Shown here piece after piece: positions 1 through 64,000 of a stretch of 64,000 nucleotides of DNA. Below the pieces are notes generated by a model. It did no database searches. It worked only from the letters and a program-made list of their open reading frames with translations, and had not been told where the DNA came from. Position numbers and translations under genes: made by a program. Origin of the DNA: Thalassolituus maritimus (lineage in GTDB: Bacteria; Pseudomonadota; Gammaproteobacteria; Pseudomonadales; Oceanobacteraceae); NCBI GenBank assembly GCA_913019975.1, contig CAJWBH010000009.1, positions 103,838 through 167,837 on the forward strand. The letters run 5' to 3'. How positions within the stretch are numbered: position 1 is the stretch's first letter; each line of letters opens with the position of its first letter.

Positions 1-1
1 A

Positions 2-1243
2 TTCGGCCATTCCGACGATATTGATGATGATCTTGAAGATCGCCTCGAAGATATGTTCGGTGAGCGCGAAGATCAAGATGATGACTTTGAAGATGAACTG
101 GAGGAGGCCTTCGAGGATCGGTTTGAAGACAATATGGAGCGGCTGGAGCAGCGCCTTCCTGAGCGCTTGGACAGCGTCCATCAACTAGCAGAGCTGGATG
201 AGCGTCTCGATGACCTTGAGGTATTGTCCGTGCCGGATGAGTACATTGAACTTGTTGATGCTGAAGAACTTGAGACACTTCGCAATGCCGGCGTGGATAT
301 CCAGTCTGTCGAGGAGCTGGAGAGCCTCGGTCAGCTGCTGGTGACCTTCGGCGACGAAGACCGCCCACCATCTGCTGAATTAAACCACCTGTATACACTG
401 GATGGCCCGGTGGAGAAGGCCGGAAAAGCGGCCAGTGACGGCACCAAAAACAGCGACGGAGGACTTCTGCCTCTCGAAGCCGCATCTTATATGGGGATTG
501 ACCGTCCGTCTCCGGTGGCTCTCCGGATAGGCATGATGGATTCTTCGATAGATCAGTTGCACGAGTGCTTTACCGACACTCCTGTTGAGCAACGAATGTT
601 TATCCCGCCGGATAGCCGGCCTGATTATCGTCACGGTACCGCGATTGCCACCGTATTCAGTCGCTCCTGCGGAATCCTTGAGCAGAGTGAGGTTTACAAT
701 GCGGTTGTGTTCGGGCGCAGCGCCCGAGGTGCCGTGGTAGCCTCGGCAGCCGATCTGATACGCGGTCTGGACTGGCTCCTTGGAGTCCGGCCAGACGTGA
801 TAAATCTCTCGTTGTCCGGGCCTCCGAACCGTATGCTGAGCGCCGCCATTGAGCAGATGTTACTGCGCGGAATTCGCATTGTGGCATCGGTGGGCAATGA
901 TGGTGCGGCTGCTTTTCCCCGTTATCCCGCGGCGCAGCCAGGCGTGATTGCAGTCACGGCGGTCGATACAGACATGGCTGTCTACACTCGCGCCGTGCGC
1001 GGGCAACATGTGCAGTTTTCTGCCTTAGGGGTAGGTCTTCGTCTGGCGGCACCGGATCAGCGATTTGCGATCAAAGACGGAACATCGGTTGCCTCTGCAC
1101 TCGCCAGTGCAGTTCTGGCTCAGGGGCACAGTGTTCAGCAGTACGAAGACTCGGCAATTGACCTCGGTGAACCGGGTTTCGATGACACCTTTGGGTTCGG
1201 CTTACTCAACATTGACAAAATAATGACCTCGAGCGGGGAATAA
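2..1243 (+). CDS. S8 (subtilisin-like) serine protease, N-terminus outside window
   Basis: The reading frame is open to the left edge of the window, so the true start lies upstream; residue numbers here count from the ATG at 53. The first ~60 residues are strongly acidic with short repeats of the E-D-x-x-E-D type, probably a propeptide, linker or coiled segment. The rest is a subtilase domain: Asp163 in IGMMDSSID, His194 in RHGTAIATVF, the oxyanion Asn282 in ASVGNDG and the nucleophile Ser345 in DGTSVAS. All catalytic residues are present, so an active peptidase is expected. The domain is compact, with only about 35 residues after the DGTSVAS helix. It lies 95 bp upstream of a DUF5666 lipoprotein and an outer-membrane barrel on the same strand, which suggests export and a shared envelope role; this is inference. 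Substrate unknown. Confidence 0.85.
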   Translation, partial: FGHSDDIDDDLEDRLEDMFGEREDQDDDFEDELEEAFEDRFEDNMERLEQRLPERLDSVHQLAELDERLDDLEVLSVPDEYIELVDAEELETLRNAGVDIQSVEELESLGQLLVTFGDEDRPPSAELNHLYTLDGPVEKAGKAASDGTKNSDGGLLPLEAASYMGIDRPSPVALRIGMMDSSIDQLHECFTDTPVEQRMFIPPDSRPDYRHGTAIATVFSRSCGILEQSEVYNAVVFGRSARGAVVASAADLIRGLDWLLGVRPDVINLSLSGPPNRMLSAAIEQMLLRGIRIVASVGNDGAAAFPRYPAAQPGVIAVTAVDTDMAVYTRAVRGQHVQFSALGVGLRLAAPDQRFAIKDGTSVASALASAVLAQGHSVQQYEDSAIDLGEPGFDDTFGFGLLNIDKIMTSSGE

Positions 1244-1338
1244 ATCTCCGGATAGCTCGTTAAACCAGATAACGGAACAACATGGGTGTGCTCGGGTGCA
1301 GCCATTGTTCTGAAGACTCAGCTTAACGAGGTAATGTC

Positions 1339-2733
1339 ATGAAAAACAAAATCGTCTTTCCAGCGCTACTGCTTTCATCTTCGGTTCTTCTTGTCGCGTG
1401 CGGCAGTGGTGGTTCTTCATCATCTGGCAGCAGTGCTGCAGAGGACCGGACTGTGGTCGGTACCGTCGATGGTTTCGGCAGTGTCATTGTTGACGGCGTT
1501 CACTATGAAAGCAGTAATACCGAATTTGAAATAAACGACCGCTCCGGTGTCGAAAGCGAACTGCGCGTTGGCCAGCGGGTTATTGTTGAGGGTTCTGACG
1601 ATGGCAGTGAAGGTGTTGCCAGCCGCATCAGCTATGAGGCCGATATCCGTGGTCCGGTAGAGTCCATCGACCTGGCAGCCGGCACCCTGGTGGTTCTTGG
1701 TCAGACAATTACCACAGACGCTATGACCGTCTTCAGTGGCACAAGCCTCGATACCATGGCGGTTGGTCAATACATTGAAGTCAGTGGTTCACGCAGCGGC
1801 GATGGCAGTGTGCTGGCGTCGTTTATTGAGCTGGAGGACAGCACTGAAATTGAGTTGCGCGGAAATATCAGTGGGCTTGATGATACGGCCATGACATTCG
1901 CCATTGGCGGCCTGACCATCGATTACAGCAGCGTTGCGACGCTTGAACTTGATGATGCCGCCCTGGCGAACGGCATGCTTGTTGAGGTAGAAGGTGAACT
2001 GGAGGCCGGCGTTCTCGTCGCCAGCAAGGTCGAGCAGGAAGACATGCACCATGATCATGACGGCGAAATTAAAGTATACGGTGCTGTCTCGGATCTCGAT
2101 GCCGCGGCCGGAACCATGACGGTGAATGGCACCAGCGTTGTGTTTAACTCGTCAACCCGCTTCGACGATGGTTCGGTCTCCGATCTGGCGCTGAATGCTA
2201 AAGTGAAAGTAGAAGGTTCATTTAATGCGGATGGTGCACTGGTCGCCGCTGAAATTGACTTCGAGGCTGCTGTAAAGCTTGAGCTGGAAGGACCAGTTAC
2301 GGCAGTGGGCGATGGTACGATTTCGGTGATGGGTGTTGAGGCTGTCGTGAATACCTCGACAAGGGTCAGGGATGAACGTGACGAAGAGTATTACTTCAAC
2401 CTCAGCTCAGTCGCTGTGGGTGATTACGTTGAAGTCCTCCTGACCATAGAAGCCGATGGCACATACCGCGCCCTGAAGCTTGAGCGCGAAGAGGATGATA
2501 CAGAGGTGAAAATCACCGCGCCCGTGACTGCCGTTGATGTAGCTGCTGGGACTGTCACCATGCTCGGAATTACGGTGGATATGTCGTCACTGAGTCAGAT
2601 TGACCTGGCATCTCTGCAGACCGGCACCTACTTTGAAGTGGAGGGTATCTACGACGGAAGCGTCATCGTTGCCAGCGAGGCTGGGGAAGATCATGAATAC
2701 GACGATCACGAGGATGATCATGACGACGACTGA
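1339..2733 (+). CDS. DUF5666-repeat lipoprotein
   Basis: A 464-residue predicted lipoprotein. A signal peptide ends in LLVAC with lipobox Cys21, followed by a Ser/Gly-rich tether. The body is about six repeats of 60-70 residues of the DUF5666 type, each opening with a G-x-V-x-x-[FLV] strand and ending with a V-G-x-x-V-x-V-x-G strand, giving a chain of small beta domains. Acidic and histidine-rich patches occur in the middle (HHDHDGE) and at the extreme C-terminus (HEYDDHEDDHDDD), which could bind divalent metal. The start is the ATG behind AACGAGGTAATGTC. The outer-membrane barrel gene starts 20 bp downstream, so the two are probably co-transcribed. Function of DUF5666 proteins is not known; surface exposure is inference. 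Confidence 0.8.
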   Translation: MKNKIVFPALLLSSSVLLVACGSGGSSSSGSSAAEDRTVVGTVDGFGSVIVDGVHYESSNTEFEINDRSGVESELRVGQRVIVEGSDDGSEGVASRISYEADIRGPVESIDLAAGTLVVLGQTITTDAMTVFSGTSLDTMAVGQYIEVSGSRSGDGSVLASFIELEDSTEIELRGNISGLDDTAMTFAIGGLTIDYSSVATLELDDAALANGMLVEVEGELEAGVLVASKVEQEDMHHDHDGEIKVYGAVSDLDAAAGTMTVNGTSVVFNSSTRFDDGSVSDLALNAKVKVEGSFNADGALVAAEIDFEAAVKLELEGPVTAVGDGTISVMGVEAVVNTSTRVRDERDEEYYFNLSSVAVGDYVEVLLTIEADGTYRALKLEREEDDTEVKITAPVTAVDVAAGTVTMLGITVDMSSLSQIDLASLQTGTYFEVEGIYDGSVIVASEAGEDHEYDDHEDDHDDD

Positions 2734-2753
2734 TATGAGAGGTCGCTTCTGAG

Positions 2754-3671
2754 GTGAAAAGTACAGTCATCCGCCACAACATAAAGACAGTCGCATCAGT
2801 GGCTGTCTTTTTCTGCGTTCTGGCCTTGGTTCAGGGTGGTGATGCCATGGCCTCTCCGGAGTTCGGAGCCTCCGCGCAGGCGGAATATGACAGCAATATC
2901 CTGCCCGAAGCCGATACCACCACGCAGAATTCGGGTGACTGGGCATGGGGTGCGGGCGCCTATATCGGCTGGGATTCTGATTCTAGCAGTCCCGTCGATT
3001 GGCAGGCTCGCTATGATTACAGCGCCACCCGGTGGCAGCAGGCGGTTGAGTTCGATACCGATTTGCACACTGGGTTCATCAGAGTAGGCGTGAATCGCGG
3101 AGATTATACGTCGGACATGGTTGTGTTGATGGCCCGTGCAGACCTTCAGGGAAAGCCATTTATGCAGATTCGTCGTTTAAGTCCGGCTCTGGGGTATTTC
3201 TTCACCCGGAAGTTCTATGTGCGCGCACAACTGGATATCGGGGACAAGCGTTTTATGCTTTATCCTGAGCGCGATGCAAAACAGCTCGGTGCTCGAGCAA
3301 ACCTATACTGGCTGTTAAGCAGGACACGAAATTATCTGTCGCTGCGCACAATTTACCGCAACGAGGACACAACCGTCGCACCATTTGGGTATGAGTCGTT
3401 CAATACGCGCCTCCGCTGGAAGTATCGACCCAACGATATCGCTTATCGCCTGCAGGGTAGTTGGGAGGTACGCGAGTATGAATCTGTCTGGCAGGATATC
3501 GGTGAGCGCCGGCAGGATAACCGTTTTCGGGTTGAGGCCGGCGTTGACTGGCCTCTCGGCAAGGGCTTCTCATTGCACGGTCAAGTGGGGCGGGATTTGT
3601 ACCGATCAAATCTGGTCATCGCTGATTACCAGCAGTACCGGTTCAACACAGAGTTGAGCTGGGAATTCTAA
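2754..3671 (+). CDS. Outer-membrane beta-barrel protein of unknown role
   Basis: A 305-residue protein with a GTG start preceded by a GAGG-like ribosome site and a signal peptide ending near residue 32 (GGDAMA). The mature part is made of alternating hydrophobic/polar strands rich in Tyr, Trp and Arg and ends in ELSWEF. A terminal Phe after such strands is the usual outer-membrane insertion signal. The size fits a 12-14 strand barrel. It follows the DUF5666 lipoprotein by 20 bp, so a lipoprotein/barrel pair is likely; the protein may display, export or anchor its neighbour. I cannot place it in a named family. It ends only 19 bp before the convergent glmS stop, leaving little room for a separate terminator. 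Confidence 0.7.
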   Translation: MKSTVIRHNIKTVASVAVFFCVLALVQGGDAMASPEFGASAQAEYDSNILPEADTTTQNSGDWAWGAGAYIGWDSDSSSPVDWQARYDYSATRWQQAVEFDTDLHTGFIRVGVNRGDYTSDMVVLMARADLQGKPFMQIRRLSPALGYFFTRKFYVRAQLDIGDKRFMLYPERDAKQLGARANLYWLLSRTRNYLSLRTIYRNEDTTVAPFGYESFNTRLRWKYRPNDIAYRLQGSWEVREYESVWQDIGERRQDNRFRVEAGVDWPLGKGFSLHGQVGRDLYRSNLVIADYQQYRFNTELSWEF

Positions 3672-3690
3672 GCGGCCAGAATTTCGCTGG

Positions 3691-5505
3691 TCACTCCACT
3701 GTGACAGATTTCGCCAGGTTCCGCGGCTGGTCGACGTCGGTGCCCTTGATAACAGCCACATGGTAGCTTAAGAGCTGCAGCGGTAATGTATAGAGGACAG
3801 GGGCGATAATGTCATCGCAATGCGGCACGCTCATAACCTTCATATTACTTTCTGGTCTGATGCTGAGTTTCTCATCGGCAAAAACAAACAGTTCACCACC
3901 GCGGGCACGAACTTCTTCAATGTTCGACTTCAGCTTTTCGATCAGCTCATTGTTGGGTGCCACAACGATGATCGGCATTTCTGAATCAATCAGTGCGAGA
4001 GGGCCGTGCTTAAGCTCACCTGCGGCATAGGCCTCGGCGTGGATATAACTGATCTCCTTCAGCTTCAGGGCGCCTTCCATAGCGATCGGATACTGATCAC
4101 CACGTCCCAGAAACAGGGCATGATGCTTTTCTGCGAAATGCTCGGCGAGATCTTTAATAGCACCATCCATGCCGATGGCTTTTTCAATCAGGGCTGGCAG
4201 CTTCAGCAGGGCTTCGGCGATACGGCCTTCACTTTCCTTGCTCATGCCGTTTGCGCGTCCGAGACCCGCTGTCAGCAACATCAGTGCGGTCAGCTGGGTG
4301 GTGAAGGCTTTGGTCGAGGCCACACCTATTTCTGCGCCTGCCCGGGTAAGCAGAGCCATATCAGACTCGCGGACCAGGGAGGAACCGGGCACATTACAGA
4401 TGGTAATCGTGCGGTCATAGCCGGTTTCTTTCGCGAGTCGCAGCGCTGCCAGAGTATCGGCTGTTTCACCGCTTTGTGAGATGGTAACCAGCAGGCTATT
4501 AGGGCGCACAACTGATTTCCGGTAACGGAACTCTGAGGCAATTTCGACGTTACAGGCAATGCCGGCGAGCTCTTCGATCCAGTAGCGGGCTGTCATGCCA
4601 GCGTGGTAGCTGGTACCACAGGCAATGATCTGAACCTGGTCGATATTACTCAGATCTCCGAGGGACTCGAGATTGAGTTTCCCGCCGACTAAGCGGCCTT
4701 CCAGAGTATTCGCGATCGCAACCGGCTGTTCGTATATTTCCTTCATCATGTGATGGCGGAATTCACCTTTGTCGCCAGCGTCGTGCTCTACGTCGGACTC
4801 ATGAGCTTCGCGGGTTGTAGGTTCGTTACCTGCATCAAAAATGCGGATTTCTGTACGGGTAATCTCTGCAACATCACCTTCTTCCAGATAGGAGAACTTA
4901 CGGGTAACCGGAAGCAGGGCCAACTGATCTGAGGCGATAAAGTTTTCGCCAATGCCGTGCCCTACCACCAGAGGCGACCCTGAACGCGCAACAACCATAC
5001 GCTCAGGGTCTGTACGGTTAATTACCACCATGCCGTATGCGCCCTCGAGCAGTGATCGGGCCGCCATGACCGCATTCAGCAGGCTGGTTGAATCGCGCAG
5101 TTCGCGCTCAACAAGGTGGGCGATGACTTCGGTGTCTGTCTGGGAGGTAAAGGTGTAACCCTGATCCTGCAGCTCTTTACGCAGTTTTTCGTGGTTTTCT
5201 ATGATGCCGTTATGAACGACTGCAATGTCGCCCGACATGTGCGGGTGTGCGTTATCTTCAGAGGGTTCGCCGTGTGTTGCCCAGCGGGTATGGGCTATGC
5301 CTGTTCCACCAGGCGTCGGCGACTCGGCGATGGCATCTGCCAGTGTTTGCACCTTTCCCATGCGGCGTACACGCCGGAGGTTCTGTGACTCATTGATGAC
5401 TGCGACACCTGCGGAGTCGTACCCCCGGTACTCAAGGCGACGTAAACCTTCGAGCAGGATCTCAACAATATCGCGCTGTGCAACAGCACCAACGATTCCA
5501 CACAT
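3691..5505 (-). CDS. glmS: Glutamine--fructose-6-phosphate aminotransferase (isomerizing)
   Basis: GlmS makes glucosamine-6-phosphate from fructose-6-phosphate and glutamine, the entry step to UDP-GlcNAc, peptidoglycan and LPS. The start is the ATG giving [10 protein letters not shown], because Cys2 must be N-terminal after Met removal to act as the glutaminase nucleophile; a start three codons upstream (5514) is not compatible with that. The N-terminal class II amidotransferase domain (residues ~2-240) contains HTRWATHG and HNGIIEN. Two SIS sugar-isomerase domains follow, with CGTSYHAG and SQSGETADT, and the protein ends with the family signature [13 protein letters not shown]. Length (604 residues) is normal. 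No glmU lies next to it in this window and I saw no leader structure for GlmZ-type control. Confidence 0.97.
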
Positions 5506-5592
5506 GATACTCAAACCTTCCAGAATTCCAGCGGCGAACTATATCTGATGCCTGCTGGGCTGGCAAAGTTGCGCGAAGACGTCATGCGGTTG

Positions 5593-7263
5593 TCAGGCGA
5601 TCACCGCGCGGTTGCGGCCCGACTTTTTGGCCTTATAGAGGGCTTTATCTGCTCGCTCGAAGACCATTTCAGTGGATTCCAGCGCTCGAAATTCACTGAT
5701 GCCAAACGACATGGTTATGGATACACGTTCACCACGGAAATTAAATGGGCAGGCTTCGATACTGGTCCGCAGCTTTTCTGCGACCCCAGCCGCGGCATCT
5801 GCCGGAGTACCGGGCAGCAGAATGACAAATTCCTCACCGCCATAGCGTGCGATAAAGTCTGCCTCCCGTAGGTTCTTCTTTAGCGTGCTGGCGATCAGTT
5901 GCAGCACCTTATCCCCTGCGATATGGCCGTAGTTGTCATTAATCTGTTTGAAGTGGTCAACATCACAGATAATAAATGATAACGACCTGCCACCGCGGCT
6001 GCGCTTCATCAGTTCTTCGCCAAGCTGAACTTCATAGGCAGCACGGTTTGGCAGGCCTGTAAGGTGATCCAGCGTCGCACGTTTCTTCTGGTCTTCAATG
6101 ATCTGGCGAGCCTGAGATGCCTCGGCCTCCATCTCTGATAGCCGGTTCTGCAGGACTTCAAGCTGCTCTGCCAGTCTCGCTTCACGCTGTGACTCGACTT
6201 CCTGATAGTGCTCCATCGCCCGGACGATGTTGGTCAGATGCTCTCTTACGCTGGAGCCCAGCTCACCAAGATCACCGAGACCGTTTACCACGCCGCGGAT
6301 GTCATCAATCTGATCCCTGACCATGGTTTCGAGGTTTGTGCGGGCATCTTCACGGTCAGTCTGCCCAGAATTGGCGTCTGATACCATGGTCTGAATAGCT
6401 TGCAGGCGCTGATCCAGGCTATGAAGAAATCGCTCGAATTCCTCTTGCCCGGAGCCCAGGCAGTCGAGCAGGAACTGGGAGGTATCTTCCAGTAGGCTGA
6501 CAAATTCATACCAGTGCAAACCGTCATCAAGGCGTTTCTGTAGCTCGTCAGAGCGTTGGCGCAGTCGCTCTGGTACGACCAGCCGTGATATCAGCCCATT
6601 CAGTGCGCTGGCGACTTCTCGTGCAATCGTCGAGAAGCCGGGTTCTGCTGGCTCGTCACTGCCGCTGGTATCATCGGCAGTGATGGCTGCTTCAGGAAGC
6701 TCGGGCTTTTCAGCGGCTTCTGTGGAAGTATTCTCTTTTGAAAAGACCTTTTTCCACCAAGGGCCCTTGCCGGTATCGCCCGAACCCTCATCGAGGGTTA
6801 CCAGCGTCGACAGGACGCCAGCCCAACCCTCAAGCTGGTGGGAGTAGCCTTGCCAGTTATTGAGAGCATCTGGCGCAGCTTTGCGCAACGCACGAACTTC
6901 GTTCACTAATTTCTTAGGTATCTGGCAGTGACACAGTTTTTCAGCCATCAGACTGATTTTCTCAGCGAGAGCGGCTGAATGTTCTGCCTGGCTCAGATCG
7001 TATTCTTTTATCTGGCCATTGAGCAGATTCATCGTTTTGTTCAGGTCGCTGGTTGAGCCCCGCATAGACTCGCGAAGATCTGCCAGAGTCCGGTCGAGAG
7101 GATCAGACTGCCCTTCAGCCAACAGGGATACCAGCACTAGCCCACGCCGCAACTGTTCGTTGCGAGTGCCTACCTGAAGCTTAAGCTTGTCGTATTTTTC
7201 GTTGAGGGCGAGGTACTTATCCCTCCATTGAAGATCGGAGGGTCCCTGCTTTGTTACCGCCAT
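5593..7263 (-). CDS. Diguanylate cyclase with coiled-coil N-terminal region
   Basis: A 556-residue soluble protein (no membrane segment seen) that should make cyclic di-GMP from two GTP. The C-terminal ~165 residues are a GGDEF domain with an intact active site, YGGEEFVILLPG. An RxxD inhibitory site (READ) lies five residues before GGEEF, so product inhibition is likely. The DHLTGLPNR motif that opens the domain is present. The N-terminal ~380 residues are mostly helical with long coiled-coil stretches, including the segment ending SEMEAEASQARQIIEDQKK, which probably mediates dimerisation. The input signal is unknown. A gene of this kind at this place, after the exonuclease and dsbA, is also found in Pseudomonas, so it belongs to the conserved block. 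The nearest downstream gene is glmS. Confidence 0.92.
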   Translation of the reverse strand: MAVTKQGPSDLQWRDKYLALNEKYDKLKLQVGTRNEQLRRGLVLVSLLAEGQSDPLDRTLADLRESMRGSTSDLNKTMNLLNGQIKEYDLSQAEHSAALAEKISLMAEKLCHCQIPKKLVNEVRALRKAAPDALNNWQGYSHQLEGWAGVLSTLVTLDEGSGDTGKGPWWKKVFSKENTSTEAAEKPELPEAAITADDTSGSDEPAEPGFSTIAREVASALNGLISRLVVPERLRQRSDELQKRLDDGLHWYEFVSLLEDTSQFLLDCLGSGQEEFERFLHSLDQRLQAIQTMVSDANSGQTDREDARTNLETMVRDQIDDIRGVVNGLGDLGELGSSVREHLTNIVRAMEHYQEVESQREARLAEQLEVLQNRLSEMEAEASQARQIIEDQKKRATLDHLTGLPNRAAYEVQLGEELMKRSRGGRSLSFIICDVDHFKQINDNYGHIAGDKVLQLIASTLKKNLREADFIARYGGEEFVILLPGTPADAAAGVAEKLRTSIEACPFNFRGERVSITMSFGISEFRALESTEMVFERADKALYKAKKSGRNRAVIA

Positions 7264-7345
7264 GTTACTTCCCGAAGACGATTCTCAGATGATTGTGTTC
7301 TGAGTATAGTCGCGATTGGACAGTCCGCTGGGTAGATCCAGACTT

Positions 7346-8125
7346 TTATAGCTCTATTTCTGCGGCTACCGGGAGGTGATCTGACTGCGGGTGGTCAATA
7401 ACCGCAATGCGGTGCAATGGGATGCTATCGCTGACAAGAATATGGTCAATCCCGCGCGCGGGTTGCCAGCTGGGGTAGGTCGGGAGTTCATCGGCAACAG
7501 GGTGCAGGTTCAGTCCTTTCAGTGGGCTTTGCTGAAGGAGCCATTCGCTTTCCTGATTCAGGTCTCCCATGATGACGACTTTGCGCGCATCAGCGAGCAC
7601 ATCAACCAGGTAGCGGATCTGACTGAACTGCGTTTGCTTGCGCAAAGCCAGGTGAGTAACTGCGACTACCAGCGGGTCTTCAGGGTCACCGTAACGAAGA
7701 ATCATCATGCCTCGGCCGGGTAAGCCAGGGAGAGGGTGGCGCTCAATACTGAAAGCGCGGTTGCGGCAGAGTACGCCATTAGAGTGCTGGGCGAACCGCC
7801 CAAGATTACGGTTCACCTGGTGATGCCAGTGATCGAACCCCGCGAGTTCTGCGATGCACTGAATCTGATTTTTCCGGCCGCTGCGCCAACTGCCTCCGTC
7901 GGCTTCCTGCAAGGCAACCAGGTCAAAAGGCCGGACCAGATCTGCGATGTTATCTAACGCCGATTCACGGGCCTGGAAAGGAAGAAGGTGTTGCCAGCTG
8001 CGCAGGAGGTAGTGATGATATCCGCCAGTGCGGATACCGACCTGCATATTGAAGGTGAGTAGTCTTAGGCGTTCTGGGGAGCAGGGAAGCTCTGTGAAGG
8101 CCCTTAGAGAGGTTAATTCAGGCAC
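7346..8125 (-). CDS. Endonuclease/exonuclease/phosphatase (EEP) family protein
   Basis: A 259-residue protein of the EEP (DNase I / APE1 / sphingomyelinase) fold. Visible motifs run in order: LRLLTFNMQVG with the first-strand Asn, VALQEADGG with the metal-binding Glu, GDLNQE with the catalytic Asp/Asn pair, DHILVSD, and the C-terminal SDHLPVAAEIEL with the catalytic Asp-His. All are intact, so a metal-dependent phosphodiesterase is expected, but the substrate (nucleic acid, phospholipid or nucleotide) cannot be told from sequence. The given start is a GTG 6 bp after the dsbA stop and has no clear ribosome site; an ATG at 8047 is possible but would cut into the first core strand. Close spacing implies co-transcription with dsbA. 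Confidence 0.85.
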   Translation of the reverse strand: MPELTSLRAFTELPCSPERLRLLTFNMQVGIRTGGYHHYLLRSWQHLLPFQARESALDNIADLVRPFDLVALQEADGGSWRSGRKNQIQCIAELAGFDHWHHQVNRNLGRFAQHSNGVLCRNRAFSIERHPLPGLPGRGMMILRYGDPEDPLVVAVTHLALRKQTQFSQIRYLVDVLADARKVVIMGDLNQESEWLLQQSPLKGLNLHPVADELPTYPSWQPARGIDHILVSDSIPLHRIAVIDHPQSDHLPVAAEIEL

Positions 8126-8131
8126 GGCCGC

Positions 8132-8764
8132 TTAGCGGTTGCGTTCCTGTTCGATCAGGTAGTCGACAACTTTAACCATATCTTCCTGACTGCCGGCACT
8201 GCTGGCATCGACGATGTACTGACCGTTAACAATCAGAGTAGGCACGCCGCTGATCTCAAATGCGCGAACACGCTTGTCGCCACGGGTCATTTTTGAGCGC
8301 ACGGCGAATGACTCGTATGCTTTATCAAAGTCTTCCGCAGAAACATCCGCTTTCGTCATCAGAAAGTCGCGTTGCTCTTCTTTGGTCAGAAGGCGTACTT
8401 TCTGAAGGTGGATGGCATTGAAGATATCGCCGTGTACCTGATCAAGCACACCCAAGGCATCAGCAGTGTAATAGAGCTGAGCATGAACCACCCAGGCGCG
8501 ACCAAACATAGCCGGGACACGTGAGAAGGTCACGTCTTTCGCCAGAGTCTTTTTCCACGGAACGATGACAGACTCGAGGCTGAAACAGTGTGAACAGCCA
8601 TACCAGAAAGCTTCTTCGACGTGAATCTGTCCGTCTTGCATGACTGCGACTGGATTTTCCAGTACACGGTAGTGCTTACCAGCTTCATAATCTGCCGCCG
8701 ACGCGACAGATGCGACTGTTACTAAGGCTGCTGCCATCCATTTCTTGAAAGAAGAAAGCATCAT
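8132..8764 (-). CDS. dsbA: Thiol:disulfide interchange protein DsbA
   Basis: Periplasmic oxidase that introduces disulfides into exported proteins and is re-oxidised by DsbB. It is 210 residues, with a signal peptide ending ASVASA and a thioredoxin-fold active site CSHC in FWYGCSHC. The central dipeptide differs from the E. coli CPHC, as in Pseudomonas-type DsbA. The cis-proline loop is SGVPTLIVNG. Two adjacent Met codons (8764 and 8761) could both start; the ribosome site GGGAGCGAT lies just upstream. It sits between cytochrome c4 and the EEP-family gene, the arrangement seen in Pseudomonas, so it is part of an old conserved block. Confidence 0.95.
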   Translation of the reverse strand: MMLSSFKKWMAAALVTVASVASAADYEAGKHYRVLENPVAVMQDGQIHVEEAFWYGCSHCFSLESVIVPWKKTLAKDVTFSRVPAMFGRAWVVHAQLYYTADALGVLDQVHGDIFNAIHLQKVRLLTKEEQRDFLMTKADVSAEDFDKAYESFAVRSKMTRGDKRVRAFEISGVPTLIVNGQYIVDASSAGSQEDMVKVVDYLIEQERNR

Positions 8765-8876
8765 CGCTCCCGTTTAATTATGTTAGATAGTTTATATTTT
8801 GCCCAGAAAGGCCCCGCACGACCAGACTGGCTGTGCAAAGCTCTGTCAATCTGAATTGCACAGCAGAAAACGCAGG

Positions 8877-8904
8877 CATAAAAAAAGGTGGCCAGGGCCA
8901 CCTT
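8877..8904 (-). terminator. Intrinsic terminator of the cytochrome c4 gene
   Basis: On the minus strand a GGTGGCC/GGCCACC stem with a 2-nt minimal loop is followed by a run of seven T. It lies 15-40 nt past the cytochrome c4 stop and separates it from dsbA. Confidence 0.85.
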
Positions 8905-8918
8905 CTTCTCAGTGCTGC

Positions 8919-9524
8919 TTAACGCAGACCCTGGATGTAAGAAGAAACCGCTTCGATTTCTTTGGCATGCAGGCGATATGCGATATCACGCATCATTTTG
9001 CTGTCACCGTCGTTGGTACGCTCGCCGTTGCTGAACGCGGTCAGCTGCATAGAAGTGTAAACATCATGTTGACCCGCAAGACGTGGGAAGCCAGCCGCTT
9101 CAACACCTTTACCCGAGGGGCCATGGCATGCCAGACATGCTGGGACGTTCTTCTCTTCGATACCGCCGCGGTAGATGCGCTCACCCAGTTCGGCAAGTTC
9201 TTCTTTAGCACCGCCAGCTGTGGGTACCTGCTCAGTGAAGTAAGCAGCCAGATCGGCGATGTCCTCATCCGACAGGCCGGTTACGAAAGGCATCATGGCT
9301 GGAGCCTGACGATTACCGTCACGGATGTCAGTGATCTGTTTGATCAGGTAGCGCTCTCCCTGGCCAGCGATTTTAGGGAAGGTCGGCGCCATGCTGTTAC
9401 CGTCAGCACCGTGGCAGGCTGCACAGGTAGCAGATTTCGCTTTACCAGCTTCTGCATCACCCGCGTGGGCGACGGTTACGAGGCCGGCAGACAGAATGAG
9501 GCTAATCAACAGGTTTTTCATCAT
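8919..9524 (-). CDS. Diheme cytochrome c4
   Basis: A 201-residue periplasmic electron carrier. The signal peptide ends at VAHA. Two class I cytochrome c domains each have one heme-binding site: CAACH near residue 35 and CLACH near residue 132. Each has the downstream Met axial-ligand region (MMPFVTGLSDEDIADLAAYF in the first; SKMMRDIAYRLHAKEI in the second). The length and the two similar halves match cytochrome c4, which donates electrons to terminal oxidases, commonly the cbb3 type. Its neighbour is cytochrome c5 and its own terminator follows. DsbA next door could help with cytochrome maturation, but that is inference from position only. Confidence 0.93.
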   Translation of the reverse strand: MMKNLLISLILSAGLVTVAHAGDAEAGKAKSATCAACHGADGNSMAPTFPKIAGQGERYLIKQITDIRDGNRQAPAMMPFVTGLSDEDIADLAAYFTEQVPTAGGAKEELAELGERIYRGGIEEKNVPACLACHGPSGKGVEAAGFPRLAGQHDVYTSMQLTAFSNGERTNDGDSKMMRDIAYRLHAKEIEAVSSYIQGLR

Positions 9525-9564
9525 CAGGTCCAGTTTCAGATATAGTTCTTAGTTACTTGTACGA

Positions 9565-9861
9565 TTATTTCGGCGTTGACATATATTCGATCAAAGCCTT
9601 GTACTGATCAGCAGTACAATCCATGCAGAGACCTCGTGGAGGCATCGCATTCAGGCCGTTTGTCACGCTCTGTACAAGAGTGTCCATGCCTTTCTCAAGG
9701 CGCGGCGCCCATGCTTCAGCGTCGAACGCTTTAGGTGCACCAGCGACTGCCATAGTGTGGCAGGCTGCACAGGCCTGAGTGTATTTGGTTTCAACATCAA
9801 ACGCCTGCACGTTGGCGCTCAAAGTGGCGGTCAGGGCCGCGAGTAGTGTCAGTTTTTTCAT
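9565..9861 (-). CDS. Monoheme cytochrome c5 family protein
   Basis: A 98-residue periplasmic cytochrome. The start is the ATG at 9861 giving MKKLTLLAALTATLSA; the frame is open further upstream but that part does not look like protein, and the signal peptide begins here. The signal peptide ends NVQA. The heme site is CAACH, the Met ligand lies in NAMPPRG, and a second CxxC (CMDC) follows, the extra cysteine pair typical of cytochrome c5. Probably electron transfer to a terminal oxidase. It lies 40 bp upstream of cytochrome c4 on the same strand and is divergent from engB, so the 9862-10005 interval should hold promoters for both directions. Confidence 0.9.
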   Translation of the reverse strand: MKKLTLLAALTATLSANVQAFDVETKYTQACAACHTMAVAGAPKAFDAEAWAPRLEKGMDTLVQSVTNGLNAMPPRGLCMDCTADQYKALIEYMSTPK

Positions 9862-10005
9862 GGTCTGATCTCTCTCTTTAGTTATAGCCACAGGTTTCCG
9901 ACAAACACACCACTTCAGAATTATCCCTCTATGATAGAATAGGATCTGCGCTGAAGGGCGCTCATTATATACCATTATTTTCCGGACGGTCATTACCAAT
10001 ACCTT

Positions 10006-10635
10006 ATGTCAGCTCAGGAAACCTTGATTTACACCAACGCCGAGTTCGAAAAGAGCGCCGCTAAATTGAGCCAGTGCCCGACGGACATCATCCGTGAGGT
10101 GGCTTTTGCCGGGCGTTCTAACGCCGGTAAATCCAGTGCGCTCAATACATTAACGGCGAATAAGAAGCTGGCTCGCACCAGTAAAACTCCCGGTCGAACT
10201 CAACTGATCAACTTCTTCCGGCTTGGGGAAAGTAAGCTGGCACTGGTCGATTTGCCAGGCTATGGCTATGCAAAAGTACCGGTCGATAAGAAAAACGAGT
10301 GGCAGAAAGAGCTCGAAACCTACCTGAATCGCCGTCAGGCGCTGTGCGGGCTGGTTCTCCTGATGGACATCCGCCACCCTCTCAAAGACTTCGACAACGC
10401 TATGCTCGACTGGGCTGCAGAAGCCGGTATGCCTGTTCATATCTTGCTGACTAAGTCAGATAAGCTTAAGCGTGGGCCTGCGAAAACGACGTTGTTAAAA
10501 GTTAAAAAGGCCGTTGCTGATCTGGGCGACCTTGTTACGGTCCAGACCTTCTCAAGCCATAACCGTGAGGGGTTAGGTGATCTACAGAGCAAACTGACTC
10601 AGTGGCTGGATGCACCGTTTATTGCTCAGGAATGA
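10006..10635 (+). CDS. engB: Ribosome biogenesis GTP-binding protein EngB (YihA/YsxC)
   Basis: A 209-residue essential GTPase needed for large-subunit assembly. All G motifs are present in order: G1 [10 protein letters not shown]2 [12 protein letters not shown]3 [10 protein letters not shown]4 TKSDKL and G5 FSSHNREG. Length is typical. In Pseudomonas, engB lies directly beside polA with the cytochrome c / dsbA genes on the other side. Here about 6.9 kb separates engB from polA, so the block has been opened by an insertion. Confidence 0.96.
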
Positions 10636-10660
10636 GTAAATTTTTTAGTATTTCGTAAAT

Positions 10661-10686
10661 AAAGGAGGCTGTTGCCTCCTTTTTTA
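10661..10686. terminator. Intrinsic terminator, probably bidirectional
   Basis: A GGAGGC/GCCTCC stem with a 4-nt TGTT loop, A-rich on the left and six T on the right. It lies 25 bp after the engB stop and 12 bp before the end of the convergent hydrolase gene, so it can serve both. Confidence 0.85.
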
Positions 10687-10697
10687 CGGTTCAGTCG

Positions 10698-12557
10698 TCA
10701 GTCTTTAAAGATAAAGCGTTTGATGAAGTCCTGTTGATCAGGGCGATCCGAAGCGCGAGCAAAAATCAGGTGCGCAGAGGCATGGGATGCTTCTTCAGCG
10801 AATTCACCCTCCCAGATCAGAGGGACGGTTCCAACAACCGGCTTGTAGTGGCGGATACCATAGCCGTCCTCGTCAAAGTCACTCTCAACACGAACATCCG
10901 GCATATCGAACAACGGCTCGCCAACAATTGGCAGGTCAGCCAGGTTAGCGGCAGCAACACTGCTTGAGTTCGGTACGATCGTGTCGCCAGCACCGTTAGT
11001 CAGCATCAGAGGACGAGCCTCATTACCAAGCTGTGGATGACGGAACATATCGATGTAGTTGATCGAGTCACCGTGGTCGAGGGTTTGCTGAATTGCACCA
11101 CGCAGCATAATGGCCTCTGCACCGTTGGCTTCAGAAGGTACCAGACTCGAGAACATAGGAACCCATAGGATCGAGTTAGCCAGAATGCTGGTTACACCTA
11201 CACCCGTCACATGGTACACGCCACCTTTGATAGTAGGGCTGACTGCGCCGTAGGTTGAACCCAGTACGCCGCCGAGTGAAGTACCTTGCATCATGACCTG
11301 AGTGGAGTCTATGTCAGCAACACCGTCGGCTTTGTTACCGTACCAGCTGCGCCAGCTTTTCTTGCCAACTACATCAATGTCCGCCAGAGTGGTTTCCAGT
11401 GCACGATGAGCTGATGCGAAGTCGATCGCGTTCTGGTTAATCATACCCACCGGGATACCCAGCTTATCGGTGCTGACGTTCGCCAACACGTAGCCACCAT
11501 CCGCATCGCCACGCGCGCCGTGGTTTGGAAATCCAATTGAGAAGGTGGCAACGCCGATTTCAGCGTTCATGGTAGATACCACGCCATCACTTTCTTTGTT
11601 AGCGCCCAGACCATGCGCATAAAAAGCAACCGGAGCAGCACCATCGCGCGACGCTGCAGGCAGCGTCAGGCGGAATTCAACCCACTGTTCCATAGGCTCA
11701 GCGTCGTAATCCACGTTGCTCGTACCGTTTTTCATACGATAGTTGTAAACCAGAACTTCACCTTCAACGCGAGCGGCAACGTCACGGTTGGTGTAGTTGT
11801 AAGTCACGTCGAGGTTACGTACTGGGTGTTCGCGATCACGAACGTCAGCAACGGCGTTGAATACTGGCTCGATCACTTCGGCGCGATCGCGAACCAGAAA
11901 GCGGGTGGCGTTACGTACGCTCAACGGATTTACACCGTTGGCCGTCAGAGTGGAGATCAGATCCTGTGTATAGGCACGTTGATCTGCAGTGCCAGATAAA
12001 ATCTTCGATACCAGGCCTGCTTCTGGTGACTCCAGATCCAGATCTGTCGTGATCGCCACTACGATTTCGTGCCCGTATTCCCAGCGAGACTGAGGATAAA
12101 CCTCAACCACATGTGCGGTGCCATTCACTTTATCGGATTGTGAGTACTCACTGATGACGGCACGAACCGGAACCTGACTACCGGTAGTCAGATCGATGGC
12201 GACGACGGCAGCGCCACCATTCTCAGGCAGAGAGGCCGCATCTGGCGCACTGTTAAACTCGAAAACAGCGGCACTGGCAGCGGAAAAACCACTGGCGCCA
12301 TTAAAGATACCTTCCGGAGTAAATCCTTCATCCGCTGGCAACTGAGCCAGTATCTCTGGACGGATCATGGCGTTGGAGACCTGGATGGTCTTACCTGTTG
12401 GGCTCATTGCATCGTCTTCCATCCAGTAAGTCGAAGGGAATGGCAAAGCACAGGTATTCAGAGAGGTTGGGTTACACAGCTCGTCAGCGTAGCTGACCGA
12501 CGCCAGTGCAGTCATCGTGACCGCAAGAGCAGAGCGCATGGTATTGATAGGCTTCAT
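10698..12557 (-). CDS. Secreted alpha/beta-hydrolase (lipase/esterase-like)
   Basis: A 619-residue protein. The start is the ATG at 12557 (MKPINTMRSALAVTM), giving a signal peptide cleaved near VSYADE; a second Met six codons later is also possible. The first ~270 residues form a beta-rich N-terminal region of the kind seen on bacterial 'virulence factor' lipases. The hydrolase core then shows a strand leading to FYAHGLGANKESDG, an oxyanion-hole-like HGLG, and a nucleophile elbow G-T-S-L-G in MQGTSLGGVLG. Late Asp and His candidates lie in LMLTNGAGDTIVPN and in the region EEASHASAHL. Substrate unknown. It is divergent from a Tat-exported GMC oxidoreductase with a 540-bp control region between them; the two might act on the same lipid or steroid-like substrate, which is inference only. 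Confidence 0.75.
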   Translation of the reverse strand: MKPINTMRSALAVTMTALASVSYADELCNPTSLNTCALPFPSTYWMEDDAMSPTGKTIQVSNAMIRPEILAQLPADEGFTPEGIFNGASGFSAASAAVFEFNSAPDAASLPENGGAAVVAIDLTTGSQVPVRAVISEYSQSDKVNGTAHVVEVYPQSRWEYGHEIVVAITTDLDLESPEAGLVSKILSGTADQRAYTQDLISTLTANGVNPLSVRNATRFLVRDRAEVIEPVFNAVADVRDREHPVRNLDVTYNYTNRDVAARVEGEVLVYNYRMKNGTSNVDYDAEPMEQWVEFRLTLPAASRDGAAPVAFYAHGLGANKESDGVVSTMNAEIGVATFSIGFPNHGARGDADGGYVLANVSTDKLGIPVGMINQNAIDFASAHRALETTLADIDVVGKKSWRSWYGNKADGVADIDSTQVMMQGTSLGGVLGSTYGAVSPTIKGGVYHVTGVGVTSILANSILWVPMFSSLVPSEANGAEAIMLRGAIQQTLDHGDSINYIDMFRHPQLGNEARPLMLTNGAGDTIVPNSSSVAAANLADLPIVGEPLFDMPDVRVESDFDEDGYGIRHYKPVVGTVPLIWEGEFAEEASHASAHLIFARASDRPDQQDFIKRFIFKD

Positions 12558-12741
12558 TTCGTCACCATATTTATTTTTGTAGTGTGGTGTTACGTGGCAG
12601 ACCAGTCTCACTTATGCCAGGGCTCACGTATACGATTCTTCGGGCCAGACAGGTCGTAAGAACGGTCTTATATGGCCAAGTATCGGTTAAATTATTCATT
12701 TCAGGGTTGTTGAACACCTGATATAGCCAGAATGAAGCTAA

Positions 12742-12769
12742 AAGACAGACATAATGACAAATCTGTCTT
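12742..12769. promoter_or_regulatory. 8-bp inverted repeat, possible operator or hairpin
   Basis: Perfect arms AAGACAGA and TCTGTCTT are separated by 12 bp, in the region between the divergent hydrolase and GMC oxidoreductase genes. The centre-to-centre spacing of 20 bp is about two helical turns, which suits a dimeric regulator. It could instead be an RNA hairpin; there is no T-run after either arm. Confidence 0.4.
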
Positions 12770-12829
12770 AAAACGTGATGGATCGCACGGCAAAATTGAA
12801 AATAGGGTCTATAGTTAAAATATTCCTCC

Positions 12830-12951
12830 TGCGATTAAGTGTGATTGAGGTCACTTGAACGCGAAGGGTAGTTCTTTTTCCTTCGGTACTTCCCCCAATG
12901 ATCCGAAGTTGGCCCGACAGTTTCCCCCAATGGCTGCCGGGCCTTTTTTTA
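12830..12951 (+). ncRNA. Candidate small RNA (or leader) with two C-rich loops
   Basis: Two consecutive stem-loops show the same 11-nt sequence TTCCCCCAATG in their loops. Hairpin 1: arms CTTCGG (12881-12886) and CCGAAG (12903-12908), 16-nt loop. Hairpin 2: arms GGCCCGACAG (12911-12920) and CTGCCGGGCC (12934-12943), one A-C mismatch, 13-nt loop, followed by seven T, so it is a strong intrinsic terminator. A further short stem (AAGTG/CACTT) and a CGAAGG segment that could compete for the first hairpin lie upstream. A weak sigma-70-like promoter (TTGAAA at 12796, AT-rich -10 near 12816-12823) precedes it. C-rich loops are used by several sRNA families to pair with ribosome-binding sites. The 5' end is a guess. 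The alternative is an attenuator in the leader of the GMC oxidoreductase gene. Confidence 0.5.
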
Positions 12952-13099
12952 TCCCTTTTTCTCATGTTCCTCCAAATTCTTGGTCTATTCGAGCCGATGC
13001 TACACACCCGTATTGCGCGGGTAATCTGCGCGTAGCAGGCTAACTGTGGAAACTCTATTGCACCGTTCGTACACAGAAAAACTAAAAAGAAGAATAAAA

Positions 13100-14647
13100 A
13101 TGGCCAAGATGAATCGACGTAAGTTCATACAAAGCTCAGCCGCGGCGGGTGTCGCTGCTGCAGCCTCAACTGCTCCAACAGCCAATGCAGGCTGGTTTAC
13201 CAGAACAACTCGTTCGCAGACCAAAGCGCTGGTGATCGGCTCCGGATTTGGTGGCTCAGTTGCCACATTGCGCCTGGCCGAAGCGGGCATTCAGACCATG
13301 CTGCTCGAGCGTGGCAAACACTGGAAATACGAAGGTGAAGGGAGCTACCCAACGCTGGCAGAAACTGGCTCGACTCTGAAGATCAACGACACAGTACTCT
13401 GGACCAACCCAAGCTCACTGATACCGGGCTCCATGGGCATGGTGGAATACTTCGTCGATTCGTCAATCGCTGTGGGCTGTGGTGCCTGCTTAGGCGGCGG
13501 CTCTGTTGTATACGGTGGTGTATTGCTGCAGCCTAAACGAGAAGCCTTCGAAGATGCGCTGCCCATGTTGTCCTACACCGACATGGATCAGGTCTATTAT
13601 CCGCGCGTGCTCGATCGCATCAGTGGCGGTCCGATTCCGGACGATGTACTGAATCACCCGAATTACACATCCAAGCGTGAGTTTATCCAAAGCGCAGAAG
13701 ACGCTGGCCTTGAAGTTGTGCGTAGCCACGTCAGCTTTGACTGGGATGTCATCCGCGAAGAACTTAACGGCACCAAACCACGGTATGCCTCTGTCGGCGA
13801 ATACGTATTCGGCTGCAACAGCGGCGCGAAAAACACTCTCGACCGCAACTATCTGGTCGATGCCGAAGCGACAGGTAACGTCACCATTAGTCCGCAGCAT
13901 CTTGTGACCGATATTCACGCCAACAGTGGCGGTGGCTATCGCGTTACCTGCGACATGCTGGACGAAAAAGGCAAAATCACCGGTAAGCACGTAATTGAGT
14001 GTGACTATCTCTTCATGGGCGCAGGTTCGCTGCACACCACACGTCTGCTGCTGCGCGCAAAAGAACGTGGCGATATTCCGGGCCTGAACGATCAGGTCGG
14101 TGCGGAGTGGGGTACCAACGGTGATGAACTGATGGGCCGTAACGACATCAACACTTCGACTGCACCGATTCAGGGTGGGCCACCATCTATTGCGGCCTTC
14201 GATACCGAAAACCCATATAAGATCACTGGCTACATGCACTCGCCGACATCAGTTGCAAAGGAATTTACTCAGTTACAGATGGGCATGGTGGTGTCAGACG
14301 AAAGCTCCCGCGTGACCTATAACCGCTGGACTGACAAGATAAAACTCAACTGGGATCGTGACGCTAACGAGAACTCCCACAACGCCCTCGTGCACACCAT
14401 GGAAAAAATGGTGCAGAGCGGTGGCGGTAAGATCAACGAAGCAGGTTGGTTCGGCACCTGGCATCCGCTTGGTGGTGTTGCCATGGGCAGTGCCTGTGAC
14501 CTCAGTGGTAAAGTCTACGGGGTAGAAGGTTTGTTCGTGGTCGACGGCGCAGCGATTCCTGGCTCTAGCGGCTCGGCTAACCCGGCCTTGACCATTGCCG
14601 CCAACGCCGAGCGCATGATGGAAGAGATTATTCCGCAGATCAGCTGA
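13100..14647 (+). CDS. Tat-exported GMC-family FAD oxidoreductase (cholesterol oxidase-like)
   Basis: A 515-residue flavoprotein. The start is the ATG at 13100 (MAKMNRRKFIQ); the frame is open back to a GTG at 13046, but the twin-arginine motif NRRKFIQ should lie near the N-terminus. The signal ends near ANAGW. The FAD-binding Rossmann motif is VIGSGFGGSVATLRLAEAG. A second signature region is GCGACLGGGSVVYGG, and the C-terminal GMC_oxred_C motif contains GTWHPLGGVAMG with the catalytic His and a closing DGAAIPGSSGSANPALT segment. The overall pattern is closest to the cholesterol oxidase branch, which oxidises sterols or long-chain alcohols with O2 or another acceptor. Cofactor and export are well supported; the substrate is not. 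Confidence 0.88.
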   Translation: MAKMNRRKFIQSSAAAGVAAAASTAPTANAGWFTRTTRSQTKALVIGSGFGGSVATLRLAEAGIQTMLLERGKHWKYEGEGSYPTLAETGSTLKINDTVLWTNPSSLIPGSMGMVEYFVDSSIAVGCGACLGGGSVVYGGVLLQPKREAFEDALPMLSYTDMDQVYYPRVLDRISGGPIPDDVLNHPNYTSKREFIQSAEDAGLEVVRSHVSFDWDVIREELNGTKPRYASVGEYVFGCNSGAKNTLDRNYLVDAEATGNVTISPQHLVTDIHANSGGGYRVTCDMLDEKGKITGKHVIECDYLFMGAGSLHTTRLLLRAKERGDIPGLNDQVGAEWGTNGDELMGRNDINTSTAPIQGGPPSIAAFDTENPYKITGYMHSPTSVAKEFTQLQMGMVVSDESSRVTYNRWTDKIKLNWDRDANENSHNALVHTMEKMVQSGGGKINEAGWFGTWHPLGGVAMGSACDLSGKVYGVEGLFVVDGAAIPGSSGSANPALTIAANAERMMEEIIPQIS

Positions 14648-14654
14648 GTAATAT

Positions 14655-14695
14655 TGGGCGCTTCTCTTGAGGGGCGCCCAGTCCAGAAGCGCCCA
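14655..14695 (+). terminator. Hairpin region after the GMC oxidoreductase
   Basis: TGGGCGC (14655) can pair with GCGCCCA ending at 14680, or the longer TGGGCGCTTC with GAAGCGCCCA ending at 14695. No T-run follows, so this is a weak or Rho-assisted end at best. Confidence 0.4.
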
Positions 14696-14707
14696 GCTCA
14701 GCAGACC

Positions 14708-15010
14708 TCAGATTTCAGGCCTCAGATGTTTTTCGGGTACCATCCGTTTGTGCAACACCGCAAATATCGTGATCCCAGCTTCGGCGCTGAGGTAATAAAT
14801 CACATGGCTACGAAACGGAAAACTGTAGCTTGAAGCACTGACCTCCGGGCGGTGTTTGCCTATTCCGGGATTCTCTGCGAGCGTCTGTAAGCTGGTGCGC
14901 AACGCCATCAGATATTCGCGCGTATGAGGCACTCCCCAGCGCTCATCTGAGTAAACCTTGAGTTGGTGTAAGTCTGCCTGAGCAGCATTCGTGAGCGAGT
15001 AATGAGTCAT
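14708..15010 (-). CDS. Type II toxin, RelE/ParE superfamily
   Basis: A 100-residue ParE-like toxin. It shows the family layout: the N-terminal segment YSLTNAAQADLHQLKVYS, a helix, NPGIGKHRPEV, then the beta-strand pair with FRSHVIYYL and the closing AVLHKRMVPEKHL. ParE-type members inhibit DNA gyrase and RelE-type cut ribosome-bound mRNA; sequence alone does not separate them, though the KRM-PEKHL ending resembles ParE. It lies 30 bp downstream of a Phd/YefM-type antitoxin on the same strand. This pairing is less common than ParD/ParE but is known. It is the first of several toxin modules in 14.7-17.6 kb. Confidence 0.85.
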   Translation of the reverse strand: MTHYSLTNAAQADLHQLKVYSDERWGVPHTREYLMALRTSLQTLAENPGIGKHRPEVSASSYSFPFRSHVIYYLSAEAGITIFAVLHKRMVPEKHLRPEI

Positions 15011-15040
15011 AGCGTTTCAGTAGGGAGTAGGGAGCAGGGG

Positions 15041-15295
15041 TCAATCCTGTTGCGTTAACTCGCTCAGGAAGGCATCGCCATCGGTCGTCAGGCCAGACGC
15101 TACGTCTTTTTCTGCCTGTACCGCTCTCAATTGCAGTAGCTGCAGTTTCAGTTCTTCATTCGAGGCGTAATCTTCCGCCGAAAGCACCACTGCCGCTGGC
15201 TTGCCATTTTTGGTGATCTGCACCGGCTCCCGCTGACTCTGTAATAGTAACTCGCCGAAATGCGTTTTTGCCTGATTGGCAGTCATCTTGTTCAT
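15041..15295 (-). CDS. Type II antitoxin, Phd/YefM family
   Basis: An 84-residue antitoxin. The start is the ATG at 15295 (MNKMTANQAKTHFGELL); an upstream TTG at 15358 is in frame but adds residues that do not fit the family. The N-terminal Phd fold is clear: ANQAKTHFGELLLQSQREP, VQITKNGKPAAVVLSAEDY. The C-terminal ~35 residues form the acidic toxin-neutralising tail. It should bind its own promoter and the ParE-like toxin encoded 30 bp downstream. It is divergent from the second module, with 117 bp between the two antitoxin starts. Confidence 0.85.
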   Translation of the reverse strand: MNKMTANQAKTHFGELLLQSQREPVQITKNGKPAAVVLSAEDYASNEELKLQLLQLRAVQAEKDVASGLTTDGDAFLSELTQQD

Positions 15296-15370
15296 ATCGT
15301 TCAAACCATGCGAATCGTTTGATTTGGTTAGTTTGCAGCCAATTGACCCGTCGATCAAGTCACCGCTATT

Positions 15371-15392
15371 ATCCTACTAAGTAGTATAAAAG
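15371..15392. promoter_or_regulatory. Palindromic operator/promoter between divergent TA modules
   Basis: CTACTAAGTAG (15374-15384) is an imperfect palindrome that runs into TATAAA, a -10-like box. It sits 30 bp before the ParD start. Antitoxins of both modules repress their own promoters, so this is the likely site for ParD binding. Confidence 0.45.
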
Positions 15393-15412
15393 AGTATTGG
15401 AGTAACCTTTTT

Positions 15413-15679
15413 ATGGCCATGGTCAAAAAGAGCATTACCGTCACCGATCAGCAGGATGCCTGGCTCAAAGCCCAGATCAGTGCCGGGCATTACGGCAACG
15501 AAAGCGAAGTGCTGCGCGAGCTGATTCGTGAGCGTCAGCTCAGAGAACAGGAAGCCCAACGGGAAGTTGAGTGGATTCGGGCGCGCCTTGTTGAAGGTGA
15601 ACGCAGCGGCTTCACAGATCAGACACCGGCAGAGATACTGCAGGAAATCAAAAACGGATTAGGACGGGATGACCTATAA
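15413..15679 (+). CDS. parD: Type II antitoxin, ParD family
   Basis: An 88-residue antitoxin of the ParD/CopG class. The N-terminal ribbon-helix-helix is VKKSITVTDQQDAWLKAQI, followed by the ParD signature GHYGNESEVLRELIRERQ. The C-terminal region, rich in charged residues and ending EILQEIKNGLGRDDL, would wrap the toxin. The ATG at 15413 is followed by a second Met two codons later; the ribosome site TTGGAGTAACC supports the first. It overlaps the parE gene by 11 bp, the usual translational coupling. Confidence 0.9.
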   Translation: MAMVKKSITVTDQQDAWLKAQISAGHYGNESEVLRELIRERQLREQEAQREVEWIRARLVEGERSGFTDQTPAEILQEIKNGLGRDDL

Positions 15680-15965
15680 AATAAGTAAACAAGCGAAGAT
15701 GGATCTTGCGCGGATTTACTGGTTTGGCGTTCGGGAGTTTGGCGACGCTCAGGCCGAGAAGTATTACAACGCATTGATTGGAAGATTCGAGTCCATTGCA
15801 GAGAATCCATTAACCTACCCAATGGTTGATCATGTCCGGTTGGGCTATCGGCGCTGCGTATGTGGTGCGGATAGCATCTACTATCAGATCAATAATGGCT
15901 ACGTAGAGATCATGCGAGTGCTGGGTAGGCAGAACACGACGAGTGAGATACCGGCAGAACACTAA
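15669..15965 (+). CDS. parE: Type II toxin, ParE family
   Basis: A 98-residue ParE toxin. Family features: the opening YKISKQAKMDLARIYWFGVREFGDAQAEKYY, the central NPLTYPMVDHVRLGYRRCVCG, and the strand pair DSIYYQINNGYVEIMRVLGRQ. ParE poisons DNA gyrase and blocks replication. It overlaps parD by 11 bp. With the divergent module on the other side, two complete TA pairs lie back to back. Confidence 0.9.
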   Translation: MTYKISKQAKMDLARIYWFGVREFGDAQAEKYYNALIGRFESIAENPLTYPMVDHVRLGYRRCVCGADSIYYQINNGYVEIMRVLGRQNTTSEIPAEH

Positions 15966-16003
15966 AAAATAGCGCAAATGATTAACCGATCAGCGGATGG
16001 CCT

Positions 16004-16249
16004 ATGAAAACAATCCCGTTTACCGAAGCGAGAGACAATTTTAATAACGTACTTGATCAGGTTGTTAACGACGCAGAGCCCATCGTTATCAATGGCTCTG
16101 GTGAAGGCGTCGTGGTGGTGATGTCTCTCCATGATTACAGCAGCCTGATGGAAACGGTACATTTGCTGCGTTCAGCAAACAACTCCGCGCACTTAGGTCG
16201 TTCTATCGCGCAGTATAAAGGACGAATTGGCAGTCCGAAGGATCAATGA
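16004..16249 (+). CDS. yefM: Type II antitoxin, YefM family, apparently without a complete toxin
   Basis: An 81-residue YefM-type antitoxin: MKTIPFTEARDNFNNVLDQV, EPIVINGSGEGVVVVMSLHDYSS, and LMETVHLLRSANNSAHLGRSI, which is the YefM pattern for binding YoeB. A complete YoeB/Txe gene should follow or overlap, but there is none. Only a short stretch resembling the YoeB C-terminus is found (see next entry). It lies 38 bp after parE on the same strand and may be read from the parDE promoter. Confidence 0.82.
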   Translation: MKTIPFTEARDNFNNVLDQVVNDAEPIVINGSGEGVVVVMSLHDYSSLMETVHLLRSANNSAHLGRSIAQYKGRIGSPKDQ

Positions 16250-16349
16250 CACCATTTATTTGATAGATGCAGAGGGGGGTCATATGATTGCAGTGGTTTC
16301 GTGTTGGCATCGTCCAACATTAATGGATGAGCATCTAGGAAGAATTTAG
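16236..16349 (+). pseudogene. Remnant of a YoeB-like toxin C-terminus
   Basis: In the frame whose stop is the TAG at 16347-16349, the sequence overlapping and following the yefM stop reads RRINDTIYLIDAEGG, then MIAVVSCWHR. YoeB toxins end with RRI, a VY-containing strand, and a Cys-Arg-x-His-Tyr end, so the order of features matches. The final CRxHY is changed to CWHR, and 11 extra residues follow. The first ~50 residues of a toxin are missing, as if a deletion joined the end of yefM to the end of yoeB. The match is by eye and short. Confidence 0.4.
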
Positions 16350-16350
16350 G

Positions 16351-17007
16351 ATGGAACCGCAAAAAGACGTGCCGTACGCGCTTCAGACTTCGTTAGAGCG
16401 TGCCTTAAATGGTTACAAGGCTCGGTTAGCTCAGAATATCAAATTGAAAGAAGATCCTGATCGTTGGCGCCGTTTCGTGCAGCATGAGCGTGGTCGTATT
16501 CAAGCGGTTGCACAGGTGCAAGCAGGTCTTGCGCAATACCGCCAGGAATGTCAGGCGAAAGACGTTGATGAGCTCGAGGATGAAAAGCACTGTTCCCTGA
16601 AATTGGGAGATCATATGCGGGCGGAAGGCTTTGCGAGACCGAGCCCCTATTGGCATGCGCATGCTATTATTGCCGGCGGTGATACACGGTCTTGGCAATT
16701 ACGGGCACTACTTGCTGAACTCCAGATTGGCATTGATGATGCGCATAACGGTTGTTGGTTACCTTCCCGAACGAAATACGCAGGACAGCAGCCATACCCG
16801 AAAGCTGTGCCTCATAGCCGTATTCATCGCCATAATTATTACGCTTGGTTAAACATCCGATTTGCCGGTGTGTTCAGTGAGCAGGTTATGCGCTCACGCT
16901 TATTAGCAACACGTAGTGATCTTTTACATGCTAGCTTTCCAGAAGAAGTAATGCTCCCTAAAGGAAAATGGAACGAACCCTATGACAACCTATCGCTTGC
17001 TGAATAA
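16351..17007 (+). CDS. AHH-type (HNH/endonuclease VII superfamily) nuclease, stand-alone
   Basis: A 218-residue protein. Residues ~1-90 are helical and charged with no recognised domain. Residues ~100-170 carry an AHH nuclease pattern: H102-A-H104-A in YWHAHAIIAGGD, then IGIDDAHNGCWLP, then H155, H159 and H161 in PHSRIHRHNYYAWLN. The normal AHH triplet reads AHA here, so its last His is missing; H102 may or may not compensate. These nucleases are usually the C-terminal tips of polymorphic toxins (Rhs, T6SS, CDI), but no delivery domain or secretion gene is present. It overlaps the next gene, an Imm11-like immunity protein, by 26 bp. A toxin/immunity pair is the best reading. Confidence 0.65.
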   Translation: MEPQKDVPYALQTSLERALNGYKARLAQNIKLKEDPDRWRRFVQHERGRIQAVAQVQAGLAQYRQECQAKDVDELEDEKHCSLKLGDHMRAEGFARPSPYWHAHAIIAGGDTRSWQLRALLAELQIGIDDAHNGCWLPSRTKYAGQQPYPKAVPHSRIHRHNYYAWLNIRFAGVFSEQVMRSRLLATRSDLLHASFPEEVMLPKGKWNEPYDNLSLAE

Positions 17008-17554
17008 CGTAAAAAGTTATCATGAGGCTTTTGTAGATTTCAGAGCGATGCGAAAGCAGTTCGACGGCGTCAAAGTATGGTTTTCACAAAAAAATGAAAC
17101 ACTTATTGATCGTCTAAAAGATGATTGGAATCCAGTTTCAGTGATATTCGAATCTGATACAAAGACAAACCAAGTCCCCGATATTTCTGTCTGGAACTAT
17201 TCGTGTTTGGTGCTCAGCTCTAAAGCTAAATCAGCGCTAGAGAGTCTTTTATCCGGTGCTGGAGAGTTTTTACCGCTGGAAGATGGTTTCTGGCTTTTTA
17301 ACTGTCTCGATAGTATCGGCGGCGATTCTATTGATGCTGAACAATCTAAGTTTCAGATAGATTCAGAAGACTCTCTTCATATTCCTACATCACTTACTCT
17401 GAAATCCGAAAAAATATCTGGCAAGGCATTGTTTAAACCAGGGTTTGCACATAATAGTTTTTTAATGTGCTGTGATGAATTCAGAGATATTGCTATCAAA
17501 GAGAATCTTGGTGGTGTTGTATTTGAAGAAAATTTGGCGAAGATTTTTCTGTAG
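16982..17554 (+). CDS. Imm11 (DUF1629)-like immunity protein
   Basis: A 190-residue soluble protein. The pattern resembles Imm11/DUF1629: a middle segment YSCLVLSSKAKSALESLL then GEFLPLEDGFWLFNCLDSI, an ISGKALFKPGFAHNSFLMCC strand pair, and a closing DEFRDIAIKENLGGVVFEE. Such proteins neutralise the nuclease toxin encoded immediately upstream. The 26-bp overlap with the AHH nuclease gene implies co-translation, as expected for a pair. The DNA is clearly more AT-rich than polA next door, consistent with recent acquisition. Family assignment is by pattern, not alignment. Confidence 0.6.
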   Translation: MTTYRLLNNVKSYHEAFVDFRAMRKQFDGVKVWFSQKNETLIDRLKDDWNPVSVIFESDTKTNQVPDISVWNYSCLVLSSKAKSALESLLSGAGEFLPLEDGFWLFNCLDSIGGDSIDAEQSKFQIDSEDSLHIPTSLTLKSEKISGKALFKPGFAHNSFLMCCDEFRDIAIKENLGGVVFEENLAKIFL

Positions 17555-17580
17555 AAAAACAGGCGCTTAATGCGCCTGTT
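17555..17580 (-). terminator. polA terminator overlapping the stop codon
   Basis: On the minus strand ACAGGCGC pairs with GCGCCTGT, and the loop contains the polA TAA stop; five T follow. The terminator is therefore partly inside the coding sequence and ends next to the convergent immunity gene stop. Confidence 0.75.
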
Positions 17581-20386
17581 CCCAGTTATCCCCAATACCC
17601 ACATCCACAATGAGCGGCACGTCTAACGTCGCTGCGCATTGCATCTGGGTTTTCAGTTCTACCGCAAAGGTTTCGGCCTGATCTTCGCGTACTTCAAGGA
17701 TCAGTTCATCGTGTACCTGCATCAGCAGTTTGGCGTCGTAGCCTGAGGCTGGCAGCCATTCGTGTACGCGGATCATTGCGCGTTTAATGATGTCGGCGGC
17801 GGTGCCTTGCATGGGCGCGTTGATCGCGGTGCGTTCGGCATGTTGGTGGCGCTGGACGTTGGATGAACGGATATCCGGCAGGTACAGACGGCGGCCGTAG
17901 AGAGTTTCAACGTAGCCCTGTTCTTTCGCTTGTTCGCGGGTGTTGTCCATGTATTCGCGCACGCCCGGATAACGCTCGAAGTATTTACTCACGTAATCCT
18001 GGGCTTCGCCACGGGCAATGCCGAGCTGCTTGGCTAAGCCAAAGGCTGACATGCCGTAAATCAGACCGAAGTTAATCGCTTTGGCGCTGCGACGCTGATT
18101 GTCGGTGACGTCTTCTTCTTTCTCGCCAAAGACTTCGGCGGCAGTCGCGCGGTGAACGTCGCGGTCTTCCGCAAAGGCGCTGACTAAGCCTTGGTCACCT
18201 GATAAGTGCGCCATGATTCTTAGTTCAATCTGGCTGTAATCGGCCGCGACCAGTTTGTAGCCTTCTGGGGCAATAAACGCCTGACGGATCTTGCGGCCTT
18301 CTTCTGAACGGATCGGAATATTCTGCAAATTCGGGTCAGTCGACGATAAACGACCAGTAGCTGCCACGGCCTGATGGTAAGACGTGTGCACCCGACCGGT
18401 TTTGCTGTTCATCATTAATGGTAGCTTGTCGGTGTAGGTACTTTTTAGTTTGGCCAGTCCGCGATTTTCAAGAATAAGACGCGGCAGCTCGTATTCTTCG
18501 GCGAGTTCCTGCAGCACTTCTTCAGCGGTTGAAGGCGCGCCTTTCGGTGTCTTTTTAACAACCGGCAGGCCCTGCTTCTCAAACAGGATTTCGGCTAACT
18601 GTTTTGGTGAACCCAGGTTAAATACCTGACCGGCGCTGTCGTGGGCAGCGCGCTCCAATTCCTGCAGGCGTTGTTCAATCTGAGCGCTTTGCTCGTGGAG
18701 CTTTTCTGCGTCGATTAAGGCGCCGTTCTCTTCCATTTCGAACAGTACCGGCATGACCGGCATTTCGATGTCTTTAAAGACTTTGGATTGCGCTTTACGG
18801 GCAGCCAGCTGCGGCCACAGCATCTGATGCAGGCGCAGCGTGATGTCGGCGTCTTCAGCGGCATACGGGCCTGCTTCTTCAATGCCGATCTGGTTAAAGG
18901 TCAGCTGTTTTGCTCCTTTGCCTGCGATGTCTTCGTACTTAACGGTTTTATGGCCGAGGTACTTGAGTGACAGGCTGTCCATGTCATGCTTAGTCGCGAC
19001 GGAATCCAGCACATAGGATTCAAGCATGGTATCGAATTCCACGCCTTTTAACTGGATGCCATAATTCGCTAATACATGCGCATCGTATTTCATATGCTGG
19101 CCGACTTTTTTCAGATTTTTATCGTCTAAGATCGGCTTTAACTGTGCGAGCACGGCATCGCGGTCGAGTTGTTCAGGTGCGCCTGCATAGTCGTGGGCCA
19201 GTGGTACGTAGGCGGCTTTGCCTGCCTCAGTACAAAAAGACACGCCGACAATTTCGGCGTCTTTATAATTCAGCGACGTAGTCTCGGTATCGAAGGCGAA
19301 TAATTCGCTGGATTTTAATTGATCGATCCAGTGATCAAGCTCGGCCTGTTCGAAAAGTATTTCGTATTCGCCTTTGCCAGAAAATACCTCGGGCGTTGGA
19401 ATATTTTCTTCGTCGTCAGATTCAGCTGCAGCCGAAGATTTAGCCGAGGAGCTGGCAGCACTTGCTGCGACTTTGGCCGCTACTTTTGAGGCTATGTCGT
19501 CACCCACTTCATCCGACAGCTCGGCGATCCAGGCTTTGAATTCCATATCGCGGAATAAGCCCAGTAGAGTTTCCTGATCCGGCTCGATACTTTTGATTTC
19601 GGTCAGGCTTTGCTCAAGTTCAACGTCGCACTTAATGGTCGCGAGTTCTTTCGACAGGAAGGCCTGATCTTTGTGTTCTTCGAGCTTTGGGGCGAGGGTT
19701 TTTGCGCCACGGAAGCTCAGCTCTTTGACTTTATCGAGGTTGGCGTAGATATCTTCGAGGGAGCCTAAACCGGCAACCAGGCCGACGGCGGTTTTTTCAC
19801 CGACTTTGGGCACGCCGGGAATGTTATCGACTTTGTCGCCCATAAGTGCGAGGTAGTCGATGATGTGCTCTGGCGGTACGCCGAATTTTTCTTTCACGCC
19901 TTCTACATCCATAAACACGTCGTTCATGGTGTTGATCAGGGAGACGTGTTCGTTCACCAGCTGGGCCATGTCTTTATCGCCGGTGGATACGATTACGTCC
20001 TGTTTGTGTTCTAACGCCTGCGCGGCGAGGGTGCCGATCACGTCGTCGGCTTCAACGCCGTCGATAATTAACAGCGGCAGGCCCATGGCGCGGATGATGT
20101 TATGAATCGGTTCAATCTGCTCGCGCAGTTCGTCTGGCATGGGCGGGCGGTGCGCTTTGTATTCCGGGTAGATGTCGTTTCGGAAGGTTTTGCCTTTGGC
20201 ATCGAAAATCACGATGACCTGAGACTCCGGGTAATCTTTGTTGAGCCGCTTCACCATACTGATCACGCCCTTGATGGCGTTGGTGTGAAGACCTTTGGAG
20301 TTGGTCAGCATCGGGATCGCGTGAAATGCACGGAACAGGTACGACGACCCATCAACAAGAATCACAGGTTTTGCGGTCTCAGACAT
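17567..20386 (-). CDS. polA: DNA polymerase I
   Basis: A 939-residue repair and Okazaki-fragment polymerase. The N-terminal 5'-3' exonuclease domain (residues ~1-300) has VDGSSYLFRAFHA, DGVEADDVIGTLA and STGDKDMAQLV. The 3'-5' exonuclease domain keeps the D-x-E motif in FAFDTETTSL, so proofreading should be active. The polymerase domain has motif A in AADYSQIELRIMAHLSG, the O-helix with RRSAKAINFGLIYGMSA and motif C in MQVHDELILEV. An Ala/Ser-rich linker (AAKVAASAASSSAKSSAAA) near residue 300 joins the two exonuclease domains and makes it slightly longer than the E. coli protein. Divergent from the DUF2782 gene and thrB, as in other gammaproteobacteria. Confidence 0.98.
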   Translation of the reverse strand: MSETAKPVILVDGSSYLFRAFHAIPMLTNSKGLHTNAIKGVISMVKRLNKDYPESQVIVIFDAKGKTFRNDIYPEYKAHRPPMPDELREQIEPIHNIIRAMGLPLLIIDGVEADDVIGTLAAQALEHKQDVIVSTGDKDMAQLVNEHVSLINTMNDVFMDVEGVKEKFGVPPEHIIDYLALMGDKVDNIPGVPKVGEKTAVGLVAGLGSLEDIYANLDKVKELSFRGAKTLAPKLEEHKDQAFLSKELATIKCDVELEQSLTEIKSIEPDQETLLGLFRDMEFKAWIAELSDEVGDDIASKVAAKVAASAASSSAKSSAAAESDDEENIPTPEVFSGKGEYEILFEQAELDHWIDQLKSSELFAFDTETTSLNYKDAEIVGVSFCTEAGKAAYVPLAHDYAGAPEQLDRDAVLAQLKPILDDKNLKKVGQHMKYDAHVLANYGIQLKGVEFDTMLESYVLDSVATKHDMDSLSLKYLGHKTVKYEDIAGKGAKQLTFNQIGIEEAGPYAAEDADITLRLHQMLWPQLAARKAQSKVFKDIEMPVMPVLFEMEENGALIDAEKLHEQSAQIEQRLQELERAAHDSAGQVFNLGSPKQLAEILFEKQGLPVVKKTPKGAPSTAEEVLQELAEEYELPRLILENRGLAKLKSTYTDKLPLMMNSKTGRVHTSYHQAVAATGRLSSTDPNLQNIPIRSEEGRKIRQAFIAPEGYKLVAADYSQIELRIMAHLSGDQGLVSAFAEDRDVHRATAAEVFGEKEEDVTDNQRRSAKAINFGLIYGMSAFGLAKQLGIARGEAQDYVSKYFERYPGVREYMDNTREQAKEQGYVETLYGRRLYLPDIRSSNVQRHQHAERTAINAPMQGTAADIIKRAMIRVHEWLPASGYDAKLLMQVHDELILEVREDQAETFAVELKTQMQCAATLDVPLIVDVGIGDNWEQAH

Positions 20387-20479
20387 CTTGGTTTGGCCTT
20401 GAAATCAAAGGAAGACTGACGCTTACCAGCCCTCTCAGGTACACTGGTGTTAACGACGTTACTGGACGGGAAGTCTACC

Positions 20480-20770
20480 ATGAAGATGCCAAAAACTCTG
20501 GCTGTTGGCCTTATCTCTGCGGTTCTCTCCGCTGTAATCTCAGCGAGTGCGCTGGCCGCCGAACCTGCCGGTGAAACAGTGACCATTCGCAACGATGGCG
20601 ACAATACTTATTACGAGTTCCGGGTAAACGGCGAGATCGTTGAGATCAAGGTACAGCCGAAAGTCGGCCCAGCATATTACCTGACACCAACTCAAAGCGA
20701 AGCGGAAGAATTTGAGCGCACGGATGCCCCGAATATGCGGGTGCCGAAGTGGGTACTGTTTCGCTGGTGA
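20480..20770 (+). CDS. DUF2782 domain protein
   Basis: A 96-residue exported protein, start at the ATG of MKMPKTLAVGL (20480), signal peptide ending SALAA. The rest is DUF2782: GETVTIRNDGDNTYYEFRVN, then IKVQPKVGPAYYL and the end RVPKWVLFRW. Members are found next to polA and thrB in many gammaproteobacteria, and the function is unknown. The gene precedes thrB by 11 bp. Confidence 0.88.
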   Translation: MKMPKTLAVGLISAVLSAVISASALAAEPAGETVTIRNDGDNTYYEFRVNGEIVEIKVQPKVGPAYYLTPTQSEAEEFERTDAPNMRVPKWVLFRW

Positions 20771-20781
20771 TCTGATTTCCT

Positions 20782-21732
20782 ATGGCGGTTTATACCTCTC
20801 TGACGGCAGCAGATGTATCTGATCTGCTGTCACATTTCGATCTCGGTGAACTGGTGGAACACTCGCCGATTAGTGCCGGTATTGAAAACTCCAACTATGC
20901 AGTGACTAGCTCACAGGGTGAGTATGTGCTTACTCTGTTTGAGCATCATGCGCCGGATGAAGTCCGTAATTTTGTCCGGCTGGCCCGTCATCTGGGGGAG
21001 AAAGATCTGTGCGTCCCGAGTCCGGTGGAAGGTGCGTCGGGCGTTTGGCTGCACAGCCTGAAGAATAAACCCGCGATACTGTGCCGACGTTTTACCGGGT
21101 CTCATCCAGATCAGTTATCGGAGCAGCAATGCGAGGCTATCGGTCGAGAATTGGCGGAGTTTCATCTGGCCTCCAGTGATCTGCCTGATCCGCGCCATGA
21201 CGAGCGCGGCTATGACTGGTGGCAGAGTATCGCGCCAGAGCTATCTACCGATCTGGAAGCGAGCGACAAGGCGCTGCTAACCGACGAACTGGCGTTCCAG
21301 AAAGCTCAGCGAGCTCAGTGGTGTCAGTTGCCCCATGGTTGGATTCACGCGGATCTGTTTCATGACAACGCGCTCTTTGATGGCGATGAGCTGACCGCGA
21401 TCCTCGATCTCTACAACGCTTGCGAAGGTGCATGGCTGTATGACCTGGCGATTGTTGCCAACGATTGGTGTGCTTCTGACGATAGCGGCCTCGACCCAAA
21501 GCGCTTAGAGGCGCTTCTTATTGGATATCAAAGTGTCCGCCCGCTGTCGGAGTTTGAGAGTGGCATGTGGAATACCGTTCTGCGTGGTGCTGCGCTGCGT
21601 TTCTGGCTGAGTCGCCTGTTGGCCGCGCGTATGGCAAAAAGCCGCAGCGAAGAACTCCCAGCGCATAAACAACCTACGGAATATCGGGATCGCCTGCGTT
21701 GGCATCGCGCTAAATCCTTATCGAAAGGCTGA
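20782..21732 (+). CDS. thrB: Homoserine kinase (APH-fold type)
   Basis: A 316-residue ThrB of the protein-kinase-like/aminoglycoside phosphotransferase fold, which phosphorylates homoserine in threonine biosynthesis. Visible motifs: the N-terminal ISAGIENSNYAV nucleotide loop, LCRRFTG, the catalytic HADLFHDNALF and the metal-binding ILDLYNA. This type of ThrB is typical of Pseudomonas relatives, unlike the GHMP-type of E. coli. Length is as expected. It stands between DUF2782 (11 bp) and a zinc metallopeptidase gene (7 bp), probably one operon. No thrA or thrC lies nearby. Confidence 0.94.
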   Translation: MAVYTSLTAADVSDLLSHFDLGELVEHSPISAGIENSNYAVTSSQGEYVLTLFEHHAPDEVRNFVRLARHLGEKDLCVPSPVEGASGVWLHSLKNKPAILCRRFTGSHPDQLSEQQCEAIGRELAEFHLASSDLPDPRHDERGYDWWQSIAPELSTDLEASDKALLTDELAFQKAQRAQWCQLPHGWIHADLFHDNALFDGDELTAILDLYNACEGAWLYDLAIVANDWCASDDSGLDPKRLEALLIGYQSVRPLSEFESGMWNTVLRGAALRFWLSRLLAARMAKSRSEELPAHKQPTEYRDRLRWHRAKSLSKG

Positions 21733-21739
21733 ACGTCTT

Positions 21740-22825
21740 ATGCGCTATTTTTCGTGTGACTGCACTGCTGGTGACAGCAAACCCGTCGCGCTGTTTTTTG
21801 AGAATACCCAATGCCTGAGCTGCCAGCGTCAGGTCGGTTGGTGTTTTGAAGAGCGCGACATGTTGGTGTTCGATCAGAATAAAGACGGCGGCTTTCATTA
21901 CAAGGGCCGCGACTATGTACCTTGTGCTAATCGTGCGAGCGGTGTCTGTAACGCCATGATTCCTGCGGATCGTATAGGCGCCGAACCCGCGCTCTGCTTT
22001 GCCTGCCACTTTAACGACAATATTCCAGACCTGACGGTCGAGGGGCACGCTGAGCTCTGGGGCAATCTGGAAAGGGCCAAGCGTCGCCTGCTGTTTACTC
22101 TGGATTCACTCAGTCTACCGATGCCAGATAAACGGCAGTCGCCGGAAGGACTTAGCTTTCACTTCATGGCGGATAAAGACGCGAGTGACCATTTCCGCAC
22201 GCCATTGACGCATGTTGCTGCCGTGTTCACTGGGCACGCACAGGGCGATATTACGATTAACCTTGCAGAGGCGGATGACGTTGCCCGCCATCGCATGCGC
22301 GTTGATATGGGTGAGCAGTACCGGACCTTGCTTGGGCATTTCCGCCACGAGGTCGGGCACTTTTACTGGGATTTACTGGTCAAGCCGGACGAGGCTCGCC
22401 TGATCAGGTTCCGCGAGGTGTTTGGAGATCCCGATCTCTCGTATCAGGCTGCTCTGGATAAGCATTATGCCCGAGATCCGGAAGATCAGAGCTGGCGCAG
22501 TCAATTTATCAGTGCCTACGCGTCGATGCATCCGTGGGAAGACTGGGCCGAAACCTTTGCTCATTACCTGCACATTATCGACACGCTTGAAACCGCGCGG
22601 GAGTGGGATCTGATCGATTTTGGTCAATACGCGGGGCTGACTCTGCCACAGGATGAGGGCATCTGTGATCCTCAGCGGCTGATCGACTGCTGGGGCGAGT
22701 TCAGTGTCAAGCTGAATGCACTGAACCGCAGCATGGGGCTGGCGGATGCCTACCCATTTGTGATCAATCCAGTGGTGGTCGGTAAATTGAAATGTGTGCA
22801 CTCTATGCTGGATAAAACTCGCTAA
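21740..22825 (+). CDS. Putative zinc-binding metallopeptidase (Peptidase_Mx family)
   Basis: A 361-residue soluble protein. The N-terminal ~90 residues are a zinc-ribbon region with paired cysteines (C25-x2-C28; C62, C70; C86-x2-C89). The catalytic motif HEVGH is at 203-207 in FRHEVGHFYWD, with a further Glu-rich helix around HPWEDWAETFAHYLH that probably supplies the third metal ligand. This arrangement is that of the 'putative zinc-binding metallopeptidase' family, whose substrate is not known. The start at 21740 lies 7 bp after thrB with AACGTCTT between, and the following gap holds no clear terminator. Confidence 0.85.
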   Translation: MRYFSCDCTAGDSKPVALFFENTQCLSCQRQVGWCFEERDMLVFDQNKDGGFHYKGRDYVPCANRASGVCNAMIPADRIGAEPALCFACHFNDNIPDLTVEGHAELWGNLERAKRRLLFTLDSLSLPMPDKRQSPEGLSFHFMADKDASDHFRTPLTHVAAVFTGHAQGDITINLAEADDVARHRMRVDMGEQYRTLLGHFRHEVGHFYWDLLVKPDEARLIRFREVFGDPDLSYQAALDKHYARDPEDQSWRSQFISAYASMHPWEDWAETFAHYLHIIDTLETAREWDLIDFGQYAGLTLPQDEGICDPQRLIDCWGEFSVKLNALNRSMGLADAYPFVINPVVVGKLKCVHSMLDKTR

Positions 22826-22949
22826 TCCCGATAGTTGTCCAAAAAGGATACTTTGCGCCGAATAGTGCCGTTTAGTCCCGGCGTCCTTGCCCGTTTTTCA
22901 GGGCGGTTATAAAATCGCGCCGCTATTAAAAAGACAAGCAGGGAGTCAT

Positions 22950-23696
22950 ATGAACGTCTTCATCACCGGGGGAACTGGGGGTATCGGGGCTGCTCTGGCC
23001 AGATACTATCTGAAATACGGTCATCGGGTCGGAGTCTGCGGCGGCGATCATGATGATTTTATCCGTGCTTTTCCTGATCAGCCTGAACTCGTTGAATTTT
23101 ACTCACTTGACGTGACCTCACGCGAATCCTGCATTCAGGTTATTGGTGAGTTTGCTCAGGGTTCGCTGGATATTCTTATTGCGGCGGCAGGCGTGAATGA
23201 TGGATCGCCGGTTCAGGGGCGTCCTCTGGATTTTGATCGCTCTAACCTTATTCTGGATGTGAATTTGCGTGGCGCGCTCAACTCCGTTGAAGGTGCACTG
23301 CCGATGATGCAGGCACAGGGATTTGGCTCAATCGCAATTCTTTCCAGTGCAGCAGGCCTCAATGGTTTTGGTCAGACGCCAGCCTATTGTGCCTCTAAAG
23401 CGGCGGTGAACATGCTGTGTGAAAGCCTGTCACTCCGTTACGCCGATCAGAATATCTCGGTTTCGGCGATTATGCCGGGATACATCGATACACCGCTGGC
23501 GCGGGCAACGCATCCTGATCTCGAAAAAATGCCATTCCTGATGGACTCTGAACGGGCTGCCCGAAAAATTGCCCGGGCAATTAAGCGCAGGAAAATGCGA
23601 TATGTTTTCCCTTGGCAGATTCGTATGGTTTCCCGTGCGTTGCAGGTGATGCCGCGACCTTTGTTCCGCAGTCAGTTTAAGTGGAGTGAAAAATAA
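22950..23696 (+). CDS. Short-chain dehydrogenase/reductase (SDR)
   Basis: A 248-residue classical SDR. The ATG at 22950 follows GCAGGGAGTC, a good ribosome site, and starts directly with the cofactor motif NVFITGGTGGIGAALA; the open frame upstream is not protein-like. Also visible: AAAGVND (NNAG equivalent), the catalytic Ser in ILSSAAG and Tyr/Lys in YCASKAAV. The C-terminus is basic and ends RSQFKWSEK, possibly membrane-associating. It overlaps the next SDR gene by one base (TAATG), so they are coupled. Substrate unknown; the pair may reduce a lipid or quinone-like compound, which is only a guess. Confidence 0.87.
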   Translation: MNVFITGGTGGIGAALARYYLKYGHRVGVCGGDHDDFIRAFPDQPELVEFYSLDVTSRESCIQVIGEFAQGSLDILIAAAGVNDGSPVQGRPLDFDRSNLILDVNLRGALNSVEGALPMMQAQGFGSIAILSSAAGLNGFGQTPAYCASKAAVNMLCESLSLRYADQNISVSAIMPGYIDTPLARATHPDLEKMPFLMDSERAARKIARAIKRRKMRYVFPWQIRMVSRALQVMPRPLFRSQFKWSEK

Positions 23697-24532
23697 TGGC
23701 GATTGTAATCACGGGTGCTTCTACCGGTATTGGCTTTTCTCTGGCTGAGCAATTAGCTGGTCAGGGGTATACCGTCTTCGCAGGTGCCCGTAAGCAGGAA
23801 GACCTGGATCGTCTGGGGGATGCTCATGCCAACATACGACCTGTTGCACTGGATGTCTGTAATCCTGAACAGGTTAATGCATTGGTTGAGCTGCTGCGGA
23901 ATGAAAATATTAAAGTCGATGCCCTGATTAATAACGCCGGTGTCGCAGTGATTGGCCCTCTGGAAATTCAGAGTGATGACGATCTCCAGTGGCAAATGGA
24001 AACCAACCTGATCGGTACAGCACGCATGATCCGGAGCCTGTTGCCATTTTTGCGCGAGACCAAAGGGCGGATTATTAATGTCAGTTCGACATCCGGTTTA
24101 GTCGCCTGGCCTTTTGCCGGTGCGTACGTAGCGTCTAAATATGCGATCGAGGGATTGAGCGATGTGCTCAGAGTTGAGCTTCGTCGTTTTGGTATTGAAA
24201 CGATTCTGATTAATCCGGGAGCAGTGGCCACCCCGTTGTGGGAAAAAACATTTTCGGCGGTGCATGAAAAATTAGCGCGCCAGCCTGAAGAAATACGTAA
24301 GTTTTATGAAGCCGACTCGAAACGCTCGGAAGACGCGGTGCGCAAAAGCGTCGATAAGGCTGTGAAACCAGAAGTTGTGGTTAATACAGTGCTTGAAGCC
24401 CTGGCAGCAAAAAAACCTAAGCCACGTTATCTGGTCGGCCCCAGCGCGAAAATTCAGTGGTGGATGCGGGTGCTTCTGAGCACGCAGTGGTTCGACAAAT
24501 TAAAATATAAAATTGTCTACGGTGATAACTGA
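23696..24532 (+). CDS. Short-chain dehydrogenase/reductase (SDR)
   Basis: A 278-residue classical SDR, translationally coupled to the preceding one. Motifs: VITGASTGIGFSLAEQ (NAD(P) binding), NNAGVAVIGPLE, VSSTSGLVAWP, and catalytic YVASKYAIEG, followed by INPGAVATPLW. The closest visible relatives by layout are the retinol/hydroxysteroid dehydrogenase-like SDRs, with a C-terminal basic tail (MRVLLSTQWFDKLKYKIVYG). No further gene of the pathway is seen around it. Confidence 0.87.
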   Translation: MAIVITGASTGIGFSLAEQLAGQGYTVFAGARKQEDLDRLGDAHANIRPVALDVCNPEQVNALVELLRNENIKVDALINNAGVAVIGPLEIQSDDDLQWQMETNLIGTARMIRSLLPFLRETKGRIINVSSTSGLVAWPFAGAYVASKYAIEGLSDVLRVELRRFGIETILINPGAVATPLWEKTFSAVHEKLARQPEEIRKFYEADSKRSEDAVRKSVDKAVKPEVVVNTVLEALAAKKPKPRYLVGPSAKIQWWMRVLLSTQWFDKLKYKIVYGDN

Positions 24533-24836
24533 TAACGAAAAGAGAAGGTACTTCCGGTGAGAAGTACCTGACCTGAAGAAAGCTGGCTAAAGCAGGATCA
24601 GATCCGCTGGCGGACGCTGGTGCCCAGATAACTTCCTTCCAGAACAATTTCAAAGCGCCTGTCGGTCGGGTGTCCGCGTCTCCTTCTTCCCTCTCTGGAT
24701 ATGCCTGGCAACCCAAGCCTTTGATAGCATCGCTTTGTGCTCATATTCATCAAGGCCGTTCACTGAAGTACCGAGCGTTCAATTATCAGAGGCAATTGTG
24801 GCTCTGGATATGGCGTCACCTAACCAAGCAGGGAGT
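24533..24836. other. Intergenic region with one perfect hairpin
   Basis: A 304-bp gap between the SDR pair and the convergent phosphotransferase. AGGTACTTC (24546-24554) and GAAGTACCT (24561-24569) form a 9-bp hairpin with a 6-nt loop just after the SDR stop; no T-run follows. Two short minus-strand frames (for example 24650-24763, GTG start, 37 codons) were examined but have no ribosome site. Nothing else is supported. Confidence 0.5.
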
Positions 24837-25592
24837 TTATCCGGTCGCGTGTGCCAGTCGCCATGAGAGATCCAGTAACCGAACCTGTGCGCGCGCGTCG
24901 GCCATCACCGCACGAAGATTCTCAGGAATGAATGATTCGAACAAGGCCTGCTTATTCTCTGGTAATTGCAGCTGAAGGGCGGCGTAGTCGAGAGACGGGT
25001 GGGCCAGTGCTGCGTATTCCCAATCCAGCAGCCAGAGTTTACCTTCGCTATCGCGCAGCCAATTCGCGGGCAAAGGGTCAAGGTGGCACAAGCAGGCGTC
25101 ATCGGCAGGGAGAGGTACAAGCTGAGACACTTCTTCTTTCAGTCTGATGACAGCTTCTGAATGGCCATCGCACTGGGCAAGATACTGAGCGCATGCGGCC
25201 TGGACATCGAGAGTATGCAGGTTGGCCCGGGGGCGCTGGGCGTGGACAGTAGAAAGCACTTCCGTCACTGCACGAAGGTCCTCGCTTGAAGGCGCGGCAG
25301 CGAGGGGTGTCCCGAGGATAAAATCACGTACCCAATAATTAAGCTCAGACGAGTGATATCTCACCGCTGGGGTAAGCCCTGCTTTGGCCATATGCTGGTG
25401 AATTGCCAGCTCTTCGTCGCGGTAAATACCCAGTGATGTTGCCGTATTATTCAGACGCAGCAGCACTTCGGTTCCCTCACTGCGGATCAGATAGTTCTGG
25501 TTGGTCAGGCCTCCGTGGATGCTCAGGATAGAGTCAGGTGGTGACGCTAACCCCCACTGATGCCACTCAGCCAGAATCTGTTCAGGAATCAT
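24837..25592 (-). CDS. APH-fold phosphotransferase, probable thiamine kinase
   Basis: A 251-residue kinase of the choline/aminoglycoside phosphotransferase fold. The start is the ATG at 25592 (MIPEQILAEWHQW); the longer open frame upstream runs into pnuC-family coding sequence. Motifs: the P-loop-like ILSIHGGLTNQNYLI, catalytic CHLDPLPANWL (H-x-D-x4-N) and the metal-binding LLDWEYAA. It starts 12 bp after the PnuC-family gene on the same strand, in a transcript headed by a TPP riboswitch. A thiamine kinase (ThiK-like) that traps imported thiamine as thiamine phosphate is therefore the best guess; choline or ethanolamine kinase is the alternative. Confidence 0.75.
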   Translation of the reverse strand: MIPEQILAEWHQWGLASPPDSILSIHGGLTNQNYLIRSEGTEVLLRLNNTATSLGIYRDEELAIHQHMAKAGLTPAVRYHSSELNYWVRDFILGTPLAAAPSSEDLRAVTEVLSTVHAQRPRANLHTLDVQAACAQYLAQCDGHSEAVIRLKEEVSQLVPLPADDACLCHLDPLPANWLRDSEGKLWLLDWEYAALAHPSLDYAALQLQLPENKQALFESFIPENLRAVMADARAQVRLLDLSWRLAHATG

Positions 25593-25603
25593 ATCTAAGC
25601 TCA

Positions 25604-26230
25604 CTAAGCAGCCTGAGGTGACGCTTGTTGGGCTTGATAGTCTCTGCGCCATAATAGGTAACCACCCACCGCGAGCACGACATAGAAAGCCATCAGCACA
25701 GCCGTCAGGTAGAGCCCGCGGTCTATGTAAAGGTAGATCGCGGCAGCGTCGATCACGACCCAGTACAACCAGTTCTCTAGTATCTTGCGCGTTACCATCC
25801 AGGTAGTGAGTACGGCTCCCCAGGTGGTGAATGAATCCAGATAGGGCAGAGCCGCACTGGTATTGTTCGTCAGCAGCCATCCACTGATCAGACTGATCAG
25901 CACAACACCGCCAATGGCGATGCCATGCTGCTGGATTCCCCAGCGTTGAACCGGGAGGTCGGGTGATTCCGGAGAACCATTACGCCAGGCCAGCCAACCG
26001 TAAACAGCCATCGCCAGATAGTAAACATTCAGCGCAGACTCCATAACCAGCGACACATCAAAGAAGAGCCAGCTGAAGATCGCTGTGCTGCCAAAAGCCG
26101 CGTACCAGCACCATTGACTCTGACGCATCGCAAGCACCAGATAGGCAACACCCAGAAGTACCGCAGTGGTCTCCCAGTGACTCATTGTCTGAGCGTATTC
26201 AATCGCGCCTGAAATAATGGTGTTGAGCAT
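25604..26230 (-). CDS. pnuT: PnuC-family transporter, probable thiamine transporter PnuT
   Basis: A 208-residue inner-membrane protein with about seven hydrophobic segments. The PnuC pattern is visible: WYAAFGSTAIFSWLFF, NVYYLAMAVYGWLAWRNG, the repeated Trp/Tyr-rich loops, and FTTWGAVLTTWMVTRKILENWLYWVVID, with YLYIDRGLYLTAVLMAFYV near the end. PnuC proteins carry nicotinamide riboside; the PnuT branch carries thiamine and is usually found behind TPP riboswitches. That context is present here, and a kinase follows 12 bp downstream, matching the facilitated-diffusion-plus-phosphorylation mechanism of this family. Confidence 0.82.
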   Translation of the reverse strand: MLNTIISGAIEYAQTMSHWETTAVLLGVAYLVLAMRQSQWCWYAAFGSTAIFSWLFFDVSLVMESALNVYYLAMAVYGWLAWRNGSPESPDLPVQRWGIQQHGIAIGGVVLISLISGWLLTNNTSAALPYLDSFTTWGAVLTTWMVTRKILENWLYWVVIDAAAIYLYIDRGLYLTAVLMAFYVVLAVGGYLLWRRDYQAQQASPQAA

Positions 26231-26263
26231 GGTGGCTCCCGGTGTTCGTTTTTGATCAAAATG

Positions 26264-26314
26264 AATGGCGCGCAGTGCGCACCCTACATGCGGTAAGGGC
26301 GAGCACTGCTCGCC
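26264..26314. repeat. Two adjacent palindromes between pnuT and the YkoF-like gene
   Basis: GGCGAGCA (26298-26305) and TGCTCGCC (26307-26314) form a near-perfect 17-bp palindrome. Just upstream lies a GCGC-cagt-GCGC palindrome near 26268-26280. The two are separated by CACCCTACATGCGG. The layout resembles dispersed intergenic palindromic (REP-like) elements. They lie inside an operon and might also modulate mRNA processing. Confidence 0.45.
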
Positions 26315-26317
26315 GTC

Positions 26318-26584
26318 TTAGCCGTGGGGGTTAAGCGCCGGGTCAAGATTCACGCCGATAAACTTACAGACGAAAATCGCTTTGCCGTAGGTTTCCCAGC
26401 TCAGCTTCATTTCATCGCGCAGGGTGTTCATCACCAGCTCGTGGTCGCCGAATACCTGAGTACTCATGGTGTTGGTGACCACGGTTAAGCCGTCGATGGT
26501 ATTCAGACGGTCGATAAAGCTTTTGATCGCCGGGATGTAGTCGTCTGCTAATGGGTATTTGCTGATTTCTACTGAGATTTCCAT
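26318..26584 (-). CDS. Single-domain YkoF-like thiamine/HMP-binding protein
   Basis: An 88-residue protein of the YkoF / thiamine-binding fold: ISVEISKYPLADDYIPAIKS at the N-terminus, then VTNTMSTQVFGDHELVMNTL and a closing AIFVCKFIGVNL. The E-I-S-x-Y-P-L opening is characteristic. Bacillus YkoF has two such domains in ~200 residues; this one has a single copy, and probably dimerises. No signal peptide, so it would act in the cytoplasm. It lies between the TonB-dependent receptor and PnuT in the TPP-riboswitch operon, which supports a role in binding thiamine or its pyrimidine moiety. Confidence 0.78.
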   Translation of the reverse strand: MEISVEISKYPLADDYIPAIKSFIDRLNTIDGLTVVTNTMSTQVFGDHELVMNTLRDEMKLSWETYGKAIFVCKFIGVNLDPALNPHG

Positions 26585-26678
26585 AGTGTTCTCCAGTGTT
26601 TGATGTGTAGGAGGGAAACTTCTTCCCGAACACCGTTATTGCCGATGCTCAGGGATAAGATCCCCTCCTGCATAAAGG

Positions 26679-28820
26679 TCAGAAATACAGCTTACCTTCG
26701 ACACCGTAAGTCAGAGGCTCGCCGTACTGGACATAGCCGTACGAGGCGTAGCCATCGCGAGGGTCGTTACCAAATCCGAAACCGCGTACTTCGTAATCAC
26801 GGTCGGTCAGGTTACGGCCATACAGGCTGACCTCATAGTCTGGCTTGGCGTAGGCGATACGGGCATGCCAAAGGACGTAGGCTTCTGACTGGAGATCATG
26901 GCTGTCTGAGAAGTAGAACTCATCTTTAGCTTCGCTTTCCAGACGTACAGACAAAGCATCAGTCAGACCATAGGTCAGTGCGGTAGATGCGCTGTACTGA
27001 GGAGCATGTGCCTGCTGACGACCGTCCTGAACGAATACACCGTAGTATTCAGATTCATAGGTGTATTCGCCGATTTCTGTGATCAGGTAGCCGTAGCTCA
27101 GCGCCCAGTTCAGACGCTCAGTGATGTCCCAGTCAGATTCCAGCTCAATGCCGTAGTTTTTGCCTTGTTTGGTGTTACCGATGTAATCCTTGAACTTCGG
27201 CGCCCCATCTTCCATGTAGCTGAACGAGTTCTTGATCTGCTGGTCTGTACGGTCGATATAGAACGCGGCAATACGGGTTTTCAGGCTGTCAGCCAGCAGT
27301 GATGATTTCAGACCCAGCTCAATGCTGTGGTTGATTTCGGCATCGAAGGTACGCAGTTCATCATCCAGCACGGGTTCGCTGTTCACGCCACCGGCTTTAT
27401 AGCCGCGCGCCAGTGTTGCGTAGGCCAGGTGCTCGTTACTCACCAGTGCTTCCAGTGTAATACGGCCGCCGACCAAGGTTTCGTCGGTGCCTTCACTCAG
27501 GCCAGTGTTGTCTTCGAAATCGTTTGCCCAGTTTTCAACACGTAGACCTGTGATCAGGCGCAGTGTGGATGACAGATCGGAGTTAAGCTCACCATAGGCC
27601 GCAATTGATGTGGACGTCAGCTCACTGGTGAATACTGGATCGTAGGTGTAGTTGCGGGTCAGGTCTTCGCTGCGCTGCATGGCGTAGATGCCTGCTACCC
27701 AGTCAGTAGTGTTATTAAATAGACGGCCATCAGTGCCTGACATCAGGCGGACATCAGCAGACTGGCGCTTGTAGTCGCGCAGATATTGGTCAAATGAACT
27801 GTAACCATCGAAGTCGGCAAGACATGGCCCCTGCGTGGTATCGCATGGATCAGGCTGGTACACAGGCTCATCCGCAAGGAAGATGTATTCTCCGTATGCC
27901 CAGTCTTCGTCGTAGCTATATTCAATGTCCGACATGCTGGCAGTCAGCTCGGTCTGAAGAATCAATGCACTATTGATCTGAGTGTCAGAAGTGAGGGCGA
28001 GTGCATGTGTATCCTGAGCGTCGACGCCAGGAGCGTTTGAGTACGTCTCACGAGTGTTGTCCAGGCTGAATGCATCGTAGCCATTGTCGACATCGGCATA
28101 GAGGTAGGTCAGACTAACGTCAGTGTCATCACTGACCTGAAACGCCAGCTTACCGCGCGCAACGACTTCGTCGATGTTGTTGGTGTCATCACGGTTCAGG
28201 AAGGTGTTATCGATGTAACCGTCAGACTGATAGCCGTTGACAGCGATACGCCCCTGAACAGAATCAGTCAGGCTGCCGGAGACTGCACCACCGAGACCAT
28301 AGCTGTCGTAGTTACCAGCGCGGGCAGACAGGTAGCCTTCGGTTTCTTTGGTCGGGTCATTGGAACGGATGTTGATCATGCCGGCCAGTGCATTCGCACC
28401 GAAGCGTGTGCCCTGAGGACCACGCAGAATCTCAACCTGTTTAACGTCGAACAGGGTTGCAGCACCGCCTAATCCAGTCATGTCGATGCCGTCGATCACC
28501 AGACCAACGGATGGGTTAACCGGATCAATGAACTGACTTCTCTCACCAATGCCGCGAATCTGGTAGAAGCGACCACGGGAGGCACCAGAAGAGTAATTCA
28601 CATTCGGGGCAAAGCTCAGCACTTGCTCCAGGTGTTCCGCGCTGCGCGCTTCAATATCCTCGCTGCCAACCACCGTGACGGCTTCAGGAATTTGTTGAAC
28701 ATTGGTCTGGCGGAAATCTGCTTCAACGGTGATGGGAGTCAGTTCGACATCTGAGTGCGCCATTGAGGAGGCGGTCATTACAGCAATAGCCAGTGGAGTG
28801 CGGAGCGTTTTATGAGTCAT
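26679..28820 (-). CDS. TonB-dependent outer-membrane receptor, probably for thiamine
   Basis: A 713-residue outer-membrane active transporter. The start is the ATG at 28820 (MTHKTLRTPLAIAVMTA); the signal peptide ends near SMAHSD. The plug domain (residues ~40-160) has the TonB-box region ELTPITVEADF, then IPEAVTVVGSEDIEAR, EQVLSFAPNVNYSSG, RGRFYQIRGIGERSQF, and the VEILRGPQGTRFGANALAGMI signature. The barrel follows and ends YGVEGKLYF with terminal Phe. The ligand is inferred, not seen: a TPP riboswitch lies directly upstream and thiamine-handling genes follow in the same orientation, so thiamine or a precursor is likely. The YkoF-like gene begins 94 bp after the stop. Confidence 0.9.
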   Translation of the reverse strand: MTHKTLRTPLAIAVMTASSMAHSDVELTPITVEADFRQTNVQQIPEAVTVVGSEDIEARSAEHLEQVLSFAPNVNYSSGASRGRFYQIRGIGERSQFIDPVNPSVGLVIDGIDMTGLGGAATLFDVKQVEILRGPQGTRFGANALAGMINIRSNDPTKETEGYLSARAGNYDSYGLGGAVSGSLTDSVQGRIAVNGYQSDGYIDNTFLNRDDTNNIDEVVARGKLAFQVSDDTDVSLTYLYADVDNGYDAFSLDNTRETYSNAPGVDAQDTHALALTSDTQINSALILQTELTASMSDIEYSYDEDWAYGEYIFLADEPVYQPDPCDTTQGPCLADFDGYSSFDQYLRDYKRQSADVRLMSGTDGRLFNNTTDWVAGIYAMQRSEDLTRNYTYDPVFTSELTSTSIAAYGELNSDLSSTLRLITGLRVENWANDFEDNTGLSEGTDETLVGGRITLEALVSNEHLAYATLARGYKAGGVNSEPVLDDELRTFDAEINHSIELGLKSSLLADSLKTRIAAFYIDRTDQQIKNSFSYMEDGAPKFKDYIGNTKQGKNYGIELESDWDITERLNWALSYGYLITEIGEYTYESEYYGVFVQDGRQQAHAPQYSASTALTYGLTDALSVRLESEAKDEFYFSDSHDLQSEAYVLWHARIAYAKPDYEVSLYGRNLTDRDYEVRGFGFGNDPRDGYASYGYVQYGEPLTYGVEGKLYF

Positions 28821-28862
28821 GGGTCTGCCTGTAAACCTTACGATACTGGTAAACAAAGACCC
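28821..28862 (-). promoter_or_regulatory. Possible ribosome-site-sequestering hairpin at the receptor start
   Basis: On the minus strand GGGTCT (28862-28857) can pair with AGACCC (28826-28821), whose last base touches the start codon. The region between contains the only SD-like stretch (CAGG). This is a plausible expression platform for the upstream TPP aptamer acting on translation. Confidence 0.4.
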
Positions 28863-28919
28863 GGCTGTCGCGTAGCTGCGCATGGCGCGCAATGTATGAA
28901 TTGTCGTGCAGTATCGACT

Positions 28920-29018
28920 GCCTTCCCATTCCTACGCCGGTACTAACCGGATCAGGTTCCGGGGTTTAAGCTTGAAGCTAATCTCAGGCTGCACTCGGCA
29001 ACCTCCCCCTGGGTATGG
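28920..29018 (-). promoter_or_regulatory. TPP (THI-box) riboswitch
   Basis: On the minus strand the conserved THI-box elements occur in order: GGGGGAG, a variable stem, CCTGAGA (complement of 28982-28988), a variable P3a region, CCCCGGAACCTGATC, then TTAGTACCGGCGTAGG and GAATGGGAAGG closing P1. These match the TPP aptamer consensus (CUGAGA; ACCUGAUC; GNNAGUACCNGCGUAGGGAA type). The receptor start codon lies about 100 nt downstream. When TPP is plentiful, expression of the receptor and the following thiamine genes should fall. No strong intrinsic terminator is seen between aptamer and start, so control is probably translational. Confidence 0.9.
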
Positions 29019-29144
29019 CGCATGGTAACTAAGCGTCAACACCACTGTCATCACCTTTTTTTACACTCACTATCTATTGATATGCGGGCGTAAAACCCTC
29101 ATAACCAGTGTCAGACCCTTACTTGATTAGCGGAGAGCACAAAG

Positions 29145-30038
29145 ATGCTTCGTATATTTCTCTTTCTGGCGACCAACCTTGCAGTAATTCTGGTCGCCAG
29201 TATCACTCTGAGTCTGCTGGGTGTGGACTCGTATTTCCAGCAGAACGGCACGGATCTTAACCTCCAGTCGCTGCTGATTTTCTGTCTCGTCTTCGGTATG
29301 GCGGGTTCTCTGGTATCTCTGTTCATTTCCAAATGGATGGCAAAGAAAGGCATGCGCGTACAGGTCATTGATCAGCCGCATAACTCCGGAGAGCAGTGGC
29401 TGGTCAGTACGGTAAAAGAACTGGCAGACAAAGCCGGCATTGGCATGCCAGAAGTCGGTATTTTCCAGTCGGATGCGCCTAACGCTTTCGCGACGGGCTG
29501 GAACAAAAATGATGCGCTGGTGGCGGTCTCTACTGGCTTGCTGCAGCGTATGAGTAAAGAAGAAGTGAAAGCGGTGCTGGGTCACGAGATTGGCCACGTA
29601 GCGAACGGTGATATGGTCACGCTGGCTCTGATTCAGGGTGTGGTGAACGCGTTTGTTATGTTCTTTGCCCGTATTATCGGTAACTTCGTCGATAAGGCCA
29701 TTCTCAAGAATGAAAATGGCCCGGGCATTGGTTTCTTTGTGGCAACCATCGTTTCAGAGATTATTCTCGGTATTCTGGCTTCGACCATCGTGGCATGGTT
29801 CAGTCGTCGCCGTGAATTCCGTGCGGATCAGGCGGGTGCCGAGCTGGTCAGCCCTGCTGCGATGGCGTCGGCGCTGATGCGTTTAAAAGAGACTTACGAG
29901 CAGCCAAGTGAACTGAAGGGCGAGCTGGTCGCATTCGGTATCCGTGGTGAAGGTAAGTTCTCAGCTCTGTTTGCGACTCACCCACCGCTTGATGTGCGCA
30001 TACAGGCACTTCAGCAGCGCTACGGTAATTCGCAGTAA
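29145..30038 (+). CDS. htpX: Membrane-bound zinc protease HtpX
   Basis: A 297-residue inner-membrane M48 metalloprotease that helps FtsH with quality control of membrane proteins. Two N-terminal membrane segments (residues ~5-25 and ~40-60), the catalytic HEIGH in [14 protein letters not shown], two further membrane segments (~155-180 and ~195-215) and the downstream Glu in [12 protein letters not shown]. The [11 protein letters not shown] motif before the zinc site is also typical. Ends with [15 protein letters not shown]. Length is normal and it is followed by its own terminator. Confidence 0.96.
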
Positions 30039-30058
30039 TAACCGTTTCCTCTGCAAAT

Positions 30059-30088
30059 AAAAAAGCCCGCTTTCGCGGGCTTTTTTAT
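30059..30088. terminator. Bidirectional intrinsic terminator
   Basis: GCCCGC and GCGGGC separated by TTTC, with A-run on the left and T-run on the right (AAAAAAGCCCGC / GCGGGCTTTTTT). It lies just after htpX and overlaps the end of the convergent acyltransferase-like gene. Confidence 0.92.
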
Positions 30089-31053
30089 TGTATTTTCTTC
30101 AGCAGTGCATCGCGCCACGCATCAGCAATTTCCCGGATGGTCTGTTGATCTGGGCAGATGTGAGGGTGCATCTTTAACGTCAGTGTCAACTGACCGTACC
30201 ACTCTGTTGTTGTCGCCGAGATTGGGTAGTTGGCCGTGCCCGGAGCCACAGCAACCAGGCGACGGTTATCTGGCTTGGGTGGATTATCCTGGCCGGGCAG
30301 GGGCCAGCTGCCCATGTTAGAGCAGCTACCCATGTAAAACTGTTTGCCACTGGTCATGCGGTAGATCAGTTTCACGCCGGTCATACCAACCCACTTACCA
30401 ATGTTTGCCAGTTTCCAGTTTGCCCAGTGTTGTTTGCCTTTAAAGCGTTGCCGCATCTGTGATTGCCACTCCTGAGGAGAAGATGTCGGCTTGGTGAGCA
30501 TGTAAAAACCAGAGACCTGATTAAAGCTTTCAGTCTGGATACCTGTCGCACCGCGCACGTTGACTGGATAAAACCAGTAAAAGGGATCGTCGCCCTCAAT
30601 CATGCGTGCGGCAACAATATTGCTGAGCTCGGCGTAGATCAGGCTACCCGGGCTGACCTTGTGCTCTTTGCACCACTGGTTCAGTTTTGTGGTTTCTTCT
30701 TCTGAAAAGCAGGAAATCTCCGGCGTCAGTGCGTCGTGCTGAGTGTTCTCGTAAGTCTTCTTCCAGCGTACGACCTTTCTGCCTTCTTCGGTTGGGAATT
30801 CTTTTTTGGCTTTGCAGATTTCTCGCCAGCCCGGAACTTTGGTTTCGTTACAGACAGGAAGCGGATAACAGGGGTAGCCCATTGGCCGGAGGATATTGGC
30901 GAAGCCCGCCATGCCATCAGCATCCGCGTGTTGCCAGGTCTTCCAGTCAGTGCTGTTGGTCTCGGGGTCGTACCAACCCCAATAAATCGTGTCGGTTATG
31001 CCGTATGGTTTGCGCGCGTGATACCACATGGCAATGTAGTCTTTTTCTGCCAT
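30085..31053 (-). CDS. Condensation/CAT-superfamily acyltransferase-like protein, short N-terminus
   Basis: A 322-residue protein I assign to the CoA-dependent acyltransferase / condensation superfamily by pattern. QHADADGMAGFANIL at residues 41-55 fits the active-site motif [HQ]HxxxDG, with His42 and Asp46. Further on, LNQWCKEHKVSPGSLIYAEL resembles the helix before the second half, YWFYPVNVRGATG resembles the PVN-R strand, and the closing EWYGQLTLTLKMHPHICPDQQTIREI resembles the sandwich strands before the final helix. The active-site motif normally lies 110-150 residues from the N-terminus, so most of the first half is missing. Upstream stops and an AGGAAG ribosome site fix the start. No signal peptide. 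Substrate unknown. Confidence 0.55.
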   Translation of the reverse strand: MAEKDYIAMWYHARKPYGITDTIYWGWYDPETNSTDWKTWQHADADGMAGFANILRPMGYPCYPLPVCNETKVPGWREICKAKKEFPTEEGRKVVRWKKTYENTQHDALTPEISCFSEEETTKLNQWCKEHKVSPGSLIYAELSNIVAARMIEGDDPFYWFYPVNVRGATGIQTESFNQVSGFYMLTKPTSSPQEWQSQMRQRFKGKQHWANWKLANIGKWVGMTGVKLIYRMTSGKQFYMGSCSNMGSWPLPGQDNPPKPDNRRLVAVAPGTANYPISATTTEWYGQLTLTLKMHPHICPDQQTIREIADAWRDALLKKIQ

Positions 31054-31374
31054 CGGGGCTTCCTATTATTGTTATTGTCGCCGAGTAAACCAACTATAAC
31101 GGATATCTTAGGTCAGCGGTATGAGACGACAGGCGCCACTTCAAAACAAGTTGCGTACCAAGTCACTACTTGCAGGTTTGACCTGAAATGCCTTACCCAG
31201 TTACGCCAATCTCACGAGTGATGACGTCCGAGTGACTGGCTGAGCAGGTCGACGGGTCTCTTCAGAGACTAGTTCATTTATGGCATTCATCCAGCCACCT
31301 GTTAACGGACTAGCTCCATTGGCTTCTGATCGAGAGAAGGCCAACCTCAAATCCTTGTCTATACTTGAAAAGTT
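31054..31374. other. Intergenic region between divergent genes
   Basis: A 321-bp gap between the acyltransferase-like gene (minus) and the hybrid kinase (plus). GTCTC-TTCA-GAGAC near 31256-31269 is a small hairpin. A -10-like TATACT near 31360 fits a kinase promoter. No gene or RNA is supported. Confidence 0.4.
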
Positions 31375-34089
31375 ATGTTCCCGGACGGTGGTATGTTCTT
31401 CGTCAGAATTTTCATTGCTGCGCTGGCCTATTTTGTCTTTGCTCGTCTGGGCACGGCACTGGCCATTCCTCCTGACTATGCCGCCGCTGTCTGGCCAGCC
31501 GCTGGCGTTGCCTTGGCCTCATTTCTCCTGTTCAGCCGAACCGTTGCATTCGCTGGGGTTTTGACAGGCGCTGTTCTTGCCAACCTGTACACCACCACGT
31601 CAGCGTTGAATGAGTTGTCGGTGACCACTCTTGTGTCTGGCGTGGCGATGGGAGCCGGTGCAACGTTGCAAGGGTTGTTCGGAGCATGGCTGTACCGTAC
31701 CTATCTCCCCGGTCGCAGCCGCTGGGATGAGCTGTCTCACCTGATTCGCTTCTGTTTTGTCGTCGTCGCCTTAGGCAGTGTGGTCAGTACAACGATTGGT
31801 AATATCACCCTCTACGTTAACGAGTTTATTGTCACAGAACGCCTGGCGTTTAACTGGATCACCTGGTGGGCTGGCGACGCGATCGGAGCGCTACTGGTGA
31901 CGCCTGTCATCATGGTGTTGGCAGCTCCTGAGAAGATCTACAGCCGTGATCGTAAAATTAAAGTGATGGTGCCCATACTGCTGATTCTTACTGCGGTTTT
32001 CGGACTCTTTTATAAGTCGGTCGGGTTTAACCGGGAGCGGATTGTCAGCGATCTTCAGGCCGCTGCTGATGAGTTATCACAGCTCGTTGACGCACGGCTG
32101 ACGATTTCAGAAAACAAGCTGATTGCTTATGCCGCCTTATTCAGTGCAAGTGAATTCGTTACGCCTGAGGAATTTGCCCGGTTCTCCGAACGGGTGATGT
32201 CCCGTGACGATGCATTCTTTGGCGTCGGGTGGACAGAGGTCGTCGACAATAGCGGCCGCGCCCGCTGGGAAACTTTCTACCGTGAGCGTGGTTTCGACGG
32301 TTTTACCTTCACCGAGCTCGCTGAGGGCGGGCGCCTGATCGAAGCCAGTGATCAGGAAACCTACTATCCGGTCTTGTATATCTATCCATTTGAACGCAAT
32401 CGCCGGGCCTTTGGACTTAACCTGGGAGCCAACGCTGAGCGAAAAACGGCGCTCGACAAAGCGGCGATAGAGCATGTTCCAGTGGCAACCGCACCAATTG
32501 TTCTCGCTCAGGAAACTGGAAAGAAGCGTGCGATCCTTCTGTACATGCCGGTATTTGATCTTGAAGACGATGAAGCACTTGTCGGCTATTCCAGCGGTGT
32601 ACTCAAGGTCAGTGGCATACTTGGTGAAAGCGTTTTTCAATCTCGCCAGGCGGGTCTGTATTTTAATTTATACGATGTCACGGATGGCGAGCGGCTGACA
32701 ATCTATGAAGCGTCGGAGCAGGCGCACTCCAACCTGCCAATGCATAGCTACGACGCTTACTTCGGTACACGTAAGTACCATCTGGAGATATTCCCTGCTG
32801 AGAATTACGTATACGGGCGCAATGACTGGACCAGCTATGTCATCCTGACCGGTGGGTTTGTGATTGCGACGCTGTTTCTGGTTTTTGTGCTGACTACCAC
32901 TGGGCAGATTGAAACGGTCCGGCGACAGGTTGAGTTGCGAACGTCAGAACTGAGCGACGCCGTATCCCGGGCGAATGCGGCCAGTGACGCCAAATCTGCG
33001 TTTCTCGCCAACATGAGCCATGAGTTACGTACGCCCCTTAATGCGATCAATGGATTTCTCAAGTTGGTGCTCGATACGGCGTTAACTCCCGTACAGAAGA
33101 ACTACCTGCAGAAAGCGGATCTTGCTTCTGTGACCTTGCTGGGACTGATTAATCAAACGCTGAATTACGCAAAAATAGAATCCGGCAACATGGAGCTAGA
33201 AAAATCCACTGTGCGCATGCGACGTATTGCGCGGAAGATGGAAGCTTTGTTTGGGCACATTGCCGATGAGAGTGCACTGGATTTCAGAATCAAGCTGGCT
33301 AATGACGTGCCTGAAGTACTGATAGGCGATGAATTGAGAATCGAGCAGATTACCCTCAACCTCCTTAGCAATGCATTCAAGTTTACCCGTGAGGGCCATA
33401 TCGACCTGAATATCAGTTACGAGGCAGACGATGAGAAGCTTCAGATTCGTGTCACTGACAGCGGTGTCGGTATTCCCGCCGATAAAATGGAGCATATCTT
33501 TGCCGCGTTTGGACAAGCGGATGCTTCGATCAGCCGCCGTTACGGTGGCTCGGGCCTCGGCCTGAGTATATCCCGCCGAATCGCCATCATGATGAAAGGC
33601 GATATTCTGGTGCGAAGCACAGAAGGTCAGGGCAGTGAATTTCTGGCGTACTTGCATCTGCCCGTTGGCGATGCCGCTGCTGATGATGTGGGCGCTCCGG
33701 AAAGTTGTGGGCAACTTCAGGGTAAGTGCGCCCTGATTGTTGAGGACATCAAGGTAAACCAGATGATCGTACAGGAGTTTCTCAGTAAACACGGTATCAG
33801 CACCCTGGTCGCTGAGAACGGGCGAGAGGCCGTTGATCAGATGGCGGCCAGACCTGCGGTCGACTTTATACTGATGGATGTGCAGATGCCGGTCATGGAT
33901 GGCTATGCAGCTACTCGCGAAATTCGCAAATTGATGCCTGAAATCCCAATTATTGGTATGACGGCCAATGCGATGGATGACGATAAGATGGCGTGTCTGG
34001 CTGCTGGAATGAATGACCATATCGCCAAACCTATTGATCCTGAGAGCCTGATCCGCTGTGTGCAGGATGTGGTTAACAGATGTGGCTAA
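31375..34089 (+). CDS. Hybrid sensor histidine kinase: MASE1-CHASE-HisKA-HATPase-REC
   Basis: A 904-residue membrane sensor. Residues ~1-200 are a MASE1-type integral-membrane sensor with about eight hydrophobic segments (FFVRIFIAALAYFVFARLG, YAAAVWPAAGVALASFLL and others). Residues ~220-430 form a periplasmic CHASE domain (FFGVGWTEVVDNSGRARWE, FGLNLGANAERKTALDKA). A membrane segment near residue 490 (YVILTGGFVIATLFLVFVL) leads to a coiled coil. The HisKA phosphosite is in NMSHELRTPLNAI. The HATPase boxes are QITLNLLSNAFKFT, RVTDSGVGIP and RYGGSGLGLSISRRIA. The receiver domain has its phospho-Asp in FILMDVQMPVMDG. The output partner is not adjacent, and no DNA-binding domain is present. Two ATGs (31375, 31393) are possible starts. 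Confidence 0.93.
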   Translation: MFPDGGMFFVRIFIAALAYFVFARLGTALAIPPDYAAAVWPAAGVALASFLLFSRTVAFAGVLTGAVLANLYTTTSALNELSVTTLVSGVAMGAGATLQGLFGAWLYRTYLPGRSRWDELSHLIRFCFVVVALGSVVSTTIGNITLYVNEFIVTERLAFNWITWWAGDAIGALLVTPVIMVLAAPEKIYSRDRKIKVMVPILLILTAVFGLFYKSVGFNRERIVSDLQAAADELSQLVDARLTISENKLIAYAALFSASEFVTPEEFARFSERVMSRDDAFFGVGWTEVVDNSGRARWETFYRERGFDGFTFTELAEGGRLIEASDQETYYPVLYIYPFERNRRAFGLNLGANAERKTALDKAAIEHVPVATAPIVLAQETGKKRAILLYMPVFDLEDDEALVGYSSGVLKVSGILGESVFQSRQAGLYFNLYDVTDGERLTIYEASEQAHSNLPMHSYDAYFGTRKYHLEIFPAENYVYGRNDWTSYVILTGGFVIATLFLVFVLTTTGQIETVRRQVELRTSELSDAVSRANAASDAKSAFLANMSHELRTPLNAINGFLKLVLDTALTPVQKNYLQKADLASVTLLGLINQTLNYAKIESGNMELEKSTVRMRRIARKMEALFGHIADESALDFRIKLANDVPEVLIGDELRIEQITLNLLSNAFKFTREGHIDLNISYEADDEKLQIRVTDSGVGIPADKMEHIFAAFGQADASISRRYGGSGLGLSISRRIAIMMKGDILVRSTEGQGSEFLAYLHLPVGDAAADDVGAPESCGQLQGKCALIVEDIKVNQMIVQEFLSKHGISTLVAENGREAVDQMAARPAVDFILMDVQMPVMDGYAATREIRKLMPEIPIIGMTANAMDDDKMACLAAGMNDHIAKPIDPESLIRCVQDVVNRCG

Positions 34090-34195
34090 ACGGGCCATGC
34101 GTAGACTGAATTGACCTTGCTCACATTGTTCCGCTGCAGAAACGTATCGTTCTGCTAGACTGTCCCCGTTCTGTAATAATTCTCAGGGGAGCGGT

Positions 34196-35312
34196 ATGAC
34201 GCAGATCGATACCGGAGCACAGGTGCTCAGAAAAACAAAAAATGACCTGATTAAGCGGTACGCTGTCCGCAACAACGGTATTGCATTGAAGCAGACGCTG
34301 TCCACGCTCTTGCCAGTCTTCGCGTTGACCTATGCAGGTATTGCTGCACTCGAGGTCTCTCTGTTGCTGACCGCCGGCGTAGTCCTGCTCCTTACGCTTT
34401 TTCTGCTTCGTGCTTTTGTCATGCTCCACGACTGTGGACACAATTGCCTGTATGAGTCGCCACGTGCCAATAAAATCGCCGGTTTCATCTTTGGTGTTGT
34501 GTGCGGTGTTCCTCAGTACGTCTGGTCGCGACATCATGATTATCACCACTCGACCAATGGCAACTGGGAGAAATACCGTGGCCCGCTGACGGTGTTGTCG
34601 ACTCAGGAATATGCTGAACTGACGCCGAAACAAAAGCGCAGCTATGCGCGTCAGCGTAAGTTGTTCATGGGGCCTCTGGCGGGCTTTCTTTTATTTCGTG
34701 TTTAACCCACGCTTCACTTGGCTGAAGGGAACGTTCGGGTTGATCGCGCATGTGCTTAAAGGCAATAAGGCCTCTGACTACAGCACGCGATACTGGGCTG
34801 ACTGGAAAGAATTCCGCCACATGACCGGCAACAATATTGCGTTGCTGAGTATCTGGACCCTTGCGGCTATGGCATTTGGTGCGGCTGAGTTCGCACTGGT
34901 ATTTATCGTAGCTCTTTCGTTGGCGGGCGCATCAGGGATTATACTGTTTACGGTTCAGCACAACTTTGAAAACTCATACGCGTCACCGACCGAAGGTTGG
35001 GACTACTATCAGGCGGCATTAGCAGGTACCAGCTACCTCAAACTGCCTCGAATCCTGCATTGGTTCACGGCAGATATTGGTTATCACCATATCCACCATC
35101 TGTCTGCGCGCATACCTAACTACCGTTTACGCGATTGCCATGAAGAGAACCGGGAGTTGTTTGAGAGTGTTACGCGGCTGACATTGAAAGATGTTCCACA
35201 TTCGATGCGCTACATTATCTGGGATGAAAACAACGCAACCCTGATGACGCCTGAGCAGTTCGAAGCTCGCACAGTAACTGCCCAAGCTCCTGAAGCGGCT
35301 CAGGCTGCCTGA
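34196..35312 (+). pseudogene. Fatty-acid desaturase, frameshifted
   Basis: Two overlapping frames together give one membrane fatty-acid desaturase. The first frame (34196-34705) has the N-terminal membrane segments and His boxes 1 and 2 (MLHDCGHNC and RHHDYHHST). It then shifts at the T4 run 34689-34692, where PLAGF should continue into YFVFNPRFTW. The second frame carries the remaining membrane helices and His box 3 (GYHHIHHLSAR). Removing one T gives a 371-residue protein of normal shape, and all three di-iron His boxes survive. The lesion is either a real +1 insertion or a sequencing error in the homopolymer. If real, the first product ends after box 2 and is inactive. Confidence 0.85.
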
Positions 35313-35316
35313 TCTG

Positions 35317-36375
35317 TCAGCGAAGACGCTGAGTAAGAGTGGCTGCCAGTTCCTCTGACAGCTGCTCTGCTAATTTCTCAGATGCTTTATTCAAGGCATT
35401 CTGCTGAACGCCCGACACACCACGTGCTCTGTCTGAGAACGAACTTAAAACCTTACCGCTGCTGTCTCGAAGGTTCACCCGCGCGTTCGCAAATACGTAG
35501 TAATTGCCATTCTGCTGCTGGCTGTCGAGGTTGGCGCTGACTTCGAAGCTGAGGTCTGGGTTATCGCTTTCGCCTAGTCGAAGCCCCTGGCTCGTCAGTG
35601 TTTCAAATAAGCCGCCGCGCATAATGCGAGCGCCGTCATCTAACAGAACCAGCCGGACATCAAGCGCTTTCACGGCAGCAAGAATATCTCCCCGGTAGTC
35701 GCGCAGTGCCTGCGGGGCCTGTGGTCGGGTTCTGCTGGTGGCAACAAACGCATATTGCTCCGCCAGTTGATCATGTTGAGCAAAGAGAGCCAGTGCAGGT
35801 AACTGTTGCTGCAGGCGTTCGAGCTTGCCGGTGCCAGTGACCTGTGCTGCTTGCATCATCTCAAGCTCGGTCTCGAGTTCCTGTAGTTGTCCTTGAATAC
35901 GACTCGCTGCCGCGCTTCGGTCCAGCTCAGCAAGAGCGTAGGCGTAGTTATCATCAACATACGTGTCGCGAATGACGACTTCATCCAGCGTGACTGTCGG
36001 GATGGTGCTGCTGACGGCTTGTGAGATGTTTTTCTGCAGGCGGGTTTCACCGTCAGACGTGTACTCGTTAATGCGGCTTGAGTTGGTTGCTGAGATAGTC
36101 ACCTTCAGGCGACTGACCAGATCAGCGCGCGCAAAATCAGCTGCGCGCTTTAACGCCTGATCCGGGCTCCCATACACTTCCATCGAGCCGACACCGTATG
36201 CCTTCGTTTTATCCGACGGCTGCTGTGTCACCCAGCCAGGCAGGCTCTGAACCTGAGTGACATCGTCGGGGACCACGTCAGAGTCGTCCTTCTCATACAG
36301 CGAGCTACAGCCACTCAGGAGGCTGATGGCGAGGGTGAGAGGGATCAGTGAAGTCGTCAGGTATCTGGTCATCAT
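35317..36375 (-). CDS. LPP20-family lipoprotein
   Basis: A 352-residue predicted lipoprotein. The start is ATG at 36375 or 36372 (MMTRYLTTSLIPL), lipobox LLSGC with Cys23. An LPP20 domain follows: YGVGSMEVYGSPDQALKRAADFARADLVSRLKVTI, matching the family's A-x-x-A-R-A-x-L pattern, then the repeated Ser/Thr-rich strand LDEVVIRDTYVDDNYAYAL. A coiled-coil region (residues ~165-205) and a second beta-rich domain ending in NKASEKLAEQLSEELAATL complete it. Related LPP20 proteins are found near lpoB and COG3014 genes in marine gammaproteobacteria; here the same three are on one strand, with a decayed gene between. Function unknown. Confidence 0.75.
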   Translation of the reverse strand: MMTRYLTTSLIPLTLAISLLSGCSSLYEKDDSDVVPDDVTQVQSLPGWVTQQPSDKTKAYGVGSMEVYGSPDQALKRAADFARADLVSRLKVTISATNSSRINEYTSDGETRLQKNISQAVSSTIPTVTLDEVVIRDTYVDDNYAYALAELDRSAAASRIQGQLQELETELEMMQAAQVTGTGKLERLQQQLPALALFAQHDQLAEQYAFVATSRTRPQAPQALRDYRGDILAAVKALDVRLVLLDDGARIMRGGLFETLTSQGLRLGESDNPDLSFEVSANLDSQQQNGNYYVFANARVNLRDSSGKVLSSFSDRARGVSGVQQNALNKASEKLAEQLSEELAATLTQRLR

Positions 36376-36621
36376 TGGCAGTCCGAATAGGTCCTTGAAG
36401 CAGCAGTTCGATCGGGTTGGGTAGAGTGTACCCTGATACGAAGAGAGAATGTCATCTCTCTGACCGTTAAAAGCGGCGCAATATCCCACATCCGCAAAAA
36501 GCTAACATCAGTGACAATCAGTAACCGAGATTAGACATTACTTGACGGTGGTGACTTATTAAGCAATTGTTCGCAAAAATTTGTCTTGTGACGACAACCT
36601 GCTAATTGAAAGGGACACCCG

Positions 36622-37017
36622 ATGGCTGACGAGGTGATTACACAGGAACTGGCCGTTCAGGAGAGCGTCTGTGTTGGAGCGGGATGCCGAAACCTTCGGT
36701 TTTGAAACCTTAAAGGTGAAAAGCGCGAGTCCACTGGTGTTATTTGACGACACAAGCTCCTCTGCTTCCTTTCCTGATAACGACTGGCAGATAGGTGTGT
36801 CAGATGACGTTGCCGGCGATCAGGCGAGTTTTTTATAGAAGATGCTACCGGTAATCGTCGTGTTTTTGAGGCCTCACCGGCCGGTGATATTGCACTGGGC
36901 AGCAACTCAGTTGTCGTCGAGGGCGCGGTCTCGGCGGATGAGCGGGGCGAGCTGATGTTCACGTGCTTCTCCGGCGATGCTCAGGCTGTGACTGCGGGAT
37001 ATCGCATCCTGTTCTGA
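36622..37017 (+). pseudogene. Decayed secreted-repeat gene (two indels)
   Basis: A coherent 131-codon gene can be followed only by changing frame twice. It opens with ATG at 36622 behind AAAGGGACACCCG and reads MADEVITQELAVQESVCVG, then shifts by +1 near 36676-36687 to read DAETFGFETLKVKSASPLVL and FDDTSSSASFPDNDWQIG. At the T6 run (36829-36834) it returns to the first frame: FFIEDATGNRRVFEAS... ending YRILF. In the first frame alone translation stops at codon 28. The order ADxVI-x-L-x-V-x-CVG / FGFxTxxLK / FxDTSxSxSFPxNDWxI / FxIEDxTG is a module seen in secreted or surface bacterial proteins. It sits between LPP20 and LpoB genes, on the opposite strand. Confidence 0.6.
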
Positions 37018-37048
37018 TTACGTTTCTGGTGGCTTTTGACCATGCATT

Positions 37049-37086
37049 AAAAAAGCCTCTCAGGTCACACCAGCGAGGCTTTTTTG
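37049..37086. terminator. Bidirectional intrinsic terminator
   Basis: AAAAAAGCCTC (37049-37059) pairs with GAGGCTTTTTT (37075-37085), loop of 15 nt. It lies between the decayed plus-strand gene and the end of the minus-strand lpoB. Confidence 0.85.
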
Positions 37087-37110
37087 GAAGCTAAGAAAAT
37101 TCAGAAGAAC

Positions 37111-37698
37111 TTAACGCTCTTGAAGCTTCTGGATTTTCTTCTGGCCATTCCAGACTTCGCGATTGCTTTCCATATTGATGAGCTTCATGTCTACCTGATA
37201 GAAAGTTACGCGCTTCTTACCGGCTTCATCGACGATGCTGTTGATTGAACCTGACAGGGCAAAGTCAGCCGCATCTTCCTGGCCCATCTCTTTCGCATTA
37301 CGTGAGTTCAGCTCCTGATCACGACGCTCATCACGGACGGCATCACGTTCTTCACCAGCAACGACAAAGTCTGCTTTACCTGAGCGCAGCAGGGCACGCT
37401 TGATGTCATTAACGAAGGTATCAACGGCGATATGTTCGTGCGACTTGTTCGCGATGCGCTGGATAATAATGGTCGGGCGCTCATTGTTTTCCAGTTCGAA
37501 GTCAGACACCCAAGGGAACGAGAGCATGTCGTTGATCATTTCGGTCGCGACCAGCTCCGAATCTTTGTTATTCCACTGATCAGACAGAGCGATCTCTTCT
37601 GCTGGATCAACACGACTGACTTTGGTCGCGCAACCAGCGGTCAGAACAGCTGCGCCAACCATGGTCAGGGCAGCGAATCGGGCAATAGGGTTTAACAT
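37111..37698 (-). CDS. lpoB: Penicillin-binding protein activator LpoB family
   Basis: A 195-residue outer-membrane lipoprotein that reaches through the periplasm to stimulate PBP1B. The start is ATG at 37698 (MLNPIARFAALTMVG); lipobox LTAGC with Cys23. The conserved domain reads SDQWNNKDSELVATEMINDML, RPTIIIQRIANKSHEHIAVDTF, AKEMGQEDAADFALSGSINSI, and ends VDMKLINMESNREVWNGQKKIQK, the LpoB/CsgG-like pattern. The N-terminal linker is short compared with E. coli LpoB. It begins 4 bp after the COG3014 lipoprotein gene, so the two are co-transcribed. Confidence 0.9.
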   Translation of the reverse strand: MLNPIARFAALTMVGAAVLTAGCATKVSRVDPAEEIALSDQWNNKDSELVATEMINDMLSFPWVSDFELENNERPTIIIQRIANKSHEHIAVDTFVNDIKRALLRSGKADFVVAGEERDAVRDERRDQELNSRNAKEMGQEDAADFALSGSINSIVDEAGKKRVTFYQVDMKLINMESNREVWNGQKKIQKLQER

Positions 37699-37702
37699 AA
37701 TT

Positions 37703-39481
37703 TCATTCCTTCGTTGGCAGTCTTCGGGTCGGTTTATCTGTTTTTGGAGCGGAGTCCGTCGTCGGAGTTCCGCCCTGGGTATCCGGCTCAGGAGCAGTTT
37801 CATTCTTTTCAGGCAGTGCCTTACTGGTTGTATTAGCTCCCGTCGTGCGCACCGTCCAGAGTTGAATATCACCCGGTTTGAGGGATACCTGCTTCTGGAT
37901 TTGCTGCCGCCTATTGTCGGTCAGGTGCGAGTCGAGGGTTAGTGTGTGGTCGCCGGGCTCAAGAAACAAGCGTCTGATCTGTATTTCACCGGGCAGCAGT
38001 AACCAGCTGCGGGTTTCTGCTGCGTCTGAAAGCTGAGCAGCAAGTTTGCCAGCGAAGGCCAGAAGACCAGTGGAGTCCTGTGAGCCAATGGCGGCTGCAG
38101 TGATGGCTTTCACTGCAGCGCGGGACAGGGCAGCACGGATCTCTGGCCCCGCATTTTTCATCTGTTCCTGAATCGCCATCAGCTGTGGGCTGGCGGCCGG
38201 GTCCAGAGACCAGGTCTGTTGATCAATGGTCAGCAGGCTTTGCCCGTAATCGACAGGGCGACCGTAATAAGGGACAGCTACCCTCAAAGAACTGCCGATA
38301 GCGTTGGTCAGGCCCATGCTTTCGGCGGTGTCGTACAGTGGGCCAAGGAATATGGTCTTGGTGAAAAAATCGACCCGGAAGTTACGGGTGGCGTTTAGAT
38401 AGTCTGCCACCAGGCCGTAGAACATCTTGTCGGCATAGAGCAGGTAGAACCAGTTGATCTCTTCTTGCGAGTACTCAAAAAAGTACGGCTGTAGCTCAAG
38501 CGCCCGCAGGTTCGGGTTGATTGAAAGTTGTAGGTTCAGCTCTTTCTTTTCGGGCACGCGGCCCTTGTGCTCAACCACCAGTAACTGGCTTTTATCAGCA
38601 ACGCTGTCGAGCAGGCTCAGTTGAGATTCAGAGAGTTTGCCGCCGGTGATCTGAGTTATTTCGTTGTCTGAAAACCCGGTTCTGCGCATCATTCGGGCAA
38701 CATCCAGCCAGGCTTGCTGAGCCATGCCGTTGCCAAGTTGAAACTGCTCTGAGTAACCGGATTCGTAGCTTTCTGCGGCTTTCAGATAACTGATCCGGGC
38801 GTTGTCGTACTCGTCATTCATTTCGAAGCTGACGCCCGTCAGGTAGTGCGCTAGTGCGTCGTCCCGGTAGGTGAGATCGTCGGTGTCGACCAAGTTACCG
38901 ACCAGCACAGAGAAGACGTCCATGACCTTTGAGAAGGTGCGTTCTTCTTTGTCTTTGTACTGGTTGTAAGAGCCTTCGTTATTGCGCAGGGCCTGCAGGC
39001 GAAGTAATAGACGACGGGATTCAATGCGCGCGCCTTCAACGGCATCGAGGCGAGCGTTACCGGATGGCAACTGCCCCGCGATCGCAAGATAGTTCAGGGC
39101 CTTGTAGTAGTAGATCATCATTTCTTCATGAGTGTTGCCCGCATAATCAGCGTTGCGCGGGTTACTCATCATGACGACCAGGCTGTCACGAAGTTGTTTC
39201 TTCTTCAGCGCCTCACTAATACGAGCCGCGTCTTCGAGCAGGCGATTACTCTCTGCGTAGTTGCCTTCAAGGTGACGAATAACGCCGAGCTCAAGGTTGT
39301 AGAGCAGGCGGTCTTTGCCATCCGCCGACAACGAGGATTGTATCTGTGTTGCTGCCTTGGCGTAGTCGCCTTCTTCAACCGCTGTCAGTGCCTGTTCGAC
39401 ACCGCTTCCATACGTTGCGCAGCCAGCCAGTTGGACCAGTACCAGGGCTGAAAGCAGGGTTAACAGTCGCCGGGCTATCAA
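37703..39481 (-). CDS. COG3014-type lipoprotein with TPR-like repeats
   Basis: A 592-residue predicted lipoprotein; signal peptide with lipobox VQLAGC, Cys21. The first ~270 residues are helical and TPR-like (AVEEGDYAKAATQIQ, YNLELGVIRHLEGNYAES, HYLTGVSFEMNDEYDNARISYLKAAESYES). A beta-containing region follows (residues ~300-520), and the last ~60 residues are Pro/Thr/Glu-rich and disordered. COG3014 members have this layout and are commonly encoded beside lpoB; a joint role in the cell envelope is inferred. The start overlaps no other gene and the lpoB start lies 4 bp after its stop. Confidence 0.8.
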   Translation of the reverse strand: MIARRLLTLLSALVLVQLAGCATYGSGVEQALTAVEEGDYAKAATQIQSSLSADGKDRLLYNLELGVIRHLEGNYAESNRLLEDAARISEALKKKQLRDSLVVMMSNPRNADYAGNTHEEMMIYYYKALNYLAIAGQLPSGNARLDAVEGARIESRRLLLRLQALRNNEGSYNQYKDKEERTFSKVMDVFSVLVGNLVDTDDLTYRDDALAHYLTGVSFEMNDEYDNARISYLKAAESYESGYSEQFQLGNGMAQQAWLDVARMMRRTGFSDNEITQITGGKLSESQLSLLDSVADKSQLLVVEHKGRVPEKKELNLQLSINPNLRALELQPYFFEYSQEEINWFYLLYADKMFYGLVADYLNATRNFRVDFFTKTIFLGPLYDTAESMGLTNAIGSSLRVAVPYYGRPVDYGQSLLTIDQQTWSLDPAASPQLMAIQEQMKNAGPEIRAALSRAAVKAITAAAIGSQDSTGLLAFAGKLAAQLSDAAETRSWLLLPGEIQIRRLFLEPGDHTLTLDSHLTDNRRQQIQKQVSLKPGDIQLWTVRTTGANTTSKALPEKNETAPEPDTQGGTPTTDSAPKTDKPTRRLPTKE

Positions 39482-39618
39482 AACAGTTCTCCTTCATCGA
39501 CACTCAGGAGTGTAACCTACCCGTGCCAAGCTGCCACCCGTATTGGACGCATTTGTCCGGGACAGCACAGTATGGCTCTGTTACTTTATGGCCAGCAGAT
39601 AAAAAAGAGATTATTTTC

Positions 39619-40392
39619 ATGTCGAAGACAAAAGCCCCTGTTGTATTGATTGCCGGAACCTACTGTTATCCCGAAGTATGGGACGATATGAAGCAAGCAT
39701 TCGAGGAGCGTGGTTACGAAGTTCATGCGCCGCCCCTGCGTCATCATGAATTGCCCCTGCTTGAAGGCGCTCTGGCGATGAAAGACAACAGTCTGCTGGA
39801 TTATCGTGACGACTTTATTGAACTGATCAACGGCCTGAGCCAACCACCGATTATTGTCGGATGGTCAATGGGCGGCCTTATCGCGCAACTTGTTGCTCAG
39901 GAAGTGGAACACGCCGGTCTGATGTTGCTGGCACCTGCGCCCGCGGCCGGCATTTTTGCGGCTTACCCTTCTATGCTGCGTACTTTCCAACATCATTTCT
40001 CGCGCTGGGGCTTCTGGCGTAAGCCTTTGATGCCTGAATGGGAAAGCTTTTTCTGGAGCACCGGGCACTTACAGGGTGAGCAGTTAATGCGTGATACCTT
40101 TGTGCAGCTGAAAGCTGAATCCGGAAAGGCTTACTTCGAGATGGCCATGTGGTTCTTCGATAAGAAACGCGCCAGTAAAGTCTATCCAGAACGTATTACA
40201 ACGCCGGTTCTGGTCATAGCAGGGAGTGATGATCGTATCGTTCGTACGCCTATTGGTAAGACGACAGCGCTGCGTTTCGAACACGGAAAGTTCGTCGAGC
40301 TTTTCAACCAGGACCATATGTTGGTTACCGGGACAGGTCTGCCACGAGTGATGCCGGAGTTTGATCGCTGGGCACAGGACAATAGCCTCTGA
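39619..40392 (+). CDS. Alpha/beta hydrolase
   Basis: A 257-residue cytoplasmic alpha/beta hydrolase. The start is the ATG at 39619 (MSKTKAPVVLIAGTYCYPEVW); the open frame continues far upstream but would overlap the COG3014 gene on the other strand and has no start near a ribosome site. Motifs: oxyanion region VLIAGTYCYP, nucleophile elbow VGWSMGGLIAQ (G-x-S-x-G), the Asp in VIAGSDDRIV and the His in FNQDHMLV. The triad is complete. Substrate is unknown; carboxylesterase or C-C hydrolase are possible. Confidence 0.8.
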   Translation: MSKTKAPVVLIAGTYCYPEVWDDMKQAFEERGYEVHAPPLRHHELPLLEGALAMKDNSLLDYRDDFIELINGLSQPPIIVGWSMGGLIAQLVAQEVEHAGLMLLAPAPAAGIFAAYPSMLRTFQHHFSRWGFWRKPLMPEWESFFWSTGHLQGEQLMRDTFVQLKAESGKAYFEMAMWFFDKKRASKVYPERITTPVLVIAGSDDRIVRTPIGKTTALRFEHGKFVELFNQDHMLVTGTGLPRVMPEFDRWAQDNSL

Positions 40393-40428
40393 CCTTTAAC
40401 CGTGACTGGATTAAAAATAGTTAGAGAA

Positions 40429-40850
40429 ATGAAGAAAACAATCAGAACAGGCGTGATCGCCGCAGGCCTTGCAGCGACCGTCGCGCCCTCTGTGCAGGCA
40501 TTGCCTATGACACCGAGGGCGACGACATCGACCTTGTTCGTCTTGTGTTTCGTTACCCACTGGGACCTGTGGCGCTAGGTGCTCTCTGGGAGCATCGCGA
40601 TGTACTCGCTGAGTCTGAGGCGACGACCGGTTGGCTGGCATCTGCTGAAGTCCCCATCAATACAGAGCTGGCTGTGCAACTGCAGTATGGCGCATCTGAT
40701 AATGTGGCCGAGAGCAGTACGAGCGCGAGCCTGGGGGCAACCTACGACCTGGGTAACGATGTGGGTCTCTACGTCTTCGCGACAAAGAACTCGTCTGACG
40801 AGATCGACGATGAGTCTGAAGTTGGTGTTGGCATAAGCTACGTGTTCTGA
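40429..40850 (+). pseudogene. Short porin-like outer-membrane protein, frameshifted
   Basis: The first frame starts at ATG 40429 with a clear signal peptide (MKKTIRTGVIAAGLAATVAP...VQA). One base appears to be missing at about 40500/40501. In the next frame the protein continues with IAYDTEGDDIDLVRLVF, strands such as PLGPVALGALWEHRDVL and ELAVQLQYGAS, and ends VGVGISYVF with the terminal Phe of an outer-membrane barrel. Repairing one base gives 140 residues. That is far shorter than general porins (300-350), so either an internal deletion has also occurred or it is a small barrel of its own type. The unrepaired first frame ends at the TAG near 40577. Confidence 0.65.
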
Positions 40851-40894
40851 ACTATCAGCTCTCTTCTTCAGGGCTGTTCAGTTATACGGGTATA

Positions 40895-40935
40895 AAAACG
40901 GGCATTGCGGCTTCCTGCCGCAATGCCCGCTTTAT
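40895..40935. terminator. Strong hairpin terminator between convergent genes
   Basis: A perfect 13-bp stem CGGGCATTGCGGC / GCCGCAATGCCCG (40899-40911 with 40917-40929), 5-nt loop. The better T-run is on the minus-strand side (TTTTT), serving the prlC-yheV operon. Confidence 0.85.
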
Positions 40936-41036
40936 ATTGGGTGCTGTTGTTGTGTCTGTTGGTTGTGACAACAGTTTAAGGGGAAATATCCCGCAGGTGC
41001 ATCAAGACTTTAGTAAAACGTCATGTGGCACCGGTT

Positions 41037-41348
41037 TTACTTACTGTCAGTATCTTCTAAGCCCATAATCCTCAGCGGCTTCACATCTTCATCCAACAAC
41101 GCCTTTCCATCGACGGGTGTCACTCGTGTAGTCAATTCTGTTGCCAGACCTTCCGCCTGAGAGTTCTCCTGCGCTTGTTCTTTGCTGGTCTGGCTGTAGT
41201 CACAGCTGATGCACTCGCGGACTTCGTCGCCGTCGTCGTTGGTGTACATTACGGTGCGGTCCATTTCGGAGCACTTGGGGCAGACCGCACCTGCGATAAA
41301 GCGGCGCGGACGTTTGGGTGCCTGATATTCGTTTGATGCGTCGCTCAC
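41037..41348 (-). CDS. yheV: YheV-family zinc-ribbon protein
   Basis: A 103-residue small protein. GTG start overlapping the prlC stop (GTGA). The family core is PKRPRRFIAGAVCPKCSEMD ... RECISCDYSQ, with two CxxC pairs that should bind zinc. The C-terminal ~45 residues are unstructured and longer than in E. coli YheV, which ends soon after the second pair. Function unknown; linkage to prlC is conserved in Pseudomonas relatives. Confidence 0.9.
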   Translation of the reverse strand: MSDASNEYQAPKRPRRFIAGAVCPKCSEMDRTVMYTNDDGDEVRECISCDYSQTSKEQAQENSQAEGLATELTTRVTPVDGKALLDEDVKPLRIMGLEDTDSK

Positions 41349-43405
41349 GCCACCTCCGGGATTTCAATACCTGAATGACGCAGCAGCGGTTCCACCGACG
41401 GCTTGCGGCCACGGAAGGCTTCAAACAGTTCAGCCGCTTCACGTGAACCGCCCTGAGAGAGGATTTCTTTCAGGAAGCTTTCTCCGGTATCGCGGTTGAA
41501 TATGCCTTCTTCTTCAAAGCGTGAGTACGCATCCGCACTCAGTACCTCGGCCCATTTATAGCTGTAGTAACCGGCCGCATAGCCACCGGCAAAGATATGG
41601 CTGAAGCTGTGCTGGAAGCGGTTGAATTCAACCGTGGGTACGACGGTCACTTTTTCACGGACTTCATTCAGAATCTGCTCCGCCGTCACCGGGTTGCTGT
41701 CGCTGTACTCGCGATGCAGGCGGAAGTCGAACAGCGCAAATTCGAGCTGACGCATGGTCATCATGGCGCTCTGGAAGTTTTTCGCGTCGAGCAGCTTATC
41801 CAGCAGCTCCTGTGGCAGTGGTTCGCCGGTCTGATAATGACCAGACAGGAAGGCCAGCGCCTCCGGCTCATAACACCAGTTTTCCATAAACTGACTTGGC
41901 AGCTCGACCGCATCCCAAGCCACACCGTTGATGCCACTCACCGCGCTGACGTCGATCTCGGTCATCATGTGGTGAAGGCCGTGACCGAACTCGTGGAACA
42001 GGGTAGTCATTTCGTCGTGGGTCAGCAGGGCGGGCGTGTCACCGACCGCTGGGCTGAAGTTACAGACCAGATAGGCAACCGGCAGCTGCACGCCGTCTTT
42101 GGTGGAGCGACGCACGCGGCAGTCGTCCATCCAGGCGCCGCCACGCTTTTTCGAGCGGGCGTATAAATCGAGATAGAAGGCAGCAATCTGCTTACCGTCT
42201 TTGGTGACGTGGAAGAAACGCGCATCCGGGTGGTATGTATCGAACTCGTTCTGTTCTTCAAACTCAATGCCGTACAGGCGTGAGACGACTTCGAACATGC
42301 CTTTAATCACGGTGTTCACCGGCAGGTACGGGCGAATGTCTTCCTGAGAAATGCTGTAGCGAGCCTGACGCAGTTTTTCCGCCGCGAAGGTCACGTCCCA
42401 GGGTTTCAGGTCGGTCATGCCCAGTTCGTCGGCGGCGTAGGCTTTCAACTCTCCGAATTCACGCTCCGCCTGTGGCTTGGCTTTGGCGGCCAGATCATTG
42501 AGGAAGTCGATGACTTCTTGGCCAGATTCCGCCATCTTGGTCGCGACGGAATATTCAGCGTAGTTGTCGAAGCCAAGCAGTGTCGCCAGCTCATAGCGTA
42601 GCGCCATGATGTCTTTCATGTTCTGGCTGTTGTCGAACTCGCCGGCGTTCGGGCCAGTGTCCGAGGCACGCGTGACAAACGCGGTGTACAGCTCTTCGCG
42701 CAATTCGCGGTTGGTGCAGTAGCTCATGATCGGCATGTACGACGGGAAGTCGAGGGTAATCACGTAGCCGTCGAGTTCGCGCTGTTGAGCTTGCTGAGCG
42801 AGCAGGCCTAAACCTGATTCAGGTACGCCATCGAGCTCTGATGCATCGGTGATGTGTTTGGTCCACGCGGCGGTGGCGTCGAGGACGTTCTCGCTGAATT
42901 TGCTGGTCAGCTTTGATAGCTGCTGTTGGATCTCGGCGTAACGCGCTTTTTTATCCGCTGGCAGATCAATGCCGGATAGGCGGAAGTCACGCAGCGCGTT
43001 ATTGATCGCCGTCTTCTGAGGCACGCTCAGATTGTCGAATTCCGGGCTGTTCTTCAGCGCGTCGTAGGCTTTGAACAGGTCTTCGTTCTGGCCAAACTCC
43101 GTCCAGTACTGGCTCAGCAGTGGCAGACAGGCGTTGTAGGCTTCACGCAGCTCATCACTGTTGAGTACGCCGTTGAGGTGGCCGACCGGCGACCAGGCTT
43201 TACTCAACTCGTCGTGCCACTCGTCCATGGGTTCGATTAACGACTCCCAGGTCGGTGTCGCTTCACCACTGGCGAACTTACCCAGCAGCTCGCTGATGCG
43301 GGTACGGTTGGTGTTCAGGTGCTCTTCAACCGCCGGCAGTACGTGCTCAGCATTGATGTCTGAAAAAGGAGGTAAGGCATGTGCCTGCAGAAGCGGGTTG
43401 GACAT
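41345..43405 (-). CDS. prlC: Oligopeptidase A (M3 metallopeptidase)
   Basis: A 686-residue cytoplasmic zinc peptidase that degrades signal-peptide fragments and other oligopeptides. The start is the ATG at 43405 (MSNPLLQAHALPPFSDI); the longer frame upstream runs through the promoter region. The zinc site is TTLFHEFGHGLHHMMTE, with the third ligand Glu downstream in WDAVELPSQFMENW. GGYAAGYYSYKWAEVL, which precedes the C-terminus, is a family signature. Length is typical. It overlaps yheV by 3-4 bp and is divergent from the carbonic anhydrase gene. Confidence 0.96.
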   Translation of the reverse strand: MSNPLLQAHALPPFSDINAEHVLPAVEEHLNTNRTRISELLGKFASGEATPTWESLIEPMDEWHDELSKAWSPVGHLNGVLNSDELREAYNACLPLLSQYWTEFGQNEDLFKAYDALKNSPEFDNLSVPQKTAINNALRDFRLSGIDLPADKKARYAEIQQQLSKLTSKFSENVLDATAAWTKHITDASELDGVPESGLGLLAQQAQQRELDGYVITLDFPSYMPIMSYCTNRELREELYTAFVTRASDTGPNAGEFDNSQNMKDIMALRYELATLLGFDNYAEYSVATKMAESGQEVIDFLNDLAAKAKPQAEREFGELKAYAADELGMTDLKPWDVTFAAEKLRQARYSISQEDIRPYLPVNTVIKGMFEVVSRLYGIEFEEQNEFDTYHPDARFFHVTKDGKQIAAFYLDLYARSKKRGGAWMDDCRVRRSTKDGVQLPVAYLVCNFSPAVGDTPALLTHDEMTTLFHEFGHGLHHMMTEIDVSAVSGINGVAWDAVELPSQFMENWCYEPEALAFLSGHYQTGEPLPQELLDKLLDAKNFQSAMMTMRQLEFALFDFRLHREYSDSNPVTAEQILNEVREKVTVVPTVEFNRFQHSFSHIFAGGYAAGYYSYKWAEVLSADAYSRFEEEGIFNRDTGESFLKEILSQGGSREAAELFEAFRGRKPSVEPLLRHSGIEIPEVA

Positions 43406-43509
43406 AAGTGGCGATATCCCAATGACTGATAGACTTTCGAAAGCAATGAAGTAAGTATTTGGGGCAAATGGCCGGAATTCAAGCAGAGCCGCAAGAGAAA
43501 GGAGACAGC

Positions 43510-44067
43510 ATGAGCAGTTCACACCGAGACATCCGCTCTTATCAGGGCATCACTCCGATATTAGGCGAACGGGTATTTGTTGATCGCACCGCGGTTGTCA
43601 TTGGTGATGTTCATCTGGGAGATGATTGCTCGGTCTGGCCCTTAGCTGTCATTCGTGGCGATATGCACCATATACGTATCGGTGCGCGCACGTCGGTTCA
43701 GGACGGGTCCGTATTGCACATCACTCATGCCTCCGACTACAACCCAGGCGGTTATCCGTTGATCATAGGAGACGATGTGACCATTGGCCATCAGGCAATG
43801 CTGCATGGTTGTACGATAGGGGACCGGGTGCTCGTTGGTATGAAGTCTATGATCATGGACGGTGCTGTTGTTGAGAACGAAGTCATCATTGGCGCTGGCG
43901 CTATGGTGCCCCCCGGAAAAACGCTGGAAAGTGGCTTTGTCTACATGGGTTCACCTGCAAAAAAGGCGAGGCCGATCACCGAAAAAGAGCGCAAGTACTT
44001 TACCTATACCGCCGAGAACTACGTCAAACTCAAGGACAAGCATATGGCGGAAGGTTTTGATTACTGA
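43510..44067 (+). CDS. Gamma-carbonic anhydrase family protein
   Basis: A 185-residue left-handed beta-helix protein (YrdA/PaaY type). The start is the ATG at 43510 (MSSSHRDIRSYQG) behind GAAAGGAGACAGC. Hexapeptide repeats are clear: VVIGDVHLGDDCSVWPLAVIRGD, VQDGSVLHITH, IIGDDVTIGHQAMLHGC, and NEVIIGAGAMVPPG. The zinc-binding His residues in SVLHITH and TIGHQAMLHG are present. Gamma-CA relatives hydrate CO2, but many bacterial members have no proven activity. Divergent from prlC, a linkage also seen in Pseudomonas. Confidence 0.9.
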   Translation: MSSSHRDIRSYQGITPILGERVFVDRTAVVIGDVHLGDDCSVWPLAVIRGDMHHIRIGARTSVQDGSVLHITHASDYNPGGYPLIIGDDVTIGHQAMLHGCTIGDRVLVGMKSMIMDGAVVENEVIIGAGAMVPPGKTLESGFVYMGSPAKKARPITEKERKYFTYTAENYVKLKDKHMAEGFDY

Positions 44068-44170
44068 AGGTTATCAGTCACCTTTGTGAATCCAATAAAG
44101 TTCCCTTGCTCGCTCCGTTGATCAGCAAAAAAATCGAGCTTTATGATTAATATTGAGTCCTGAATTGACT

Positions 44171-44270
44171 TTGCGTCACCTGGTGGCGCGAATAGTCTTT
44201 CATGTTGTTGTTAATTTGCGTCACCCTTTGAGTCGTTTTATGCCAAATAAGATCAGCGGTCGTTATTTGG
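44171..44270. promoter_or_regulatory. Palindromes and direct repeat in a gene-free stretch
   Basis: The 344 bp between the carbonic anhydrase and haloperoxidase genes holds no gene. Within it: a 17-bp near-perfect palindrome (GCGTCACC-T-GGTGGCGC, 44173-44189), a second TTGCGTCACC at 44216-44225 repeating the one at 44171, and a 9-bp inverted repeat GCCAAATAA / TTATTTGGC (44241-44249 and 44262-44270) with a 12-bp spacer. These could be regulator sites for the haloperoxidase gene 140-240 bp downstream. Confidence 0.4.
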
Positions 44271-44411
44271 CCTGAACCTGTCTTTTATGTCATGGCAATA
44301 CCCGTCAAACGCAATGAATCAGAAATGAAAATGGCGCATATTCTTATCTGCCGTGCGGAAGTATTCGGCGGTATTGGGTGCAAACTCTAAATAACAGATA
44401 AGGAAAATCTT

Positions 44412-45926
44412 ATGAAACTCCCTCTTCTTAAGGGGCGTCCGCTTGCTCTCGCTGCGTCTGCTCTGCTCTCCATCGCTGTAAACCAGGCTTCTGCCTACGA
44501 CCTGCAGACAGGAAATGCGCCAGTTGAATTGGTGATCTCAAAAGTCGCGCCTGCAATCTTCCAGGACATCTCAGCGACTGCGGGTGACGCAACCCTGGTT
44601 CTGCGTGTGACAGCACAGGTGACCAATGCCTGGTACGACGCGTCGGCGCCTTACCACCCAACGGCGGTAGGTGTGTATTCACGTATTCCTAATCGTCCTG
44701 CGTCTGAGAGCGTAGACAACGAGAACATCAATATTGCGACCCTGTATGCGTCTTATCAGCTGCTGAAAGTGCTGCTGCCACAGCGCACTGCAGAATGGCG
44801 TGGAATGCTGGTTGAAGCCGGTCTGGACCCTGATGACACCAGTACTGACCTGACTACCCCTGTCGGTATCGGTAACGTTGCCGGCGCAGCAGTTGCAGAA
44901 GGTCGTCTGAATGACGGCATGAACCAGGCTGGTTGGATCAATGAAGATGTGCACCCACAGCCTTATGCCGACTACACAGGTTATGAGCCAAAGAACACTG
45001 CGTATGATCTCAAGCGTCCTTCAAAGTGGCAGCCAGATGTTCAGCGTAAGGGTCTTGGCCTCTACAAAGTGCAGCAGTTCGTAACGCCTCAGTACGCGAA
45101 CGTTGAGCCGTATTCTTACGATGATCCAGAGCGTTTCAGTGTGCCTTGGCCTGCGAACAGCTTTGCACCTTTCAAGCACCTGTATAAGCAACAGGCTGAT
45201 GAAGTTCTGGTTGCGTCAGCGAACCTGACCGAAGAGCAGAAGCTGAAAGCGGAACTGTTTGATAACAAGATCTTCTCTCTCGGTTTCTCTGCTGTGTTCG
45301 CGGCTCAGTCTCGTGGCCTGTCTCTGCTTGAGTTCATCCAGCTGGACTTCCTGACCAACATGGCAGCGTTTGATGCCGGTATTTTCGTATGGCAGGAAAA
45401 AGCTGAGTACGACGGTGTTCGTCCGTTCTCTGCGATTCAGCACATCTACGGCGATCAGCCGGTTGAAGCCTGGGGCGGCCCGGGTGAAGGCACTGTGATG
45501 CTGCCAGCGAACCAATGGCGCGCTTACATGGAAGAAGCGGATCACCCTGAGTACCCATCAGCATCCTCTTGCTTCTGTGCAGCACACTCTCAGTCAGCGC
45601 GTGCTTTCCTGGGTGACGACATGCTCGGCTTCCCTGTTGAGTATCCGGCAGGTTCTTCCCGTATCGAGCCAGGCCTGACGCCAGCAGCGGATACCACTCT
45701 GGTATTCAATACCTGGAGTGAGTTCGAACAGGACTGTGGTCAGAGCCGCGTTTGGGCAGGTGTTCACTTCCAGGCAGCCGTTGATGAGTCTCTGGCACTG
45801 TGTGGTGACTTCGGTGACATGGCTTACGACTACATGCAGTCTCTGATCGATGGTACTGCGCCAGCGCGTGGTCCTAGCCAGCCGCTGCGTGATCCAGCGA
45901 CATACAGCAACAAGAAGTGGTGGTAA
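44412..45926 (+). CDS. Vanadium haloperoxidase / PAP2-superfamily protein, periplasmic
   Basis: A 504-residue exported protein; signal peptide ends at NQASA. The three vanadate (or phosphate) binding motifs of the family occur in order near the C-terminal half: KAEYDGVRP (K-x6-R-P, about residue 335), EYPSASSCFCAAHS (in place of the classical PSGH), and SRVWAGVHF (S-R-x5-H, about residue 440). The long N-terminal part is helical. In layout it matches the 'vanadium-dependent haloperoxidase' relatives common in marine bacteria. The second motif has an insertion between Ser and His, so substrate binding may differ; it could be a phosphatase rather than a haloperoxidase. Strong T-tailed terminator follows. 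Confidence 0.8.
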   Translation: MKLPLLKGRPLALAASALLSIAVNQASAYDLQTGNAPVELVISKVAPAIFQDISATAGDATLVLRVTAQVTNAWYDASAPYHPTAVGVYSRIPNRPASESVDNENINIATLYASYQLLKVLLPQRTAEWRGMLVEAGLDPDDTSTDLTTPVGIGNVAGAAVAEGRLNDGMNQAGWINEDVHPQPYADYTGYEPKNTAYDLKRPSKWQPDVQRKGLGLYKVQQFVTPQYANVEPYSYDDPERFSVPWPANSFAPFKHLYKQQADEVLVASANLTEEQKLKAELFDNKIFSLGFSAVFAAQSRGLSLLEFIQLDFLTNMAAFDAGIFVWQEKAEYDGVRPFSAIQHIYGDQPVEAWGGPGEGTVMLPANQWRAYMEEADHPEYPSASSCFCAAHSQSARAFLGDDMLGFPVEYPAGSSRIEPGLTPAADTTLVFNTWSEFEQDCGQSRVWAGVHFQAAVDESLALCGDFGDMAYDYMQSLIDGTAPARGPSQPLRDPATYSNKKWW

Positions 45927-45960
45927 GCCGCTGAGTTGTTAGTTGCTTATTGAGCAGTAG

Positions 45961-45988
45961 AAACGGGGCCATTGGCCCCGTTTTTTTT
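45961..45988 (+). terminator. Intrinsic terminator of the haloperoxidase gene
   Basis: AACGGGGCC-ATT-GGCCCCGTT followed by eight T. The core is identical to the terminator at 48344-48372 after the TRAP gene. Confidence 0.95.
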
Positions 45989-46176
45989 GGAGTGCGTAGA
46001 GGACAAGGTGCTGGGCTGGAAGCCGCACACTTCGTGCCAGTGGCTTGTCGCTGGGTAAAGTTTCTTGACATGTGTCTATAAAAAACAGATCTTACCGGCG
46101 TTTGTATAAATGCTGACCAGTACAGCAGTTTCAGCATTCACTATAAGAAAAAAAGACGTTTCCGGGGCAATCTCTG

Positions 46177-48294
46177 ATGCATAACCAACGCAATGTTAAT
46201 GCGGCGCTTGAATGGTCGATGGCGCTGCCTGCTTTTCTGATTTTAGTTTTCGTTATCCTGCTGAACACCAGCCATACCGTTCATGGCCAGCTTCTGCAAT
46301 TGGGCGAGTCGGTATGGGAAGGGTATTTCCAGCTGCGCCAGGACCCGGTTGAGCCAACCTGCGACCCGCAGATGGACATTGATGCTGAGGTTCAGAAGCG
46401 CATAGAGGCTGCGCCACCGGCGGATGAATTTGATCTGTTTGCTGCTCCACCTCCCGGTCCAGAGGTGCTTCGTCAGTCTCTGACCGCTTCTAAGGCGAGT
46501 TGCCAGCTGAAACATCAGCATTATGCAGAGAATATGGATCAGATCACTGCAGGGGTTGAGGTATTCCGTTCAGTAGAGCTGGCGGTATCTAAGCTGGGGG
46601 ATATTGGTCTTTCGGCAGAGCGTATCCTGCTTGCAGTACTGGTACTGATCTGCGGCGGTACGGCGCTGTTCCGTCGTCACCATATTGCTCTGAAGCCAAT
46701 GGAAACCGTGATGGACTACCGTGTCGCGGCGGTAGCTCAGGGCATTGCGTTCGCCGTCCTGTTTGATTCGGTCTGGAATTTCAAAGATATCGTTTTCTCC
46801 GCGGGCGTCGACGTTTCTACAGAGCACGCCGTTCTGCACTGGATGTGGATAGCGGGTTTCGCGGCTCCGATATTTATCTCTATCTATCAGTTCTTCGTCA
46901 TTCCTGATGACGCTAAGCCGGGCGGCAGCTTCCTCCGTGCTCAGTTATCTGTGCCCTTGTATGCGAGCATGGCGATTGGTACGGGCCTTTACTTTATTCT
47001 CAGTGGTCATCCGGCGGGCGTTGCTATCCATCTGAATCAGATGATGGAAATGTCACAACTGTTCCTGAATGTCGGTCTGTATGTGTGGATCGGTATGCTG
47101 CTGAAGCGGACCGATATGGCGCAGAAGGTGTTCAATATATTCCGGCCTTTCAATCTGGCGCCGGAGATCTTTTCGGTCGTGCTCGTCATTCTCGCTGCAC
47201 TGCCTACGGCGTACACCGGTGGTTCGGGTATTTTCGTTATCGCTGTCGGTGGTCTGATTTATCTTGAGTTGCGTCGCGCAGGCACGCGTCGTCAGCTGGC
47301 GTTGGCGGCAACTGCGATGTCTGGCTCCCTGGGTGTGGTGCTGCGTCCATGCCTCTTGGTCGTTATCGTTGCGGCACTTAATAAAGAAGTAACCACAGAT
47401 CAGCTGTTTGGCTGGGGGGTGAAAATCTTCTTGCTGACGACCACGCTGTTTGCCCTCTACGCTTTGCTTACCCGCAAGGGCGAGTCGAATAAAGCGAATT
47501 TCAGCAATGATGCCTGGTCGCAGTTCTTCACATCGCTGCGTCCGCTGATTCCGTACGTCATCATTATTGCCCTTGTTCTGGGCATCTATGCAGTGCTGCT
47601 GGATGCGTATCTCGACGAATTTTCTGCACCTATTATTCTTCCTGTGCTGTTGCTGGCCATTATTGCTTATGAGCGTATTGCGCAGGAAAAAGGCCTTCTT
47701 AAACGTGAGAATCTGAACGCAGACTACGTTGAGTCACGTTTGGCGAACTCGTTCGCGGACCTGAAACACGGCCGCGACAGCATGGAGAAAACCCTGCGCG
47801 AGTCGACCACGGAAGCAATCGTTCATATCGGTGCGCTGCTGATGCTGATGGGCATGTCGATGAGTCTTGGCGGCGTTGTCGAACGCGCTGAACTCATGTC
47901 GTATATTCCGGTGGACTTCAACTCAGTATGGCTGGCGATGGCAGTGCTCGTATCGATACTGGTGGTGATCGGCATGATCATGGACCCATACGGCGCAGTC
48001 GTGCTTGTGAGCGTATCCATCGCAGGTATCGCTTATCAGGCGGGCATTGATCCGGTGCACTTCTGGATGGTGACGCTGGTGGCCTTCGAGCTTGGCTATC
48101 TGAGCCCACCTGTTGCGCTTAACCACCTGTTAACACGTCAGGTGGTCGGTGAAGAAGAAGTCCGGTTGTCGAAAGAAGAAGTGATCGGCGAAAACTTCTG
48201 GTACCGCCATGAGAAGATCCTGTTGCCGCTGGTGACGATGGCGACAGCTCTGATGATTGTTGCCTTTATACCATTGGCGATTGGGTATTCCTGA
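46177..48294 (+). CDS. TRAP-type transporter, fused/large permease subunit
   Basis: A 705-residue inner-membrane protein. After one N-terminal membrane segment (residues ~13-33) there is a ~110-residue soluble, presumably periplasmic region (including DPQMDIDAEVQKRIEA and PPPGPEVLRQSL). About 13-15 hydrophobic segments follow. The DctM-type features are PTAYTGGSGIFVIAVGGLIY, AATAMSGSLGVVLRPCLLV and, near the end, MIMDPYGAVVLVSVSIAGIA and FELGYLSPPVALNHLL. These support a TRAP large permease with an N-terminal extension that may carry the small-subunit (DctQ-like) function. TRAP systems import organic acids with a periplasmic binding protein; none is encoded next to it, so its partner must be elsewhere. 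Confidence 0.82.
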   Translation: MHNQRNVNAALEWSMALPAFLILVFVILLNTSHTVHGQLLQLGESVWEGYFQLRQDPVEPTCDPQMDIDAEVQKRIEAAPPADEFDLFAAPPPGPEVLRQSLTASKASCQLKHQHYAENMDQITAGVEVFRSVELAVSKLGDIGLSAERILLAVLVLICGGTALFRRHHIALKPMETVMDYRVAAVAQGIAFAVLFDSVWNFKDIVFSAGVDVSTEHAVLHWMWIAGFAAPIFISIYQFFVIPDDAKPGGSFLRAQLSVPLYASMAIGTGLYFILSGHPAGVAIHLNQMMEMSQLFLNVGLYVWIGMLLKRTDMAQKVFNIFRPFNLAPEIFSVVLVILAALPTAYTGGSGIFVIAVGGLIYLELRRAGTRRQLALAATAMSGSLGVVLRPCLLVVIVAALNKEVTTDQLFGWGVKIFLLTTTLFALYALLTRKGESNKANFSNDAWSQFFTSLRPLIPYVIIIALVLGIYAVLLDAYLDEFSAPIILPVLLLAIIAYERIAQEKGLLKRENLNADYVESRLANSFADLKHGRDSMEKTLRESTTEAIVHIGALLMLMGMSMSLGGVVERAELMSYIPVDFNSVWLAMAVLVSILVVIGMIMDPYGAVVLVSVSIAGIAYQAGIDPVHFWMVTLVAFELGYLSPPVALNHLLTRQVVGEEEVRLSKEEVIGENFWYRHEKILLPLVTMATALMIVAFIPLAIGYS

Positions 48295-48343
48295 GAGTAT
48301 CAGTTCTCAACTTCGGATGAGTGATTGTTGAGGAATCTGACAC

Positions 48344-48372
48344 AAAAAACGGGGCCATTGGCCCCGTTTTTT
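48344..48372. terminator. Intrinsic terminator after the TRAP gene
   Basis: AAAAACGGGGCC-ATT-GGCCCCGTTTTTT, symmetric with A and T runs, so it can serve the TRAP gene and the convergent lipoprotein. The core repeats that at 45961-45988. Confidence 0.95.
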
Positions 48373-48404
48373 GTTGCTTTGTTTTCGTTATGCGCGAACG
48401 GTAC

Positions 48405-51400
48405 TCAGCGCATCAGCTTAGGTGCATTCGCCTCCAGCGAACTGGTGCGCATCCGCTCAGTGGCAATGCTGTAGTCGATATCATTGATATCGACGGTACC
48501 CATTACTTCGTCGTAATCCATATCGATGAAGGCCGTTGTTTCCAGCATAAGTGTGTACTCACTTTCTGGCAGCACAGTATCTGTCATACCAGGAGGCAAG
48601 GACGGCAGGGTGACCGTTGATTCACCTGCGGGCAAGTGAACTGCCCAGGCAGTCTGGTTGCCACCACTATTCGAAGTCGTCCCCAGTTTCAGCGTCGTCA
48701 GATCACTGTAACCATCGATGCGGTCCCGGACAGGTGTCCAACTGATGGTTGGGTTCGCGCTGCTGTCGTCCTGACCTTCGATCAATGGGCGATAGGCAAT
48801 ACCGGTCACTACTGAGTGCTCGACAATATCGCCGCTGCGGTCCAGCAGGCTGCGAGGCTGCCAGTACTCCCAGGTTTCGGTGTAGGCCATGCTCACCAGA
48901 GTGGCATCCGGCAGGTCGATATCGATACCCGGCAATTTCGCAGGGTAGTTCTGAGTCGCATAGTCGTACTCGAAACCAAGAGAGAGGAAGCCACCAAGCG
49001 TGATGCTGGAGTAGTAAGTGCCTGCGACTGGCACTGCGAAAGCCCCTTGCAGAGCCACCGGAACCAGATCCGTGGCAGTAAACGAAATGGACAGCTGCTC
49101 ACGTTCACTGACGATCGGATTTTCTCCAGCAGGAATGGTCGTGAAGGTCTGGCTGCCCAGATCTTCTGCACCGGTAATGACACCACTCTCGACTTTGAAG
49201 GCCCAGAGATTTCCTGTGACTTCAGTGCCAACCGGAACGTCGAAGTAGAGGTCTTGGTAGTAATAGTTGGCTGCGTAGGATGTCAGGAGAAAGCGATCAG
49301 CTTCGTTCACTGGCTGATGGTTATCGTCAAGCAGCGCCAGTACATAGCTGTCGCCGGTGTCGTTATAAAAGGGCACATAGGAGCGATCTGCCGCCACGCC
49401 AAGCTGGTCAAGCTCAGAGTACAGGGTGATATCCTGCCCCGGAACAACGCAGTAGAAGCTCTCGTAGCCGTAGCCGTCATTGAATACGTGCACATTCTGA
49501 GTGCCCGACAGCCCCGTGAATGAAGCGATGCCAGACGCATCCGTTGTGACCGTGGCATCGTTGTCGTTCAGCATTACGATAGCCCCTGCGATTGCTGCGC
49601 CGTTGGCGTCGCGCACCATCACGGAGATGTCTCCGCTTCCAGCCACGAGGTCCGCACATGCATTTGGAGTAAACCCTGCATTCATTGCCAGCGTATCAGT
49701 GCCATAATCCAGAAGATAAATGGCATTTACGGTGTAGCGGTCATCGTCGGTGTCCCACAGGCCATCGCTGCCCTGATACTCGCTGGCTGACATGACCAGT
49801 TCACCTTCTGCGTTGTACTCACTTAGTGAATAGTAAGTGAAGTCATCATCGGTCTTCCAGATACCGTCTGGCCCTGCGCTGTAGGCACCGCTTTCACGCA
49901 CGATCAGGCCGTCCGAATTGCGCTCGGTGTAGGACACATTGCTGATGTCTCCGGCGGCACTGAACCAGGTGGTGTACAGCGGATTGCCATAGGCGTCTTC
50001 GTCGATCTCGCGATAGCCAGCAAGGACGAACGCGCCGGAATCATTGAGCACAAATTCCTCAATGCGGTAAGACGTTGATGACAGTTCGGTGTACTCAATA
50101 TAGAACAGCAGGGTGTTATTGATGTCGTAGCGCTCGCTTACGATCAGGCGACTACCATCATAGGTCTCGATGATGTAACCACTGCGTACGTCATCGTCGG
50201 TAAACCATATAGCATCCGGCCCCGGTTGATTGTACTGGTCGTAGCCTGTGTCTGTGGCGATAGAGTATGGCCAAGCCAGAGTGTCGTCTTCCGTCAGAGG
50301 AATATCATCGTTACCGAACGCGGTTGTGCCGACGTCGAGACTGTTGGAGAAATCCGCAGAATACACTTTGTAGCGATAGATCTGACTGTCGCTGAATGCC
50401 GGGGCGTTCGGATCGCGCGCGGGGTCATAGTAAAACTGCTTAAGCACACGCCCCTCGGTATCGCGTTCGTACTTCAAGTAGTTGTACGAGGCTGTCGGTA
50501 GGTCGTCCGAGGTAAACCAGAGGCCGTCCGCGCCTTTGCTGCTGAAATCCGCACGCTCAAGCTCGTTGTTGGCGTCGTCATACATCCGGTAGCTGTAACC
50601 GTAGATATTGTCGTCGCCGCTCAGCCATTTTCCGTCCGGGCCAATACCGTTCACTGGTGCGGTAATCCTGACGGTGCCGGTATCGGTTTCCTTGGTCAGT
50701 GACAGGGTGCCGCTGGCAAAGTCATCCGCAGTGAACCATTCGCCATCGAAGCCCGGGCCTCTGTGATTGGCAATAATCAGTAGATCGCCGTCTTCGTTAT
50801 AGCCGTAGTAACTGTAACCGTTGGCGTAGTCGTCGGCAGTGAACCAGGTGGCATCACTACCGGCTAGGGTATAGTTTGCTGCATACAGCGGCTGGTAGTT
50901 ATCGCCCAGTAACTGCTGGACGTGAGTGTCGACGACGTCGTCATCGGTAAACCAGATGCCATCCTCGCCCTCATCGTCGTATACGGCGGTGACGGTCTGA
51001 GGAATGCTAAGGTCAGTGGTGACGGTGACATAGCTGTCCACTACGTCATCACTGGTGAACCATATTTCATCCGCACCGCTGCCTTTGTAGTTGACGACCT
51101 GGCCGCGATTGCCTTCCCCATCGATAACGATTACCTGGTAAACAAGAATACATCCCGGAGAGTCATCTTCGGTAAAGGCAACGCCATCCTGGCCTGGGTC
51201 CAGACACGGTAGGCTCAGAATCGCGCCTTCGCTGGCGCCTTCAAATTCAAGAGGGCTTTCCTGCGAAATGACCACCGCGCCACCATTGCTGCTTGCTGCG
51301 ATATCGTCTTCGGTATACCACACGCCATCCTGTCCGGGATGATCAAAGCCATACGACACGCCCAGGTATCCAAAAGGCGAAATGGTATAGCTCATGATGA

Positions 51401-53228
51401 AGTCATCGCTGGTGTCGGCGACGGCATCGGCGCCCATGCTTACAGTGGTGACTCTCAACCAGTCATGGGTCGCCGTTGTTTCTGTAATTTGGTAACTATT
51501 GCCAGTCGTAATATTGTCTACCGAGCGGGTTAGCTCGTCAGGAATCGGTGCAAATATCGCGTCATGTTGTTGTGCCGCCAGCTGAGCATACAAGCTGGCA
51601 ATATTGCTTGATGGATCAATCGGCGATGCCTGTGGAGCAATGGGCGTGAAGCCTGCGGGCAGTTCAGGGTCGAGATTCAGGCCAGAAAAATCGTAGAGTG
51701 CCTCGCCTGGAGTCGGTGGTGGCGTCACTACTTCGTCTTCGCAGGTGATGGCGACGTTGCTGACATTGCCGGTTAATGTGCCACTGCCGTTGCTTATGGT
51801 GCAGGTCTGGCCCGATGGCGCCGAGTTGATGCTGAGTGTCCAGGCGCTGCCACTGGCCATGGCATCAGTGAAGGTCACTGCACCGTTAGTCGCACCGCCA
51901 TCGTTGAAGAATACACCGTCTTTGTACAGTTCCCAGATCATGCTGCCAGAAGCGCCTGAGACCGTGCCGCTGATGCTGTACGTGGTGGGGCCGACAACGA
52001 TGTCCGAACAGGTGATAGAGACAGTCGTCACATTGGCGGTCAGGGAGCCGTTGCCATTGTTGATCGCACAGGTCTGACCGGAAGGCGCGGATTCAATCAC
52101 CACGGACCAGTCACTGCCGGCGTCCATTGCAGAGGTAAAGGACACATCGCCATTGCCACTACCGCCATCATTGAAAAATACGCCGTCTTTGCGCAGTTCC
52201 CAGATCACGCTGCCAGAAGCACCTGAGACCGTGCCGCTGATGCTGTACGTGGTGGGAGCAACCACTTCATCGCTACAGGTGATGGAGACGTTGGTGACGT
52301 CGGCCGTCAGAGCGCCGCTGCCATTGGTCACAGAACAGGTCTGGCCAGACGGAGCTGTATTAATGACCACACTCCAGTTGCTGTCTTCAGCAATGCCAGC
52401 AAGAGGTGAGAAGGTCACAGCGCCGTTCGTGTTTCCGCCGTCCTGAACAATACTGCCAGCGACGAGAGTTTCCCAGATCACGGTGCCGGTCGCCCCTGAA
52501 ATGGTGCCTGCAATACTGAACATCTCAGGCGGCGGTGGTGCAGGGAGATTCGCTAGATTGCCGTCTTTCACCAGGGTGACCAGAGCGTCGTAATCGGCAA
52601 TGGCCGGATCGTTGTCGATGGCGTCACCGATGTCATCAAGCAGGCCATCCCAGCCCGAGCCGTCGGCTGCAAACGGCGTGGTCAGGGGGTTGCCTGTTGC
52701 TGGGATAGTGAATCCTTTGTCAGCAAACGAATTCAGCAGATCAGTGGACGCTGTTGAGGTATCCACCGCGGTTCCGTTGAAGTTCGCAAACCAGTCGGCG
52801 GGGCTCTGGCCGGTCGCTTTGGCCATAATCAGGTCGGTAAGCGGTGTGATATTCACCGTGCCTGCGGCCGTCGCATAACTGTGTAAGGTCACAGGCGGGT
52901 TGCCACCTGTAACCTGCAGAGCACAGGGCATCGCACCATCGGCGACTTCGCCTGACCAGTTACCGTTAGCGTCGGTGGTCACACTTTCAGTAAAGCTGCT
53001 GCCGTCAGAGCAGACCGCTGTCACAGTTCCGTCAGTAATGGCTGCGCCAATCGCTGCGGTACCCGATACCGTTTGTGTCGTAACCGGAGCCTCTGGCGTA
53101 GTGGGGTTACCGGGTGTGGGTTGAGCATCGGAGGAGCTCGACCCGGACGAGCTGCCGCAGCCGCTCAGCAACAATGAACCCGCAAATATCCCTGCGAGCG
53201 CAATGCGTTCCATCTTAATACGTTCCAT
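48405..53228 (-). CDS. Giant lipoprotein with Ig-like repeats and a 13-copy GxDGxWFTxDD repeat
   Basis: A 1,607-residue predicted lipoprotein. The start is ATG at 53228 (or 53213); lipobox LLLSGC with Cys24, then a Ser-rich tether. Residues ~50-220 resemble a carboxypeptidase-regulatory-like and helical segment. Residues ~236-501 hold three 89-residue tandem repeats (YSISGTVSGASGSVIWEL ... PSGQTC). Residues ~600-1165 hold about 13 copies of G-x-D-x-x-[WAF]-x-[TS]-x-D-D, such as GEDGIWFTDDD and GADGLWFTSDD, spaced 30-60 residues. A further regulatory-like domain (AIAGAIVMLNDND) lies near 1215-1245. The acidic motif looks like a calcium site. Surface location is inferred. No partner gene is adjacent; the divergent neighbour is a response regulator. 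Confidence 0.8.
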   Translation of the reverse strand: MERIKMERIALAGIFAGSLLLSGCGSSSGSSSSDAQPTPGNPTTPEAPVTTQTVSGTAAIGAAITDGTVTAVCSDGSSFTESVTTDANGNWSGEVADGAMPCALQVTGGNPPVTLHSYATAAGTVNITPLTDLIMAKATGQSPADWFANFNGTAVDTSTASTDLLNSFADKGFTIPATGNPLTTPFAADGSGWDGLLDDIGDAIDNDPAIADYDALVTLVKDGNLANLPAPPPPEMFSIAGTISGATGTVIWETLVAGSIVQDGGNTNGAVTFSPLAGIAEDSNWSVVINTAPSGQTCSVTNGSGALTADVTNVSITCSDEVVAPTTYSISGTVSGASGSVIWELRKDGVFFNDGGSGNGDVSFTSAMDAGSDWSVVIESAPSGQTCAINNGNGSLTANVTTVSITCSDIVVGPTTYSISGTVSGASGSMIWELYKDGVFFNDGGATNGAVTFTDAMASGSAWTLSINSAPSGQTCTISNGSGTLTGNVSNVAITCEDEVVTPPPTPGEALYDFSGLNLDPELPAGFTPIAPQASPIDPSSNIASLYAQLAAQQHDAIFAPIPDELTRSVDNITTGNSYQITETTATHDWLRVTTVSMGADAVADTSDDFIMSYTISPFGYLGVSYGFDHPGQDGVWYTEDDIAASSNGGAVVISQESPLEFEGASEGAILSLPCLDPGQDGVAFTEDDSPGCILVYQVIVIDGEGNRGQVVNYKGSGADEIWFTSDDVVDSYVTVTTDLSIPQTVTAVYDDEGEDGIWFTDDDVVDTHVQQLLGDNYQPLYAANYTLAGSDATWFTADDYANGYSYYGYNEDGDLLIIANHRGPGFDGEWFTADDFASGTLSLTKETDTGTVRITAPVNGIGPDGKWLSGDDNIYGYSYRMYDDANNELERADFSSKGADGLWFTSDDLPTASYNYLKYERDTEGRVLKQFYYDPARDPNAPAFSDSQIYRYKVYSADFSNSLDVGTTAFGNDDIPLTEDDTLAWPYSIATDTGYDQYNQPGPDAIWFTDDDVRSGYIIETYDGSRLIVSERYDINNTLLFYIEYTELSSTSYRIEEFVLNDSGAFVLAGYREIDEDAYGNPLYTTWFSAAGDISNVSYTERNSDGLIVRESGAYSAGPDGIWKTDDDFTYYSLSEYNAEGELVMSASEYQGSDGLWDTDDDRYTVNAIYLLDYGTDTLAMNAGFTPNACADLVAGSGDISVMVRDANGAAIAGAIVMLNDNDATVTTDASGIASFTGLSGTQNVHVFNDGYGYESFYCVVPGQDITLYSELDQLGVAADRSYVPFYNDTGDSYVLALLDDNHQPVNEADRFLLTSYAANYYYQDLYFDVPVGTEVTGNLWAFKVESGVITGAEDLGSQTFTTIPAGENPIVSEREQLSISFTATDLVPVALQGAFAVPVAGTYYSSITLGGFLSLGFEYDYATQNYPAKLPGIDIDLPDATLVSMAYTETWEYWQPRSLLDRSGDIVEHSVVTGIAYRPLIEGQDDSSANPTISWTPVRDRIDGYSDLTTLKLGTTSNSGGNQTAWAVHLPAGESTVTLPSLPPGMTDTVLPESEYTLMLETTAFIDMDYDEVMGTVDINDIDYSIATERMRTSSLEANAPKLMR
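51725..52520 (-). repeat. Three tandem 267-bp coding repeats in the giant lipoprotein
   Basis: The Ig-like units recur with a period of 267 bp (89 codons). Parts are nearly identical in DNA, for instance the segment at 51951 and its copy at 52218 (GCCTGAGACCGTGCCGCTGA type), so unit gain or loss by recombination is possible. Confidence 0.8.
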
Positions 53229-53413
53229 AAACGTGGCCTCAGAAAAGGGGGTTTTATCAGCCCGAAACGTTAACTCTGAGGAGGGGAGGCAGGGCACCCA
53301 TGTTCAGGGGGGTCCTAAAGTGTGGCTACCCTAATGAAAAGGGTATAGATATCATCCGTTTCCTGAACAGACCTGTCAGTTTTTATGACTGAGGGCACAG
53401 GAGCGCTATCTGA

Positions 53414-54046
53414 ATGATAAAAACAGTATTGATTGTTGAAGACCTTCCCGACGTTGCCGAATGGCTGACGGAACGGGCGGAAGACATCTTTCCGGGCGTC
53501 GCTGTACATCAGGCCGAATCGGTTACCGAGGCACTGCGTCACCTGGTGCTTCCGTCCATTGACCTTGCCTTAATTGATCTCGGATTACCCGATGGGCGCG
53601 GTGAGAGCATCATCCGTCATATCAAAGAAAGAAAGCCCGAAACTCTGTGTGTGGTTACGACCATCTTCGATGACTCAGAACATCTTTTTCCTGCATTGCG
53701 GGCGGGCGCAGATGGTTATCTGCTCAAGGATGAAACGAACGATGAATTTACTGCCTCGCTCCGCGGAATCATGGATGGGCGTCCACCGCTGTCGTCATCA
53801 ATAGCTTTACAGGTTCTGAATTATTTTCGTCCTGGCCACAGTGAAAAAGTCGAGCTGACAAACCGGGAGCGTGATGTTCTGCACCTGATTGCTAATGGTT
53901 TGAGCGTAAAGCAGGCGGCTGATGCTCTAGGGCTGAAGCCCAATACAGTCTCGGGCTATATGAAAATTCTGTATCAGAAATTGCAGGTTTCGAATCGGGC
54001 CGAGGCTGCAGTAAAGGCCGTCAATATGGGCCTGATTGACCCATAA
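53414..54046 (+). CDS. LuxR/NarL-type response regulator
   Basis: A 210-residue two-component regulator. The receiver domain (residues ~1-120) has the acidic pair in LIVEDLPD, the phospho-Asp in LALIDLGLPDGRG, the Thr in VVTTIFDD, and Lys in GYLLKDET. A LuxR-type helix-turn-helix follows: LTNREREVL-like TNRERDVLHLIANGLSVKQAADALGLKPNTVSGYMK. The cognate kinase is probably the HisKA_3 kinase at 55282-57465, two genes downstream. The gene is divergent from the giant lipoprotein, with ~185 bp between, a natural place for a regulated promoter. Confidence 0.92.
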   Translation: MIKTVLIVEDLPDVAEWLTERAEDIFPGVAVHQAESVTEALRHLVLPSIDLALIDLGLPDGRGESIIRHIKERKPETLCVVTTIFDDSEHLFPALRAGADGYLLKDETNDEFTASLRGIMDGRPPLSSSIALQVLNYFRPGHSEKVELTNRERDVLHLIANGLSVKQAADALGLKPNTVSGYMKILYQKLQVSNRAEAAVKAVNMGLIDP

Positions 54047-54128
54047 AAGGACTCTGACCCCATGAATATGGGGTTTTTGAAAACGCACTTCTTACTAGAC
54101 TTCGGAAGTTATTTAAAGGGAGACAATC

Positions 54129-55136
54129 ATGAAAACGTTAGCAGTTCCTTTCATCGCTCTGACACTTGCTATTGGCGGATGTGCCAGCATGGGAGGCGGC
54201 GAAGCCGAAGAGAAAAAAATTGAAGTAGTTACAGACAATCTCGAGAAAGTACAGGGAAGCAAAGAAGTTTACCTCGGGCAGTTTTCCGTAACCTTTGTTA
54301 CCAAAGATAAGGCCTCGGCGACTTCCGAAAGTGGCATGTTCAGCAAAGACCGGGCATACGCAAAAGCCATTCTTAAATCTGAACTGAAAGGCATTCCGCA
54401 AGAAACTATGCAAGCCATTACGGAGGAAGCTTACAAGAACTTCGTCGCTAAACTGGAGGCAGACGGTTACGTTATCCGCAGTTATAAAGAACTTACGGCC
54501 AACAAAGACTGGGAAAAAATTGATACGTTGGAAACCCCGTATCAGCCCTCTTCTGTTGGCTCTTTCTTTAAAGGTGATAAAGGAAAAACCCTGACCTTTA
54601 CTCCAGAAGGAATGGATCTCCTTTACTACAAGTCGTATCCCGCGGTACCTGGCGTGCCCATGGTTTATGACTTAGCGAAACTGGCTGGAGATCTGGACTA
54701 CCCGGTGATCATGGCCGATTACCGTGTTCACTTCGCCAACCTGTCGGGCCAGACGGACCGCTCAATGGATTACAACACGGGTGAACGTACCTACAGCGCA
54801 GAAGTTTCCTTTGGTCAGGCGATTAACGTACAGCCAAATTCCGGCATTTCATTCCTGCGTGGGGTGTCCGGGACATTCAGTAACAAATCAGGCTACGCCC
54901 AACTTGAAACGCCGGTCATTATTGGTGGCGCGTACGGCGAAACTGAAGATACCACCTCAGGTGCTCAGAAAGCGGCGAATGCATTCAGCGGACTGTTAGG
55001 TATGGTCAGCGGTGGTTCATCTGATACCACTGAAGTCACTGTGAATGCTGATCCTGTCATTTATGCGCGTGGTGTACTTCAGGCCATCGACCTGACTAAT
55101 GACGAAGTTCTGAAAGCCTTCACCTCCGGAGAGTAA
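54129..55136 (+). CDS. Lipoprotein of unknown function in a two-component cluster
   Basis: A 335-residue predicted lipoprotein: short signal peptide with lipobox LAIGGC, Cys18, behind the ribosome site AAAGGGAGA. It has no recognised domain. Visible features are a charged N-terminal stretch, alternating beta-type segments (VYLGQFSVTFVTKDKAS, VIMADYRVHFANLSG, YSAEVSFGQAINVQ), and a flexible Gly/Ser patch near residue 290. It is enclosed between the response regulator (82 bp upstream) and the histidine kinase (145 bp downstream, behind its own terminator), so it may be the sensed or regulated envelope component. Confidence 0.55.
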   Translation: MKTLAVPFIALTLAIGGCASMGGGEAEEKKIEVVTDNLEKVQGSKEVYLGQFSVTFVTKDKASATSESGMFSKDRAYAKAILKSELKGIPQETMQAITEEAYKNFVAKLEADGYVIRSYKELTANKDWEKIDTLETPYQPSSVGSFFKGDKGKTLTFTPEGMDLLYYKSYPAVPGVPMVYDLAKLAGDLDYPVIMADYRVHFANLSGQTDRSMDYNTGERTYSAEVSFGQAINVQPNSGISFLRGVSGTFSNKSGYAQLETPVIIGGAYGETEDTTSGAQKAANAFSGLLGMVSGGSSDTTEVTVNADPVIYARGVLQAIDLTNDEVLKAFTSGE

Positions 55137-55152
55137 CCTCTTCGTTCTTTTC

Positions 55153-55174
55153 AGGGCCTTCGGGCCCTTTTTTC
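55153..55174 (+). terminator. Intrinsic terminator with UUCG tetraloop
   Basis: AGGGCC-TTCG-GGCCCT followed by six T, 16 bp after the lipoprotein stop. It separates the lipoprotein from the downstream kinase. Confidence 0.93.
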
Positions 55175-55281
55175 TGACCTTTTGAACAATTCAGGCAATA
55201 GATAGCACATGACCTGTTTCGACGTGTTATTTCAGGCAACTCCCATTTAAAGTCGGCCACTCCCTTGCACGGATACTGTCT

Positions 55282-57465
55282 ATGAATCTCCGCTCTCAGG
55301 CCATGCTTTCGGTTCTGGTTCCTGTTATTTTTCTGGCGCTTATTGCACTGACTTCGCTGTCGCTGCCTGAGGCTGATGGCACTTTTAATACCTCTGACGG
55401 CCATGTTTTCTACTCTGACCTTGAGACCGATCCGAGGAGCGAGATCCAAACTGACCGGGTAATTGCTTTTGTGAATCGCACAGCGCAAGAGCAGCGTATA
55501 GTGGCGACGCCTGAACTCTTTATTGAAGAACCGGACAGTCTGCCTCTGATTGAAGACTATCGCAGAGTCATGGATGAGGTGGGTCTGGTTTCATCCTGGT
55601 TGCTGGATGATCAGCTCTCATTGGCACTGGACGACGGTCGCCTGATTGACGTTGATCCGCGGTCGAGAACGCTGGCGGATCTCAGGTTTGATTTCTGGAT
55701 TCAGGCCTTCAGTGGCTTTCTTGCCGCTCTTATCTGTTTCCTGGTGTTGCTACTCAGTTCTGATAAAAGTGAACGCTCCGGCCGGATAGCATTTGTGATT
55801 ACAGGCGTCGGCTTTGCGTTATCGAGCCTGTTTGCAGCCATTTACAGTACCCGCGATTTGTTTATTCAGGGGGATCTGTTTTTTGCAGCCTCGTTGATGA
55901 ACCATCTTGGCTCTTCGTTGTTTGCTACTGGTCTGATTGCTTTTCTGTGGAATTACCCCGCAATACTGTTTGGCTCGCGCTTAGCCTGGTGCGTATTCAG
56001 TCTGCCACTGATTTCGACATTGAGTGCGCAGTTCTTTCCCGTGCACCCCGAGACAGCCGTTATGTTTTATCTGCCTTACGGTATTTCTTTGATCGCCGCT
56101 CTTATTGGTTTGTTTGTGCAGTGGATGAAGAGTGCGCCGGGGAGTGAAGAAAGAATAAAAGTACGTTGGATTTTTATATCGGTCGTGGCAGGAACGGGTA
56201 TTTTCGCAATAACCGCTATTGTTCCTATGCTGATGGGGCGTCCACCTCTGGCCTCTCAGTCCATGGTGCTGGTGACGTTTGTCTTTATGTACTTCGGGAT
56301 GTTGTTTGCTGTGATCCGGCACAGGGTGTTTGATCTTGATCCCTGGTACTTAAAAGTCTGGGGCTGGATCGCGGGTGGTATGGCCATCCTGATGATCGAT
56401 ATTTTGCTGACGTATCTGCTGTCGCGCAGTGGCCCTGAAACCTTAGCAATTTCTCTGGCCTTGGTCGGCTGGCTGTACTTTCCGGTGCGTCAGTTCTTTC
56501 TTGCGAGGCTGCTTCCAGCTCACCGTGGGGAGCTTGATCATTGGCTCAGGGATTCGTTGCCCGGGTTAGTAAATGATCGATACCTGAGCCGTGAGGAGCG
56601 TTTAACCGACGCGTTCAGAACCGTATTCTCTCCCCTGGATATCAGAATCTATACCGGCTCACATCCTCAGAAAAACGTTCTGCAACTGACGGCGCCAGAT
56701 GCCTCAGGCGAAGCGAGATTTCTCGAGTTGTTGCATCCTTTTCAAGGCGCAAGAAACCTGACAGAAAATGATTTCAGAACCGCTGATTTAATTCGAGCGT
56801 TGGATGATCTGATCGACCGGACTCATGGTGCGCATGAGGAAGGTGTGCAGTCGGAGCGCCAACGAATCCGGCGCGACCTGCACGATGATATTGGGGCAAA
56901 GCTGCTGACCATTCTTCGCCGCAGTGCAGAAGAGGAGCAGGCATTGGTGCGTTCCGCCATTTCGGATTTACGCAACCTGCTTAATCACAGTTTCGATGCG
57001 CCCGATGGACTGGAGGCTTTATGTGTGTCAATGAAGGATGAGGCACAGGCGCGTTGCCAGGACTATGATGTGCCGCTTGTGTGGACGCAAGATGTTCCAG
57101 ATCTCACGCTCACCAGAAACGGTTATTACCACCTTGAGCGTATTCTCCGCGAAGCTCTCAGTAATGCCCTGCGAGCAGGTAGTAACAGCATTGAGGTAAG
57201 CGCTTCTGTGAAAGGCCCGGCTCTGGTCGTCACCATGATAAATTACTGTAAATCATCGGATTCACCAGACCTGCCGCGCATTGATCAGGGCTTAGGGCAG
57301 GAAAGTATGCGCGCCAGAGCACAAGCGCTTGGCGCAGAAATTTCGGTAAAACCCCACGACGAACAGGGCACCGTCTGCTGGCAGCTTATATTGGAAGTGC
57401 CATTAGACGGGCCGCTACTCGACACTGTAGGGCTGGATGCTGCAATCAGCCAATCCCGTGAGTAA
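55282..57465 (+). CDS. Membrane histidine kinase (HisKA_3, NarX/LuxR-regulator type)
   Basis: A 727-residue sensor. One N-terminal membrane segment is followed by a periplasmic region (~30-130). Seven to eight hydrophobic segments (~140-400) form an integral membrane module. A linker follows, then the HisKA_3 domain RQRIRRDLHDDIGAKLLTIL with the phosphorylated His. The HATPase_c part is shown by HLERILREALSNALRAG and GLGQESMRARAQALGAEI; it is degenerate at the G1 box. Kinases of this type pair with LuxR-type regulators, so the regulator at 53414 is the likely target. It overlaps the convergent gdhA end by 20 bp. Confidence 0.85.
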   Translation: MNLRSQAMLSVLVPVIFLALIALTSLSLPEADGTFNTSDGHVFYSDLETDPRSEIQTDRVIAFVNRTAQEQRIVATPELFIEEPDSLPLIEDYRRVMDEVGLVSSWLLDDQLSLALDDGRLIDVDPRSRTLADLRFDFWIQAFSGFLAALICFLVLLLSSDKSERSGRIAFVITGVGFALSSLFAAIYSTRDLFIQGDLFFAASLMNHLGSSLFATGLIAFLWNYPAILFGSRLAWCVFSLPLISTLSAQFFPVHPETAVMFYLPYGISLIAALIGLFVQWMKSAPGSEERIKVRWIFISVVAGTGIFAITAIVPMLMGRPPLASQSMVLVTFVFMYFGMLFAVIRHRVFDLDPWYLKVWGWIAGGMAILMIDILLTYLLSRSGPETLAISLALVGWLYFPVRQFFLARLLPAHRGELDHWLRDSLPGLVNDRYLSREERLTDAFRTVFSPLDIRIYTGSHPQKNVLQLTAPDASGEARFLELLHPFQGARNLTENDFRTADLIRALDDLIDRTHGAHEEGVQSERQRIRRDLHDDIGAKLLTILRRSAEEEQALVRSAISDLRNLLNHSFDAPDGLEALCVSMKDEAQARCQDYDVPLVWTQDVPDLTLTRNGYYHLERILREALSNALRAGSNSIEVSASVKGPALVVTMINYCKSSDSPDLPRIDQGLGQESMRARAQALGAEISVKPHDEQGTVCWQLILEVPLDGPLLDTVGLDAAISQSRE

Positions 57466-58777
57466 TCATTGCCCCCGCGAGTTTCTTGAAACCATAGATG
57501 TTCGCCCCGCGGCTGTATGGATAAACGCCATCCTTTTTCTTTACATGCTGAATGCACCGCTCATGGATTTCTTTCATGATGCGGTTCAGTTCTTCATCAA
57601 CGCGGGAAATTGGCCAGGTCGTTAGCTCAGCATTCTGAGACCGCTCAAGGCCCGATACAGCAACGCCGCCAGCGTTAGCTGCTTTCGCAGGGCCGTATAA
57701 CGCGTAGGCGTTGAGGAATTGTTTACGTGCTCCGTCTGTTAGTGGCATGTTTGCGCCTTCGCACAGAATACGAACCTCATTGCCGAGTAAGGTTTCTGCG
57801 TCTTTATCATCCAGTTCATTCTGTGTAGCGCAAGGCAGCGCGATGTCAGCATTTTCTATGCCCCAGGGTTTCTTATCCTCCTGGTAATCACCAACGGAGG
57901 CTTCTTTAAGCCGGCCTTTATCGTCGAGTTTCAGTGACTTTATGGCGTTGAGCTCTTTTTCTGTCATTCCGTCTTTGAAATACAGAGTGCCACTCGAATC
58001 CGAAACAGTAAGAACAACAGCGCCTTCAGCGATGGCTTTCTCGGCGGCATGAAGCGCAACATTGCCTGAGCCTGAAATTAAGATACGTTTGTTATCCAGC
58101 GAGTCATCATGGGCTTGCAGCATTTCGCGTAGAAAATAAATAACACCGTAACCTGTTGCTTCTTCGCGGCCACAGCTGCCGCCGAACCCTGGGGTTTTGC
58201 CTGTGAGTACACCTTCCCAACGGTTATTGATACGAAGGTATTCGCCAAACATAAAGCCGATCTCATTACTGCTGACGTTAATGTCACCCGCAGGCACATC
58301 GGTATCCGGGCCTATGTGTCGATACAGCTCCCGCATAAAGGATTGGCAGAAGCGCATAATTTCACGCTGACTTTTTCCTTTAGGGTTAAAGTCAGATCCA
58401 CCTTTGGCTCCGCCCATGGGTAAGCCGGTGAGTGCATTTTTAAAACACTGCTCAAAACCCAGAAATTTAAGAACACTCTCATTCACTGTCGGGTGAAATC
58501 GTAAGCCGCCTTTGTAGGCGCCAAGCAGATTATGAAACTGCACGCGCCATGCGCGGTTAACATGCACTTTCCCTTTATCATCTTCCCAGCTGACGCGGAA
58601 TTTAATAATCCGGTCTGGCTCAATCAGGCGCTCGATGATATTCCACTCGGCATAGTCATCACTGCTTTCATATTCTTCGGCAATGTCGTCACAGACTTCT
58701 TTCACCGCCTGATGAAATTCCTCGGCATGAGGATGATAGTTTTCTAGTTATTCCTGGTATGTAACGGGGGATGACAT
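57446..58777 (-). pseudogene. gdhA: NADP-type glutamate dehydrogenase with in-frame stop at codon 10
   Basis: The full-length frame starts at ATG 58777 behind AGGAAACGTCC, a good ribosome site, and reads MSSPVTYQE, then TAA at 58750-58748, then LENYHPHAEEFHQAVKE and on to the end. The residues after the stop fit the GDH N-terminus, so this is a nonsense change within the gene, not a wrong frame. The rest is intact: GGLRFHPTVNESVLKFL, the PMGGAKGGSDF catalytic Lys region, DVPAGDINVSSNEIGFM, and the coenzyme site ILISGSGNVALHAAEKA. Without the stop it is 443 residues, the normal length. Translation from the GTG at 58705 would give 419 residues lacking the first 24; activity is uncertain. Confidence 0.85.
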
Positions 58778-58817
58778 GGACGTTTCCTGTGTACGGATAG
58801 GGTGCTGTTATTCGGTC

Positions 58818-58845
58818 AGGCAGGGCGTCCGCGCCCTGCCTTTTT
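58818..58845. terminator. Hairpin between gdhA and the PNPOx-family gene
   Basis: AGGCAGGGC (58818-58826) pairs with GCCCTGCCT (58833-58841), 6-nt loop, T-run on the plus strand. As a minus-strand terminator of the upstream gene it lacks a T-run, so its direction is unclear. Confidence 0.55.
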
Positions 58846-58850
58846 CATCT

Positions 58851-59354
58851 TTATGAGAAGGTGATTTGTTTCTGTTTACTGATGTCTGGGCGATCCTGAT
58901 TACCCAGAATGGCTTTCGCGGTTTGCCAGCTGAAACTGATCGGGTTAGCCGTAGAGGCAGACAGTTCGGCCTTTTCTGGTGAGAACGCCATTAATTGAAG
59001 GTTGTCGTCACGCTTGCCTTTGTCGTACCAGGCTTCAATATCGACAGACCATTTATTAGCAACGACTTCTGAGTCATTGACGACCTTAATACGTCCCTTG
59101 ATGTCGGCCCAGAAATGTTCGGTTGAATCGCTGATGCAGATGCGTGCAGCGGGCTCACCCGACAGGCGGCCAAATGTTTCGCTTCGTTTATCAGTAAAGA
59201 ACCAGATGGTTTCGCTATCAAGGTCTGGTTTGGCGGCCATAGGCTTCATAAAGTCAGTAACGCCATCTATTCCCAGCATGACTGCGGTTTCCTCGGAAAG
59301 TGCGTTCCACAGTGCGGCTTTTGGGTCATTCTGAAGTTGATCTAATGCGGCCAT
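58851..59354 (-). CDS. Pyridoxamine 5'-phosphate oxidase-fold (general stress protein) family
   Basis: A 167-residue split-barrel flavin-binding protein of the 'general stress protein 26' type. Characteristic segments: DPKAALWNALSEETAVMLGI, the strand DSETIWFFTDKRSETFGRL, ARICISDSTEHFWADIKGRIKVV, and WYDKGKRDDNLQLMAFSPEKAEL. These proteins bind FMN or FAD loosely and are linked to stress responses, not to vitamin B6 synthesis. Start ATG at 59354 behind AGGAGTCTC. It is upstream of gdhA on the same strand. Confidence 0.82.
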   Translation of the reverse strand: MAALDQLQNDPKAALWNALSEETAVMLGIDGVTDFMKPMAAKPDLDSETIWFFTDKRSETFGRLSGEPAARICISDSTEHFWADIKGRIKVVNDSEVVANKWSVDIEAWYDKGKRDDNLQLMAFSPEKAELSASTANPISFSWQTAKAILGNQDRPDISKQKQITFS

Positions 59355-59541
59355 GAGAGACTCCTTAGCAAAAAGCTAGACAAGTGTTGTACATGGTGTG
59401 AGTGGCAGATAAGAAATTTGTTCCAATTTCTTTCACTGGCTGGCATTGCTGTATTGATTCACACAGAATCCCGCTCCGGATATCGCGCTTCTTTCCAGGT
59501 GGTGGGTGTATGTTTGTATGGCAGGGCAAATGGCGAGATAA

Positions 59542-60261
59542 ATGAAAGAAACCAGCGTTACTCGTTTGAGAGCCCGACAGAAGGCGCTTTCACGCCGCGA
59601 ATTCCTGGCCCGTGGTAGTAAACTTTCCCGGTGTGACGACTGCCTGTTGTCAGTGCGCCTGTGTGTCTGTGGACAGCGACCGGAGTCAGTTGCCGGTATT
59701 GCCGTTTGCCTTATCTACTATCAGGGTGAGGTCTTCAAGCCGAGCAATACGGGGCGGTTGATTGCAGATGTGCTCGAAGACAACCATGCCTTTCAATGGA
59801 CGAGAACTGAGCCAGACAAAGATATGTTGGCGCTGCTCTCTGATCCGGCATACGCCCCCGTGATTGTTTTTCCGTATGAGTACGTTGAGGTAGAGCGCCA
59901 GCTGCGCGAAGAGCGAACTTTGGCAGAGTACATTGATGGACGAACGCCGCTTCTGATTTTTCTCGATGGCACCTGGCGCGAAGCGCGTAAGATGTACAGA
60001 AGTCCCTGGCTCGAATCGTTGCCGGTGATAGCCGTAGAGCCAGAAGCTCTGTCTGAGTATCGCCTGCGTGTTGCGGTGCGCGATCATCAATTGGGAACTG
60101 CCGAAGTTGCAATCCCCTTGCTGGAACGCCTTGGTCACCGGGAGGCAGCGCGTCGTTTACAGGCGTATTTTGATGTCTTCCGGGAGAATTATCTGGCAGG
60201 GCGCTCGAATAAATTCCCTGCTAATGAGAAGAGCGATTCAGCTCCGTCTTCAGAAAACTGA
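59542..60261 (+). CDS. DTW-domain tRNA-uridine aminocarboxypropyltransferase
   Basis: A 239-residue protein of the DTW/TapT family, which adds the 3-amino-3-carboxypropyl group from SAM to tRNA uridine (acp3U). The N-terminal zinc-like cysteine cluster is CDDCLLSVRLCVC, then LIYYQGEVFKPSNTGRLIAD with the conserved E-x3-SNTGR, and the DxTW motif as LDGTWREARKMYRS. The family end SEYRLRV...LGTAEVA is present. The ATG at 59542 gives an arginine-rich start. Followed 60 bp later by a YebC-family gene. Confidence 0.88.
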   Translation: MKETSVTRLRARQKALSRREFLARGSKLSRCDDCLLSVRLCVCGQRPESVAGIAVCLIYYQGEVFKPSNTGRLIADVLEDNHAFQWTRTEPDKDMLALLSDPAYAPVIVFPYEYVEVERQLREERTLAEYIDGRTPLLIFLDGTWREARKMYRSPWLESLPVIAVEPEALSEYRLRVAVRDHQLGTAEVAIPLLERLGHREAARRLQAYFDVFRENYLAGRSNKFPANEKSDSAPSSEN

Positions 60262-60321
60262 CAATCCCGACGCCTGCGGGTACAATCGGCTTTTTTAAAT
60301 CAGCCACAAGAAGCAATTCCT

Positions 60322-61041
60322 ATGGGCCGCGCGTATCAGAACCGTAAAGAATCAATGGCCAAAACGGCCGCTGCAAAAACCAAAGTCTACTCCAAGTATG
60401 GCCGTGAGATTTATGTAACGGCCAAAGCCGGTGGTACAGACCCTTCAGGTAACCTGGCTCTGCGTTCATTGATTGACCGCGCGAAGAAAGATCAGGTGCC
60501 AAGCCACGTGATCGAGAAAGCACTGGATAAAGCCAGTGGCGGAACCGGCGAAGACTTCCAGCCGGCTCTTTATGAGGGTATTGCTCCGGGCGGTGCCATG
60601 GTGCTGATCAGCGCACTGACCGATAACGCCAACCGTACCTTCGGTGAGATCCGTGGTGTGTTCTCGAAGTGTAAGGCCAAGCTGGGTACACAAGGCTCTG
60701 TGTCGCACATGTTCGACCACCGTGCCATGTTCGTATTTGCCGGTGACGACGAAGAAGCGGCACTCGAAGCCCTGATGATGGCCGACGTCGATGTGTCTGA
60801 CATCGAGTGCGAAGATGGCATGATCACTGTTCTTGTTCCACCGACCGAGTTCTTTAAAACCAAGACGGCTCTGCAGGAAATGAACCCGGATATCGACTTC
60901 GAAGTTGAAGAAATTACTTATCTGCCAACGATGGAACACCCGATAGCAGGGGATGACGTTGAACAGTTTGAGCGTTTCGCAGGGTTAATTAATGACCTCG
61001 AAGACGTTCAGGAAATCTACCACAACGGTTCATTTGAATAA
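60322..61041 (+). CDS. YebC/PmpR-family protein (YeeN-like)
   Basis: A 239-residue protein of the YebC family: [32 protein letters not shown] opens it, followed by [21 protein letters not shown] and [30 protein letters not shown]. The short form of the N-terminus (MGRAYQNRK, not MAGHSKWAN) places it in the YeeN branch. Members were described as transcriptional regulators and, more recently, as helping ribosomes through proline-rich stretches. Length is typical. A UUCG-type terminator follows. Confidence 0.92.
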
Positions 61042-61081
61042 GCCGTATGTTGGACAGATGATTGGCTAGTTAGTAGGTTAG

Positions 61082-61108
61082 AAACGGGAGCTTCGGCTCC
61101 CGTTTTTT
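61082..61108 (+). terminator. Intrinsic terminator with UUCG tetraloop
   Basis: AACGGGAGC-TTCG-GCTCCCGTT followed by T-run, 40 bp after the YebC-family stop. Confidence 0.93.
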
Positions 61109-61212
61109 GTGGGTGTCCATAGCCACCGATTCCTGTGAGGGAGTTGTCACTAAGCTGAAATAATTCTCGGTCATCCTGCGTCACTGATAAATATGTGACT
61201 CTGGGGAAGACG

Positions 61213-63144
61213 ATGAAAACATCTCTGACAGCGCCCGCATTGAAGATCATTGTGCCTGCGATTCTCGCAGCGACTCTGGCAGCGTGCGGCGGCGACGATA
61301 GTAACAACAGTAATAACAACGCAAATACGGATACCAATACCGACACGAACACAGATGCAGGTAGCGAAACCAATAACAGCCCTAAGCTGGCGGATCTTGG
61401 AATCGAGTGTGAAACCGTTACGACGGCAACCGATACCTCCGTGGCGGGCACTCTTGAGCTGTCAGTGGTTGATACCTATGTGTCTGGCAATGAGTTCGAT
61501 ACGGCGTCTGCTGAGATCGTTTCGTACGACAAGTGCTCCGACAAACTGTATGTCGTGAACGCAGAAGACGCGACCGTTGACGTCCTCTCTCTGGCGCAGA
61601 CCACAAGCGCGCCAAGTAAGCACGGCACGATCAACCTTTCTGCTGCAGCCACTGCGGCGGGTATAGAAATTGGCGCGGCTAACAGTGTGTCGGCGAAACA
61701 GGGTCTGGTAGCCGTGGCCATCGAAGCGGCAACTAAGCAGGACGCTGGCCTGATTGCTCTGTACCGCTCCGATACTCTGGAATTGATTGGTACTTACACG
61801 GCGGGTGCTCTCCCAGATATGGTGACCCTCTCTGAGGATGCACGTTACATCCTGACCGCTAACGAAGGTGAGCCAAGCGGTGATTACACCAATGACCCTG
61901 AAGGTTCTGTCACTATCGTTGATCTGCAGAACGGTTTTGGCCCGGATGACGCCGTTGTCTCTCAGGTCAGCTTTGCAGACTTTAATGTCGGTGGTAGCCG
62001 TGCCGATGAAGTCCCTGCAAGTGTACGTCTGCCTGGGCCTGCGGGCACCACAGTTGCACAGGATCTGGAGCCTGAGTATCTGGCATTAAACGCCGATGCT
62101 TCTATTGCCTGGGTAGCTATGCAGGAAAACAACGCGGTCGCCATTATTGATGTGGCTGACGCTCGTGTTGAGGGAATGAAGGGGCTGGGTAAAAAGTCCT
62201 GGAATTCAGCGTCGGGCAATGAGCTGGATGCATCTAACAAAGACGACGGCACGGGTGAGTTCGCCAGCTACGAGCAGCTGGTGGGCCTGTATATGCCAGA
62301 CACCATCGTCAGCGTAGAGATCGACGGCGCGACCTACATCCTTACCGCTAACGAAGGCGACGGTCGTGAGTACATCTACGAGACGACTCAGCAGGCCTGT
62401 GATGCTGCTGGTCATGAGTGGGATGGCGATGACTTCGCACCGGGTGGTGAAGATGAAGACGCTGATGCCTACGCCAACGAAGAAGACGATTGCATCTCGT
62501 GGATTGATGAAGCCCGTGGTGGTGATATCGAAGAGCTGGTTGCAGAAGCACATCCTCTTAAGGCGGCTCTGGATGACAATGATCAACTGAAGCGTATCAA
62601 AGTAACGATGGATCAGGCGGAATACGCAGCCGGTGATGACATCGTGACCTTCGGTGCCCGTTCATTCTCGATCTGGGACGCAGCAGGCGACCTCGTTTAT
62701 GACAGTGGTGATGTGATTGCCCAAAAAGTATTCGATACAGATCCAGAGGACTTTAACTCGACGAACGACGAGAACGACTCAGGCGACAACCGATCTGATG
62801 ACAAAGGTACTGAACCAGAAGCGATCGAAGTTGCGCAGATTGGTGATCGTTTCTTTGCGTTCGTTGGTCTGGAGCGTCAGGGTGGCGTAATGGTGTTCGA
62901 CATTACTGACCCAACTGAGCCTGTGTATCAGAGCTATCTGAACAACCGCGACTTTGATGCACCTGTCTGCACTGTGGTCGATGGTACAGAGTGCGACAAC
63001 GACACTTACAGTGTTGATGCGGGTGATCTTGGCCCTGAGTCTATTGAGTACTTTACTCGTGAAGGAAAGCACTTCATTGCAGTCGGTAATGAAGTCAGCG
63101 GTACGACGACCGTTTACTCAATCGCTTTTCAGGATATCCGATAA
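61213..63144 (+). CDS. Choice-of-anchor I family lipoprotein (beta-propeller-like)
   Basis: A 643-residue predicted lipoprotein. The start is ATG at 61213 (MKTSLTAPALKIIVP) behind GGGGAAGACG; the GTG at 61195 is less likely. Lipobox LAAC, Cys25, then an Asn/Asp/Thr-rich tether. The body has the repeated features of 'choice-of-anchor I' proteins: YDKCSDKLYVVNAEDATVDVL, SEDARYILTANEGEPSGDY, YILTANEGDGREYIYE, GLERQGGVMVFDITDPTEPVY. These are beta-propeller blades, related to alkaline-phosphatase-like and esterase-like secreted proteins. It contains several acidic loops (DDFAPGGEDEDADAYANEE) that may bind calcium. Function unknown; surface or outer-membrane location is inferred. Confidence 0.85.
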   Translation: MKTSLTAPALKIIVPAILAATLAACGGDDSNNSNNNANTDTNTDTNTDAGSETNNSPKLADLGIECETVTTATDTSVAGTLELSVVDTYVSGNEFDTASAEIVSYDKCSDKLYVVNAEDATVDVLSLAQTTSAPSKHGTINLSAAATAAGIEIGAANSVSAKQGLVAVAIEAATKQDAGLIALYRSDTLELIGTYTAGALPDMVTLSEDARYILTANEGEPSGDYTNDPEGSVTIVDLQNGFGPDDAVVSQVSFADFNVGGSRADEVPASVRLPGPAGTTVAQDLEPEYLALNADASIAWVAMQENNAVAIIDVADARVEGMKGLGKKSWNSASGNELDASNKDDGTGEFASYEQLVGLYMPDTIVSVEIDGATYILTANEGDGREYIYETTQQACDAAGHEWDGDDFAPGGEDEDADAYANEEDDCISWIDEARGGDIEELVAEAHPLKAALDDNDQLKRIKVTMDQAEYAAGDDIVTFGARSFSIWDAAGDLVYDSGDVIAQKVFDTDPEDFNSTNDENDSGDNRSDDKGTEPEAIEVAQIGDRFFAFVGLERQGGVMVFDITDPTEPVYQSYLNNRDFDAPVCTVVDGTECDNDTYSVDAGDLGPESIEYFTREGKHFIAVGNEVSGTTTVYSIAFQDIR

Positions 63145-63160
63145 ACGTTAGCGAATAAGA

Positions 63161-63194
63161 AGCCCGGCTGTCGGATGGCAGTCGGGCTTTTTAT
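63161..63194 (+). terminator. Intrinsic terminator of the choice-of-anchor gene
   Basis: AGCCCGgCTG...CAGTCGGGCT with an 8-nt loop, followed by five T then ATTTT. It lies about 17 bp past the stop. Confidence 0.85.
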
Positions 63195-63221
63195 TTTAGG
63201 GTATCCGGATTATCTGGTTGC

Positions 63222-63628
63222 TATGCGAAATTGAAAGGTGGGCGACAAGCAAAACTCACAACGGATTAACTGGTTGATAGGCCCTACATAACCACACTTG
63301 AAGCACCGTGAGGTGTCGGGATGGGCGAACAGGAGTCAGCAGAGGCCATATTAGGCTCTCTAACCAAGAGCTGAAGGGCTGAACCTGTCACGAGTGGATA
63401 GTTGACCACTCTCTGATGTGTACGAGCAGAAGCCTCCCCGGAGGGCTCTCGATAACTGTATGGCGGGCCGGAAGCCCAAAGACTGTCGAAGCGCTCAGAG
63501 CACACAGGCGAGCGAATTCAGCGGAACGAAGCTCAGCCCGATAATGGGGGACAGGAACCGCCGTGGTACGGATCCGTTTGCCCGGTGGTGTGAGAGGACG
63601 GGGGAGGCGACTCCCCCTCCTACTCGAT
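63222..63628 (+). mobile_element. ORF-less group II intron (remnant)
   Basis: About 410 nt with no gene but with strong RNA structure. It begins near a TGCG (a GTGCG-type 5' end), passes GCGACAAGCAAAACTC and GAAGCACCGTGAGGTG, then GGCGGGCCGGAAGCCC, and ends with GTGGTACGGATCC, GGTGGTGTGAGAGGACG, a GGGGGAGGCGACTCCCCC hairpin and CTCCTACTCGAT. The last elements look like domain V and domain VI followed by the usual TACTCGAT-type 3' end of bacterial group II introns. The reverse transcriptase/maturase that normally sits in domain IV is absent. A short frame at 63418-63675 reads through the intron and is not a gene. Boundaries are approximate. Confidence 0.55.
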
Positions 63629-63778
63629 TCTGCCCCGCCCTGAATAGAGTTCATCTGAAGTTTCTGTGTACATAGCTATCTGGCAATAATCAATTCCTGA
63701 AAAAGGGGCGCACCGACGCGCACGTGGAGTCGTCTGGCAGTCTGTCGGGATTAGGTTGTTAGGTCTCTCATAGCCAGA

Positions 63779-63802
63779 AAACCCCGGTTGGAAACCGGGG
63801 CT
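63779..63802 (-). terminator. Intrinsic terminator of the minus-strand receptor
   Basis: AACCCCGGTT-GG-AAACCGGGGCT; on the minus strand the hairpin CCCCGGTT/AACCGGGG is followed by TTTT. It lies about 62 bp past the stop of the TonB-dependent receptor. Confidence 0.85.
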
Positions 63803-63862
63803 ATGACAGAGAGGGAATGCAAAGGCGAACTCGCCGCCGATCAGTTGGCCTTGGGTTGTTGA

Positions 63863-64000
63863 TCAGAAATTAACGCTGATCCCCAGTGAAGCGGTGCGCG
63901 GCAGGTTAGCCATGGCGCCATCGGGCAAACGTGCAACAATTTGCCGTTCATCGAACAGGTTGTCCACTTTCAGGAAGACATCGGCACTGGCGGTCAGCGC
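63863..64000 (-). CDS. TonB-dependent receptor, C-terminal end only
   Basis: The final 45 residues of a gene that begins beyond the right edge. The sequence DVFLKVDNLFDERQIVARL, then MANLPRTASLGISVNF, is the standard end of a TonB-dependent outer-membrane receptor: a V-x-N-L-F-D-[EK] turn before the last strands and a terminal Phe. The ligand cannot be told from this fragment. A minus-strand terminator follows. Confidence 0.85.
   Translation of the reverse strand, partial: ALTASADVFLKVDNLFDERQIVARLPDGAMANLPRTASLGISVNF

Follow-up and report, generated by a model that had tools for sequence, protein, structure and literature searches.

A probable Thalassolituus-family form of the C-rich-loop small RNAs of the polA–engB gap

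The small RNA (sRNA) ErsA (Pseudomon-1, RF01719) lies in the gap between polA and engB (PMC8575079). It is described as a 132-nt RNA that depends on sigma-22 and represses oprD (PMC7565897), and a review adds repression of algC by pairing at the ribosome-binding site, with Hfq (PMC6321483). sX13 of the Xanthomonadaceae (RF02232) is reported always to lie downstream of polA, to carry C-rich hairpin loops (C4–C5, the third loop included) and to repress messages with G-rich starts; its authors ask whether the polA loci of other bacteria harbour sRNAs (PMC3771888). Spot 42 (spf) has likewise been placed between polA and yihA/engB (PMC3295665). Double-hairpin RNAs with CU-rich loops are predicted to act at ribosome sites, an action described as shown for one target of S17 (PMC5688073, PMC11722255). 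The open-access library searched yielded no paper naming both sX13 and ErsA, nor did we find in it a link of these two with the RNA described here; on Thalassolituus and small RNA nothing related came up, judged by title.

We analysed a 64-kb stretch of the Thalassolituus maritimus genome (64,000 nucleotides, hereafter the window), in which 12822–12950 (+) is very probably a genuine sRNA gene: a covariance model of the region matches 40 of the 44 genomes of the Thalassolituus family, stem 2 of the predicted structure covaries and a −10 box is conserved upstream. With a probability of roughly 0.8, we read it as a stand-alone, trans-acting sRNA, the Thalassolituus-family form of the polA/engB C-rich-loop sRNAs (ErsA, sX13), repressing messages with G-run starts. 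A first-pass annotation of this DNA had proposed a regulatory RNA whose C-rich loops are aimed at G-rich starts, and these three results, together with a position and design like those of ErsA and sX13, support that proposal. Like ErsA, the RNA lies in the polA–engB gap (with other genes inserted), has a C-rich terminator loop and a predicted length of about 130 nt. With sX13 it shares the address beside polA, hairpin loops with runs of four to five C and the proposed repression of G-rich starts. It differs in that sX13 lies downstream of polA and has three C-rich loops, whereas the window RNA has two, plus a variable 5′ stem whose loop lacks a C run. Spot 42 shares the polA–yihA/engB address, but to our knowledge has no C-rich twin loops, and it is absent among the eight Rfam matches of the window up to E = 10.

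The 11-mer TTCCCCCAATG occurs exactly at 12890–12900 and 12922–12932 (both +), which we presume to be pairing sites 1 and 2, and the rest of the 64 kb contains no place within one mismatch of it. The count alone carries little information, because 0.96 such places are expected and two or more arise in 27 of 100 window shuffles; what is odd about the twin 11-mers is their exactness and adjacency, not the number of copies. Taken alone, an 11-nt repeat is a moderate oddity, an exact repeat of at least that length appearing in 14 of 5,000 dinucleotide shuffles of the 122-nt region.

Folding places the first copy in hairpin 1 (12881–12908, +), whose stem CTTCGG/CCGAAG pairs 12881–12886 with 12903–12908 around a 16-nt loop, TACTTCCCCCAATGAT. 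The second copy falls in hairpin 2 (12911–12943; GGCCCG-a-CAGTT/GGCTG-c-CGGGCC), with arms GGCCCGaCAGTT...GGCTGcCGGGCC and seven T directly 3′ of it at 12944–12950. The loop of hairpin 2 is the 9-nt TCCCCCAAT, so the outer letters of the 11-mer sit in the stem, as U–G pairs. Hairpin and T run together (12911–12950, +) form a predicted intrinsic terminator with the second C run in its loop; a simple terminator scan reported no terminator, its loop limit of 8 being smaller than the 9-nt loop. By folding, the 122-nt region is more stable than its shuffles (z −2.06; 4 of 200 equally good). The earlier description of one 11-nt loop carried by two adjacent hairpins with different stems, the second running into seven T, is accurate. 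Folds of 21 whole transcripts contain additional, variable 5′ structure, here a stem-loop at 12831–12862 (+) whose detail differs between folds. It encloses a palindrome, TGTGA-N6-TCACT (12840–12855), which by eye resembles a CRP site. We rejected CRP control of the RNA: the palindrome makes up the 5′ stem, inside the transcript as predicted, and only the nearest relatives keep it, so we leave it as chance or as stem.

A DNA search with the window stretch found matches in 20 of 55 genomes (its own included), all within the Thalassolituus family as grouped by the genome tool (f1; 44 genomes). The covariance model was built from 19 of these 20 sequences, one duplicate being omitted (L019, identical to L018, is absent from alignment A2, in which MAFFT also misplaced hairpin 2 of L017, by eye). 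Its 40 matching family genomes, of which 19 are model members and match by construction, have a worst best-E of 2.9e-13. Of the four family genomes with no match, two are incomplete genus-mates, a third is fragmented and the last, G011, is nearly complete; weaker second matches occur in two genomes. Order-wide, 63 of 293 genomes match the family model at E ≤ 0.01.

RNAalifold, with no structure supplied, recovered exactly the two hairpins. Among the 19 sequences, 8 of the 12 pairs that make up stem 2 have changed on both sides, compensatorily. Taken over the entire structure, covariation scores 0.252 where shuffles average 0.140 and none of 500 is as high; the score falls to at most 0.106 when the partner is slid by one to three columns; a measure of further pair types was not above shuffles, 467 of 500 being as high. 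Stem 1 is nearly constant (5 of 6 pairs never vary over the 19 sequences), and covariation is consequently uninformative about it. The TCCCC of loop 1 is invariant across the 19 aligned sequences. Over 30 family loci, CCCC is present in loop 1 in 29 (as a run of C4–5; L107, where this first run is broken, is the exception) and in loop 2 in 27, the second run being lost in L018, L019 and L107. The two loops share their exact 11-nt identity in only three of these loci, and in the other 27 the longest common word is 3–9 letters. Exact identity of the two loops is thus a local trait, and the lasting one is the C4–5 run in loop 1. The first-pass annotation had held that the loop is kept while the stem is free to change, and had proposed looking for covariation with conserved twin loops in relatives. 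Its first idea fits hairpin 2, whose stem changes, but not hairpin 1, whose stem is practically invariant; on the second, stem 2 does covary, although the twin loops are exact in those three loci alone. An open reading frame running through both loops was also considered and rejected, because one-base insertions in each loop of L004 would shift the frame.

The predicted promoter (12787–12815, +) consists of a weak −35-like ACGGCA (12787–12792, identified by eye), a 17-nt spacer and a −10 box, TATAGT (12810–12815). From this box the start would lie near 12822, which, with the end taken from the T run, gives a predicted transcript of about 129 nt (12822–12950, +); the gene therefore probably begins about 60 bases 5′ of hairpin 1. 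The pattern [TG]CTATA[GT]T precedes 23 of the 30 family loci, where shuffles would give 0.67, and none of 36 loci outside the family, of which 35 adjoin polA or engB and one, L056, adjoins cytochrome c only. This comparison omitted L019, L053, L057, L059, L061, L119, L124 and L127. Conversely, GAACT-N14..19-GTC, which we take to have the look of a sigma-E/sigma-22 promoter, precedes 21 of the 36 outside loci (0.46 expected) versus 3 of the 30 family loci, one of them (L005) off position by eye and the other two from a single genus, g3. Seven of the 30 family loci have plain GAACT, close to the 5.1 expected, and upstream of the window sRNA (sequence L001) there is none. In L018 and L105 (g2), GGAACTT precedes TTCTATA at roughly the spacing of a −35 element, which by eye may be a promoter intermediate. 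Sequence comparison suggests, then, that in the Thalassolituus lineage a sigma-E-like GAACT...GTC promoter has mostly been replaced by the TATAGT type.

One border of the conserved locus is engB (yihA/ysxC; GTPase, 10006–10635, +) and the other polA (DNA polymerase I, 17570–20383, −), on the strand opposite to the sRNA and identified by tblastn with a relative's polA (61% identity, residues 3–901). Between engB and the sRNA lies a 637-aa ORF (10698–12611, −), presumably a lipase; reading from its inner ATG gives a 619-aa protein without a Pfam match. Six of the 19 relatives' loci, each belonging to genus g1, contain a match to this ORF, which in L024 is not between engB and the sRNA. On the other side, a GMC oxidoreductase (13100–14647, +; PF05199/PF00732) is a lineage-specific neighbour outside the sRNA unit, and the run of small ORFs between it and polA (14708–16249) looks to us like toxin–antitoxin-type modules (ParE/Phd-like). 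Elsewhere in the window we noted a TPP riboswitch (28912–29019, −; 66.5 bits) and a match to Group II intron D1-D4-1 (63297–63379, +; 56.2 bits).

Orientation sets this locus apart. The sRNA lies 3′ of engB and on its strand in all 19 relatives' loci examined, and wherever polA is within reach (12 of the 19) it is on the opposite strand. Across the 32 family genomes with a visible neighbour (the window counted), 28 have this engB-strand orientation, and in the four exceptions, all of genus g6, the sRNA shares the strand of polA or has the strand opposite to that of engB. Of 21 loci from outside the family fetched with the family model, 18 adjoin polA or engB (the other three being L119, L124 and L127), and all 18 have this second orientation, as do 16/16 RF01719 class loci and 23/23 anti-hemB loci (RF02837, 'Burkholderia RNA 7'). 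Given so uniform an outside orientation, the flip is special to the Thalassolituus family among the loci seen. In an engB tree, the 24 inverted loci of g1, g2, g5, g7 and g8 group together with support (100/99), and g6 and the inverted g3 fall outside that group; the tree is midpoint-rooted for drawing only and is compatible with one strand flip or two.

At Rfam cut-offs the window RNA belongs to no family. It scores 22.2 bits with RF02278 (its best), 17.8 with RF02232 and 14.6 with RF01719, all with cut-offs of 50, and 11.7 with anti-hemB RF02837 (cut-off 49.5). Eleven family loci were scanned, giving best scores of 26.2 bits for RF01719 (L008) and 26.1 for RF02232 (L017), again with cut-offs of 50. 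RF02278 denotes the Betaproteobacteria toxic sRNA, which we group with the double-hairpin RNAs ncS27 and Bordetella S17. The likeness is in the two hairpins with CU-rich loops; the address differs, since S17 is described by coq7 and not in the polA–engB gap, and several copies are described per Burkholderia genome. The remark in the earlier note that no named family could be recognized is right at these cut-offs, though near relatives do carry names, ErsA and sX13.

We searched 274 class genomes with the three models of the gap; the genome sets overlap, so the counts are not independent, and the genome of the window itself was matched by none of the three at the thresholds used. With RF01719 a single match exceeded the cut-off, at 121 bits downstream of polA (L040); it lies on the polA strand behind a GAACT...GTC motif, unlike the inverted window gene with its TATAGT box. 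Of 21 further RF01719 matches below cut-off, 16 adjoin polA or engB. RF02837 at E ≤ 0.001 matched 123 genomes, 13 of them over cut-off, and 23 of the 30 loci fetched adjoin polA or engB, a likeness to the window gene in address, with opposite orientation. The same model also matches 3 of 14 control genomes at E ≤ 0.001, below cut-off, and for its matches it is position, not E, that carries the argument. RF02232 matched 12 genomes, seven at the polA/engB locus, including both over cut-off. Among the matches listed, at least 12 of the 21 sub-cut-off ErsA matches overlap anti-hemB matches. Because three family models match one gap across Gammaproteobacteria, often on the same bases, they look like one gene, and the window RNA shares with this wider group the gap, a C-rich loop in both a hairpin and the terminator, and cross-matches between models.

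Two side observations arose from these searches. Of the three outside loci that do not adjoin polA or engB, the two scanned look like RgsA: L124 (1352–1566, 76.5 bits) and L119 (1332–1570, 34.6 bits), both below the cut-off of 88.4; the same places were found by the window's family model and also have C-rich loops in their terminators. Two to four adjacent anti-hemB model matches per locus occur in G224 (C33:13148–13886), G316 (C3:217579–218301), G315 (C1:2994116–2994385) and G204 (C7:32511–32782), apparently tandem sRNA copies.

The RNA most likely represses messages with a G-rich ribosome site, by analogy with ErsA and sX13, and an OmpA/OprF-family porin is the best candidate target on sequence. 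ATTGGGGGA is found at 14 places in the genome, two being the antisense of the loops themselves and another the ribosome site, GATTGGGGGATTGATTATG, that precedes a gene of the OmpA/OprF family. TTGGGG(G)A precedes the ATG of this gene and of its four close genus orthologues (73–98% identity; 5/5). It is absent before the start of the homologues of 42–46% identity examined (L172, L173, L182–L186), and a homologue of 40% identity (L174) has AGGGGAA; a match of at least 73% identity to the OmpA-family protein exists in only 5 of 42 genomes. The predicted duplex of the loop with this start reaches −20.6 kcal/mol, a value that ignores the internal folding of each RNA and includes a long bulge. One of 42 window gene starts scores as low, and since the gene was chosen by the motif its duplex score is not independent. 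We also compared the target pattern TTGGGGRAN{3,12}ATG with a reversed-pattern control in four genomes and saw no consistent genome-wide excess (23 versus 10, 8 versus 16, 16 versus 18 and 26 versus 12). Start-like hits before ORFs of at least 70 aa in these genomes included one recurring orthologous pair, L163/L192 (57% identity; presumably an AraC-like regulator), and a second, distant pair, L212/L229 (27% identity; presumably TonB-type receptors). Complementarity of coding starts to the loops, for which the first-pass annotation had proposed a search, is thus seen at the OmpA/OprF ribosome site and in its four orthologues, but not as a consistent excess across genomes.

A different role had also been put forward for the two hairpins: they would form a cis-acting leader or attenuator for the GMC oxidoreductase gene, in which their pairing switches read-through. 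In the window, GMC does begin about 150 bases past the terminator, and 6 of 19 relatives' loci (L021–L024, L031, L033) have a GMC match close to the RNA. Yet the RNA is still conserved in the 13 loci (about 16 kb each) that have no GMC match, and in four loci (L034, L036–L038) it is polA, on the other strand, that directly follows it. Complementarity between the GMC start and the loops is weak (−7.4 kcal/mol, against a mean of −10.9 for 42 window starts), the predicted folds contain no alternative pairing between the two hairpins, and the RNA has a predicted promoter of its own. With GMC unmatched in most of these loci and its start poorly complementary to the loops, we reject this role as extremely improbable.

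In much of the family the element lies where polA and engB converge, and hairpin 2 is a good terminator by predicted fold; both would suit a mere tandem terminator that serves the two converging genes and has no function as RNA. Such an element sits poorly with a conserved promoter box about 65 bases 5′ of hairpin 1, with a hairpin 1 that lacks a T run yet keeps a nearly invariant stem, and with loops that are kept while stem 2 varies; on the polA strand, moreover, no T run follows hairpin 2, by eye. Stem 2 covariation and the conserved promoter box led us to reject a plain double terminator, which we consider very improbable. It is also improbable, if less so, that the RNA acts not as an antisense repressor but as a sponge, or by binding a protein (Hfq or a CsrA-like one), even though a pair of repeated loops in one molecule is reminiscent of sRNAs that titrate proteins, and C-rich loops could serve as a decoy for G-rich RNAs. 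Csr/Rsm sponges would carry GGA, and by eye the predicted transcript has none. The relatives ErsA and sX13, for their part, are described as message repressors (PMC6321483, PMC3771888).

As a trans-acting repressor, the RNA would be transcribed from the TATAGT promoter, starting near 12822 and stopping at 12950, and would expose UUCCCCC(AAUG) as unpaired bases twice, in hairpin 1 and in the loop of the terminator. Pairing of either loop with the G-run UUGGGG(G)A in a target's ribosome site would then block translation start. Being inverted with respect to polA and mostly without a sigma-E-like promoter, the sRNA of the Thalassolituus lineage is probably no longer under envelope-stress control. 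We would give even odds to a broader history in which ErsA, sX13, anti-hemB and the window RNA, perhaps with Spot 42, descend from one ancient polA–engB gene that in this family flipped strand, exchanged an envelope-stress for a housekeeping promoter and was rewired to a new signal.

The candidate sRNA would extend to a lineage of marine bacteria a regulator already described in Pseudomonas and Xanthomonas, and bears on the question, posed in the sX13 paper (PMC3771888), of whether sRNAs reside at the polA loci of other bacteria. It suggests that several Rfam families may be one gene, and would offer a natural case of an sRNA that changed both strand and promoter class while retaining its pairing loops.
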